64,000 bases of DNA from Marchantia polymorpha subsp. ruderalis (taxonomy: Eukaryota; Streptophyta; Marchantiopsida; Marchantiales; Marchantiaceae), in assembly GCA_037833965.1 (NCBI GenBank), contig AP031355.1:22035501-22099500 (forward strand). Direction: 5' to 3'. The notes under the pieces are model-generated. The model was not told where the DNA came from and did no database searches. It saw only the letters and a list, made by a program, of their open reading frames with translations. Positions 1 to 64,000 of the stretch are shown one piece after another (the first letter of the stretch is position 1; every line of letters begins with the position of its first letter). The position numbers and the translations under genes were made by a program.

Positions 1-29
1 AAAAATTGATTACACTGTAAATAGAATAT

Positions 30-359
30 TTACCAAATAAATTGCGGTGTTGACGGCTTTGGCTTTTTGGTAAAACGGATTCGATTAATCTGCACCTTCT
101 CCAGCACTGTTTTGTTGAATCTCTCAAAAACAGCGTTTTGTTGTGGAATGTAAACCGTCGTAAAATGACGAGTAATCTTCTCCTCTGTATTAAACCTATG
201 AAATTCCTCAGAATTATATTCGTTGCCATTATTTGATTGCAAATATTTCACCTTTTGGCCAGTCTGAGTCTCAACTTGTATGCGCCTAAGTTTTGAAAGT
301 GTAAAACACCTCAGACTTGTGGATAAGAAAATATACCCACACATACCTAGAATAATCAT
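30..359 (-). pseudogene. Copia integrase core fragment
   Basis: A 109-codon open stretch on the minus strand carries the copia integrase core. It has the NGNEYNSEEF block with the second catalytic acidic residue, then the IPQQNAVFERFNKTVLEK block, where copia elements normally read PQQNGVxERxNRT. Upstream sequence is in another frame and the far end runs to the window edge. Ala replaces the usual Gly in QQNG, in keeping with decay. This is one piece of the element spanning 1-1534. Confidence 0.85.
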
Positions 360-582
360 CTATATAAAAGATACTTAGTAGAGCTTTCTAGAGAGTGAGA
401 CAACATGAGATAGACTTCACACGTCACTATGTACATACTTCAGTATCTCCGTGAAACTATGAGTTCCAACCCTAAAAGTTCACCTAAGTTGTTTGTCCAT
501 GATGCAATGTTCACAAATTGCCAAGTCAACTTTAGCCAAACTCGGTAATGCCTTTTTCTCATCAAGAAGAGACATGTACTTA

Positions 583-993
583 TCACTCATATGAGATAGT
601 CCAGAATGCCATACATGACACGCGAGATTTGATAAAGTTAATTTCTTCACAAATAATGATAACCTTTAACAAGTACACATTATTGTGCTTGTATATTGAA
701 AGTATAACTTTCTTATTACTTGATTTGATATCTAACACGTCATGCCTAGAGTTCCACGCCAATCTGCATGAGTCTAACTCTCCAAGAAAGATCAAGTTTT
801 TTCTCATATGATATATAAACTTTATATGGATCAGCATACGCTTGACACCATCAAAAATGTGGATCTTTACAAACCCAATATCCTCAATTCTACAAGGTTG
901 ATCATTCCCCATAAGAATTAAATCGTTTGATCTTGAAAATGTACAAAAGAACTCCGTGATGTAACAAATGTGATAAAAACAAGCACTATTCAA
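583..993 (-). pseudogene. Copia protease / GAG-pre-integrase fragment
   Basis: A 136-codon minus-strand stretch resembles the region after the copia protease active site. It has the LMGNDQPCRIEDIG block, then DGVKRMLIHIKFIYHMRKNLI, which copies the usual V-x-x-VPxLxKNLIS pattern, and then a GAG-pre-integrase-like LYLL stretch. The protease DSG motif is not in this frame: the reading starts just after it. Stops separate this from the integrase piece at 30-359. The fit is to family pattern, not to a searched database hit. Confidence 0.75.
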
Positions 994-1086
994 AATCTAT
1001 AGGTCACCAACAACTTTTGGTGAACCAAAGAGGGCATACATATGAAATCACACACTGTTGGCAAACATGTCCTACTCTTCGGATCA

Positions 1087-1534
1087 AAAATGCTTCGCAA
1101 CATTCGCCACTGAAGGTAAATTTATATCTTTGATTTTCATTTGGCAGTACTTCTTGATGCGGCCATTCTTGCCAAATCTCCAACACATCCCGTTACTCTT
1201 GTCTGCGGTTTGAACTCTAATCTAAATTCTCCTCCGCTCAAGGGATCTGGATCTATACCTCTTGAATCCGATATATCGCAAATTACCGAGCCGTCGGATG
1301 TGACTGAACTTGGGTCACAGCAAGTGCAATACTGGAAGTGAATGAGCGAGAGAATGACATCTCCTGTTCTACCTTGTCTGCCAAGAGAGCACTTACAATC
1401 TCATTGTAGGTTATTGCCTTGTATTCACGATGAAGTAGAATTTTTGATAGTGTCTTGTAGGAAGTAGCCAAGGAGTGGAATAGATGCATAGTTTTCTTTA
1501 CATTGTCCATGACCACGAACACCTGCAACTGCAC
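1087..1534 (-). pseudogene. Copia gag and zinc-knuckle remnant
   Basis: The minus-strand stretch 1534-1283 has the copia gag pattern: a LFHSLATSYKTL segment followed by HREYKAITYNEIVSALL, matching the usual LP-x-SY and LT-x-x-E-x-x-x-x-LL blocks. In a second frame, about 1186-1140, lies a decayed CCHC knuckle reading CWRFGKNGRIKKYC. Phe sits at the expected second Cys and Arg at the expected His, so it could not hold zinc. The two parts are frame-shifted relative to each other. Confidence 0.65.
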
Positions 1535-4500
1535 TGTTCATCATCACCGTCGATCGTTGCCATCAACGTTGAGCGTCAATCAACCACGTATTCTCCAGTC
1601 ACGACCACTTCTGCCTCGACCGCGTCCGCACAGATTATGTACCGCACTGACCACGTTACAATGTGGTCATTGCTACCACCTACTTGACCACAACTGCGTC
1701 CTATCACGACTGCGTATGCCAATCTGCAATAAGCTCTAACCGCGCAAGGGGGGAGGGGGAGCCTCGACTCCAACGACTACGATAGTTGCCAACCTGCAGT
1801 GTGCAGGTCGGCGGGAAGTGTTCCGACGATCCGGCTGCGACCTGCCTTCGCTCCTAAGACCTGTAAGCGGGACCCCTGCAATCTAACTACTCTCGGACTG
1901 CTAGTGTCACTCACAGGGAAGAACTCGATGCTGTCATTCGATTCCAAGCTACACGAAAGAACTCGTTCACGAGGAAGAAATTGCTATTGTCGCTTGATTC
2001 CAAGATGCGAAAAATGCTCGCAAGAATTTCCACACAAGAATCAACACACAGTCTGACACATGACTGAACGATAGTCAAAGAGCAGGTTTTACAGTCTAAA
2101 GCCAACCCTCGTCGTGCAGTTTGATCATCCAGGTGCACTTCTGTTTGCTTTACTCCTAACTCTGTAGAGCGGGTTTGAAAATGGAGATTGGTCCAGAACT
2201 TCCGAAATTGTCACACTTTCAAAAATGTAAACAAACTTTTAAATACCTGAAGACTCGTCTCACTGGAAGAACTTTTGAAACCTGTCACCAAAAACTTGCC
2301 ACAATTTCTGTCAAAAAAATTGTAAATTATAACAATCTGTCAAAAAGCCTGGCAATAGCAGAATTTTGTCACCTGTGAGAATTTCTCAAAAAATTCCTAT
2401 CACAAACTCAATCACGTCAAGCGAACATAGCATCTCACTGTCAAAAAATCAAAATCATCTCAAAATCCAAATTGAAACCTGCTCTAAAATCAATTCATAA
2501 ACATTAATCCAATAACCTTAATAAAACAATCAAGCAAAATACAAACACAAGAATTATATCGTATAACGTAATTTACCCTCAAGAGTTACGCTGATGAACA
2601 AAATACACGAGAGAGTTTATTGATTTATGAATATATCTCTCACGAATAGAAATTTTGGGGATAAATATATACCCAACCTCAAAGACAAATGTCACTATAG
2701 ATAGCTAGAAAGTGAGATAATTCTTTAACATGAATAAATATCAACAATAAGATGATTTTTAAAAATTTCATACTCTACCTTAAAAATTTTAATTTAAGTT
2801 TTTTTCATACATATATATACAATTATACAAATTGAACTTAAAAGTATTTAAAAAAATTTCTTCGTATAATTACAGAAATCTAGATGTATCAAACCAACAT
2901 TTCTATTGTTAAAATAAATTTATTTTTGCTATTCATGTGGAGAAATGAAATTCAAATAAAAGAGAAATAAACATGACTTAGATAGTATTAAAGTCTGTAT
3001 CCGTGAGTACTAAACGAATTAAAGAATTTCTTGTGATACATTAATTTTGCAGTAGTGTCATGACTGCAAATTAAATTTATCTGCATTCCTTGAGGTTCAA
3101 AGACATGCAGTAACAGTTGATTCACTTGTAAACGTCTGTAGCTTCATAGAGTATTCGTTCGACATTTAACAGTCATGTCACTTTCTGTGGGTTAATACTA
3201 AATTTATACATAATGTATTGATTTATTTTAGGCGCGTGGTTTAAACATTGTCATTTCGAACCTTCAGTTTCGTCGAGCCAACATTCTCACCAGCCGGAGT
3301 GGTAACTTTTCTCAGCTTAGACAGATATACATTAATTCGTAGATTTTTTAGAGACCTCCCTCTTAACAGTGTGTCAAAGATTTTTGATTTAGTACTACGT
3401 GTGACTGCCGTTTCCAAGCCGGGATGCAAACGTGGTCATTTACTTGTTAGCTGGTGGTTTCGAGTGTCAGTGTAACTTTCACACTCTTTGTTATCTGTCA
3501 TCTTTCCTGAGAAGCGAAAACGATTTTCTTCCATATTCTGGAAGTTTGAAGCAACAATTTAATGCTCTTCATCTCAGTCCTAATCTGCTCCCAAATGGCA
3601 CAACGATTTCGAGAACGTTCTTACCATAAAAAGTGGTTGTTATCTACAACATCTAATGTCGCTCGGTTAGGAGATGAAAAAGTCAGGCTTAAGTTAATGT
3701 CCTTTACTCAAAAGTAATCCATTCAACATAGCCTACTGATATTCGAAACTAGACGTTTCCAGCAGCCCTAACAACAACGAGGTCTGTAACTGGGAGTGAT
3801 GTCCTAAAATACCAATATGGCCCAATCTGTATATAAAAGTTGTAAAGACACTGACGGAGTACATCTAAGATTCTGCTTGCCCAGTTCTAGCAGATTCCAT
3901 AATTCCTAATCATCCCTTGCCTTCATCAATTACAAAGTGGTCGTCCGAAACTTTTGGACATGAGTCCTCAGTTCAGTTAATAGTCCTAATAGTATCAGTT
4001 AGCTATTCAAGTGACTGGCATATTCCGCAAAATCTGTCGACCAAAAAAATGAAGACTTTGTACACACCATGGCACCCGCCAGCCCCCGAATGGATAAAAG
4101 GAACTACTATATAACGACCCTCAACTTGCAGCAAATGAATTGCACGCTGTCAACAAGAAGGTGATTGTTAAATAAATTTGTAAAGCCCCGATTATGCTTA
4201 TATTGCACTTAGCATCGCAGACAGCTCTGCCAAGTTAAAACGCCCAAAGGTTCACTCTCGGGACATAAACGTGTTTTGGGTACTCAGCTGAATACTCATT
4301 ACACGTTGAATCGGCATCCAGCATAGGATTGTTAGGGTTGCACATCTCGGAGAGTCAACTGTCTGACTTCCAGTACCTGCACTGACTTTTGAGAAAAGCC
4401 CCAAGTCATCTGTGCTACTCGTCCTCCCGGTATTTTCAATTTTGACACCAGTTGGCAGGGAGACATCCAATTATCGATGGAGACTGCACACGGCAATGTG

Positions 4501-5449
4501 CGGTCCTGGACAATTCCAACTACAGCCCATTAGCCAAGCAAGGGAAGGTTTCAATGGTTTCAAGACGAAGTTTCAAAATGAGTGCCATTCTCCAGCCGTG
4601 TTTGATCCTCACAAAGCTGCCCGCCTCACCTAGTGGTCAACATTGAAACTCGCCACAGCTCCCGCCCTCTCCCGGCTTTCGAAAACTTAGAAGCCGTCGA
4701 ATTAACAGCAGCTTGTGATCGAAGCTGTTCCAGAGTTCTCATATCCGTATTACTCCTTCGATAGTTCATTAGGATTCAGTCCATAGAAACCTCTATCTCC
4801 ACCAGAGCTGGAATCGACCCACAGTTCACTGGAAGGAGGAAGAACCGAACTACAACATGAGAGTAAGGGTTACTGAAACTGCCACTCCGACACCACTTGT
4901 CAAAGCTACGATGAGGTATCCAAAGAGGTTCTGCTGAACTGTCCCATCTGTTCTGTTGACGCTTGCTGGTAGGCTTTTCTCAAACCTATTGGAGGTCCCA
5001 CAGGGATCAAACACTCATATTCCGGCGTGAAACGCTCTTGGTCCAGTTGTTACCTCTCGAAACTGAGTTGATCCACATAAACAAAGAAGGCCAAAATGCT
5101 TGCGACCGTATCCAGAAATTACGTTGAAATATGTCTGGGCACCTCTGTCCACGTTGGGAGCTCAAAGTCGACCCCACCAGAGGGAGTCATACCAGCCCAA
5201 GCAAACATATGACTGATCTCCATGACTGTTGGGTGAAGATCCACCATCACAACTGCTGCCACATTGTCTTCAAAGCCATTCTAGTCTTTGCCAGCTCAAT
5301 ATCATGATGATACCAAAAGGCCTTCCGATACAATCGTGAAATATCACCACCGGGTAGACAGTCGAGGGCGATTCCAGAACTGACAGTTCTCTCAGTTCAG
5401 GTTTCAAGGCTGAAACATCCGAATTGCCAGCAAGTCTTGAACAGATTCC
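1535..5449. other. Intergenic, no gene recognised
   Basis: The part from 1.55 to 2.2 kb may be the 5' flank of the copia remnant. About 2.4-3.1 kb is AT-rich with A and T runs. The part from 3.2 to 5.45 kb has balanced composition, with only short open frames on both strands (60-75 codons) that look like no family I know. It probably includes the 3' UTR of the RIO1 gene that ends at 5450. No convincing LTR, tRNA or conserved protein was seen. Confidence 0.5.
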
Positions 5450-8400
5450 CTACTTTTTACTCTTCTCTGAAGCTATTTTCTTCTTCCTTTTCTTCAGGGC
5501 TTTCGGGATTTTGGTTTTGCGAGCCTCTCTTTTCTCCAGCTTAACGGACTTCTTGTGTTCCTTCCTGGCCTTCTTCAGCTCTTCCTTTGTGGACACCGTA
5601 CTGCCTTCTATCTCCGAACCGCTATCATCTTCATCATCAACATCACTGCCGTCCTCGCTAGATACATCATCTTCCAGACCAGATTCAGTCTCAACTACGA
5701 CATTCGGCTTGCCGTCATCTGCACCGTGAGCTAGCTTGACGGATGACTCCGTCTGTCCTTTTTGACGAGGCTCGGAGAGTAAAGCCGGTGTTTTGTTGAC
5801 ACCAGACATATCCTCTTTCAATCCAGTAATGGCCTGATAGTATATACCTTCCGTATTCTGCCCGCTGGCTAGCCGCTCGTAGTCTCTTTCATAGTTTTGG
5901 ACTTGATCCAAAGTTTTTGGAATAAATGCCTGCATTCAAAAGGTTAGGTATCTAGTCACAATTTTCTTCACGAATGTACGATCTACAATAAGAGGGCAAC
6001 ATGAGAATAAAAATAAGAACTTTAAACGGGATAGGCGAGATATAATAGACGATCACTGATGCAGTGCGAAGTATGATCTCCACAAAGAAGGAAAACCAAA
6101 CTGAAAAGTGACGACTTGGCAGACTGGCAACATAAACTTGAACATTAACGTAGTGAGGCAAACAATTCCATTATTGACAAGACGAATCAGCAGAACGAAG
6201 TTAGATTGTACACTTGTCCACACCTCATGACCGATGAAAATTAACCTAGTAGTAGACTTCACAAGTTGCTAAGGTGATCAAGAAATACACAATGTGTCCA
6301 GTCGCGTCCGAGAGGCTCCACTCAACAAAGAGGACTAGTGTTTAGCTTTCCAGCCAAGACCACACCTCACAACGAGTGTAACAAAAGGGTCTGAACGTTG
6401 TATTCTCAACTCTATTGAGATTTATGAAATCCGATTAAGTTCAAATCAAAATACCAGAACACCAGTGATGAAACGGGCAGTGGTATAAGCACGGAGATGA
6501 GCAGGTGGAGGACTTCATGTATCAATATATACCTGAATAAAAACTGCTTCCGCAACTTCTTCCTCGGCTGTTGGCGTCGATCCTCGGGCATTTACTTTTT
6601 CCTGGATCTGTTCATCTCAACGATTCAATTCGCTTCCGTTAAGAGGGTCTCTGCCGTGCTATCAGACAGGTGAGACGTAAGGAATCTACGTCCACGTCGG
6701 CGCCATAAACATCTCACAAATGACCAGGAAATATTGTCATTTTCGTGTCCGCACAAAATAAGCTGAACAGAATTACAAAGTTACAATGGTTAAGAAATTA
6801 AAAGTGATTGAAACTCTCTACATTCAGCCTGAGTATTTAGCCTACAATCTACATTTAGCCTAGAAAACCACCTCATATTTCTCATAAGACAAGATCACGT
6901 ACCTTCTCCAAGTACTCATCAACGAGATCAGGGGTAATCGTTGGATCAACAACAAAGTCAAAAAGTTCTCGAACTGTCATCACAGCAACACCGCTCTTCC
7001 GGAAAAAGTCCTGAGATATTGTGTGGAGAAAGAAGAGTATGATTATAAAAAGCAAACACCAAAACCCAAAAATTAAGCCCGAAAGAGTATGTCTTGTTCC
7101 TGTCGCTATTAAAAGACATCTCTGGTCAGACATACCGTGACATGCAGACAGTCCTCCCTAAGAAAGTCGAGGGCCCGAGGGTGGTCCAACTCCACAGACT
7201 GAGATACGTCGATGATATACAAATGGCCCTGAGAATATCCACAACCCACTCAGGTACAGCTTAAACAGATTCTACAATAATTAAGTTTCAAGCGTCAGCA
7301 TACCAACAATGCATATCCACCAGTTAATGTATAACGTTCAGGTAACCGCAAAAGTCACTCCAGGTAGAGAGTACGATACCTCATAATACAGGATATTGTA
7401 TTCACTCAAATCGCCATGTACTAACTTACAAACTTGATACATAGTTCGTATAATAGTAACCATCTGCAAACAAAAGGACATCAAATTCGATCCAGAGAAA
7501 TCGGTAAACCCAAAAAGTCCTTGGTAAATCATCGGTGACAAAGTAATGTCCTACTTTTGAGAAGATGAAGTAGACAGCATTTAGAAGTTTAAAGTGAGGT
7601 CAATTTCAAATATGAGAAAAAAAACCGGAAGAAGATTTACCTCGAAATAACATTCACAAAGTTTCGACTCTGAAAGTGCGGCATCCTTCAACCTTGGAGC
7701 TGCCCAACCATCCTTTCCTGCAGTCATTCAAGCAGGAAATTAAGGAAGATAGCCTTACTTGATAGTGACACAGTTCTGTAAATAAAAATTTCAATATAAA
7801 CCCATGATATCAGCCGCAACTGAAATGTGGGAGCCAGACAAATATGGTACGTCAGTCACTACCTATGAAATACTAACATGGGCATATCCAGCTAGACAAC
7901 AATTCTATGACATACATTCAACTCACTTACCGATAAACGTCATGATGAGAACATGAAGCCTCAGAAGGACCGGTGTGGGACTTCTAATTCCAGCCGCCGT
8001 GAGCCTGATCCAGAGTCAATATGAATCAGTTGGTGACTGGTTTCTAAGAACTCAACGATCTGATACAACTGCAACAAGAATAACTCAACTGCTCTTCGAT
8101 CTCATTAGACTGAAGGCTTCTGATACATTTGAAACAACACAGGGTTCCTGCCTGGAAGCTATGCCGCACGAGGTAACAGGAAACAATATCTAGTGAAAAG
8201 TATCTCTCCACTTTCTTCTCACCCATAAGAGAGACATTGTACAAGAGATAGGACTTATCCTACAACGAAGAGATGCCTCGGACTGACAAGGCATCCCAAG
8301 CTGACAACTACTCTAAGTAGGAAAGTTCAAGGACGTTGTGCGATAGGAAGTGAGATTGCAGATGAACTAAATCAGTGACAGTGAGTTCAGAGTAGACGGG

Positions 8401-11400
8401 AACCTAAAGGAGGCAAAATTGACATGAAAAATTGAAGAGTTTGGAGTTCTACCTCGCGAGATTTCGCATCTCTTTCTCGGCCCAGGTTTTGACCATCTTC
8501 CGCGGGTTGCTTTTCGAATAGCCGTGTCTAAAACGAAAGTCTCCTTGAACGTATCTTTCTCGATCCCTGAAGTCATAGCCATCTGAGAACGTGGTGGGAT
8601 TGAATTCGGCACTTCTACTGGTATAATAACTACAAACTCCATCGTTGGATGGAATCTATTGACAACAGCAGAAGTCGAAATTTCCAATCAGAAGACGTAC
8701 TTGAAAACTAAAATTGAAGTCTTGTAAACCTTCACGGCCAGCTCATCCCCAGTGGCTGTCGAGGCATGATACACGTTTGCCTTCACAACAAAAGACCCGG
8801 GTCAGATGTGGCTCTCAGTAAACAGTGTTATGTGTTGGCCCATACAAAAAATGTACAAATCTACATGTAGATACGACGCAAACAAGGAAGGTTGCCCTCG
8901 ACACATGTGTCCGGAGGCACAACTATTATACACTCGTTCAGACGTCAAGCACGAGGGTCGATAAAAGTGTACAGGAACATACTTCTTTTCCAGTAGATAT
9001 GCAGCCATGAATGTCTTGAAAAACTCCACGATTGAGCATCTTGAAAAGAACCATCCGCGTGCGAGGATCTAATGCCTGCACAAGCACGTCTATTGGTTAG
9101 CTTTAATGAGGGAATGAACTTCTTGTTACGCCTCAACTAGTGGATGCAGCAAGATATGATGCTCGAAGGATCAGAACACTGTTAAGGCTCAAAACAGTAG
9201 CTAATCAACCAACTATTCTTCAAAACTTGAGTTTATGTTGGAGTAAACAAATGAAAGATTCGAAGCTACGGTACCATTGTATTCAATGAAGTGATAGCCA
9301 TGTATATTACAACGTGATGCGATGAGAGGCACGCATACCTGCTCCACTGTGGCTCGGTCTGCCTTCTCGTTTCTCCTAACTCGACCCTCAGCTTGTTGAC
9401 GAACATTGTCTCTGACAGTCGTGGCAGCGGTGTTTGACATTGCGCTTTGACCATGGCCTTCCCATTCGGCCTGTACAAATCATTTAACCAGCCAATGAGA
9501 AACAATATCCACCACTACATTTCAAAAAGTCCATCTTTAAGGAATCTGATTATGCTTGCAAAATTGGTAAGTGTAGAGTGTGTTGGGCCATTAAGAATGA
9601 AAGAGTATCAGTGTGAAAAACACTCAATCAGATACCACCCCAGTTTGATGTCGCTCATTTTCTTCAGCAAGGTTCGTCAAAAACTTATACCACGCTGCTT
9701 TTTACCGAGCTTAAAACAAATATCTCTATCAAAATTAGATAAGCAGCTGTTAAAGACATTTGCGGCCACAGAGAATGAGGGAACATAAATGCGACAGACT
9801 CCACCCATACAACGGCAAGATGATTCTAGCTCATTTTCTTCAGCAAGGTTCGTCAGAAGCTTGTACCACGCTGCTTTTTACCGAGCTTAAAACAAATATC
9901 TATATCAAATTTGAATAAGCAGCTGTTAAGGAAATTTGTGGCCACAGAGAATGAGGGAACACACATGCGACATACTCCGCCCATACAACGGCCGGATTAC
10001 TCTAGCTCATTTTCTTCAGCAAGGTTCGTCAGAAACTTATACCACGCTGCTTTTTACCGAGCTTAAAAGTACTATCTCAATCAAAATTGCATAAACAGCT
10101 GTTGAAGACATTTGTGGCCACAGAGAATGAGGGAACATACATGAGACAGACTCCGCCCATACAACGGCCAGATGAATCTAGCTCATTTTCTTCAGCAAGG
10201 TTCGTCAGAAACTTATACCACGCTGCTTTTTACCGAGCTTAAAACAAGTATCTCAATCAAAAATTGAATAAACAGCTGTCGAAGACATTTGTGGCCAAAG
10301 AGAATGGGGGAGCATGCATGCAACAGACTCCACCCATACATCGGCCAGATGAATCTAGCTCATTTTCTTCAGCACGGTTCGTCAGAAGCTTCTACCACGC
10401 TGCTTTTTACCGAGCATAGAACAAATATCTCAATCAAAATTGAATAAACGGCTATTGTAAACATTTCTGGCCCCAGAGAATGAGGGAGCAAATATGAGTG
10501 AGACTCCACCCATACAACGGCCGGTACATTCTTGCTCATTTTCTTCAGCAAGGTTCGTCGGAAAATTCTACCACGCTGCTTTTTACCGAGCGTACAACAA
10601 ATAATTCGATCAAAGTTAAATGAACGGCAGTTGAAAACATTTGTGTCCACAGACAATAGGGGAGCAGATGTGCAAAAGACTCCACCCATTCAACGGCAAC
10701 TACATTCTTGATCGTTTTCTTCAGCAAGGTTCGTCAATGACTTCTACCACATTATTTCTTTGAAGATCTTGTTACAACTATCACGATCAAGAATTTAGTA
10801 AACAGCGCTCGAAGACATTTTTGGCCACAGAGAATGAGGGAGCCGATGTGCAGAAGACTCCACTCATACAACAGCCAATTCAATCTTGCTCATTTTCTTC
10901 AGCAAGATTCATGAGAAATATCTATCATGCTGCTTTTTACCGAGCATCCCGAATAAAACTCAGTAAAGTTCATATTTAACTTCAGTAGTGGTCTTCCGCA
11001 ACTTAAATCACTGTAATTTCAATGGAACTCCTGATTGAGAAATATAGGAACTACTGAACAATGGATAGACCCAGCAACGTGCGCTTCACCGACTAATTGG
11101 TTAAACGCAGTCCACGAGCTTACAAATGGACAATAAATCAGCGAAGAGTGGGGAAAATCTCTACTTACAGATAGTGGCCGCGGATTGATTCGTCCGACCA
11201 ACTTTTGCTGTTGATTAGTTCGCGGTTGAAAAGCACCTCCTCCACCAGTGTGATGATTGTGAGCTCCACCGTGGGCGTTCGGACGATTTTGAACAGAAAA
11301 TCCAGGGCCGTACGCTGTTGTTGTGCCCTGACCGGTACCTCGAGAATGTAAATCTGAGCCAGCCAAACCAATATCGGATTACCGGATTTGCAATCAGACT

Positions 11401-11713
11401 CAGATACCATCGAAGGATCCTGGGTACAGGCAATGTCAGCAAAGAGCGGGCATAAACTCTACAACCACAGAACCAGTAAACAAGACAAGTTTTCCTCACG
11501 CATACCATCCTGAAAGTCCAGCCAATCCAAAGCGTCGGCAATCTCCTCATCTTCCTCAGAGTCAGCTTCGTCCGACCAGTTTTCATCTTCACCCAGATCG
11601 GCACCTACTTTATATTCCTTGCTTCCAACAGGGTTCTCATTGTCTTGGACAGACAATGGGGAGCTTGCCTCATCCACACCCAAGGCAATGGCGCTTGCCG
11701 CGACAGCAGCCAT
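5450..11713 (-). CDS. RIO1: RIO1 atypical serine/threonine kinase (40S ribosome maturation)
   Basis: Thirteen exons: 11713-11506, 11353-11169, 9470-9339, 9075-8983, 8780-8701, 8566-8453, 8004-7931, 7717-7641, 7463-7380, 7228-7136, 7010-6903, 6607-6533, 5929-5450. They join to 1803 nt, 600 aa plus stop, all with GT-AG introns in frame. RIO1 kinases act in late cytoplasmic 40S maturation (established knowledge). Visible landmarks: an acidic N-terminus (about 40-60), the plant NRPNAHGG segment, the STGKEANVYHA nucleotide loop (about 202-212), Lys223 in AVKVYKTS, the flexible-loop [16 protein letters not shown] segment, the catalytic HGDLSEYN (Asp339), metal-binding Asp356 in IIDVSQ, and a Lys/Glu-rich tail from about 480. 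The start is the ATG opening [12 protein letters not shown]. Length is a little above the usual 530-570 aa. All key residues are present. Confidence 0.95.
9654..10960. repeat. 176-bp tandem array, eight copies, in RIO1 intron 2
   Basis: The phrase CTCATTTTCTTCAGCAAGG recurs at 9654, 9830, 10006, 10182, 10359, 10535, 10711 (altered) and 10889, giving spacings of 176, 176, 176, 177, 176, 176 and 178. Each unit also carries ACGCTGCTTTTTACCGAGC, a GGCCACAGAGAATGAGG block and a CCCATACAACGGCC block. The array fills most of the 1698-bp intron between RIO1 exons 2 and 3. The unit length is typical of plant satellites. Copies near the 10.9-kb end are the most diverged. Confidence 0.95.
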
Positions 11714-12136
11714 AGCCTCTACCCTTGTGTCTCCTTCCTAGAATTTGCAGCCTATTTCAGTCGAGTCCACAATGTGGAACAGGGAAGAGGCCAATATGCA
11801 GCAGTCAAGAGTTGAAGAATCGAATTCTCGACGTCCTCCCATAAAACCATGAACACTCACAGAATCTAAACAGACTCGCTTGCTCCAAAATCGACACCGG
11901 TATTGCAAGACGTCGGCACTAAATGAGACTGGCAGCGGATGCAGCGATGGAGCTGAAACGACACCTTCAATTCAAGAATGACCAGCGATGCCAATTTTAT
12001 CAACTTCAAGGCCTGAATTGAGAGCTCCCTCCCTCCCTGAAACACGACTTCTGCCTCGGAGGTGGGCGAGCACAGAGAGGACATTTAGGGCTTCAAGAGC
12101 TCCGGAGACTCCCCAATGCGAAAGACTGCAGGGGTG

Positions 12137-12144
12137 TAGGGTTT
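12137..12144 (-). promoter_or_regulatory. Telo-box (AAACCCTA) upstream of RIO1
   Basis: The minus strand reads AAACCCTA about 425 bp upstream of the RIO1 ATG. Telo-boxes are known to be enriched in promoters of plant ribosome-biogenesis and translation genes, which fits RIO1. The 8-mer is short and could occur by chance; the context is what makes it worth listing. Confidence 0.45.
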
Positions 12145-13355
12145 AAGCGGGGTTTGCTGACCACGGTTTAAATGTCAACTGGGTCCTTGAGTAACTTTAC
12201 AATACAGTACACTGTGCAAGCCGAGGGATCAGCTCCCTTCCGACTTCGGTACGGTACCGAACCTCGGACCTGGCGGTTCGTTCCTTCGCCTTTCGTGGAA
12301 GAGAGCGTACAGCACGAGATTCTCTTTCGGCTTGAAGTCAAGTCCGGGCGCGGGTCGACTTTGTTCGCAGACTGCGTTGAAGAGGAGAACGTAAGTCCAA
12401 GAAACGACTCAGACTACAGCACAGTCATATCCCTTCGTTGCCGGCCCGATCCGGCCCCTTGCGCCGCGGTCGGCGGGCGCCAACATCGGACGTCGCGACG
12501 GCTGCAATCCGCCCGCTCCGTGAGCGCCGTATTCTTCTCCGCGCGATTCGATGGCAATTGAGGAGGAGCTCCGGCCAGACGACATATCAGGGAGTATCCG
12601 ACAGAGGGGAAAGCTTTCCGTCTGTCCGTCAGCAGGCGGATCGTGGCGCTCCCAAATGATGTCTCAAATGATGCGCGTTCAACCCAATCCATCCGTCGAC
12701 GGCCGACGGACGACCGGAATCGATGAAAAGATTCGACATTCCACCTTCAGGACCTCCTCTTAGGCAACTCCAGGCCGGAGCTGACGCCCGCAAAGTCCAC
12801 GCGATAGACTTGGCCCGTTGGGCATATCGAGAGACTTGGCAGCGGCCGTCCGATCCGAATCGACGGCGGGAGTCCACGCGCTCGACGTGGGAGAAGCCAA
12901 TCAGGATTCTTGACAAACCCCGTGGAAAACCACGTCGCGAAAGCTGGCCGACGGTCGGGGCCGTCGTTCCCCGTCCAGGGGAAACGAAGCCCGATTCTTG
13001 TGCGGTGCGAGGAGCGAGCAGATCCTCTTCCTCGGACGTCGAGAGCGAGCGAGAGAGAGGGGACAGAGGAAGGGAGGGAGGGAGGGAGGCTGAGGCTCTG
13101 CTCTGTTCGTTCATTGATGTGATGCCGGTCATGCTCCCCCGAGGAGTTGCAGAGCTCGGATTGCTCGGCCTTGAGGAGCGAGGGGTGAGGGGGCGAGGGA
13201 GCGACCAGCCCCTGCACTGTCTGGTCGTTCGTTCGCTCGCCGGTGAGCATCTCATGTGAAGAAGTAGTCGCGGGCGGAGGCAGGAGATTTGGTGCATGAT
13301 ATCGGGGCGTCGATTTGGAGTTCTTTGGGTTTCTCGCAAGGCGTGGCGATCGGAG

Positions 13356-13380
13356 CAGGGCAGGGCAGGGCAGGGCAGGG
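13356..13380 (+). repeat. CAGGG pentamer microsatellite, five copies
   Basis: Five perfect CAGGG units lie about 245 bp upstream of the SEC23-like start codon, probably in its leader. The same pentamer, reverse-complemented and also in five copies, lies at 50249-50273 in the leader of the plus-strand TOC64-type gene. Confidence 0.9.
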
Positions 13381-13622
13381 TAGTAGCAGGCGTGTGGATG
13401 AGTGGTGCATTTATTGTGGGCGGTGAGGTTTTGGGGCGCAGTACTGCGATCGGGGAAGAAGTGTGGGGATGAGCAGCGTGTGAAGCGGGGAGCTCAGTTG
13501 TGGGGACGTCGAGAGGAGTGTTTTTGTGTTGTTGCCCAATTGGAGGAGCCAAGGTGGAGGGATCGCGTCGGCCGATTTTTGCCAGTGGAATGCTGAAGAT
13601 CTGTCGGTGGTGAGGTGGAATT

Positions 13623-16600
13623 ATGGCCGATCCACCTGCTACGCCCGCTCAGGAGCCTGATAGGCGTCGGGCTGCCCCGCCTGCATTTGCAGCTCCTGTT
13701 GTTCGCACTTTCTCCTCGACTCTTGCTCCCGCCACTCCGACTCCTCCACCACCATTCCGCCAGTTCCCTCCCTCTCTAGCCACTGGCGATAGTGAAGAAA
13801 CACCGGGTTCGGCCGTCATAGTTGCTGAATCGGACAGCTCGTCTTCGCCAGCCGAAACTCAGGAGTCTTCGAATCAGGTTTATTCTAATGGATCATCGAG
13901 GGACATATTGGCTCCAGACCAACAATCGGATGCGAAATCTCAGCCCACTTTTGGCTTGGCCAACGGGAGGACCAATTTGATCCCAGGAGGTCCTCCTCCT
14001 GGCCCTCCAGGTGCCATCCCCATGGGCGCTCCACCAGCAAATTTTAACCATCCGCCCCACTTTCTAGGGCCACCACCGCTGCATCAATTTTCAGGCCCTC
14101 CTGGTCCTCCTCCTTTTTCCAGCCCGTTGCGCCCCATCCCTACCTTCACAGGAGTAGGAGCATCGCCGGTTAGAGGCAGTACTTTCTCCGAAATCCCTTT
14201 AGCTGCTGGGACACCTCCTCCCCAACCCGGAAGTGCGAATGGATATCCATCCAGTGCAGATCAGCCATTGTATAATACCCTCGTGGAGGACGACTTCGAG
14301 GCTTCTGGGCAATCAGCTTCTTCTTCGTTTGTGCTCTTCACATCTCAAACGGTATGTTTTATCCCTTGCCTTCAAGCTATAGCTAATTCTGATGTCAAAT
14401 AATCTTGATGGTGTGGAAGCGACTTGGAACTATGTGGACCAAGCTTATAATAAGCTGTGAAGTGCGAGGACATAGCCACAAGGTGTCTAATTTGGCATAA
14501 GTATCGTACACCTCTCTGTGTCTCCTACTGGAGATCTTCGGGCATCCTTATAATAATTTCTGTGCTCTGAAAGGCCCCTGGTTTAGTTTTCCTCGTAGGT
14601 TCAGAAGTTTTGGCCACTGGAAGATGGTCCATGTGACACATAGATCCAGATATTTAGGTCTCTTTTGCCTTGCTATTTAAGATACGGAATTGACCAGCTT
14701 ATGGCCTTGTTAAGAATGTGGTACTCAATCTGCATACCTTCCTTCTCTGTAAATCCTTCTCTTTGAATCCTTACACTTTAGCTTCTCTATATGAACATAC
14801 AGTGAATGCTTCCAATAAATCAGATGCAACTAGTGACAAAATCTTCACTATAGTACAAAAACGAGGGCCTTAGATATGGAAAGCTACAGCTCCACATTTT
14901 AAACTTGAATCAAGCACTGTTGAGGCCTGCGGTTGTACTTCTTAAACCCACTGGCTACGTGCATACTCGCAGATTTATAAATGAGTTTTAATTTGTGCAT
15001 GTTTTGATTCGCTGGTCTGTATAACAATCCTTGTCTATTCTCGCAGATGTTGAAAGATAAGAAGTTGACGAACACAGCGAGCTTGGGGTTTGGTGCCTTG
15101 GTGTCCCTGGGCAGAGAGGTTTCTCCAAGTCCGCCGATGTTAAGGAGAGAAGGCATCCGCTGCCGCAATTGCGGAGCTTATGTCAATCTTTTCTGTGCTA
15201 TTGTCCCAAGCTCCGGACACTGGAAGTGTGTTCTTTGCAACAAGCTAAACAGTAGTGAAGGGGAGTACAAGTCTGCTACTTCGGAGAATGTTCGTAGTTG
15301 GCCAGAGCTCGTAACGAGCGTTATAGACTATGCTGATGCTGGTAACAGGCGCCCTGGCTTGATGTCAGTCACAGATTCAACTATGGCTGCTCCAGTTGTC
15401 ATACTTGTTGATGAGAGTCTAGACGAACCTCATCTTCAGCATTTGCAAAGCTCCCTTCATTCATTTCTAGACTCCTTGTCGCCAACAACTAGAATTGGTA
15501 TAGTCACGTTTGGGAAGACTGTGTCCGTGTACGATCTGTCTGAGTTGGCATTGGCAGCGGCTGACGTGTTACCAGGTGACAGCACCCCTAGCCAGGAACT
15601 TTTGAAGATGTTGATATACGGCACTGGTGTTTATCTTGCTCCTATTCATGTATGTCTTGGTGTGGCTCAGAACATCGTCTCTTCACTTCGGCCTTATAGA
15701 GGGGATTTGCCGGAGGTGGCAAGAGACAGGTGTCTAGGGACAGCTGTGGAGGTAGCTCTATCTCTCATTCAAGGACCCGCCACCGAGCTTCCAAGAAGCA
15801 CAGTGAAAAGGTCAGGAGGAAGCAATCGAATTATTGCTTGTGTGGGTGGACCTAACACATTGGGATTAGGTTCTTTACCCTATTCAGATACCCATCCTAA
15901 TTATGCATATCTAGAAAAGAAGGCAATCAAACAGATGGATCAGTTAGGGCATGAAGCGCGACGATTGGACACGGCCGTTGATGTGCTGTGTGCGGGAACA
16001 TGCCCAGTAAGAATTTGTGCCCTTCAACCCTTAGTGAAGTCTTCGGGTGGTGTGTTGATCCTTCATGATGACTTTGGAGAAACGTTTGGAATAAATATGC
16101 AAAGGGCCGTGAGAAGAGCAACAGGATTCAGAGGTGTTCTGGAGGTGCGATGTTCTAGTGAGGTTGCTGTGACCCGTGTCATAGGTCCGGGAGAAGAAGC
16201 TCACCTGGAATCTTCTGAATTCCGCAAGGATAGCGCAACAGCTGTCCAACTGTTGAGTGTGGAAGATTGTCAGGGTCTAGCTTTGAATATGGAACTGGTG
16301 GAGAACATCCTTGGGGACTTCGCTTACTTCCAGTTCGTCGCTCGATACACCAACACCTACCACCTGCAGGTTACCCGTGTTATCACTGTCAGGCTCCCAA
16401 CTACGGGCAGCCCTTCGACCTACTTGCAAAGTTTGGATGACGAAGTTGCAGCTGTGCTCATAGCCAAGAAAAGTGTTCTTCAAGCCGAGAAGCCCTCTGA
16501 CCTAGCTGACGTGCGAGCCTCCCTTGATGAACGGGTGAAGGACATTGGGCTTAAGTTTGGCAAGCAGATGCCTAAAACAAAGGTTTGGAGATTTCCGAAG

Positions 16601-17897
16601 GAGCTACCAAGGTTGCCCGAGCTCCTCTTTCATCTGAAAAGGGGCCCACTGCTGGGAAATGTTGTCGGGCATGAGGATGAGAGGGCTGTCTACAGAAGCA
16701 TATTTTTGCAGGCTTCTTTCGATTTGGCTTTGCGAATGTTGGCTCCAAGGCTTCTCATGCACCGAGACGGGGGAACTTTCGAGGAGCTTCCTGCTTATGA
16801 TCTTGCTTTGCAGTCTGACACATCATTAGTCATGGATCATGGTACTGATCTTTTCATATGGACGGTATGTTTCTTCTCTAGTTCATTGCTCATGAGGATC
16901 TCATCAACTGAGTTTGGCTGAGCGTCATTGTGTACTCAGTAAAAGTTGGCCGGTGTAGCCTAGAACACGCACTGCTGCTCAGATTCAGTCAATTGTGGAG
17001 ACAGTAGTACTGAATTATTATTACTATTTCGTATCCATGACTGAATTTTTGAATATGTAAAATGATTGTAGTACTTTGATACTTTCTTTTTTTTGTATGT
17101 GTTGTATGTAGCCTATGTGGTTATCTAGGAATCCTGTAAATAGATTATCTGTATTTTTAATTACTATCGCATTTTCTTACTGCTCAAAGGTCAGTCCTTT
17201 CTTTGAGGTGTGTTAAATTTGATACACACATTAACTTCTTCATCTCGATTTAATTTTCTTCTTTCCAGGGACTGGATGTGGCAGCAGATGAAGCACTAAG
17301 TGCTGCATCAGCAGCAGCTTGTCGTACACTTGCCAATGAGTTGACAGAAAGTCGATTTCCATCGCCACGACTTCTTGCTTTCAAGGTCGGTTACATCATA
17401 GCTGAAGGGAAGACAATTTCCAAAAGCGTTTTCTTGAAGCTTGTTATGGTGTAGTTCAAGAAAGGGCTATGAGTTTTTCTTCTCGCACTCTACCACTCTG
17501 TACCACGTTATGAGTTGGATCTTGCTTGTTGATTGGTTTGCAGGAAGCGAGCTCGCAGTCTAGATATTTGAAATCTAGACTCATACCTGCCCACAAGGAC
17601 CCCCCCTACGAACAGGTACGTCGACGCAGCCTGTTTAAGGTGACACTGGTATTAAACACATACATAAACTTTCCTACAACGTCCGGAGCATCCACTATGT
17701 CTTGAACTGTACTTCCATCTCTAGACTTTGGCTGAAAGATGTTTTTTCGTGCTACACAGGAAGCAAGGTTTCCGCAATTACGGAGCTTAAGGCCAGACCA
17801 GAGGGGCCGGCTTAAAAGTAGTCTTATACCAACAGATGATCTCAGTTTCTGCGAGTGGATGCGGAGTTTAAAGCTTGTACCTCCGGAGCCCTCGTAG
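13623..17897 (+). CDS. SEC23-like COPII coat protein (divergent plant type)
   Basis: Five exons, 13623-14351, 15047-16864, 17269-17385, 17544-17615 and 17760-17897, join in phase 0 to 957 aa. SEC23 is the inner COPII coat subunit and SAR1 GTPase activator at ER exit sites (family knowledge). Domain order: a Pro/Ser-rich disordered N-terminus (about 1-245); a zinc finger with Cys282, Cys285, Cys304 and Cys307; a von Willebrand-type trunk starting near the VVILVDESL strand and SPTTRIGIVTFG; beta-sandwich and helical regions; and a gelsolin-like end with the TDLFIWTGLDV and LIPAHKDPPYEQ segments. The long N-terminal extension and sequence resemble the divergent SEC23/SEC24-transport group of plants more than canonical SEC23. 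Introns 2-4 cut the gelsolin part into small exons. The start is the first ATG after the GC-rich leader. Confidence 0.9.
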
Positions 17898-20800
17898 GTG
17901 CAAGTACTGCTTCGTAAATTGCACAATTTGCACATTAGGATAAGCTAAAATTTTTTTCACTATCATGTTTCAGATTCCACATTAGTCATGAGTAAACCGT
18001 GTAGAATAGTCGCAGTATACAGAAATTTGGTGAAAACGGTCCCTCGTAGTAACCGTCATAGCCAGATATTGGTTGGGTTGCTGTTGTTCACGATCAAATT
18101 GGAGTTTTAACCAAAGCAGATAAGTTGCCTCAAACGCTTTAGCTTTTCGAGAAAAGCTTTTTTGTGTGCTATAGCTTACTTACAATACTGTCCGCTTGCA
18201 AACAGCCGTCCGTCTGGATATCTGGATTCTATCGAACTAGATGAGTGGTATTGCTATGTGCTCATAGGATGTTCGCGTGAGTTAAGTTTAAGATCAACTT
18301 TTATTCAATATCTGTTTGCCTGGACGATCGTCTTCACAACGCTGGTAAGAGCGAATCAACCCTTTGAACAATCAGAACCAGTTCTGCCATCTTACCAGAC
18401 GTACATCTTAGGCCAGTAATCCTGTACACCTGTTAATGCGAGTACAGACCGGCCCCCACGCGGCGGTGTCCGTATAGTCCGTTATAAGCAGATCACGGTA
18501 GACCAAATTTTAGCTCGCGGTAATTGAACATACGACATTTTTACGAATCTTGCTTCTCTTCTGCGTAGAGTAACGAACGTAACTTCGACACAGCATATAT
18601 ATACTGTATGTCGTTGTCTACAGATAAGGGCGATTGACTGTTATAAACCCAGACTTCAGCTCCCCCTTTGGCTCCATTTGAAAGGTAAATGAACGGCTTA
18701 TATATTAACCGACATTTTTTAAGTTTTCGTCCAAAGCTGTAGAGAGTGTACTTAGTGAAATTTAAGCTAGTGTTGAGGTTGAGTGATGACATATTTTCTC
18801 CGTTGATGGTGTGGTTATCAATTCACATCTAGTTTTGGAATTCCATGAAACGTTTATCAGAAGTATCGCGGAAGTTTACTAGATAGAATAGGAATATTTC
18901 TAACTTCATTGCAAAATTTTAAACTTAATTGATGAAACGTCTCATTATATTGTTAATGTATCAAAAGAACAAATATTTGATAATGAAAAGCTTGACTTTG
19001 TAAAGAGTGGATTGCTAAGTTCATCCCCCTCACTCTTATATATATTGAATACAGTGAAATAACATTCATCTTTTGAGGTCAAATGGAATGTAAATCCAGG
19101 TAAAATTTTAATTATTTCACAGGTCAACGGAAGTAGGATGACGGAATGTAAATTGAGGTAAAAGGTCAAGTGGAATGTAAATTCAGATAAAATATCAATT
19201 ACTTCACATGCCCAAAATGTTTGACAGTCAACGGAAGGAGGTCAAATGGAATGTAAATTGAGGTAAAAGGTCAAGTGGAATGTAAATTCAGATAAAATAT
19301 CAATTGCTTCACATGCCCAAAATGTTTGATAGTCAAAGGAAGGAGGTCAAATGGAATGTAAATTGAGGTAAAAGGTCAAGTGGAATGTAAATTCAGATAA
19401 AATATCAATTACTTCATATGCCCAAAATGTTTGACAGTCAAAGGAATGAGGTCAAATGGAATGTAAATTGAGGTAAGAGGTCAAGTGGAATGTAAATTCA
19501 GATAAAATGTCAATTGTTTCATATACCCAAAATGTTTGGCAGTCGATGGGAGGAGGGGGAGATTAAAGCTCTGCACGTTTTGCCTGTTTCTAGTTTTCTC
19601 TCTCTCTCCCTCTTGCTAAAGGAAAAGCTCTGCATTCTTCTGTACAAAGAACGTAGATGAGGAAAGTACAACAAAAAACGATTTAGAGACTTGTTTGGAA
19701 GTTTTCGATGGTAGAGCAAGCTAGTCACGACGGAGGTGAATTTAACAATCTCCTTGTAAGATATATTTCTCATTACCTAGATTCTAATTTACAGTTTGCT
19801 TTATCTCTTGTTAAAATCTTTCACAAGATTGATTGTACCCCAATTTTAATTGAAGTAAAACAAGAAGTTTTGATAGAATCTGAAAAGAAACATAAAATGA
19901 TAATCACATATAAACCGATGGCGAGATATTACTAAGTGACATGACATTGTTGAGGTTCTTTGTAAGATGTGTATTCAGATTGATAATAATCTAGTCAATG
20001 CTCAATGGTATTATATCTAAGATATTACCAAAGGTCAAAGGTTGCAGAGCTCATTCTAAGAGTGACCTGTTTGAAGCTCTGCTTCGTTAGAAACTACTTC
20101 CAAAGACTTATGTGATGATTTGAGACTATTGGCTTGATTTCAAAGGCAAATCTTAAGCTATTTGTCCCGGGGTTGCTAAGTAGGGTAATGGAGACAGTTC
20201 ACAAAGAAGTGACAGTCTAGTTCTTCATGACGGTTTGAAAAAGATGATTGTACCCTCTTATCAATTTTTATATATATATTATATAAAAATATTATTTCCT
20301 TCAAAGCAGTTTGACAAACGAGGCCTTTCAAATGCTTGAAACTATGTTCAGTGCTGTTGAAAATAGTCGTCGACGATCTTCAGGCCCCCGATGAAAACAA
20401 CAACAAGATGTAGAATAAGTTCGGAAATTCATCTTACATTTAACACCGGATGAACTTGAGGAGAAAAATATACTTTAAAATTTTTTTTGGCCAAAATTAC
20501 TTATTTTGATGTAATTGTCATCAGTTGAATTTAATATTGAGTGGTTGACTGACAGGCGGATAAATTGCATAATTGTAGATATTTTGAATTTTTCATCATC
20601 TTATCGATCTCATTATTCGAACTATTATGTTCAATAAATTGAAATGACAATCCTTGTTAAAATCGACTCACTATCATGACAAGGTTTATAGCTTTTCCAA
20701 TAGCAGACCGACAATGTATGAGTTTGTCCACCATCTTTGCAATTTATCTATCGATCATAATATGTTCATCAATCATTCTTCTGTATCTAAGTTCGTATTC

Positions 20801-21218
20801 AAGTAAATTTTAAACACAGAGAAGCCTGAAGCTTACAAACACGAAATAAAAGTTGCATGAACCACATCACGAAGATCAATTGTATTCTGCCAACAATTCC
20901 ATCAAGAGGGAGGTGCGCCACAAAAGGGCTGCGGAGACTCTTGGTATCGAGCATGGCAGGCCAACTCCCCTCACAACCCCTCGCCTTGCGAAACTTGCTG
21001 AGCGGACCATGCAGTACGTGGTCCATCTCTCCGTACCGACTTTATTAGCCCCCGGGTCATGGCGAACACTATCCACATTCTGTGAACAAATTCCTCGAAC
21101 CTCGTCCGCGACTTCTGCTGTCCACCGAATCGGCTCGACGAAGTCCCATGCGACGCACGAGGTCTGTCTGAGAGAGAGAGGGGAGAGTCGAGCTGCCGTG
21201 CAGCTGACACTCGCGGCA
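17898..21218. other. Intergenic stretch with tandem repeats, no gene seen
   Basis: After the SEC23-like stop the sequence becomes AT-rich (18.5-20.85 kb). Apart from the 105-bp repeats at 19.08-19.55 kb, I see only short open frames without family resemblance. From about 20.9 kb the composition rises in GC, and a GAGAGAGAGAG run at about 21.17 kb probably belongs to the leader of the next gene. Confidence 0.5.
19076..19545. repeat. 105-bp tandem repeat, about 4.5 copies
   Basis: GGTCAAATGGAATGTAAATT recurs at about 19240, 19345 and 19450 (spacing 105), with diverged copies before 19240. Each unit itself holds two related 15-mers (AATGGAATGTAAATT and AAGTGGAATGTAAATT), so the unit seems to have grown from a shorter repeat. 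It lies between genes and holds no open frame of note. Confidence 0.9.
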
Positions 21219-24200
21219 ATGGCATTGCTAGCAGGAGCGATGGCATTGCCCGGAATCTGTGCACTCCGACCCGACGTGCTGCGCTTCAGCTCGTCTTCTT
21301 CGGAGGTGGGTACCGTACAAAAGAGTGCAATTCTGCTGAGCAATTCCTGGAAGAGTAATAACATTGAGCAATTCCTGGAATCATTGTCAGGCGTATCTGG
21401 AGTTTTCTAAACATGTAACTATGGAACACTGCAAGATATAGTATCAGATGAGCTGCAGGGAAAAATCTGCGACGAAGGCTCTCTGCGCAATTCACCATTC
21501 CCGTAACACCGCCATGACCATCATCGTAGAACATGGTGTGATCGTTTAATTTGAATTCAAATCTGGTTTTTGTCTTTGAAGGTATCCGTCAGGACCAATC
21601 GAGGATTCGGACGCACCCAATTTCCATGCCTTACAAAGTCAGTCGGTGCCAGGTATGCTCTAATATTCTGCCCCTCGGTCGTCTATGAGACGGGCACTCT
21701 CGAAAGCAGCGAAATGATTGGAAGTAATTGGCCCTCGTTCTCTGAGAGGGTAGAATTCGAGTGTTGCAGCTTGCCTCGCAATTCATCATCGTATGGTCAT
21801 GTCCGTGCTTTTCTTTGCTTGGCGTCCAAGCTGCGGGCCCATCAGTGTCAGGCTCTGCGGACGGACTGGCACATGATTCGAATTTTGTTCGTAAGTTCTT
21901 CTAACAATCCGAGAATTCTAATTGCCGTGCGAAGGAGACACGTCGTGCGGGCAGCTACTTCCGGCAACGGGACAGAGAAGCGATTTAAAACCACGGTGGA
22001 GCTCGACAAGCTGATCGACACCCTGCGCGAGACAGAGTACGAGAAGGTGCTACTAACCCCCCCCCCCCCCCCCCCCCCCCTTCACCCCCACCAAAGGTTT
22101 TCTTAGGACTGTTGCCGTGTGGCATGGCAGTGCCCGGGATTGCATGCTTTTTAATGGATTGTCAGTCTGGTCCATAAGCCAAAGAGAGTACTAAAGTGTC
22201 GCACACACTCAGAAAACGGACGCTCGACGTCAATGTTTGTCGACGATTCTGATGGACTTCCGTTCTGTCACAGCTTCCCCAAATTGTAGCTGAGAATGTG
22301 CTGGGATTCAATACGGATTTCTGGTTACGGCTGGCCGCACGAGCCGACCTAGCTACGTCTCCTGATGATCAGGTTCGTCGATTATGTCTTCTCGTTTGAA
22401 ACTGAATGCTTATTAAGCTAAAACATCTGCATTTTGGAAGAAAGAGCACCAAAATGGTTCGTTGCACTTTGCTGTCCAGTCCAAACCATTCGACACACTC
22501 CTGTTTCGCCCGATGATTGTTCCCGTCAATTTTCTTGTATGGTGGAATCTCCCGGAGATTTCGGCAGCATCTGTCACTTGCTGAATATTCATCCCCTTCT
22601 TCCCCTCGCTCGAGCAGCAGGTCTGAAAACAACCTGCAGCATGAAGCACTCAAGTTCTGAGCTTGTCACAGTGTACAGCAAGATTCAGAAAATGGCATTG
22701 GAATGCCTCTTGGAATGCACAACGATTGATGGTTTTAGGCCGCTCGTTCCAAGTATTTCTCAGATTTCGGTTGTTATGATCTGCAGAGGGACTACGAGGT
22801 CTTGGCGTCGAATATCATGAATCTCGTGGAGCTTATAGTCCGAAAAACACAGGTACTCTTTTAGGTGCTGCCATGTCTAAACAAGGCGCCAGCTCCTCTC
22901 ACATAGGCCGGTTGGGATCGATGTCTTGATGACGACTAATTCAGATAAAGTATTGTTGGAGCGGGCAGTGGAAGGGAGTGGACTCTTCTGCTCTGCAAAT
23001 TTCTCCTTGCAGTGCAGATGGTTGAGAAATAAAGAGATATTCCTTTGGCAGTTTTGTCAAGCCAACTACAAGCATACGTTAAAGTAGAGGAAAACGTAGC
23101 ATGCTGCACCTTGGATTTGGTCTTACGGACGAGAGGATGTTGGAACTTCCAGCTTCAGGAAGCCTTGATTTGCCTGATGTTGTTTGCTTTATTGGCGATG
23201 TAGATGCTATTTGTGTTCGTTCGTTGTGTTCACATTGTACACAGTGATTGTGTTTTCAGGAGAAGATTGAATCGTCTACGGACATCTTGAAGTCCATATT
23301 GGTTCCGTTGATCGAAGATGTTGATGGAGAAATCAGCTGGCCTCCTCGCAACCCAGAAAGTATATCCATGATGAGAAAGGTCCGCTTCTCATCTCTACTT
23401 CGAATGTCTGAGCGAAGTGCAGTTCGTTTAGCGACTTGTTCTGTATGACAGAATCTCACGCTGAGTGTCGTACCCCTGTTGAACAACTAGTTGAGCTTCC
23501 GATAAGGGTATGGAATTTGTATTCAAGTCAAGATTTTCATCTGATTTTAGCCTGGGCTGTTATGGAACATCCCCACTTTGATAAGATAGTAGATTCCTTC
23601 AAGTTTTAGCGTAACGTGCACCATCACTATGGACTCTTCGCAACACATGACGAAAGAGGAATGGGTAACCTATAGTTGAACACCCGCCAATGCAAAGCCG
23701 TTCGCTTTTTGGGCGGAGCTGGTGAACATGTGTTCTTATTGTCGTATAGAATAGGACAGGGACCTTCTGAGGTTTCTCGATCTATTGATCACTTTCTGAC
23801 GCCGTGGTGAATTACTGAAGCTTCCAAGCATAATCAACAAGGCTCACCATCAATCGTGCCTACCTTTGACAGGAGGTGGAACGCAGAGAAGACGGAGGCT
23901 ATCTGGACGAAAGTTTTCTCAGCGAGGTCTCTGCCCAGTTAAGACAGGTGACTTTTATTCTTTCTGAGATATTTGTGATTCTTTCTTAGAATTCGGTTAA
24001 GGTGCGAGTCTGCTGCTTGTTTATGTCTGAACTAGCCATTGCTTTCCACACTGTACAGGTCTTGATCAAAAGAGCTCTCAGCAGAAGATGGGAACAGAAG
24101 TGTGTTGGTTGTCTGTCCATTCTTCTGATTTTGCTGATTTTGAAGAGGTCGTACTTTTCAGGCAACTGAAGACGGGGATAAACCAGGCCTCGTAGCTATC

Positions 24201-25422
24201 CTTCAAAAAGTGTTGCAGCTTTATGCAAGCACTGTTCTCTCTAGACGAACGTATTCAGTGAAAGGTTAGTTTTAGCTCCTCGATAAATCTAAGCACGAGA
24301 TTAGTGTTCTAACCTTTGCAAAGAAAGATTTCAGGCTTTGTAATGCTTGCAAAGTTCCTTATTCGCTCTCGTCAAGGGTCAGTCCACTTCACAATCGCAC
24401 ACTGCTGGCGGCAGTCTCCCCGATGTCTCGTGTTATTCCCGGATCACGGTCAACATTTAGCTAATTTTTCATGGAGACTTGTTCTTTTAAAATTAATTTT
24501 TGGAAATCAAGACCATTTTATCATAATTGCGAATGAATTGCACAAGAAGTCGATGTTGACTGAGGATTGGCGTCTTAAAATTTCCCATATCCGGATTGTG
24601 CAGGAGATCAAGTAGACAAGGCCGAAGAGCTTCTTGAGAAGTTGATAGCCGGTGAGCTTCACAACTCGTTCTGATTTCGACAATTTCCACTTCTTCGCTC
24701 AAGTTCCATACATGGCCGTTCATGAATTTATGGGTGCTTACTTGATTTCACATACTCTGTATGTCCTGAGGGACTACTAAATTTAGCCTATAAAACTGTT
24801 CTCCAAGCTTACACTTCAGAATTGCATTGCATCTGATGAGCAGGTGACGAGGAAAACTGGAATGAGCTCCTAAGAGCTGGTCTTGTCTTCGGAGGGGGCA
24901 GTGTCGAATCCAATGATTTGTTCAGAGTTGTAGAGAAGCGGGTTGAGAGGACGCTGATGCGAACGGTAAGAAGGGCCACAATACAGAACATACATGAAAG
25001 CATAGCAGGCTTGCCAGCCTGGGTTGATTAAGAACTAGACACAGTAGATTTGTCTGAGATGTGATGTAACTGGTGATCTCATGGTCCCCTCCTTGATGAC
25101 TTCGGTGTCCAGCATATATTGTCCAGCTGAATGCAATTCCGATATTGTTCTTACCCGGCACTTTACCTCTTATTCCTGGTCTTGACTTGTCTTGCTGCAC
25201 GTCTCCATTTGTAAGAAAGTTGAAACTTCACTGTACGTGGTTTTTGGGGCATTCTAGGAAGGAATCTGTTTCCCTCGAGCCAGATTCTTAGACGCTGATG
25301 ATGAGGTGGCTCATGTGCAGGAAAATGGGTCTTATCAGCAGAGGCTACTTGTAGAATATGTGAGAGAAATTCAAACGAGGACAGAACTTTTGGTGGAAGC
25401 GTTTCAAACCAGCAGGCCTTGA
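21219..25422 (+). CDS. Plastid-targeted conserved plant protein of unknown function
   Basis: Eleven exons: 21219-21305, 21582-21652, 21935-22046, 22274-22372, 22787-22852, 23260-23379, 23873-23947, 24162-24264, 24604-24651, 24844-24965, 25321-25422. They join to 334 aa, all GT-AG and in frame. The first 60-odd residues look like a plastid transit peptide: Ser/Arg-rich, with a VVRAA-type cleavage context near residue 60. The rest is mostly helical and charged, with an LGFNTDFWLRLAARADLA block, a NIMNLVELIVRKTQ helix and a QRLLVEYVREIQTRTELL end. It resembles a conserved plant chloroplast family that I cannot name with confidence; possibly the uncharacterised At4g37920-like group. An in-frame ATG at 21009 would add 70 residues; I chose 21219 because GA-rich leader sequence lies just before it. 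Exons 1-3 are less certain than 4-11. Confidence 0.75.
22057..22080 (+). repeat. Run of 24 cytosines beside a splice donor
   Basis: An uninterrupted run of 24 C starts 10 bp after the donor of exon 3 of the plastid-targeted protein gene. Such runs are prone to replication slippage and to sequencing length errors. Confidence 0.95.
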
Positions 25423-27751
25423 ATTGAAGATGGTATTTTATTCGTAGATGCAAAATGTAATTTGGTGCCAATGTTCTGGTAGTTCTGTGCTTAAAGAGCG
25501 GATAGGTTACGCGGTTCACCATTGAACCCCCATCCATTGTCACCCAACGTCTCCATGACTTTCAGGAAAGATGTACCACTTTCTGGGCGGTCTAAGATCA
25601 ATGGAATCTTGGTTCCTGTTGTACTGGATGCAACACACGTTTCAAGATCCTTCGATCTGCACGCACTCCAGTGATCCCATGGACACCGTAATTGGCGCTT
25701 TACGCGAATAAAACTTTGTCCTCTGTGGCAGTGCTTTGTCTTTTCAAAACAAATATTTCGACCCGACAGCAATTACATCAGCAGTTAAGTCATGTCACTA
25801 GTTCAGGTACGAGAAGGCTGCGTAGAGTTCGTCTCTTGTGAGAAGCTTCTCCCGTGGAGCAGATTCACACCCTGGTTAGATAGATGGATTTGTCTGTGAA
25901 GAGTTGAATGCTGTGGGTTACTCACGCGAATATTGCCGATTACATGTGAACTGTCAACTGAAAGTTCTACCCGGAAACAGCCAGCAAATTGAGAAGGACA
26001 TCGGTTTAATGCTCGGAACTAATCACACTATTTTGTGCTTCGAATCTTCTGTTACAATATCTTCCAATTCTCGAGAAAGCCATCAGCAATTCACACTTGA
26101 TTCATGAGATGGCCACAGTGCGTATCAATTTCTGGGGCTTAGATTTGGATTCGTGGGATATACGATAAGCTTAAAAGAAAAAATGCCTGAAATGAAACGT
26201 GTCTACAGTCGCGGACCTAGCCCGAGACAAAGTTTGCCATCTGATTACCATCCACTAGGATGTCATCTTTAACCCCTAGAGCAACAGCTGGAACTCTGTG
26301 CCGCAAGTGAGTGCGGATGGAAGAATTTCGGGTTGACCAGGTAGGAAAGACTTGAATTCTGAAATGAGCAGTTAAAGGAAACAGACCATTGAGTACGAAA
26401 AAGTGGATGTCCAGTGCCGTGTAAAACAAGTGGTGGAATTTGCACTTCCGTTCCTGCTGCATCTCTACAGCAGCTGATTTGCTGGTCTGAGTTATACTTC
26501 TCGTGATCCTTGTCACGAGTCATGTCTCTAAAGAAAACTATTTGTTCAAACTATTGAATGAGTTGTCACTGTTGGCCTCCCAACAAAACGTTCATGAGCT
26601 CGAGAAAGACACGTACAAGAATAATCTAAGAGCACTGAGCTGACAATGAGGGAAAGGCACCGTACAAGCCAAAATTGATATCACGGAATTGTGGATCGTG
26701 GATTGAGGTCGTGGATGGACACATCGATTAAACTACAGTTGCATGCTAGGAGAAGATGAAGGGGGATGGTAATCAGATGGTTGCAGAGAGACCGTATATG
26801 GCAGCCCTTTGACCAGACGTTCAGGGCCTCGCAGACGCTCGCTTTCACTCAGGTAAAGGTACGTTCTGAAATGAGACATACCAGAAAGATCTCACTTGCA
26901 CAAAGCAGAGACGTGAGTGTCACAGCTGAACATACAAACACAAGAACATGTGCCTTCAACATGCGTATGAACAAGTTGATGGCTTCGACCAATGCATGTA
27001 ATTGCTAACCGCATGGCTATGTACAGTCTGTCTACAAGCACTATAAAACAGCTCTGTTTCCGAATCAGATCCCTGTTATATCTGATAGTGGGCCCAGCTT
27101 TCGAGCATCCATCATTGAGCGGTTGACATGTCTTGGGCTTCATCAGAAGGCGTTGTTACACACCAAGTAGAATCCTTCCAGGCTGTGAACCTGTGGAGAA
27201 GGTCTCTTTGAAAAGCTCAGCACCCTGCAACTCCAGTAACAAAATTCGACTGACAAGATATCATAAGCGCGCGGGCATTTTGTCATCGTGAGCTATATCA
27301 GCTTCCGTATGCACTGAACCAAACATTAGCTGCTATTAGAGATCTAAGATTCTGTTCCTGGATCTTCAAGCCTTTGTGCGTACAAAAGTTTCAGGAAAGC
27401 AGGCTTTTACTGAAGAAGCTGATCGCTCTACAGGCGGGTCAGAACTTCAGATGAGGTCACGATTTCCAGCAGCGTCATCAGCTTCAACGCATATTGTTTG
27501 AATGAGCTGATAAAAGCTTAGATCTGACCTACTTTCTTTTTACTTCAGTGCAGTTCTCTGAGATCGACGGAAGACATCCATCTCCGAAACTGCTGAAGTA
27601 ATGCTTCGGAGCCGATAGCTTTCGAGAATCTCTACCGAGCTCGGGATTGAAAGTTGCACGGTTCGATCTACTAATTTGGCAAACGTCAGAAATTTAGCTT
27701 ACTTCGAAAGGGAGTTCCTTTCGAGTTCTGCAGCAGCCATTGAGTTCCAAC
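25423..27751. other. Intergenic stretch, possible transposon relics
   Basis: Composition is balanced and open frames are short. The one segment with any family flavour is at 27028-27168 (listed separately). The rest, including 25.5-26.6 kb, looks like no protein or RNA family I know. The leader and promoter of the ABCG gene must lie near its right end. Confidence 0.45.
27028..27168 (+). pseudogene. Possible Ty3/gypsy integrase scrap
   Basis: A 46-codon frame ends in a stop and contains VYKHYKTALFPNQIPVISDSGPSFRASI, split here as VYKHYKTALFPNQ and IPVISDSGPSFRASI. It resembles the gypsy integrase pattern IP-x-x-I-S-D-x-G-P-x-F around the second catalytic Asp. Nothing else of an element is visible nearby. 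The match is short and could be chance. Confidence 0.3.
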
Positions 27752-30700
27752 ATGGGGAATTTGTACAGTCGCAGTCCAGATCCGGTAATGTATATAAGCT
27801 CCCCTCGTATGATGGACGGGGCTCCTTTGAAGCAGGGCTGCCTTTCCATGACCCGGTGGCAAAGCATTAACCTCAGAGGTTTGGAGGAAGCCCGCACTCA
27901 CAAAGACGAGAAAATCACGTATGACTTGTCCATCCGAAATCTTCAATACAAGGTACATGGAGCTGGACTTGCAACATGTATGGACGTGTCGGGGTGAAAT
28001 GTCCTGAGTCTGCTCACTCTCGTGCGTGCAATATCGTCTGCCAGGTCCAGGTGAAGGAAAAAGGCGGAGCCACGAAAGATAAGGTCCTGCTCAACAACAT
28101 CAGCGCCAAGGCGAACCATGGAGAGGTTCTGGCTATAGCAGGCCCTTCAGGGTCATCTAAGTCCACTCTGTTAGATGCCCTTGCTGGGCGGATCGACAGG
28201 AGGAGCCTCAGAGGTTCAATTCTTGTGAATGGAATGCCAATTGATCAAACCTTCAGGCGTGTATCCGGTTATGTAATGCAAGATGATGCTTTGTACCCTG
28301 TGTTGACTGTCCGAGAAACATTAATGTTCAGTGCCAGGCTGCGCTTGCCATCCACCTGGACGGATGACCAAAGGATGGCGCGTGTAGAAATCATTCTGGC
28401 AGAGCTCGGCCTCCAACCTTGCGCCGACCTGGTGATTGGCGATGATTTGGTATGTTCCAACGAAAAATCAAGCCAATCAAGTTCATGTTTTGCAGGGCCT
28501 TGGAGATTCTTTCCTCTAAACTGGAGGTTTCGAGAGGAAGCTACGGAAGAACCTGTATGCCTTAAGACGGCGATCACCGTAGAATAGAATGCACCTGGCC
28601 ATAATGACCGTCAGTGAAATTTCTCACAAGACTGAAGCAAATGATGATTTCTCTTCTCATCCGTCTACCAGGAGCTTTGGATGCTCTTTAGAAGGGTTAG
28701 TTTGGTGGTGTGGTTGTTTTCAACCAAAAGCGTGCTGCATAAAAACGGCACCCCTACATCAGCATTAAGCTGACTGGTAGAATCATAAGTTTTGCCTTTC
28801 AGACCTCACTGCCTTTGATTGTTATCGAGCAAGCTGCTTAGGTCAGCTTTCACGATAACAATCAAAGGCAGCTTGGTCCCCCAAACTTCGAAGGCTATGG
28901 TTATTTGAGTAAGACGAGAGACCTTTGAAGCTTTTAGCACGTCGACATAGCTACAGAACAATTATCCTTTTCTGACGATTGTTCACCTTTTCCAGATTGA
29001 TCTATAACCAGCCAAGTTGTATGCCCCATGCCCCACATTGTCTGTTATGTTTCAACAGAACAAGTACAATTCACCATTAGAAGCATACTCGTCATGACCA
29101 TCAGCTATCGAAATAATGGGCTGCCTTCGACCTCAAGATGCTCTAATGGATGTCTTCTCTGGCTTTTCATCAGGTTCGAGGTGTTTCTCGTGGGGAGAAG
29201 AGGCGCGTTTCCATAGCTGTGGATCTTATGCATGATCCTGCTGTGCTGTTCCTGGATAAACCCACGACAGGGCTGGATAGTTTTTCGGCATTTCAAGTGA
29301 TGCAGAAGCTGCATACATTAGCTGAAGTTCACAACCGAACGGTGATCATCACCATCCATCAGCCCAATCATTCGATTCTTGAACTAATCCACAACACGCT
29401 TCTTCTGATCCAAGGAAACGTCATCTTCAGTGGGCATCACTCGGGCTTGGTCAATTACTTCAGCGACATTGGCTACAATATGCCTGAATATGTATCCTTC
29501 TCTGACCTACACCCACGTTGTTTTTCTCTATTATGTCTCCTGGCTCGTTATTCGCCCTGTATATTTTTGTTAAGTCGGCCATATCTAGTCAAGAGTCATA
29601 CTAACTAGCTCAATTCTCAAATGAATTCATAATCGTCATGAGATTGAAAATCGAAGGAATCACTGAAGGGAATAGAGTGAACCCGATGGACAAAAGAACA
29701 TGTGGTTTTGAACCTTGGCTGATTGGAAGAAGAGCTTTAGCTGTCCTCGTTCTAGTTTCCTCTCTGCATTCAAACTCCCCATCAAGATCATGATGGCATG
29801 CTCACATCATAATCCTCCCTGTAGTGTGATCAAATTCCATCAGTTCGAAGCTACTTTGTCGAACAGCTACGCCTGGAGCGGTCAGGTAATGCTGTTAATG
29901 TTCTGACGACATGAGTTTCTGTGGGTTAAAAGAGGTCGTAACGTTCGGTGACGTTGGACATGTCTTGGTTTGTATGCATCGATCCTGGACTAGCAACCCC
30001 TTAGTCTTGCTCTCACTTCTTTCGGGACTATGGAGTCTATGGCAGGCTCCTACTAATGAATGACATCTCTCTATACCCGAAACTAATGTCAGTGTGAAAG
30101 TCCATAGCTTTAGCTCCAACTCAGCTACATTTGTCCTTGATCATGAGACTGGGGGCTTTGGATATGAAAGTGGTGCATGAGTGGATGAGTTGAACCTGCC
30201 TAGGCTTGCGGCCGCGTCCTCAGAGGACGGAATATACTCCTGACTTGAGGCAGGATCGAGCTGGATCTTGGAAATGATGAGAGAGAATTTCACTCATTGG
30301 TAAGAGCCTGCCATAGCCTTGGGAGGAGGAGACATCGAGAGGCAGATCTATATTCCCACGAAATCGACACAATTTATTACATGAATGCGGGGGATGTTCT
30401 TAAGACACTTCAGTCTAGAAGCTCAACTGAGGGTTCATAAAGTCAAAAGGGAGATTGGTCAACAAGTTCAGTCATTTCAGCAAAAAACGAGTCATTTCTC
30501 GCAGGTTCATTTAAATAAGGATCCAGAGTGTTAAGTATGTTTACTTATCTACAAATCCTCGAACTTTAAACATATTAGCGAGGATATTCGGCTACTGTAT
30601 CTATTAAAAGCTATTTTATGGTGGGCCGGGAATTAGATGCATCAAACTCTAGGACCATCATCGGACTTGTGGACAACAGAATTTGATTAAAGTATTATCA

Positions 30701-32937
30701 AATTGCAGCAAAGAAGAAAAAATTACCAGTGGAGCCTTTGTTGGTTCCCTGCGCAGGTCAATCCGCTGGAATACGCCTTGGACACGATGCAGAAAGTGAA
30801 GACCTCTTCTGTCGGTGTAACACAGCTTCTGGAGCTCAAGGTGCAAAGTTCCACTCTAAATGCTTCCTCAATATTCATATAAGTATCATCTTCTCTACTG
30901 ATCATTGCCTGTTAGAAATCATCAGTAGTGCACGTTGGTAGGAAGCTTTATTGTGCCAATCTGTACCGCTCGATAAATGAGGTCATAATTTATCACGGTT
31001 GAAAATACTCCACGGACACGGTTTCTAACGAAGTTTGAACCAATCACAAATTCTAAATTCATCAAGTGCATTCGAGCTTATGGCCCAGTCAAAGAGCTCA
31101 CGGATGCATCTCCAGAAAGCTTCCCCACTTCATCCATATACTACTGTATCAGATATACAGAAATTAAGTTAGTCAATTTCGCATGAATTGTTGCGCAGTG
31201 CAGGATATTCCAAAGACTTGACCACGACCGACCGTGGAAATTGTTGTAGGTGGTGAAGGAGAAGGAGAAGATCATGGACGGACAAGCAGCTAGGGAACTA
31301 GATGCAGAAGCCACAGCTTCGTCACGTGATCTCGACGATGATATAAATATGACTTTCGCCACATCCTTCCGCTCCGAACTCTATGTGCTTGGCGAGCGTA
31401 ATGTCAAGCTCATTCTGCGAACGAGGCCCCTATTTTTTGCAAGAATGGCAGTCTTGGTACAGTTTAAACCTCAATCTTCAGTTCTGCACGCATCCTGCCT
31501 TCTAAGCTGCATGGAGAATCGAATTTGTCTTGCGATAGAGAGCATCTGTGAGGTCCCAGAAGTACCCCCGCGAGGTTTCAGAATTCCCCGAAACAAAAAA
31601 AAATAATCTATTTTCTGCCGTTAACAGATATATAGAGAAATGATCCCCACGAGAGTTTCACAATAACCTTCTTGCAAAGCTAGCCAGTACCATTCTGCAA
31701 GGGTTTATGGATTCTTCGCCCATCAAGATCTTGACTTCGGAATCCTTATAATCAGATGATGGCCCCCCATGTTTGTTAACCTAGGGCGTGTCTCTGACCT
31801 TTGTTGACCCGGAGAACACATGCAGATGCACGTTCATGCTCCTGATAGACCATATGCTCTGGCAAGCTAGTCCTGTCGATAAATTGAGGTCCATGAATGA
31901 ATGATGTTAGCCATTTCTATAATCTCAACTCTGCAGCGACCATTCCGTCGCAGGTTGTGGGAGGACTCGTGACTTCGACATTCTTTCGCACGTTGTCGTA
32001 CGACATGGAAGGCGTGACGAAGCGATTGTCGATGACGGCCTTCCTGCTGGCTTACTGCTCGTTCACCTCGACGCAAGTGCTGCCGATCTTCCTGCAGGAG
32101 CGCAGCATATTCATCCGGGAAGCGTCGAGGGGGGCTTACCGTCCAGTATCCTTCGTCTTGTGCCAGATTCTGGCCCACCTGCCGTTCCTCTTCGTGCAAG
32201 CGCTGGCCTTCTCGATCCTCACCTACTTCATCGCCGGGTGGGCCAACAACGTCGGAGCCGTGGGCTACTACGTGTGGATGTGGTTCCTGGTGCTCATCCT
32301 GGCGCAGTCGATGGCGGCTTGCTGCGCAGGATGGATTCCTAACATCATCATTTGCCAAGCCGTTCTCTCGGCCACCTTGTCCTTCTTCATGCTCTTCTCG
32401 GGCTTCTTCCTCCGCAAGTACGTTCTCTCCAGAACCGCGTTGTTTCCGCAGTCGCAGTCGCAGTCGTGGTCGGCAGGAACGCCATCTGCCTCACTAACTG
32501 TCAGCCCCCTATAAGTGTGAAACATGTTTCATTTCCGCCTGCCTTTGCATATAAATGTTGAATTAACTGAGAAGGCTTCAATGCTTATTGGAAGAGACGC
32601 GGTCAAGAATAATCAATAACCTGGGATGATGTGCCTAACTCGTCTGCTGATCGGTTCGTGCAGAGATGCGATTCCCAAGGGATGGCTATGGTTGCACTAC
32701 CTTTCGGGTTTCAAGTATCCTTATGAAGGTTTGTTGGTGAATGAGTTTACCTCGTTGTGGAACACAAATTGGGGCGACGACCAGACGAACGTTAACTTCT
32801 ATCAAGTTCTTGAGAAATACGATCTCGAACATGTGAGTCTAGTGAATAGCGTATTTGTGATGACTTTCTTCATAATTTTTTATAGAGGTTTGTATTATTT
32901 AGCCTTCGTGAAGAGTGCAAGGGATGTCCGAAAGTGA
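27752..32937 (+). CDS. ABCG half-transporter with altered ATPase motifs
   Basis: Seven exons, 27752-27952, 28045-28449, 29174-29491, 30757-30840, 31250-31456, 31954-32417 and 32664-32937, join in frame to 650 aa. ABCG half-transporters (NBD then six-helix membrane domain) dimerise and export lipids or cell-wall precursors at the plasma membrane (family knowledge). The NBD shows a Walker A-like GPSGSSKST (100-108), Q-loop YVMQDD, signature VSRGE (206-210), Walker B-like [13 protein letters not shown] and the His264 switch. Three key positions differ from consensus: Ser105 for the last Walker A Gly, Arg208 for the first signature Gly, and Lys231 for the catalytic Glu. The membrane part has [23 protein letters not shown] and [19 protein letters not shown], all typical. 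The N-terminal MGNLYS could be myristoylated. The frame and splice sites are intact, so this may be a non-catalytic partner or a very young pseudogene. Confidence 0.9.
28809..28871. repeat. Perfect 19-bp inverted repeat (hairpin) in ABCG intron 2
   Basis: CTGCCTTTGATTGTTATCG at 28809-28827 is matched exactly by its reverse complement at 28853-28871. The 25-nt spacer holds a second perfect pair, AAGCTG at 28832 and CAGCTT at 28844. The transcribed strand could fold into a 63-nt stem with a small internal loop. Confidence 0.9.
30028..30320. repeat. Imperfect 45-bp inverted repeat in ABCG intron 3
   Basis: The segment around 30035-30075 (CTATGGCAGGCTCCTACTAA onward) matches, with a few mismatches, the reverse complement of about 30276-30318. 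The spacer is about 200 bp. It lies within the 1265-bp intron between exons 3 and 4 and looks like a fold-back or small terminal-inverted-repeat element; no target duplication was identified. Confidence 0.65.
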
Positions 32938-35285
32938 GTGTAAATGAACCCCGAACATCTTTCCCCACCCTTGACAACAAGGACGGTTCGAGGCCCACAT
33001 GAGGTTGAGCCCTTTGTGTTTGAAGGTACGCCAACACATTTGTTATTCATTGAAATGTCCCGTGGACTCATTCATGTACCATCGTCGCTTGACTTCAACA
33101 TGCCATAAGCAGAATTCAGCATTTTGTGGGATTAATGTGGAAGTAATCTACGTATCTTTTAGCTGCTGAAATAATGCTCTACATAATTTTAATGATTGAA
33201 TCTTAAAGAAATTTGGCAAAGATGTCCTCAGACAAGAATAGAAATTACAAAGCGGTTTTGAGATTTTACAGATATTGAAGATGTGCATAGTCCATGAACA
33301 TCAATCGTCTCTCAATATCTCTACTGAACATGCACATCAACGTATTCAAACATCTATTTTCAATGTGGCGCTAAAATTACACATCTAAATTTCACACAAG
33401 ATCGTAAAACCTCTACTTCCTAACATATATCGAAACTACAAACCATTCCGTATTATCGCATATACTGATGACTAAAAAAAATTCAGTGTATAATAATTGA
33501 AGACTGCAGTAAATTCTTCTAGAAGTTGAACGGAGTAAAATGATACATTCTTCTTGAATCGAGTTCTGTATTTATTTGGTTGCTTTGCTAAATTTTAAAT
33601 GACTTTGTCATGAATAGACAGCATATAGTGCGTTATATTAATTCACAATCTTTAAATAATACTTCCGGAATTATTATGTTATTCTGTGCAGCTTTTTTAG
33701 CTTTATTGAATATTATCCGACAGCACTGGTCAAATGGCCAAATACCTTATTAAATTAGACCAAAAAAAGGAATCTTTCGCACGTCAAACTATGGATAGTT
33801 CAGCATTTGCTGCGTTGGTTCAGGGCGGGAGATGTAACAATTTTTTTTTATCAAATCTGCATCACATAACTTGATGCACAGGGTAGTGTTATCATGTATC
33901 AGTGATATAAGATGAATGGATATTTACAAGTGCTATTAGTGCTCTACAATTCATAATGCTATATAATAATACACCGCAACCCGTCATAATCATGCATACA
34001 TACAGTGTTGAAAGACAAATGTTTGCTTTGTAACATGGAAGCTAGGAGAAATAATCAGGGGTTTTGATTGCATCATTTATCTTCTCTTTTACTTTATTGG
34101 TCAATGCTATCCAAAACATGAAAACTTAATTTCACAGAAATCATGGTGTATACATGCTACTTTCGATTGAGAAAGGTTTAGGTGACATAAATCTAACAAG
34201 AACAAGAAGGTCTCCTATGCTCTTGGTGGAAGTTTAAGTATGTATGGAAGAGATTTATCAGCTTTTTTTATCCATTGATACCAAGATTGTGAGAAACAAT
34301 ACGTAAAGGTAGAAGTAATTTGAGCCGCACATGTAGTGTACCCAAAAAAAACGGAACCACCAGTCAAGTATTAAGTGTAAGGTGAGTCTATCTACCAAAT
34401 AGCATCACGATGGCAAACATGTACTTGTGCATCTTAGATATTCCAGATGTATATGTGATAGGTCTACATAGTATATAATATCTTGAGAAATATCTGACAT
34501 AATTGATCTCCTATAGATTACACTAATTGGTGAATTCGCACAACAATGGATTCCATGATAACCTTGACATAATATCTTTCTTTGGAGAGCCGTGGTTACC
34601 ATAGTTACATATAATATACTCTACCATAGAAGTTATATCAAACCATCGACGCTGACTTCTACATGTTCGAGATAGAAACCTACCATACTATGTGGCTTTG
34701 AGTTGCGCTGTTGTACGCGAATTGTATAATAGAGATATATATGTTTTATAGTAATGGATATGTATAATTCATATAAGACAATATATTTCCACTAATTTAT
34801 TAAGAGCACTAACTAGTGCTTGGAAATATGTATCACTTATAATCAGATGCACATAGTTAGTTTAGTTTATTCATTTTAGACGGCAGATTTCTTATTGCTA
34901 CAAATTTGTGTTGTTAACCATTTCGTATAATTCCCACCTGTTTGCGGTTAAAGATGCGAAAGATCAATTATGGATGTTTTTCAGTCATCGAAATCATCGA
35001 TTTTCACGATTTGTCAAAAATTAATGAGTTTCATATCGAATATCCTGAGTCAGCCAAAAATTTCATACAAAACAAAATAAAATTCCTCGACAAAAAATAT
35101 ATTTTTGAAATATTTACAAAAAATAAATGGAACACTCTTTTTGGTTAAAGAAATGTGAAGTGATTTTAATCAAATTAAAATAATTATTTCTAATTAAAAA
35201 ATATAAAGAAACCTAATCGATCTCAAGAAATTAATAAAGAAACAAGATGGACTTCAAAATTATAAGTTATAAATTTTTAGAAAAA
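32938..35285. other. AT-rich intergenic block, no gene seen
   Basis: AT content rises steadily to about 35.28 kb, where it changes abruptly to GC-rich sequence. The longest frames (65-68 codons) are AT-driven and have no family resemblance. No repeats with clear units were seen. Confidence 0.6.
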
Positions 35286-35536
35286 TAAAAGCATCCCGAT
35301 CCCGTCTCGCTCGATCGGCGTGGAGTTCGTTCGACGTAGTGCCTCGAGACGTCTGACGTGGAGGCGTCAGAGACCCGGGGACGGACAGCTGGCGCGCGTC
35401 GTGGGCCGTCGCATGGACAAACGGGGATCGATGGGGACCGATGAGGTGGCCCGGCCCAGCTCGGCCTGCGCTCGACGTCGAGACTCGGCATGGCATACGA
35501 CGAGCAGAGCGAGAGTCCGTCGGAGCGACGACGACA

Positions 35537-36082
35537 ATGGCGATGGCGGCGGCTCGAGCAGCTTGCGAGCGTCTGCGAGCGAATGGCAGCAATTCGCTGG
35601 CCGCCGCCGCCGTCCGCGGGCGCTGGCGGAGCTTTTCGGCCGAGCCCGGGCACGGGCACGGGCCGGCGAGAGTGAACATGTGGGAAGCGCCCGGGAGCCC
35701 TGGCAAGTGGAAGGAAGAGCATTTCGTGTTCGTGTCGCTGGCGGGCTGGGGCGCGCTCTTCTTCGGCGGCTACAAGGCGGCCACCAGCGGAGCCCCCAAG
35801 AAGAAACCCCCTTCTCCTCCTTCCAAATCGCCCCGCAAAATCGATGCCAAGCCCGCTGCCAAATCGCACCCTAAACCTGAACCCAAGCCCGTGGCCAAAC
35901 CCGCAGCCCGGAAACCCGAGCCCCCCAAGAAGCCGCCTCCCCCTGCCCCGAAGAAGCCGCCGCCTCCGAAGAAGAAGAAACCAGAGCCGAGTTCGAAGAA
36001 GATGCAGAGCGCTAAGAAGCACAAGTATTATGATGATGATGATGATGATGATGACGACGACGACGACGATGATGATGATTGA
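35537..36082 (+). CDS. Small mitochondrial-like single-span membrane protein with poly-Asp tail
   Basis: Intronless, 181 aa. Residues 1-35 look like a mitochondrial presequence: Ala/Arg-rich, no acidic residue except one Glu, ending in an RSFSA cleavage-like site. Next comes a WEAPGSPGKWKEEHF segment, one membrane span (about 62-79), then a long Lys/Pro-rich stretch (about 85-160) and 16 consecutive Asp to the stop. The short conserved-looking block before the span suggests a plant mitochondrial inner-membrane subunit, but I do not recognise the family. The gene sits in a sharp GC-rich island. An in-frame ATG at 35441 would add 32 residues; the ATG at 35537 gives the better presequence. Overlapping long frames on both strands are composition shadows. 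Confidence 0.65.
   Translation: MAMAAARAACERLRANGSNSLAAAAVRGRWRSFSAEPGHGHGPARVNMWEAPGSPGKWKEEHFVFVSLAGWGALFFGGYKAATSGAPKKKPPSPPSKSPRKIDAKPAAKSHPKPEPKPVAKPAARKPEPPKKPPPPAPKKPPPPKKKKPEPSSKKMQSAKKHKYYDDDDDDDDDDDDDDDD
36032..36079 (+). repeat. GAT/GAC trinucleotide repeat coding for the Asp16 tail
   Basis: Sixteen GAT or GAC codons run directly into a TGA stop. Slippage in this microsatellite would change the length of the acidic tail without changing the frame. Confidence 0.95.
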
Positions 36083-39000
36083 TGATTAATGGCGATCGAG
36101 TTGGTTTCTGGTTAAGCGGAGGCTGCGCTTTGTTTGTTCTTCGCTCGGAGGCGTAGTAGCGGCGGCGGGGCAGGCTTTGAATTTTGATTTCGATTTCGAT
36201 TTTGATTTGGTTCTCTGCGTAAACTCTGGCTCGGTGTGAGAAGCGAGTCGTCAGATCGTCAGATGCGTGATGTGATCGTCTCTGTGGCTGATCAGTGACG
36301 TGTTTCCGAGGCTATGCGATGTATGTTTGCGTGGGCTCGAGATCGCTAGAGCCCACGTCGTTCTCTGTGAGCCTCTCTCAAGATTTTGATTACAAGCACG
36401 ATGGAATGAACCGCGGAGTCCTTGCGGAGTATAGTTGATAGGATCTTACACCCCTAGAAAGCTGAGAAATCATTTCGGCAGAAAGTTGCCTTCTTCACGG
36501 TTTCAAATCCCAAATTTGGTTCACTTGACATGGGCCTGTATTCGACAGTACAGTAACGTCTCGGATTATGTGAAATCTTAATGATTTTGCCCTCTCACCA
36601 AGCAAACTATGAGTTCGAGATCTACTTGTATTTTCCTCAACCTCGGATGAAAGGATAAGGAGAAAAGACCCTACCCTTGTAGACAAGGAGTGATGTGTTC
36701 AGATGTTTACTGAAGAGGCCACCAGTGCATATATCCTGCCTTGTCATGGACCAAATCTACTCTGTCCGTGCCCCCACTTTCACAATTCACTTGATAAGCA
36801 CATATCACTTTATCTGATTGATACACCATATGTATGAAAATTCCTTGATACACTGTATCCATGTTCTAAACATGAACAGTTCAGATGTAAGGAGGTTATA
36901 ATATATACATATATATCACTAAAACAGTAAATTACTATTATTACACGCAATATGATCAATACATTATGCAAAATATAGCAGCCAATGTTACTTCTTGCTA
37001 GAACAACCAAGCGGAATGCATCTATTGCTCTAAATATACCAGAGCAAGTAAAATATATGTGTGACAGATAACATATGAACTGCATGCTGGTGAAATCTGT
37101 ACATAAGGGATGTACATATACATCTGAAGACAGTACTCTCTGATATCCGTTTTGTGTTTCTTACATGTTTTCATTGCACTGTAAATAGTTTAGTGTAGCA
37201 AGCTGGTGCATTCATTCCTGTGAAGATAGCACTCCACCTGGGCAATACATGCGAAACGACTCGCTTAGTTGCACAAACTGTTACAAACGGCCGTATTGCC
37301 AGGTGTCAGGGATCCCAGTTTCTTTCTTCTCTTTCTTTCTTCATGCTCCCTTCGGGCTGCCCCGAGTCAGCCGGATTTTATCTCAGTTTTGGGAACGGGG
37401 AGGCGGGGCACTTGGCGGGAAGGATCGGCTGACCCTACACTCCGGCAATCATATAGAGGCCCTCAACCGGATGAAATTCCAACAACCATGTAGAAGAGAG
37501 GCTGTCACTATAGAGGCCGCAACGTTGTATCTAGTGCGTTGCAATGATCTACGCCGTAACAATGATCGCGGTCGTGTCGTGGAACGTTGTGGGAACTAAA
37601 ACTAAAACATTTTCAAGGTGGTCGACACAGTTTCAAGCATCGGTTGAACTGTTCTGCTGTGAAGAACTATGGTCGTCAGTATGATGTCGACCAAGTTGTG
37701 AGAATAGGGATTCCTCATAGTTGAGTGAAGATGGATGTCCATATGTTTTTATAGTCCGCCCGCCGGAAAGCGGAGCTGTCTACTGAGTGCCAATCAAAAA
37801 CCTGCCCGGTTAGGTTGCCCGCACATTCTTCCATCTTTGGTCCAAAAGAAGAGAGTCGCAGCGAAAAGAAAAACTTCCGTCACGTCTCACTACAGGATGA
37901 CACATGCCTGGGTCTATGAAGGCCCTATGTATAAGTTTGTGCAGCTAAACCCGTCCCATGCGAAACAGAGGGTGTATCGAAATGCTCTATACAGAGCAAA
38001 CCTGGTATAATCCATCCGGAAATATGTACCCTTCTGAATCCATAACTGAATGATAATGCAATACTATGTACACTTTTTTAGTATTCAGAACACGTTTTTC
38101 ACCGTAGGTAGATACTGGGCCCTAACTAGGGTTGGGGCCCAGTACCCTACCTCTCGGTTTCATTCATGTCATGATCATGGGGTGTTACCCTTCTTTTTTC
38201 TTTATTACTCCCAGATTCCAAACACCCTTCACGGCACCACTTGCTGCTGAACGTGAGCATATTCTTTACTATTAGACACGAAGGACGACTTACATCGGCA
38301 GCGTCAGATTGAGCATTCATATATTTCTGAATAGCTAGTCAGCAATGCCAGCTGACCCCAAAATAGGCTTATCTTATCAGTACATATATTAGTCACAAAA
38401 GTGCCCACAGGAGTGCATACATATCGCCCGAGTGAGACGTAAATTGAATGTACCATGACGTTAAAGGTGCTAAGTTCTGAGTTTTCATTCCAGAGTATAC
38501 TGTCGTATGTACATAATATGCTTGCAGTTACATGCGTACAAGCTCTTTGAGCTGCACATAAATGTGACTGCCTAGGAGTTTGACTTACAAAGGTATTGGT
38601 GACACAACCATACAGTAACTGCGTACTGAACATATGTTACAATCTGAACAGACCAGAACCAAAGAACGGGAACCAACAGACCCTAACTACCTCAATAGAG
38701 TGGCAAAAAGTATCCATCAGTTGTCGATACAAATCTTTTGTATTAGATTGAGTGCTAACTTGATCTACTGCCTCAAATCCGCAAGACTTTCCTGGTACCC
38801 TGCAAGACATCATTGCAAGTTAAATTACGATCTCTTCGTTTGTAAAAAGGGAAACAAGACTGCCCAACCATTTGCACTACTGTTCAGACATAACACTACT
38901 GTTGGACGATAACACTCTCATGACCATTCCTCAGAAGCAAACTAATAACCACTTACTGATTACTGCCCCTAGGTTACCTGACAGCTAAGTTCAGAAACGA

Positions 39001-39174
39001 ACATTTGCTGATAAAATTACATCTAAATAAGCTGATCATCATCGAGCTGAGCCTTGTTCAAGGATCTCAGTTTGCCATACGAAGAAGAGAGCTCCAAACA
39101 ATCAAAACCCTAAGAAAATTATAAACTGTAACAGACGAGTATGAGTGGAGCATGGAATGACAGCTTTGCGAGCA
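36083..39174. other. Intergenic, no gene recognised
   Basis: It includes the probable 3' UTR of the poly-Asp protein gene and, at the right end, that of the minus-strand TOC64-type gene. A GC-richer patch at 37.2-38.0 kb has open frames of 91-116 codons on the plus strand with no domain resemblance. I searched by eye on the minus strand for TPR exons belonging to the 39.2-kb gene and found none. Confidence 0.5.
38107..38151. repeat. Short GC-rich hairpin
   Basis: TACTGGGCCC at 38113-38122 pairs exactly with GGGCCCAGTA at 38135-38144, and the flanking GGTAG/CTACC extends the stem after a small bulge. The loop is 12 nt. It is not followed by a T-run, and no adjacent gene is assigned. Confidence 0.8.
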
Positions 39175-42100
39175 TTATGGATGCTCGGAGCATATAGGTG
39201 AGCGAAAAGAGAAGAAAACCTGAGTTTCTTCCGCTATTGCTGGGAACAGATATTGCACCGTGTCGAACAAAAGGCGATCTCCATTGATTCTGGTCAGAAT
39301 TGACACTGAAACTGGAAGTCCATCTACCTCTCCAGTGGGTAGTGAGACCTGCTTGAGTAGAAAATTGCATCAACCGAAGATACTCTACACAAACATGATG
39401 TTCATGCTGACAAATACTTGGAGGAATTTTATCATCCACTACTTTACAACTTGATGGATTTACTACTGACATCACGGTTGAAAAAACCTAGATCAAACGG
39501 CAAGATGCTCTTTGTAATGATCTTCTCGGCAAAGCACATTGGAGTTCACCTGAGGTCCTCCTGACATGCTACCTAAGCACATCAGGAGAGAGGTATCTTG
39601 AAGAAACTTTTCCCGAACTCGATCTTCAGCATTCAAACAGGGAGGTGTTCCGGGAATCGCTGGGAGGACTAAAACTGTCTCATGCTGCGCAACACACCGC
39701 GAGATGAAATTGCATTCTACCTGAAGGAAACGTCCTTAGTTCTCACCTTCAACGATAACACAGTAAATGTACAAGAACGTAACATGGGCTGATAACCGAA
39801 ACTACCCAAAAGATATGAGAGTTCAATCTCCTAGTTAGAAGTCTAATATGTTCCAAGACATACAGAAGTGAGAAGGAACATATGCATTAAGGTGTTGAAC
39901 GAGACTGACCTTGAGGAGGTCACTAAAGGCAGCTCGCACTTCTTCCCTCACCCTTTTAGCGGTTGGCACCAGGTGCGTACTAGAGGTCAGTTCATAAGAA
40001 GCTCTCACTTTTCCCGAGATTCCCTTGCCAAGTTTTGGCTTGAGCTTATCCAGCCAGTCATGATGATTTCGTAGAAATTCATCTCTGAAACATAAGGCTA
40101 ACGATGTTGTTAATAAGTTGGGTGCGAAAGAATCTGTGATATCTTCAGGCTGATCTAGTCCACGGAGAGCAGAAAATTTACAGGTTTCAATCGGGATGTC
40201 TAGAAAAATTATCAATGCGCTTGACGGACGGTGTATACATCATCAAGAGGAGTATTGCAATCAACCTAGGCGTCTATAACAGACGATTGAACATGGTAAA
40301 GCACTGACTTCTTTATGAACTCCGACAAGGTACATATCATCCAGGTCTATTGCAATCCAACGAATACTCCATTGCGAAAGTTTTTTGACTGATCATGATA
40401 CCATTGAAATTTTGAAAAGATTAAAAAAACTCCGACTTCTCACCGATAAAGCATAAGCATACAATCTCGAATGACACTGTACGCTTCTGTGCCTCCAGTA
40501 TCAACAAGTCTCTCTTCAACGTTCGAAAACGCTTTGAGAGTTGGAAGCTTGTCCGTCAACAATTCTCCCATATTGATGTGGTGCAACACCTGCCCTGTTA
40601 ACAATCCACGAGATCAAAAGAGGAGACTCCAAGGTCCACCTATCCTGCTTTCTGCCATGCAATGACGTAATAAAAAGTACTCCTCGAAAATTTGTAGTGG
40701 TATCGGAGCAGCTATACATATGTGAAATCAAGAAGTGTTTAGCACCCGCGAGCTGGCCATCGGGGACTAAGGTTCCTTGTGCCAACCAACTGAAATTCTT
40801 CCCCAGGAACTCGCTACGATTACTCAGTCCAGTGCAAGTTCATGAGCAACAATTACAGGTTCCACCGAAAGCAGTAGAACAAAGATGGCTCAAAAGCTGT
40901 TGGGTGATTGAGAAACATCAATCTTTTTTAGGGTAGAACAACCAGGTGAAAAATTGCAGAGCCCATGAAATGTTTGACGTAAGTGTTAAGGCTCTGCTCT
41001 TTTGCAAGAGTAAACTAAACTAGAGACGGGCACGCAGATCATGACTGGAGCAACCCACTAATACACTGATGTAACGGATTGTCAGTTTGCAAGCTTCATG
41101 AAGGCACAATACCCATCTGAGCGGTAAAAATTCTTAGGCAAGTTTACGTACGGCCAAAAACCTTCACAACCGCCCTCAAAAGAACATCGAGAGAGTGTTC
41201 AATCAAAAAAGCAGAATTCTTGAAGAGATCATCTGCAACATATATCCTTCTCGGTGCTCGCAGTTCCTCTCGCAATGGAAACTGCAGAAGAACTAGTCCG
41301 ACTTGTCGTAGTATGTGAGGGTCCTTGGCGAACCAGCCTGCACGCGAATCAAGAGCATGCTAAGAAAAAGACAAGAGTTTGTGGAGAGAGGTGAAAGGAC
41401 CTCTTCTCACTCGATTACAGAGACCTGTAACTATTAAAGTGAAGAAGCTGAAAGCAACATCGAAGCGTTCACATACCAACTGCATCGAAACTTTGAGCCA
41501 CGGGTAAAACACCAACTGTCGAGACGGCTCCATGAGAAGCACGGAAGCCCAGGATGCCACAACAGGCAGCAGGTAATCTCACATCTCCTAGTGTATCGAT
41601 TCCTGTTTTCATTGAACCAGATTTACACGACTGAATGACTCTTTGAAAACGAGAAATCACATGCACAAGCCCCTACAACAGCTGGCTACGGTATAGAAAC
41701 ACATTCAACGCTGGACGGGCACCTTCGCTAACAGATACTCGAAGGTATTGACACGAAGGTAAGATCCGTGGGTACTTTACCTAGGGCAAAATCAACAAGA
41801 CCAGCAGCAACAGCGACTGCAGAGCCACCAGAAGAACCTCCAACCATATGACAAGGTGCAGCCGGATTCACCGGCTTATTATAACTTTCATGGGTGTAGC
41901 CATCCAAGCTGCATATGAGCAACAAAGATTATCACAACTAGGCAAATATTGTGAGTCCATAACATGGCAACATGTAGTTCAAATCAAACATATTGGTGCC
42001 TCGCATTGTACCCTCACAGACCTGCAGGCAGGTTCACTGCGACTGCCCAGAGTTGGTAATCTTCGTACAAGTAAGCGACATCGTTGAGCAATGGCTACTT

Positions 42101-43757
42101 CCCATATACGCCTCAGAACAGTTGCAAAAAATCCCATTTGGAACAGACCTCTTTATCAAGAGCACAACCGGGATTTAAAAACAAGTCAAGCAGACAAATA
42201 TGCAAACTCTGGTGTGCGTTATCGGATAACCAAGAGCGCACGGAGTTGGTTGTAGCATAGCAAGCAAGATAGATTGCTAAAATACACTTTCACGCAACAT
42301 GTAGCTGCCCTGACTTCGGGTGTGAGCACACTATCTCCCAGTGGTAACTACTATGATAAAAAACCTGTAGGCAGAAACTACGTATTTCATGCATAAAGAT
42401 GACCTTCGGGAAGAAACCGAGTATGTGACAGAATGAAAAGAGGAAATGAGGTCGAAAAGCAAACATCGATGTTTTCATACTCGTACTATTAAGTGTTAGG
42501 CACCGAGCAAATATAATACGAAATAAGGAAGCAAATATTCTATTCAATGAATTTCTGCATTAGAAACATAAGTAAGAAATCGTAGAGAGTTGTGGAGTTG
42601 CCAATGAGGTGAACTATTTCAGCCCTCGAATATAAATAGATTGAATCTTCTTCTTCTCTAGATTTAAGTGGTCGAGAAGTGTTTAGCTTTTCTTAAAAAC
42701 ATCATCGACAATAGGAATCACAAACCTGAACCCCATCTCATCCATATTGGTCTTTCCAACGCAAGTGGCACCTGCTTGCACCAGCACAGAGACCGCCACG
42801 GCACTGCGGGTGGCAGGATCGTGAGTGCGTGTCCATTCTGGGCTTCCAAAGCCGGTTACGTACTTCTCAATATCGAACCTGAACGGGATTCATTAAACAA
42901 ACAATCGCCAGGCTTGTGAACAAACTTCGAAAGGTATTCTCGGACAAGACCACCACCTCATCAGTACACCTACTAAGACAAATGACGGGTGCCGCTTCAG
43001 CTTGATGACATTCGAATACGACGTAACAGAGGATATGCAACGCCCAACTCATCTGCATGCGAGCTACTCGATATGCGTCTCTCATCTTGTCAGCGCTGCA
43101 AAGGAAATTGATGAGAAGTGTCGTTTTGCATTGTCAAGTCCACGCGCAGTGCCATCTTGCCATCTCTCAGGAATTTGGCACCGAGCCTTCGTTCAGTCCA
43201 GTGACAGAAATTGGGATGTGTTCCTGGACTGAAAGAACACTCGCACCTACTGAGGATTGCTTAAGTCTGAGTGCGTCACCCTAGTGTCGTGGACGCTCGA
43301 AGAACTTGCTTGGGTCATACATCCGGTGCTTAGAATGCGACATTTGGGTCAATTGGAATTTAGGATGCAGAAATGGTAGAATTGTAAACAATGGAAAAGG
43401 GTACAAGAAGTACGCGTCTTTGACGGCAAATTTGAGATTTTTAAGAGCCCGAGGCGATGAAGGGGACGCTGGGCCAGGAGGTGCTAGAACCAGCTGTTGA
43501 ATGAAAGCTTTGTAATCTCCTCGGCAGCAGAATACATGCTTTCCACGCCGACGGATGAGGATAATAATTCCTCCGACACCCAAACCCATAACCCACAATA
43601 AATTCTTCGGGAATCCATCCACTGGAAACCCTGCGAACCCTGAAAAGGGTGAGAACCCGGAAAAGCTTTTTGAAAGACTGTCGTTCACCTTGGGAGGCTT
43701 CTCCGGAAATGTTTTGCCCGACTTCCACATGAGGAAATTCCCTAACCAGCCCGACAT
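39175..43757 (-). CDS. TOC64/OM64-family amidase-like membrane protein lacking TPRs
   Basis: Nine exons: 43757-43414, 42878-42726, 41908-41781, 41602-41477, 41337-41152, 40594-40444, 40084-39910, 39684-39550, 39348-39175. They join to 523 aa. There is an N-terminal extension of about 50 residues, then a membrane span (about 52-68), then an amidase-signature fold. Of the Ser-cisSer-Lys triad, Lys113 (FAVKD) and the GGSSGGS motif are present. The nucleophile motif, normally TGGSVR, reads TLGDVR, so Asp215 replaces the nucleophilic Ser; amidase activity is unlikely. The last exon runs to a stop after IAEETQVFFSF, so the TPR domain of its sister gene is missing. Exon sizes 153, 126 and 135 and all shared intron phases match the gene at 51.2 kb. 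The start is the first ATG (MSGWLG); further upstream only a TTG is in frame. Confidence 0.85.
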
Positions 43758-46700
43758 CGATTGCGAGGCTCTCAGCGACAATCCTCAGAGCCCGATCCCT
43801 CCAATCGATCGATCGATCGATCAATCAGTGGATCGGTGCACTCAGACCCAACTCTTCCTCCTAAACCCCCGATTCTTGAACCCACCAACCAATATGACTG
43901 CTTGCTCGATTGACCACAGTGTCAACTCACAGGAACACGGACTACTACGAACACATTTTAGGAGTCGGACATCGCCATGGGTCCACTTCCCTCATTCATT
44001 CGAGGAGCACCTTCAAACGTCAACTCAGAGCGCCAAAGGCGAAGGCGAGTGCGAGTGGCGCCATGGTGTTCTTCACGCCAAAAGCAATGTCCTCTGAGCA
44101 ATGCGCTCTCTAACCGAAAGTTTTGTCTATTCTTCCCACAACGGATCAGCTTCACTGTAGTGGCTGTTCAGCTTTGGACCGACCTAACCGAAGAGACATA
44201 GACTGGAACATCTAGAACCTCGAGGTACCGTATGCCATGGCAGTGGGTCGTGGGAATCGAAGGGTCAGAAGCCACAGTGGCCTAATGTGGAAACTCTAGG
44301 CAAGCATGGCGTAGGGATGGCTGGCCAGAACAGCAGCAACCGCACTCCTCGTTCGGACACGAAACGTCCACTCGAAAGGTGAGGCGAGGCGAGGTGAGGC
44401 CAAACAGGAGGAGGTTTGCTGTGGATAGAAAGCACTGCAGACCAGGTTCTTTGTTCAGCCAATCGAGGTTGCACCGGATGGTGGAAAGTTAGCAAGCCTT
44501 GGCGCATTCGGAACCAGCTCGCTTAATATCTCTTTCGCTTCTTCATCCGACATGGAGGATTCGTCGGATGAGGATTCTTCGGGTCACAAGTTTTCCTCAC
44601 TGGAGTCTTGGCCAGCCCGGCGTTCAGGGAGGGACGTGCTTCGTTCTCTGCACTCCCCTCCCCTCCTGCCAACTCACACCTTCATCTCCACCTCTCCCAT
44701 CTCGAGCACATTGGTCTTACACTGCGTCGTGCCAGTCTATTCCCCAAGCATATGATGTACGATCTGATTCCCTGAAACTACAGAAATAGTACGAGGTGGC
44801 GAATTCGTATCTGGAGATCCAGACCAACGAAACACGAGTGCGTCGTGAGAGATGAATAGACCGCGATGCCCAGGCCATCAATTTGCTTTCGCAAGGCACG
44901 TGTGGAGAGCGTGGAATGCCCGTTATCTTCATGGTAGTCGGATTGATTGACCGAAGTTTTCATGACTCGAAACAGAAACCCGAGAACAAATCTGCAATCT
45001 TCGTTCCTTGATGGTGATCGGCATTTCCGGCATCTTCTTCTCGTCCCCAAAGCCAGCCCATCCGAAGGCTTCTCACACCATACAGAAGCTGCACGCTGGT
45101 GCTGGGTTTTAGAGAAACTACCGATCTATGTTCGCCAGGTACAAACGAAATTATCTTCAAGGGTCGAAAACAACTCTTGTGCATATCGGGCACAGACAAT
45201 GAACACTCTAATCCTGGGCAACAAAAGTAGTGAGATCTGAGTTTGTTCGAAGATCATAACCATCCATTTGTATGCTGAGCACAGCAGTTTCAGTTTTGGA
45301 ATACTGTACCAATTCTCCTAATTTTTGTGGTGGGCTAAATGAAATTTACAGCTGTCAGATGACATCAAACGAGGTCTTCAGCCACTCGGTGAAGAATTGC
45401 GCTCCGGATCTACATCGCAATCATGACTCGTGGACTGCCGCGAACACATTCCAAGCTCGACCTTTCCAGCTGAAAGCTGACTCCGGCTCTCTTCGAAGGA
45501 TTTGCATATCGCAACGTACTCTGCCAAAGGGAATGGTGACCACGAGGCCCTGCGAAAACTGTCTCTGACATGTCCATCGCTCGAACATAAAGGGCCTCTC
45601 CTGTCGACATTAACAATTCTCCAAAGCCCTCCGTGAGCTCTCCTCCGCGGCCGTGACTAGGCAATAACAATACATTTCCTTGGCGTATAATAAGAATATA
45701 TCTTATAAATAGGATAAGAATATATTTCCTTGGCGTTGAAAGGTGCAAGACAACCTGTGGATTCAGTGGAAAGTAGCATAGCGTTATTGACTCTTGGCGA
45801 TGTGTATCAATGGTAAAGTCGACGTGAATATCCCCTTTAAATTTCACAGCTGATTAAAAAGTAATACCTGAACCTGAGGTCGAGAAATATTCATCCCACT
45901 ATCTTAAACGTAATTACCGAGATAAAATTAACTACAAATAACATAATATATAATGAATCATCATGGTACATGTTTGTTTGTATGTGTTGTACAGGGATAA
46001 TCACTATATGCAATCTAAAATGGAACGAAATAATAAAATTTTATGCACTCTTTCAACAATACATGTCTCGTATTTCTATTTACATCCCATGTAAGTGTTA
46101 TGCGAGTAAGGTATTGATCATTTAACATGACATTAAATTTAAAAAGTTTTATTCAGAATTCAGTGACATGTAAGATGGAAATTGGCACGTTTGCAGTTGG
46201 AACTTTGTCAAAATATTTCTCATCAATTGCAATGCATTTCAACTTTCATTCACATGAGAGATGAAATATATTTTCAAACATCATTGTAAACATCATATTC
46301 GTAATAGTAAATTCTGGTGCCTTGCTATGATGTTCTTGTTTCTTTCGTTTTGTAGAGCGTTGTATATTATATTTTGTTAAAACATTATATCTTAATATTA
46401 TTCTTAGCTTTGTAAACCTCAAACGGCTCTCACCTCCTAACTCCACTTATAACTATGAACTTTCAATCTTATGATTCAGATCTCTATGATAGAGACCGCC
46501 CAAGTTGTAAATTTTGTTCTTCAATTTATTTTTATTTTCAAAAAATATATATTTTCAAAAAATCATAAATAATTTTTTTTTCAAAAGACATTATTGATAG
46601 GCAGCATGTTAAATTATCTATATGAATGAAAAAAATGCAACATAAAAATTATAATAATCATTGAGTACGAAATTTTTAATATATATCCGAAATTATATAT

Positions 46701-47067
46701 GTTTATGAATTATTATATTGAGAAAAAAAATTTATTTTTTCTTTTTTTTACATTCCAAATTATAAATTTATAAAATTTTCTAACATTTTAAAAATATTTT
46801 CAGTAAAATTTTATTCTTAATTTTTTTATTTGAATATGTTTAAAACTATCAAAAGCATTCGAATTATAAAAATTAACTATGTAGTGATCAAAACATTAAG
46901 CCATCAAATCTTATTTACGAGTATTATCATTTCTCAGATAAAATATAACAGCACACTTTCTCTTTACGTGTTATCGTAAAATAAAAAATATTATTTGATA
47001 TCTACAATTATTTAAATTCAACATATGTTAAAACTCATAAAAAACTTGCCAAAATATTATATATTTG

Positions 47068-47071
<4 letters not shown>

Positions 47072-47102
<31 letters not shown>
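47072..47102. repeat. TA dinucleotide microsatellite
   Basis: An uninterrupted alternating TA run of about 31 nt sits inside the AT-rich block. Confidence 0.95.
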
Positions 47103-47104
<2 letters not shown>

Positions 47105-49328
47105 AGACATTTCTATGAAGTACCGTAATATACAATACTTAGTATATCTAACTACTGAAATTTTTTATTGTCATATGATACATTGACCTTAAAAATATAT
47201 ATACGAGTCTCGTTGATGTACGATGTTGTTTATTATTCACGTTCTTTTTCATGTTGTTTGATCAGATAGGTAAGAAGAAATTTCATAATCTTTTTTCAAT
47301 CTTTTATGTGTTTATCATGTTACTGAATTTAGTAAAATTTCATATAATGAATTCTATAGCTTTACATATAATAACTTTAGATTTTTGGTGATGTTGTTTT
47401 TATCAAATATTACTTGTATTGTATCTATGTTCAGACACATATTCATATCATAATTTGTACACTGTAGTAGTGTCAAACCTTACATCTTTAATGTTTTTAT
47501 ATAAATAAATTAATAAATGATTAATTTTTTACAATTTGATTACATAGAATCGTCATATCAAAATTGATTTATACAATTCATATAATAGATTTATATAATA
47601 TTCTATGCATCTGACAGGAAATGATTTATTGTAACATAATATTTATTTGAAAAATAATTTGATATATTGCAAAAAACCACACACCATGCTAGATATTTTT
47701 CAAAGATAATCTACCATGACGATTTTATCCACAAAAAATTCATCATGTAAATCTAAGGTTATTCAGACATAACGCGGTTAGTCCCCAAGGACCTGAAACA
47801 TCAAACTCCAGGGCCCTCCAAGGTTAACTCCATCGCTCTGATTTCGAGTTACAAACTATTAAAAGAAAACCGATTCCGGAACTCCGATCCCCATCTTCAA
47901 ACACACGAGCCGTCTCGCCCCCTGCTATTCGGTACATCATTGAGAATAATAATGATATGCGCCTTATACTCTTCTTTATCATTTTGATGATCATTATTAA
48001 GCTCAATTGTAGATATAAAATTTGTAAGTGAATTATCAAAAGAAAACACAAAAAATTGCTGAAATTCTTTTTCTTGGTTCACCATTGAGAGATACGGAAG
48101 TGAGGTTACAAGTAAATTTACTGAAAAGGATAGTAATTTGCGTCTCTAATAGTTTTTGTGAACTTTCTTATGTGGTGATAGTCTAATCAACTTAACTAAT
48201 TTGGATTAGTCTAATATAAGTCTAATCAAAATCTCAGTGAATTTATGGTAACAACATCACAAACATATACCTTACAAAAACATCAAAATAATAAATTTAA
48301 GCAGAAAGTAATTTAATATATAGAAAAAAATTGTTAAAAATGTTTTAATTTGTAATAAAAAATATGAAAATAAAAAATGCTATTATACTTAAAAGTTAAA
48401 ATTAGTAATTTTGATTAATTTCATTATTAATAACATTTTTATCTAAAAAATTGCACTCTACTGTACATGTTATAGGCAAAAAATTAAAATTTAAAGTTAA
48501 ATATCTTTCTAAATTTTATTTTTTTTCATAATAAAATTAATAATGTTTAAATTGAAGTATAAATTAGAAAATATGTAATCAAAGCTAATCATGATAATTT
48601 TAGTTAGTTTTAATGCTAAAATCATGCACTTACAAACATTTCAACGTTGACATAATATTAACTTGATTGATTTTGGTAAGCCTATGACATAAAATTAACA
48701 AAATAATTTTTCAAAACTATAGTTTATGCTAGTAAAGTTAATATTAATATTCGTATATTACAAAACTTAATTAAATTAATTGATTATGATCAAATCCATT
48801 AGAGGTAATCAAAGCATGGATTAATGACTAACACATCAACGAATTAAATTATAAAATGACATATAAAAAAATTATCTTAACTTATACACCATCGGTTCAT
48901 TTGACAGTATGAGCACATGTTGGTTGAACCACACCATAAATTAAAGTAATCTAATACCAATTTAAAGTTCAGATTGTGAATTAAATTTTGCAGTACAATG
49001 ATATCTTGACACATACAATTAGAGTTGTGGGATAAATAAACGTGAGAATGATGATGAAGATACTATACTCAAGCTTTAAAAACATGCAATTAGACATTAG
49101 CATGAAGTTAATCTAAATATTTAATGTTTTTATTCATATTATTTATTTTAATCACACTTATTTATATAAAATATTTACAAAATATAATAATTCTAGCATG
49201 ACGAATTTTAGATGCAAACTTTGATGCGTTTGTAAGATAATAAGCAAATTATATTCGACTAGTTTGTAAAGCTAATCGTTAGCTTATTGTGTTTATCACT
49301 TTGGATAACATGTTTATATTGTCGTCTA

Positions 49329-49374
49329 CACTTTATATATGATACTAGCTAATGCTAGTATCATGTATAAAGTG
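49329..49374. repeat. 46-bp near-perfect palindrome (MITE-like)
   Basis: The 21-bp arm at 49329-49349 (CACTTTATATATGATACTAGC) pairs with 49354-49374 with one mismatch around a TAAT loop. Outside the arms, ATTGTC on the left and GACAAT on the right also pair, after a 5-nt insertion on the left. The form suggests a fold-back miniature element. Confidence 0.85.
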
Positions 49375-50248
49375 ACAATTGTGTTAGTTCATTGGGGACC
49401 ACGTAGATGGAAATGAATAGGATCAGGGTTTAGAAATCTAGCGATCATGTTTTGATCTTCAGGTCGCACGTGCCAAGTGTACTCGAATTTGATAGTTTAA
49501 ATATATCGGATATAAGTATATATATACATTTCAGTGCTATTTGGGTTAGGTTTTGCCTTTTATTCCATTTATTCACTGCAAGGCTACTTTTCCCTTTACC
49601 TAGTCGGCAGTTGTTTGTGTTCAGGGAAAAATTGGGTTCTAATGTACATGTGAATCAAGATAAATGATCGAAAGAACGACTTAACATCTTGCAAATGGTC
49701 GACCACAATGATTCGCAGGCAATCATGATGCGGCCATAGAGCATTGATAGTCGGATAATGATGGAAATATTCTCGATGGAAACAGCAGGAGATGAAGCCT
49801 AGTAATACAGCGAAAAGGATAAGAAGTGGCATAATCTATTCCACACACCTGAATAGAAATATCCTGCAGAATAAACCTGCTCCACATCGAGAAGGCAGCA
49901 CAGCACGGACACCGCATCATGTCCGATCGACCAAAACGACGGCCCGCATCTGAAGGCCCATGCGCTCTCTCTCTCTCTCACGCGTTCGTCTCCATCCATC
50001 TCTAGGTCTCGCTCCACTCCACGAACTTCCGTCACATGCTCGACGACGACGACGAGGCCTGGACCCGCACGGACCTGGACCTGGACCCGACGGGAAGGGG
50101 CCTCCCTCAGTCAGAACGCGTACCTCCACCCACCACCGCGGTTCGAACCCCGCTCTCTGCCGGTTAAAGACGTCCGGTCAGAGTCAGAAGGCGGTGAGAG
50201 CGGAGAAAGTGAGAGAAAAGCAGAGCGAAAGGGTGGGCTCCTGCTGCC

Positions 50249-50273
50249 CCCTGCCCTGCCCTGCCCTGCCCTG
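50249..50273 (+). repeat. CCCTG pentamer microsatellite, five copies
   Basis: Five perfect CCCTG units lie about 960 bp before the start of the plus-strand TOC64-type gene. It is the reverse complement of the array at 13356-13380. Confidence 0.9.
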
Positions 50274-50637
50274 CCCGAAGCAGGCCTGGCTCTGGCTGCC
50301 CCGGAAGGGAAGGGAAAGAAGGAAAGGGACGGACGGAAAGGCTGAGTCGAGGACATGGGCAGGCACACAGAGAGAGACAGAGAGAGAGAGAGCAAGAAGC
50401 TCAAAAGGGAGAGACGAGGGATCGATAGGCGAGCAGCGGAGGGGATTGGAGCTGAGCTCGAAAGGCGGATTGGCGACGTCACATTGCGAGCAGCGAGGGG
50501 AAGCTCTGCTGCCCAGGTCTCTCGTCGTTGCCGAGCACAGCTCTCGCGCTCTTCGAAGCGGTTACGCGAGGCGAGGAGAGGACGAGGAGAGGACGAGGAG
50601 GATTCTGGAAGGGGGTGGGGGCCTTTTCTGTAAGATA

Positions 50638-50650
50638 TTTAGGGTTTAGG
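50638..50650 (+). promoter_or_regulatory. Telomere-like TTTAGGGTTTAGG, telo-box type
   Basis: Almost two units of the plant telomere repeat lie about 580 bp upstream of the TOC64-type start codon in a GC-rich leader or promoter. It contains the reverse complement of the AAACCCTAA telo-box. Its role here is not shown. Confidence 0.5.
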
Positions 50651-51230
50651 AGAGGAAGAGTGCGAGGTTCGTGCGAGGCGAGGAGAGACGAGACGAGACG
50701 AGACGAGATTCGAAGCAGCTCGATTGATTCAGATCGAGTGTCTGGAGTCGGGTGCCCGAGGAGTTTGGGTGCTTCTGCTGTTGTTGTTACTGTCTGGAGG
50801 TGGGGGAATCCGGTGGCCGCGGATCTGAACCAGTCAACGTAAGGAGTACATGGGTGTTGAATCTTAGCGTGAGGTCGAGCTCCAGAGGCATGAAGGGAGG
50901 GGGAAGGTGAATTTAAGATCACCAGGGGACTTTGTTCGTGTCAGTTGAATTTAGCTCAGGTCGACGAACCCGGTCTTTGAATTGGTGGGCAGGAGGATTT
51001 TAGGTACTTGTGCGAGGAGGATCAGGGTTTTGGGTTGTCATGTCTAGGTATTAGATGGAAGGATTGTAGTATACGGTGGACAGATGCCGAAGATTGCAGC
51101 TTGTCTACATCCAACCCGGAGGTTATCAGAAGTTCGATGCTCATTGCCAAAATGAGGATCTGGATTGGAGCATTTGATTAGTTGGTATTGTGGTGCTGAC
51201 CTTTTACGAGGAGAAAGAACGACGTCAAGC

Positions 51231-54200
51231 ATGTCATCGCTTTTGGCAAAATCATGGATGCTATTGGGGCTGGGAATAGCTGGGCTCATAATTATAGGTC
51301 GGAGGCAGCGAGCTGCACTGGAGAAGGGTCATGGGGCCTTTATTCAGTACTTCGAGCTGCTGCCTCCTCCACCTCCACCACCGCCCAAAGCACCTCCTCC
51401 ATTGACCGGCTTGACATTTGCCGTGAAAGACATGTAAGTTTCGCCCAATTGCTTCTGACAGGGACGAGTACGAATGGGGTCGTGCGTATTCTGTTATCTC
51501 AGATAGGAACCATAGGCATCAGTCGAACACGTGTTGAATAAGAGCGGACTGTCTATATTTTTCCATTTTAAATCGAATCTCTGTTTAGGCTTTCATTCAG
51601 ATACGTAGTCTCCGATGCCTTTGGTGCAATTGGACGGTCCTCTGGAATTATTTACCATGGGCGTGTGGATATATCAGAGCTTTCGAATTCTTGGCTGGGA
51701 TGCTCAGGTTGTGCCGAGATTAATCGTCCAGGCACATCAGTTGAATCGCAATCTCATTTAACTATGGGCCGTGCAGATTTGATATCGAGGGAATGGTCAC
51801 AGGATTTGGGAACCCTGACTGGCTCAAAACTCACGAGCCAGCGATCAGGACTGCTCCCGCAGTCGAGCTTGTCTTACAAGCAGGTGCCAAATGCATCGGA
51901 AAGACCCACATGGACGAGTTTGCGTACAGGTAAGAGCCTTAGTCGATGTCAGCTCCCATGTCAGCTCCGAGTGTTAGCTTCCTGTTACTGCCAGTCGCTC
52001 TAATCTTCTCACAGGTAGTTCTTTAAACCTCTCTTACGCATTGTGCTTTTTGGGCACAGCATCAACGGAGAGAACAAGCACTATGGCACGCCTGTGAATC
52101 CTGCCGCGCCCTCCAGAATCCCTGGAGGTTCGTCCAGTGGCTCTGCCGTAGCTGTCGCTGCCGATCTTGTGGATTTCGCCCTTGGTAAGACGTAGTTGTA
52201 GACTCTGCAGTTCTTAGATTCTGCTTGTAAGTTGTATCTCTTTTGTCCGACCCATTTGTTGCATAAGTTATTGTCGATTTTTCATCCAAATGTGATTGGC
52301 TGTTTCCTTGTTTATTTTGCCTGCCTTTTAGTATTCTTATTTGTTACTGAATCGGGCTGCTCATGTGATCTACAGGAACGGACACAGGTGGAAGTGTCAG
52401 GGCCCCAGCAGCATTTTGTGGTATCCTCGGATTCCGTCCTTCTCATGGTGTAATACCCACGGAAGGGGTCACCCCTATGGCCCAAAGTTTTGACACTGTT
52501 GGTGCGTACTACCTCGTTTGCGTGAAGCCAGCTTGGTGATTTCGTATCCAAAAGTGGAGAAGATGTACGATTATTTTTGCACGTGCGAAAGTCCAGACAT
52601 TTATTCGCCTCAATTGATTTCTGCTTTTGCAGGTTGGTTCGCCAAGGATCCAGCTGTATTGCGGCAAGTAGGGCACGTGCTCTTGCAGTTACCTTACATG
52701 GAAGTCAGGCAGCCCCGGCGCGTTTTAATTGCTGACGATTGTTTCAAAATGTCATTGTTACCCCAAGATCAGATTCTGGGTTCTGTCCTCAAAGCGATCC
52801 ACAAGCTTCTTGGACGTAGGTTACTTCCACCAACTGTCAGTCTGTTTCAGCCTATGTGACATTCAGTCATTTCTACTGCAACCGTGTCTGGAGGTTGTAT
52901 CCGAGTATATGATGTTGCAATTTCGGTAGAAACTGCCTGCCTTGGGTTGTTCCATGTCGTCGCGTACTACCCCACAAAATGTAGTCATCAGTGTCGGGCT
53001 TCGCCCACCGTCTAGGTCTCTAGAAATTTACAGCTTAGTCGTAACTTCTGGAACGCACGTGGTAAAGCTATTGAAGTTTAATGGTTTTAATCTTGCTGCT
53101 TTTCCCATAAGCAGGTCAAGTTGTGCAAATGATCAACGTTGGGGATTACATTGAAAGGAATGTGTTGTCTATCAAGAGCTTTCGTGGTGCCGAAAATCTT
53201 ACCGGTTCAACTTTGGAGGGTCTGCGAGATGCCATGCGGGCTCTGCAAAGGTGAAGTTTGACCGGATTGAAGCATGAGTGCCTTGAACTTAAACCTTAAA
53301 TTTGGGTTTTCTTACCTAAGTGCTATAAACCATCAGTTAGGCCTTTAACGATGAGTCTTCAGTCTACCTCTTTACTGGTTTTGAGAAAAGTTTTCTCATC
53401 ATTGCGCAGGTGTGAGTTCAAAGATAATCACGGAGAATGGATAAACTCGGTACAACCAGATATCGGGTCTGACACGGCCGGGAGGATCAAGGACGCCCTA
53501 GAGGCTAGTTCTGACCTGGTTTCGTTGATTCACAAAATAAGAGAACAGTCACGGCTTGCGATGAACGAGTTGCTAAAGGTTGTCACTTTACCCAGTCTTT
53601 CACGTACACGACATACTGGATTTTATTGGTCGCAAGGACACGCAAGGATGCTGTACTGTGAATATAACTAATCAGAGTGCATTGCTTAACGCAGAATGAC
53701 ACCATCCTCGTGCTTCCTACTGTTCCTGATTTGGCTCCCAGGTTGAACTCGAAAGAGTCTACGTTAGCTGAGTTCCGCTCAAAGGCTTTTACACTTCTTT
53801 GTATTGGAGGGATGTCAGGCTGTCCTCAGGTAAGAGGTGTCATTGTTTTCGGCGAGTAGTTTATTGTCATGCCAATCTCGGTAACGACGAGAGAAGTTTG
53901 AATTATATTTTGCCTGAGTGTTCACGAATGCGGTTCTGGCTTGACACTTCCTTGTCTTCTTCGAGTAATGAGATTGTGAAATTTTTCAGGTGAATTTGCC
54001 TGTAGGAGAAGTGGATGATGTTCCTGTTGGAGTTTCGATCATGGCTAAACATGGAGGAGATCGTTTCCTTTTGGATACGGTAGTGGCACTCTATGCCAGC
54101 GTGCAGGAAGAAGCGAAAATTGTTTTTTCCAATAAGAATACCCTTTCCGTTGGAAGCGGCAAAAACGAGGCCGCGGAAGCAGCGAAAGAGAGGGTGAGCC

Positions 54201-55326
54201 TGAATATTCGCTTCTTGTTTGATATTTCCGTGCGAGTCGTGTGGTTTACAAGCAGGTTCGAAGATGATCTTATCTTCATTATTTTATTGCAACTGGATTG
54301 CAACAAAATTACCAACTGGTGGTGCCGTATGTGTTACAGGGCAATGCGGCGTTCAAAGAACAGGACTATCCCAAAGCTGTAACTCACTACACGGAAGCTA
54401 TTCGGCTGGATGGTCAAAGCGCTACATATTACAGCAATCGAGCTGCCGCATATCTTCAGATGTGCAAGTAAATAAGTGCTTTCACAATGCAAATGTGTTT
54501 TGTTGATTTGAGATTCTACAGTGCGCTTGTGAAGTGTTGTTAATGGTCGTTTCTACTCTTTTGTGCAGCTTTCCTCAGGCAGAAGCGGATTGTACCAAGG
54601 CCATCAGCTTAGACAAAAAGGTAATTACTGTAAATCGTCTTATCTATACTTAGAAACGTAAATATTCGTTGAATTAGCTCCTCGTAACTTTCCAGTGAAC
54701 TTTTTTTCCAAACCTCACACAACATTGACCGGAGGTTAGTTCAGGTGAATTCTTGGGAGATCTCTTGTTTGACCGATGCACAATGCATATATATGATGGA
54801 GGTTCTTAATTGTACTGAAATGGGTGCGCGATGCAGAATGTGAAGGCTTTGCTAAGAAGAGGCACAGCTCGAGAGTTTCTTGGTTACTACAAGGATGCGG
54901 ATGAAGGTTATTTGCGTAGCACTCTCCCTTCTTGTTCTTCATGTGGGCGATTTCATAGATGGGTTGTTTGAGTTTTGGTGGCTTGTTAAAGCTTCGTGTT
55001 GGCTTAGTTAATCATAGTTATTAACTTTTCAATGAGAGAAGCAGGAGGTGTCACGTATGAAACGCTCATGAGGATGTTCAGGTGGACAGATCATAATTAC
55101 ATCTAAGTAATGTGGATAGAACGCTCTGTGATGGGCGAGTTGCAATTATGTTATTCAACTCCTACTTAATCCAGTTGCCACGAGGGATCGATTGGTAGTC
55201 ACTTGCTGAGCATTTATGGTTGGTTGCAATATGTGTACAGATTTTAGGCAAGCGCTTGTACTTGAGCCAACCAACAAGCAAGCGATAGAGGCTGTGAAGA
55301 GATTAAAGAAGCTATTATACGAGTAG
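51231..55326 (+). CDS. TOC64: TOC64/OM64-type outer-membrane amidase-TPR protein with intact triad
   Basis: Thirteen exons: 51231-51433, 51777-51929, 52060-52184, 52376-52501, 52633-52815, 53115-53250, 53410-53578, 53695-53829, 53990-54193, 54340-54467, 54569-54620, 54837-54906, 55241-55326. They join to 589 aa, the usual length for plant OEP64/TOC64. These proteins sit in the plastid (TOC64) or mitochondrial (OM64) outer membrane and dock chaperone-bound preproteins through TPRs (family knowledge). Visible: a membrane span (about 9-23), a Pro-rich linker, Lys66 in FAVKD, the GGSSSGS motif (141-147), and Ser167 in TDTGGSVR, so the full amidase triad is kept. Three TPRs run from about 475 to the end, with carboxylate-clamp residues in KERGN, YYSNR and KALLR. 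The plastid or mitochondrial site cannot be told from sequence alone. The start is the first ATG in frame (MSSLLAKSW). Confidence 0.93.
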
Positions 55327-58300
55327 AATCCCGGAGGGAGGCCTTTAGGATATGAAGCCTTGTAAAATGTTAACATTGTTTTGCTTCTAAGGATTGCATA
55401 TCTATATAATACCCCGTTGAAGTGGCCAGATGAAAGTAGTGTGCAGGATCTGTCTACTCCAATTGTGTGAAAAGCATGAAGTGGCCATGTAGGGGTTTGT
55501 TTAAGAGTCAGACTCAATTCCTCCTTCAGGTTGGGATTTGAATGTTGCCGCATTTCTTAGTCTGACAAGGTCCATGTTGTTAGGTGATTTGAGTCTTTCC
55601 ATCTTGATGGTATAGTGAAGCCCATTTTGATACGCATATCACTGATTCAGAGTAAGTAGGCTAGTATCAGAGATCACGGATTAGGCAGACGGTAGAGCAG
55701 TTTAGGGAGAAAAGTGAAGGACAATGGAGTATGGTGAAGTGCTTCTGAATGTCACAAGCATGATGAATACTCGCGAATGTCACCAGAACAGAGGATGTCA
55801 CATTACTTCTGGGATACACATCCTAGGTAGGAATAAATTCCAAACCATTGTGCAGTGCTTTGTGAGCCTTTTTTCTGACTGTAGGGCTTAATAAAGTCTT
55901 GTTCAAGATTTCTAACGCTAATTCCTGATGACTGTCGAAGAGATTTTTTTCTGGGAGTCAAACTTGAGTCAGTTAATGGTCTTGTGGTAGTTCTGGACTG
56001 CTCGGTTTGTTGAATGTGTTAACTTTCTGGTAGTTCTTGTGGGCCTTTCATTTCGTGAAACTTCAAGAGGTTCATCTCATCGTCGGTGAGGGAATCTACT
56101 CACACGGAGTCTTAGTTCATCGAAGGTGATCTATGGAAATATAGATTTGCACATCTGGAAAGTTTGAAGATTAAATACTGGTTCTGAAAATATGCCAGTT
56201 AATGCAAAATACCCGTAGCTCATTCGTTCTGAATAAGTATATTTTGATCCCCAAGCGCTTTGCCATATTTAAATAGTCCACTGTAATTCTGAAAGCTACC
56301 CATATTTCCACAGCCGAAGGTGATAACTTGCTCCAGTCACACGGGACATTCAGTAGAGCTCCAAAGATAAGAGATCCTAGATATTATGGGAGAATGTGGG
56401 GAACCAACTCATCTACTACGTCAATTTTGTACTTCTGTTCCAGAACTTGATTCAAAGGAATTGGTCCGTGTTCTTCGTGTTGGTACTTCTTCTGGTCTGC
56501 GTCTGTCGTTACTTTCTTAGTTTAGTGCTGGAGGCAAGGGAAATTTGCGCTATCATCTGCGCCTAATCATTCTGGAAGCTGGAAGAGACTGGCAAGGAAG
56601 GACGTAAGCACCGTGCCATGTTTTCCCGATGGCATGATCCAAGCAGTGCCCGATTATGTCTAAGTTGACAAATACTGGTTAGATTCTCAGGGTCGAGAAA
56701 TCGGTACACTGCTAGCGAAGATTATTTTGGGCCAAACCATCTCAGAAATGGTGGGTATAATTCTGTGGTCATACTTTTTTCCGATGTTACATGACTGATG
56801 AAATCAGTCAATTTTGTCGAATTGTGCTTAATGATAATCACTACCCTTTGCAGCTTGCAGATAATATTTTTGATCAAGAAAGCCATCTCGTAAATATGTA
56901 AAAGCGATCAACAGTTTATGTTATTTACTTGCTCCACGAGAAGATTACATTACGGAACTAAATTCTGTTGGATTTTGTCTCTGACAAAATCAGATCTAAG
57001 TAATTCCTTGATTCACAACAATTATTTTATATGAAAAGAACATATTAATTTTAGTTTTTTATCCTTTGAACTAGCTATCTTTGTGATGATATCATGCTTG
57101 CATTTGGTACTTAAATTTCTAGAAAATTTTGTACATTCAGTAAAATGCATAAAATGAATAATCCCAACAGAAAAAAGTAATAGGCAATTTATCTTGATGA
57201 GGTTACATGCAGAATAATTTAAATATTTAAATCTGAAATTTTAAACTTGTTTCAAAAAAAGAAGACAATATGTAATAATAAATTAATTATATTTATATTA
57301 ATTTAAAATTTGGTTCAAAAAATGTAAGATAATATGTAACAATATATTAACTATAGTTATAATTATTTAAAACTTGGTTAAAGAAAGTAAATATACTATA
57401 TAAAAAATATTTAATTATAGTTATGATAATATAAAACTTTGTTAAGAAATTTAGTCATATGTAATAATTATATGTTAAATGACAACCGTTAAATTAACTA
57501 TCAATTTTTTATTCATGTTTTGGATTATGTAATTTTTGTTCGCAATATAAAATTTTTTTCAACACAAATTACGGAATGAAATCTAATATATTTTATTTGA
57601 AAACTAGAGCTAGGAAAATATAATTAATAATAAAAAAAGATAGAGAAAAGTCATACATAAAGAAGATTTTTCTTAATGAATTATATTTTTGTTTCTTTAA
57701 CATAAAATCTCAAAATTATTACAATATACATTTTTGAAATAATTTATTTCAATGCATGAATTATTTATGCATTAAATTAAATTTGGATAGATTTTAATAT
57801 TAAATCTACCTTCAATTTGGAATAATTAAAACTCATGTAAAAATTGTATATTTAATAAAATGATATATATACTCAATAAATTTCACTCTTCTACTTAATT
57901 TGTTGCAAAATGTAATACACACTGGTTACAACAATAAAGGTTGATAACATCGTGGTACAATCTTATCTCAATCATACATCAATTCAATTCATTTCAATCA
58001 ATTGATTCAAATCTTATGTTGTATTATATATTTAGCTTTTGTATGTGATTATCTATTTATTTTTTCAAAATATATTTCAACGAAAGTATACATCTCCATA
58101 CATTATAAGAAATTTTCTTTTGTTTGGACCTTGTTCATAATGAACATCAAATGTAGAATTTATAAAATTTTGACATATTCTACTAAGATTCAAACTGAAA
58201 ATCATAATCCTTTGTATTTTAAAGATACTTGATAATACATTTCATAACTTTTCAATGCAATTTTTCTAAATTTAATTATTACATGCTCACATTTCCTATA

Positions 58301-59573
58301 ACTAGAATAATACTAGATGTTGTGAATGTACTCAAACACATGAGAATATTCACTATCTTGTAATTGTGAAAGTTTATTTTCAAATATATAGATTGAATTT
58401 TGAGCTAAAAAAACTTGAAATAGATTGTCAAGATGTATATTTTATTTCAATAATTTCTATTGAAGAATTATAAAAAATTTAATTGTAACAAATATGATAA
58501 GAAGAAGTTCTATTGAAAATGCATATATGATCACTGTTTTATGATTATCTAAATTAATACTTGAAGTAATTAATCCAGATTTTTATCATACTTGTCATTT
58601 TATAAATATGATTTTTTCAAATCAAATTGAATTCCATATTTGATGAAAATTTTTTTTAATTCATATCATTGATTGACATCAATTTTCTTTGTCGAGATTT
58701 TGTTAAAATTGGCCAATGCTTTGTTCCGTTACCAATACTTGACCTGGTTCTCTTGGGCGAAAGTCGAGTATACTGACAAACTAGACTCCAACGGAAGATT
58801 GCAACACAGCTTAATATTTGTAAATCTGTTGCATCCATGATTTAGACTAATCTAGACTAACTCACCATTTGAGAGGTTAATATTTGTAAATCTGTTGCAT
58901 CCATAATGTAGACTAATCTAGACTAATTCACCATTTGAGACATAAACATCAAAAAAGTTGTTCCCTCTGTAATGCATCTATCTCGTTGTATTGTATCAAA
59001 CTCATATTACATAAAACAATTTCATGTAATTTGAATACCTTAAGTCTGAGATTTTATACGAGGCCAGAAAAAGTCTACTAGTTGCATCATACCGTCCAAC
59101 TAAAAAACATAATCCATTAAGAAAGTGAAATAAATTAGATCCAACTTTTCCGCAGTAAAGTGGATTCTGCACACATGCCTAAACTGCTGACATTAAAATG
59201 ACTTTTGTCTCCACGTGCATTCGTTTCGAAATGCAACGAAATTTGGCGAGTTTCTAGTATCAATCGACCGCTTCTTGGATTATGTACGCCTTTTTTATGT
59301 GCGGTAGCATCTCATATTTGCTTGACCATTGAACAAAACAAACTTCCAAAATACGAATTGCATATAAACCCTTGGTGACCGCTAGTTTTGTACTCATTCT
59401 AGTGTACGAATATGAACGATTTCTGGATTTAAGAAAAACAGAACCGTGTGATTTCTTCTCGATCAAAAGTTACTTCTTTCATTGACTTTAAACAGAAAGA
59501 ATTGTGTGAAAACATAAGAAGAGAAGAAAGGTATAGGAAAATAATATATTAGTCTCAAATACTGTGTACAACT
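55327..59573. other. Intergenic, largely AT-rich
   Basis: About 55.3-56.8 kb is balanced and includes the probable 3' UTR of the TOC64-type gene. About 56.8-58.7 kb is very AT-rich with no usable frame. A 66-bp direct duplication lies at 58.81-58.94 kb. No protein or RNA family was recognised before the tRNA. Confidence 0.55.
58811..58942. repeat. 66-bp direct duplication
   Basis: TTAATATTTGTAAATCTGTT begins at 58811 and again at 58877, and the two 66-bp units match with only a few differences through CACCATTTGAGA. The units are adjacent, so this is a simple tandem duplication. Confidence 0.9.
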
Positions 59574-59647
59574 GGTTTTATGGTGTAGTTGGTTATCACG
59601 TCAGTCTAACACACTGAAGGTCTCCAGTTCGAGCCTGGATAAAGCCA
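59574..59647 (+). tRNA. tRNA-Val (AAC)
   Basis: A full cloverleaf can be drawn: acceptor arms GGTTTTA and TAAAGCC (with one G-U pair) plus discriminator A; a D arm around GTGTAGTTGGTTATCAC; anticodon stem TCAGT/ACTGA with loop CTAACAC, anticodon AAC; and a T arm TCCAG-TTCGAGC-CTGGA. The B box GTTCGAGCC is a good match. There is no intron, and no T4 pol III stop follows closely, which leaves some doubt about whether it is expressed. Confidence 0.9.
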
Positions 59648-60265
59648 TTTCCTATTGCCCCTCGCGACAACGAGAGAGTTGCTGGCTCGCTGGGTTTCCA
59701 TACTTTATGGTATGACCCATATTTCCTTGCAAACATAACGATTATTCACAAGGACAGACATTGGGTACATAAACCTCTTGACCAGTCACAACTTTCAGAT
59801 GCTCTTCCCAGAAGCAGCCGATTCCTCAAATTATTATAAACGTCGAGAAGGGAAAAACGTACAAGCAAATTATATAATAAGCTCACAACGCTTGGATATG
59901 CCTGACTTTTAGTGATGTTTTGGTTTGAGTGAATTTAGTATACTCCAGTGTAGAAGAGAATTGTAACATTATTGGGCATCTGGCGAGTAGTTATGGTCAA
60001 AACCACTTAATTACACTAATATATAAAGTCTGTTGGCATTGAATGGTGGAAGATGCAAAAATAGCAGGATGGAGTGCATTGAGCTGATTGCCAGGCATTT
60101 ACAATTGCAATCTCGATGCCCTTAATACGGGATGCAGTTTGCCACTGAACCCTCGTGCCCTGCCGGGACGGACATGCATGGAGCACATTGTGTGGACCTG
60201 AAGCCTTCCTTTTGCTTCCCTTCTAGCGAACTGCTGCTGCACGACAGGCTTCGCTGCATCATCGT

Positions 60266-60700
60266 TCATTGGGGTGATGAGACGGAGGGCAGAACTTTAC
60301 AGGACAGTACTTCGCGAATAGCCACTTCGATTATGAAGCACTTTCTGCTCTGAGAACACTCTCTGCCCATAATGTCCTCCTCGGTGACGACCGAGATCAA
60401 TGTTTCAAACTCTGAGCGACGAGGAAATCTTTCCCAATGAAAAGGAATCATCTCGAAGATCATGACTTTAGCACTATCTCTCAGTGGTCTGAGCTGAGCT
60501 GATATCTGTTTGTATCCGGGCGATGGCCATCCGAAGCTTACAAGCACTTTCGCTTTCGTCAAGCTCGAGAGATCAAACTTGATGTACCATCCTGTTTGTT
60601 GCTTTGTAATTCCCGAGGGAGTGGCGCCTGTGCACGGTGACATTGGAGCGACCAATGTGTCGGTTACTGGCTTGAGAGTGAAATTTGAATGGCTTCAGAT
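60266..60700 (-). CDS. Hypothetical ORF or exon, unrecognised
   Basis: On the minus strand about 145 codons run open to a stop at 60266, with natural-looking composition (for example GWYIKFDLSSLTKAKVLVSF, then QISAQLRPLRDSAKVM). The first ATG in frame is at about 60655, and the open frame reaches back to about 60700. No domain or family is recognised. It may be an exon, a relic or chance; the plus strand is also open over 60132-60353, which lowers confidence. Confidence 0.25.
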
Positions 60701-63079
60701 ACGCTCGCGGCCTCAGATGAAGTGCATGTCAGACTCAAACACGAGACTGACAAATTTGGCCACACTACACATTAAGCAGCAGCAGCAGCAGCTGAATTGC
60801 TCGAGAAACCAGATCTTGTGACGAGTAAAGCGAAATTGTCTAGGGAAATCTTCATACTTTCCTGAGGAGTAAAGCTCCTAAGGCATTCATGAGTTCAAGA
60901 TGGCTTGCTATTAGCGTAGAGAACCATGCCACATAGCAAAGACTTGCTCAATATCCAATATGATTGCTTGGAGGATGAACGAAAGTGTTGTCCATATCTT
61001 GTTCGAGAATTATTCACGCAATATATGGTTGTAATCCAAGTGTGATGTTATTCAGTCCAAATTGCTAATTGGTTCCTTGGAAGTAAAGCCAGCCCACTCA
61101 GTCTAAACCTACGATTGGAAATGAGTCGAGCTGTTGTTGACAAAAGATGCAAGGAGCCCATAAAACGATCGTTTATTGTAGACAAAAGGCAGCAAACTTC
61201 ATAACTGGAGTTCAGAGTAAATTCTTCGAGGTGCAAGCTTTATGTCATTGATGTACAGTTCGGATATTATGTAGTAGAGATGAAACTAAGATGCAAATCA
61301 TAGAGATCAAGAAGAAGCACTCGACAGGGAAAAATAAAATTCATTCTACCATGAGCTGACATATTATCACCGACTTTGTTTCTCGTTGAAACTGCTATTC
61401 TCAACACACTCTTCCAAAGTGTTTTCTTAGTGAAAACCTGCAGATGTCTTGCGAGGTGCATCGTTTTTCATCTGTACTTAGATCTTCTCGACGGTGGATC
61501 TTCCTCCACGAATCGTTGACGAGAAGCATAAAGAGCAGCAGGTGCTTGTTCAATGGGATTGCGGCAGCCGACATGGATATGAACTATGAACTGCAGTGAT
61601 GACCAAATTATCTGATCTGACTCACATCTTATCAGGATCACACAGAGCATACACAGTATCTTCGGACTCTGAGGTATTGATTAGCTCGGCACCGACCATA
61701 AAAAGGTCCTCAGCTCGCAGGCCTCCACAGTGAAAACGTCTACCAATTTCGCCATACCCCCTACAGTGAAACAAAAAACTTTCTTTCTTGTATCAAAATT
61801 AATTATAGTTTTCTTATTATGTACTAGTTTTCGATCAAGTAAATAATCAATTTTTCTAAAATAATATATTATACATAAGATGTTAATTTTACTATTAAAT
61901 TAGGTTTACTTCGTATAGTAGAAGTAATAAGCGTACCTGCTTGAATGAATTTCTTATATTTTATGAAAACAGGTTCACTTGTGGCCTTCATCGCTGACGA
62001 TGCATTTCAGGCTTGGCATCTCGCCTTACGGCTCCAACCATGGACTTTTTCTAATGTGAGTGACTAGTCTGAGGAGTCTTTGAAGTGACTCTACGTCTAG
62101 CTTCGATATCTTTCCTTGTTTTTTCTGATGGAATCTAGACAATGCCTCTCGATTAACAATTGTTTAGAACTGCACACAGTAAGCATTGTGTTGAAATTAG
62201 AGATTCAGACACACAGTGTTGTTACTCTTAGTGCAATGTAGTGTTTCCTTGTGGCAACACATAATTCGATTATCTTGTACACATGTTACATCCTCTATGT
62301 CCTACCGGGGCATGCAAGAGTTGAGAAACTATGTCGGAGAGTGTTGGTAGTAGGTCACTTGAGTCCACTTATGTTCCAGATACGTCACTACATTAATCGT
62401 TGGTCTACTCTTTATTCATAGATACACATCTCATGATTCAAGAGTGGCGTTGCAAGGTTTCTATGTAGCTTCAAGTGGAAGACATGAGTTCGAGACTGTT
62501 CATCCAAAATATATTTTTCTAAAATTGGAAAACACCTGAAATCACAGAAAGAGATCTTGAAATACTATTGCTAGATCACCTTGATCATACCCACCTACAT
62601 TTTGAGTTTTGGTTGAAAGTCTGAGCTCATTCATATGCTTGGACAGACTATAATTGGCTTAAGAGTTTAGGCTTAATGTGGTATGCGCGGTGATTTCCCA
62701 TCCTACAAGTCAGTTGGTATCACTCTCTTCATATCCTTGTTACATGTTGGTGAGTAATCTTAAGTTGGTATCACTCTCTTGTACAGCCAATTATGCGTAA
62801 CGCATTTTTACTGGTAAATGGTACTGTATTCACTAGTGCCAAAAATTGATTTCATGGGATGTTTTTGTTTGTGTAGTGTTTAACCAAAATATTAAAGCAT
62901 TGTTGTAAATATTCTATATTGTAAATTTATTGTAGAGACGAGTGAATCCATATGAAAGCAAGAATATTATTAAAGGTTTTCTTTTTTTATAATGTTTGAC
63001 CAGGATATAAAACATGGGGATTATTAAAAAAATCACATAAATTGGTTAAACTACCACAAAAGCGAGTTCACATGACCTG

Positions 63080-63418
63080 TCAAAAACAAATTTTTGTCAC
63101 ACAACTCCAAGTATCAGTTGCGATAGTGTTTTTGGGTTCCATTCCTCCTGTGCAAAAAATATCTTCACAGGTGATATTTCCATGGACCCAACCGTTGCCC
63201 TGCAAGACAAGATTGACCAGGTTACTCACAAGCTCATTTTGGAGACACTCTCCACACTCCGTGCCACCAGGGACATCAAATACTACAAAAACAACACTTA
63301 CTACATTTTTCAGGGTTTGTTTTTGTGGTTGCGCTACTCGCATCTGGCAATTTTCTTGGCATCCACACCATCGAAAAATCAAATTTTGACAGGAGAGGTT
63401 TATGTGGTCGGTTAACAT
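63080..63418. other. Region open on both strands, unrecognised
   Basis: A 112-codon minus-strand frame (63418-63080) overlaps plus-strand frames of 115 codons (63042-63389) and 77 codons (63182-63415). The plus frame from 63182 opens MDPTVALQDKIDQVTHKLIL, which looks protein-like, but none matches a family I know. I cannot tell which, if any, is real. Confidence 0.2.
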
Positions 63419-64000
63419 TCACTCAAAATAATCATATCCTACATATAACACAATGTTTATATATTGTACTAACGAATGCAATCCATGTGAAAAAGATAGG
63501 ATCGTTGGGATGTTTTATTGCTCGTCCCACGAAGATATTTAAGTTTTGTTGTGCATTCTTCTGGAGACTATAGCGCCATGTAATCTACACAGTATCATCC
63601 CTTTGCGAATTGACATGGTCTGTCTTGTTATGCGCGTTGGTACCTTTCACTTTCAGAGCCTCACGATCTAAAATAAGAAGTTCTTCCTCTCAGCCATTCC
63701 TCAAAATTTTATAAATTACTCCGTGATCCATCGGGACACTTGCACTAAAATCATTTCCCTACCATGGGACCGTCATAGTTACTGCCGCGTGCGTCTGAGG
63801 ATTCTTGCACTTGAGAATGATGTAGCAGTTGAGGTCCACCATCACGTAGATGCTTCGACCATTTATTCAAGAAGAGATTGCTGTACAGTATGTCATTCAC
63901 GTGAGCATATCGTTTGTCATTCATTCGAGCAATTCCAGTTTCTAGTAACATGGCCGATATAGTGTTGTAGCGATTGTAGGTAATGTTCGAGAACCTGATT

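Follow-up and report, generated by a model that had tools for sequence, protein, structure and literature searches.

The question raised by this locus is what an ABC transporter gene still encodes when all three of its core ATPase motifs are altered and the rest of it appears preserved. The gene lies in a window of 64,000 nucleotides (the whole stretch of DNA analysed) at 22.04–22.10 Mb of contig 6 of the Marchantia polymorpha subsp. ruderalis genome, which comprises 241 Mb in nine contigs. Rebuilt from the sequence, it is a half-size ABCG gene at 27752–32937 on the forward strand, with seven exons encoding 650 amino acids and a stop codon in place (Table 1). All six introns are GT–AG, internal stops are absent, and a splice-aware protein-to-DNA alignment of the product returned the identical six introns. 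The rebuild confirmed the original prediction of an intact 650-aa frame with intact splice sites, Q-loop and His264. The interval 28045–29491 then assigned to the gene does hold the altered motifs, but it spans exons 2 and 3 only. Within intron 2, 63 bases (window 28809–28871) match their own minus strand at 88%, as a hairpin-like inverted repeat.

Table 1. Exons and ATPase motifs of the half-size ABCG gene, in window coordinates.
Feature	Position	Strand	Details
Exon 1	27752..27952	+	aa 1–67; start codon; donor GT
Exon 2	28045..28449	+	aa 68–202; Walker A and Q-loop; AG...GT
Walker A	28141..28167	+	aa 100–108, GPSGSSKST; S105 = TCT at 28156–28158, Gly expected
Q-loop Gln146	28279..28281	+	intact, VMQDD
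Exon 3	29174..29491	+	aa 203–308; signature, Walker B and H-loop
ABC signature VSRGE	29183..29197	+	aa 206–210; R208 = CGT at 29189–29191, Gly expected
Walker B and D-loop	29249..29281	+	aa 228–238, FLDK; K231 = AAA at 29258–29260, catalytic Glu expected
H-loop His264	29357..29359	+	intact
Exon 4	30757..30840	+	aa 309–336; degenerate copies elsewhere in genome
Exon 5	31250..31456	+	aa 337–405
Exon 6	31954..32417	+	most of transmembrane domain; PF01061 at aa 380–588
Exon 7	32664..32937	+	end of transmembrane domain and stop codon

The protein consists of one NBD followed by one ABC2-type TMD. In Pfam, ABC_tran (PF00005) matched aa 83–234 with 90.8 bits (cut-off 25) and ABC2_membrane (PF01061) matched aa 380–588 with 132.8 bits (cut-off 26.9). 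The closest solved structure is Arabidopsis ABCG16 (PDB 8wtm, E = 4.8e-110), which has the same NBD–TMD order and aligns over both domains (aa 54–336 and 371–589). Unlike the window protein, ABCG16 carries the consensus motifs GASGSGKST, ISGGE and FLDEPTSGLDS, and it falls with three genes of this genome (C3:20.56, C4:17.84 and C8:5.71; loci are named by contig and position in Mb) in a group apart from that of the window gene (100/100). Because of its domain order, its best match to a plant ABCG and intron places common to its paralogues, the window gene is classed by its sequence as a half-size ABCG (WBC) transporter by descent.

The substitutions first described, Ser105 in Walker A, Arg208 in VSRGE and Lys231 for the Walker B glutamate, were all found exactly as claimed. 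Compared with the consensus of ATP-hydrolysing proteins, GPSGSSKST does not match the Walker A pattern GxxGxGK[ST], VSRGE does not match the signature [LV]SGGE, and the catalytic glutamate of Walker B is missing (FLDK). The Q-loop glutamine (Q146) and H-loop histidine (H264) of an ATP-hydrolysing ABC protein are both present. Position 208 is glycine and position 231 glutamate in 10 of 10 other aligned rows. Glycine precedes the lysine in 16 of the 18 distinct P-loops found by a pattern search (49 loci), the exceptions being the window gene and one paralogue. Judged by its motifs, the window chain is very probably unable to hydrolyse ATP alone; structural statements on the protein rest on sequence alignment.

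A protein search of the same genome gave at least 78 matching stretches, a number that includes the exons of the window gene itself. Eight paralogues were modelled; the N-terminal exons of several models were uncertain and were trimmed before alignment. The five closest are C6:7.62, C6:6.90, C2:26.24, C6:19.78 and C3:9.01, and in four of these the motifs are consensus, the exception being C6:19.78. The signature and the Walker B glutamate are normal in all eight models and the Walker A glycine before the lysine is present in seven. Among the seven paralogues in the codon printout, this residue is GGN in six, and TCC (serine) in the seventh, at C6:19780659–19781147. C3:9.01 lies outside that printout; its motifs, GPSGAGKST, VSGGE and FLDEPTSGLDS, were taken from its protein model. 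The six introns of the window gene have counterparts in C6:6.90 and C2:26.24, and also in C6:7.62, where the fourth intron was set by hand. Those of C6:19.78 correspond as well; its modelled fourth donor lies 35 bases later, yet a GT stands at the shared place. C3:9.01 is without these introns in its core, which is one long exon.

The exceptional paralogue, C6:19.78, is like the window gene in having a TCN serine before the Walker A lysine (GRSGSSKTT) and matching intron places, but its signature, LSGGE, and its Walker B, LLLDEPTSGLDS, are consensus. The description of the window gene as altered at all three motifs is therefore true, but the Walker A change is not private to it, since this paralogue has the serine too. 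Among the aligned sequences, only the window gene has R208 and K231, and their codons are each one base change from paralogue codons. When the whole genome was scanned for this P-loop pattern with its serine encoded by TCN, exactly two genes matched, that of the window and C6:19.78; the AGY-serine form of the pattern gave no match. A reversed control pattern gave five matches genome-wide, so the count of the P-loop scan is itself at chance level, and the weight of the scan lies in both matches being real P-loops.

When human ABCG2 is left out of the tree, the window gene groups with the canonical C6:7.62 at a support of 81/89, which is not starred. Forcing it together with C6:19.78 costs 5.98 log units and is not rejected (p-AU 0.065). 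When human ABCG2 is included, the window gene has no settled place. In the tree that omits human ABCG2, its end branch is 0.84, versus 0.68 for C6:7.62, 0.69 for C6:19.78 and 1.15 for C3:9.01. Both serines are TCN, two changes from glycine, so the residue could go back to a common ancestor, with a reversal in C6:7.62, or could come from a local conversion or from two separate gains. The earlier argument from the two base changes needed in Walker A loses force, because C6:19.78 also has a TCN serine. Elsewhere in the tree, C3:20.56 and C4:17.84 form a close ABCG16-like pair on different contigs, with end branches of 0.025 and 0.20 (100/99).

In an ABC dimer, each ATP site pairs the Walker A and B motifs of one chain with the signature of its partner, as stated in passages of PMC8403869 and PMC7756269. 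In the ABCG dimers with one degenerate site that are described in passages of PMC8403869, PMC7756502 and PMC7756269, each chain carries part of the lesions, and these come together in a single composite site. Thus the signature ISTGE of human ABCG5 and the Walker A GSSGCGRAS of ABCG8 both fall in one site; the changes inactivate the transporter when moved into the intact site (passages of PMC7756502). The window gene is like this pair in that the same signature glycine is altered as in ABCG5 and Walker A carries a lesion as in ABCG8. It differs in that the lesions of ABCG5/ABCG8 lie on different chains and in one site, so that NBS2 works (same passages of PMC7756502); in addition, another Walker A residue is changed in the window gene and the catalytic glutamate is also lost.

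In fungal full-size Pdr5, too, Walker A, the Walker B glutamate and a signature carry lesions, according to passages of PMC8421411 and PMC7756269. Its half without the Walker B glutamate nevertheless keeps VSGGE, the bad signature belongs to the other half, and NBS2 is intact (same passages). The P-loop changes G905S and G908S inactivate Pdr5 (passage of PMC8421411). By count along the ABCG16/PDB alignment, these two glycines align with G100 and G103 of the window protein, and S105 stands at the third P-loop glycine, G910. In the passages compared, Pdr5 also has a histidine replaced, whereas the window gene keeps H264. We take the replaced histidine to be that of the H-loop.

Because the three lesions of the window gene share a single chain, neither ATP site of any dimer is free of damage. 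A heterodimer with one degenerate site, as in ABCG5/ABCG8, was ruled out by this geometry, the signature and Walker lesions being in one chain, and the likeness to such dimers suggested by the original prediction was not borne out. The one-degenerate-site pattern fits the C6:19.78 paralogue better than the window gene; by its motifs, the product of C6:19.78 could form one clean ATP site with a canonical sibling.

Selection was measured with a branch model on five codon-aligned genes (561 columns), with the tree fixed with C6:7.62 as sister; p values were worked out from the likelihoods. Over the whole gene, omega was 0.141 on the window branch versus 0.104 on the other branches, and a single omega fitted equally (lnL −8898.91 versus −8898.59). 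Omega = 1 on the window branch was rejected (lnL −8909.28, giving a likelihood-ratio statistic of about 21 and a p of about 4e-6). The NBD, to which attention had been drawn at the outset, is not relaxed (omega 0.120; omega = 1 rejected, p about 0.009). The TMD gave 0.111 versus 0.105 in the paralogues, and omega = 1 was again rejected (p about 0.0002). dS is saturated on the window branch (1.33–3.34), so the test spans a long branch and a recent death lies beyond its reach. The result indicates constraint on the window gene through most of its past, but not that it is alive today.

The ten other rows share 70 invariant columns, and the window gene keeps 63 of them. The seven positions lost are K177R, G208R, R211K, G217A, E231K, N390L and L501W, and four of them fall in aa 208–231, which could be local relaxation of exon 3. 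In the same test, eight of the ten other rows lose 0–5 of 63–68 positions; C3:9.01 (8 of 71) and human ABCG2 (27 of 90) lose more. Omitting human ABCG2 puts the window gene at 13 of 103, narrowly the highest loss among ten rows (C3:9.01, 12/102; C6:19.78, 8/98). Position 105 enters the count if C6:19.78 is omitted; the losses are then 3 of 13 catalytic positions versus 5 of 63 others, a difference that is not significant (Fisher p = 0.13), and the catalytic list was drawn up with the finding already in view. In each of the ten other rows, at most one of 12 or 13 catalytic positions is lost. Compared with its relatives, the window gene loses conspicuously many invariant positions, but catalytic residues are not significantly over-represented among them. 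Nine relative-rate comparisons showed no consistent excess, with p < 0.05 in one only, that of exon 3 with C6:19.78 as outgroup (19 versus 4, p = 0.003); for exon 3 the other two outgroups gave p = 0.31 and 0.84.

The reading that we favor, with a probability of about 0.5, is that of a catalytically dead half-size ABCG which would be kept as a folded, non-hydrolysing, probably attenuating partner. As the scheme with one clean site is unavailable, such a partner is judged the most likely role. The window subunit would dimerise with a canonical sibling. Candidates for this partner are present in the same genome, as found by the paralogue search and the models, and the closest in the tree is C6:7.62. 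S105 and K231 would spoil the ATP site built from the subunit's own Walker motifs and the partner's signature, while R208 would spoil the other site, where the signature of the subunit faces the Walker motifs of the partner; in a homodimer both sites would be ruined. The mixed dimer might bind substrate or nucleotide and would turn over poorly. The subunit would then be a brake or regulator of a sibling pump, a natural dominant negative, and would not be a helper with one working site. A non-catalytic partner or a dominant-negative copy had been proposed for this gene. The loss of hydrolysis indicated by the motifs and the unlikelihood of long neutral decay speak for that proposal, and the subunit may have a dominant-negative or attenuating role, but the accompanying comparison with dimers that have one degenerate site did not stand.

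Other functional roles were considered. A functional heterodimer, in which transport would still be driven by one weak site that combines VSRGE with the Walker motifs of the sibling, is improbable. The signature serine and second glycine are still there, and passages of PMC7756502 and PMC8403869 give ISTGE for ABCG5, but in the site that is not needed; in the window gene a bulky arginine would sit in the only site that could work. Moreover, changes of this kind placed in the intact site of ABCG5/ABCG8 inactivate the transporter (passages of PMC7756502), and the half-size homologues with alignments shown, ABCG16 and ABCG2, both have glycine here. A role independent of any partner and of transport, for example as a homodimeric lipid-binding or trafficking protein, would fit a TMD constrained as in the paralogues (omega 0.111 versus 0.105). 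Nevertheless, the same constraint is equally expected of a heterodimer partner and positive evidence for such a role is lacking, which makes it very improbable. A sequencing or assembly error in the motifs hardly merits belief, given four or more base differences spread over two exons with the frame unbroken, and a Walker A serine of the same codon class in a second gene.

The view that random decay is an unlikely cause was upheld by the lack of any stop, frameshift or lost splice site, the dN/dS of 0.14 with omega = 1 rejected, and the 63 of 70 columns kept. Neither damage to frame or splicing nor relaxed dN/dS marks the gene as a pseudogene, the latter at an omega of 0.141 with saturated dS. 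A long-dead pseudogene was ruled out by the intact frame and splice sites and the branch omega. A recent redundant duplicate was rejected as well: among the best non-self DNA candidates in the genome no recent intact duplicate was found, those touching coding exons matching at no more than 69% over 250–262 bases, or 77% over 71. This comparison sets aside degenerate exon 4 fragments of 87–91% identity.

The main rival to the dead partner is a very young pseudogene, in which the signature and Walker B changes would be random lesions preceding any stop or frameshift, and the Walker A serine would be older, tolerated and shared with the paralogue. Both private lesions being one base from paralogue codons agrees with this, as do the losses at non-catalytic invariant positions (K177R, R211K, G217A, N390L and L501W) and the non-significant excess of catalytic losses. 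Neutral decay was computed from the window gene's own codons, with d in substitutions per site. At d = 0.01, frame and splice sites survive with a probability of 0.36 without indels and 0.076 at an indel ratio of 0.1, and at least 2 of 15 catalytic residues are altered with a probability of 0.043. The joint probability at this d is 0.016 without indels and 0.003 with the assumed indel/substitution ratio of 0.1, and it peaks at 0.018 over the six d values tried. At d = 0.03, the survival of frame and splice sites has a probability of 0.047 without indels and 0.0004 at the ratio of 0.1. A neutral period long enough for at least 2 of 15 catalytic losses thus usually breaks the frame, which counts against a young pseudogene. 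Elsewhere in the genome, exon 4 and its intron recur in degenerate form at C2:18.33, C2:0.87 and C6:8.94 Mb. The live exon 4 has one private change in 84 sites versus 7 and 10 in two dead copies; this is tempered by the live copy being slower in the intron too (7/283 versus 17 and 14). These counts agree with constraint on the live copy, but so short a comparison is no proof. A very young pseudogene is possible but needs luck, and we give it a real, though clearly minor, share of belief.

A wider proposal may be made, which we advance only tentatively: ATPase function could have been lost by degrees in one plant ABCG group, from the canonical C6:7.62 through C6:19.78, altered in Walker A only, to the window gene, altered in three motifs. 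The end of this series would be a pseudo-transporter subunit whose cis lesions poison both sites and make it a brake on sibling pumps. It is well established that ABC transporters can have degenerate ATP sites, and one site stays whole in the cases compared from published passages. Lesions all in cis break that arrangement, and the gene would offer a natural test of a dead ABC half-transporter as a plant regulator, with the semi-degenerate C6:19.78 paralogue as an intermediate for comparison in the same genome. The literature passages compared contain no example of an ABC regulator of the cis-lesion brake kind. Among the literature matches listed, nothing was recognised on this gene or on a plant ABCG altered at all three motifs; these were titles and abstract starts, which are weak evidence of absence.

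Two of the exon 4 fragments belong to 3.4-kb stretches, C2:866021–869420 and C6:8937434–8940833, which are 99.6% identical on different contigs. Both hold the degenerate exon 4 and part of intron 4 (window 30727–31127) at 91%. They have a sharp edge at window 30727 with unrelated DNA beyond, and the copy at C2:18.33 Mb shares that DNA at 83%. The exon 4 fragments look like gene-fragment capture by a mobile element.

Other features of the window were also recorded. A 637-aa open frame at 15008–16921 (+) has the Sec23/Sec24 trunk, zinc finger, beta-sandwich and helical domains of a COPII coat gene. At 35357–36082 (+), an open frame with no Pfam match encodes a proline- and lysine-rich stretch followed by a terminal run of 16 aspartates. 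Two AT-rich blocks, 46001–50000 and 56001–60000, have 25–31% GC, compared with 42–54% in the 2-kb bins between them. The second block contains a tRNA-Val (AAC) at 59573–59648.
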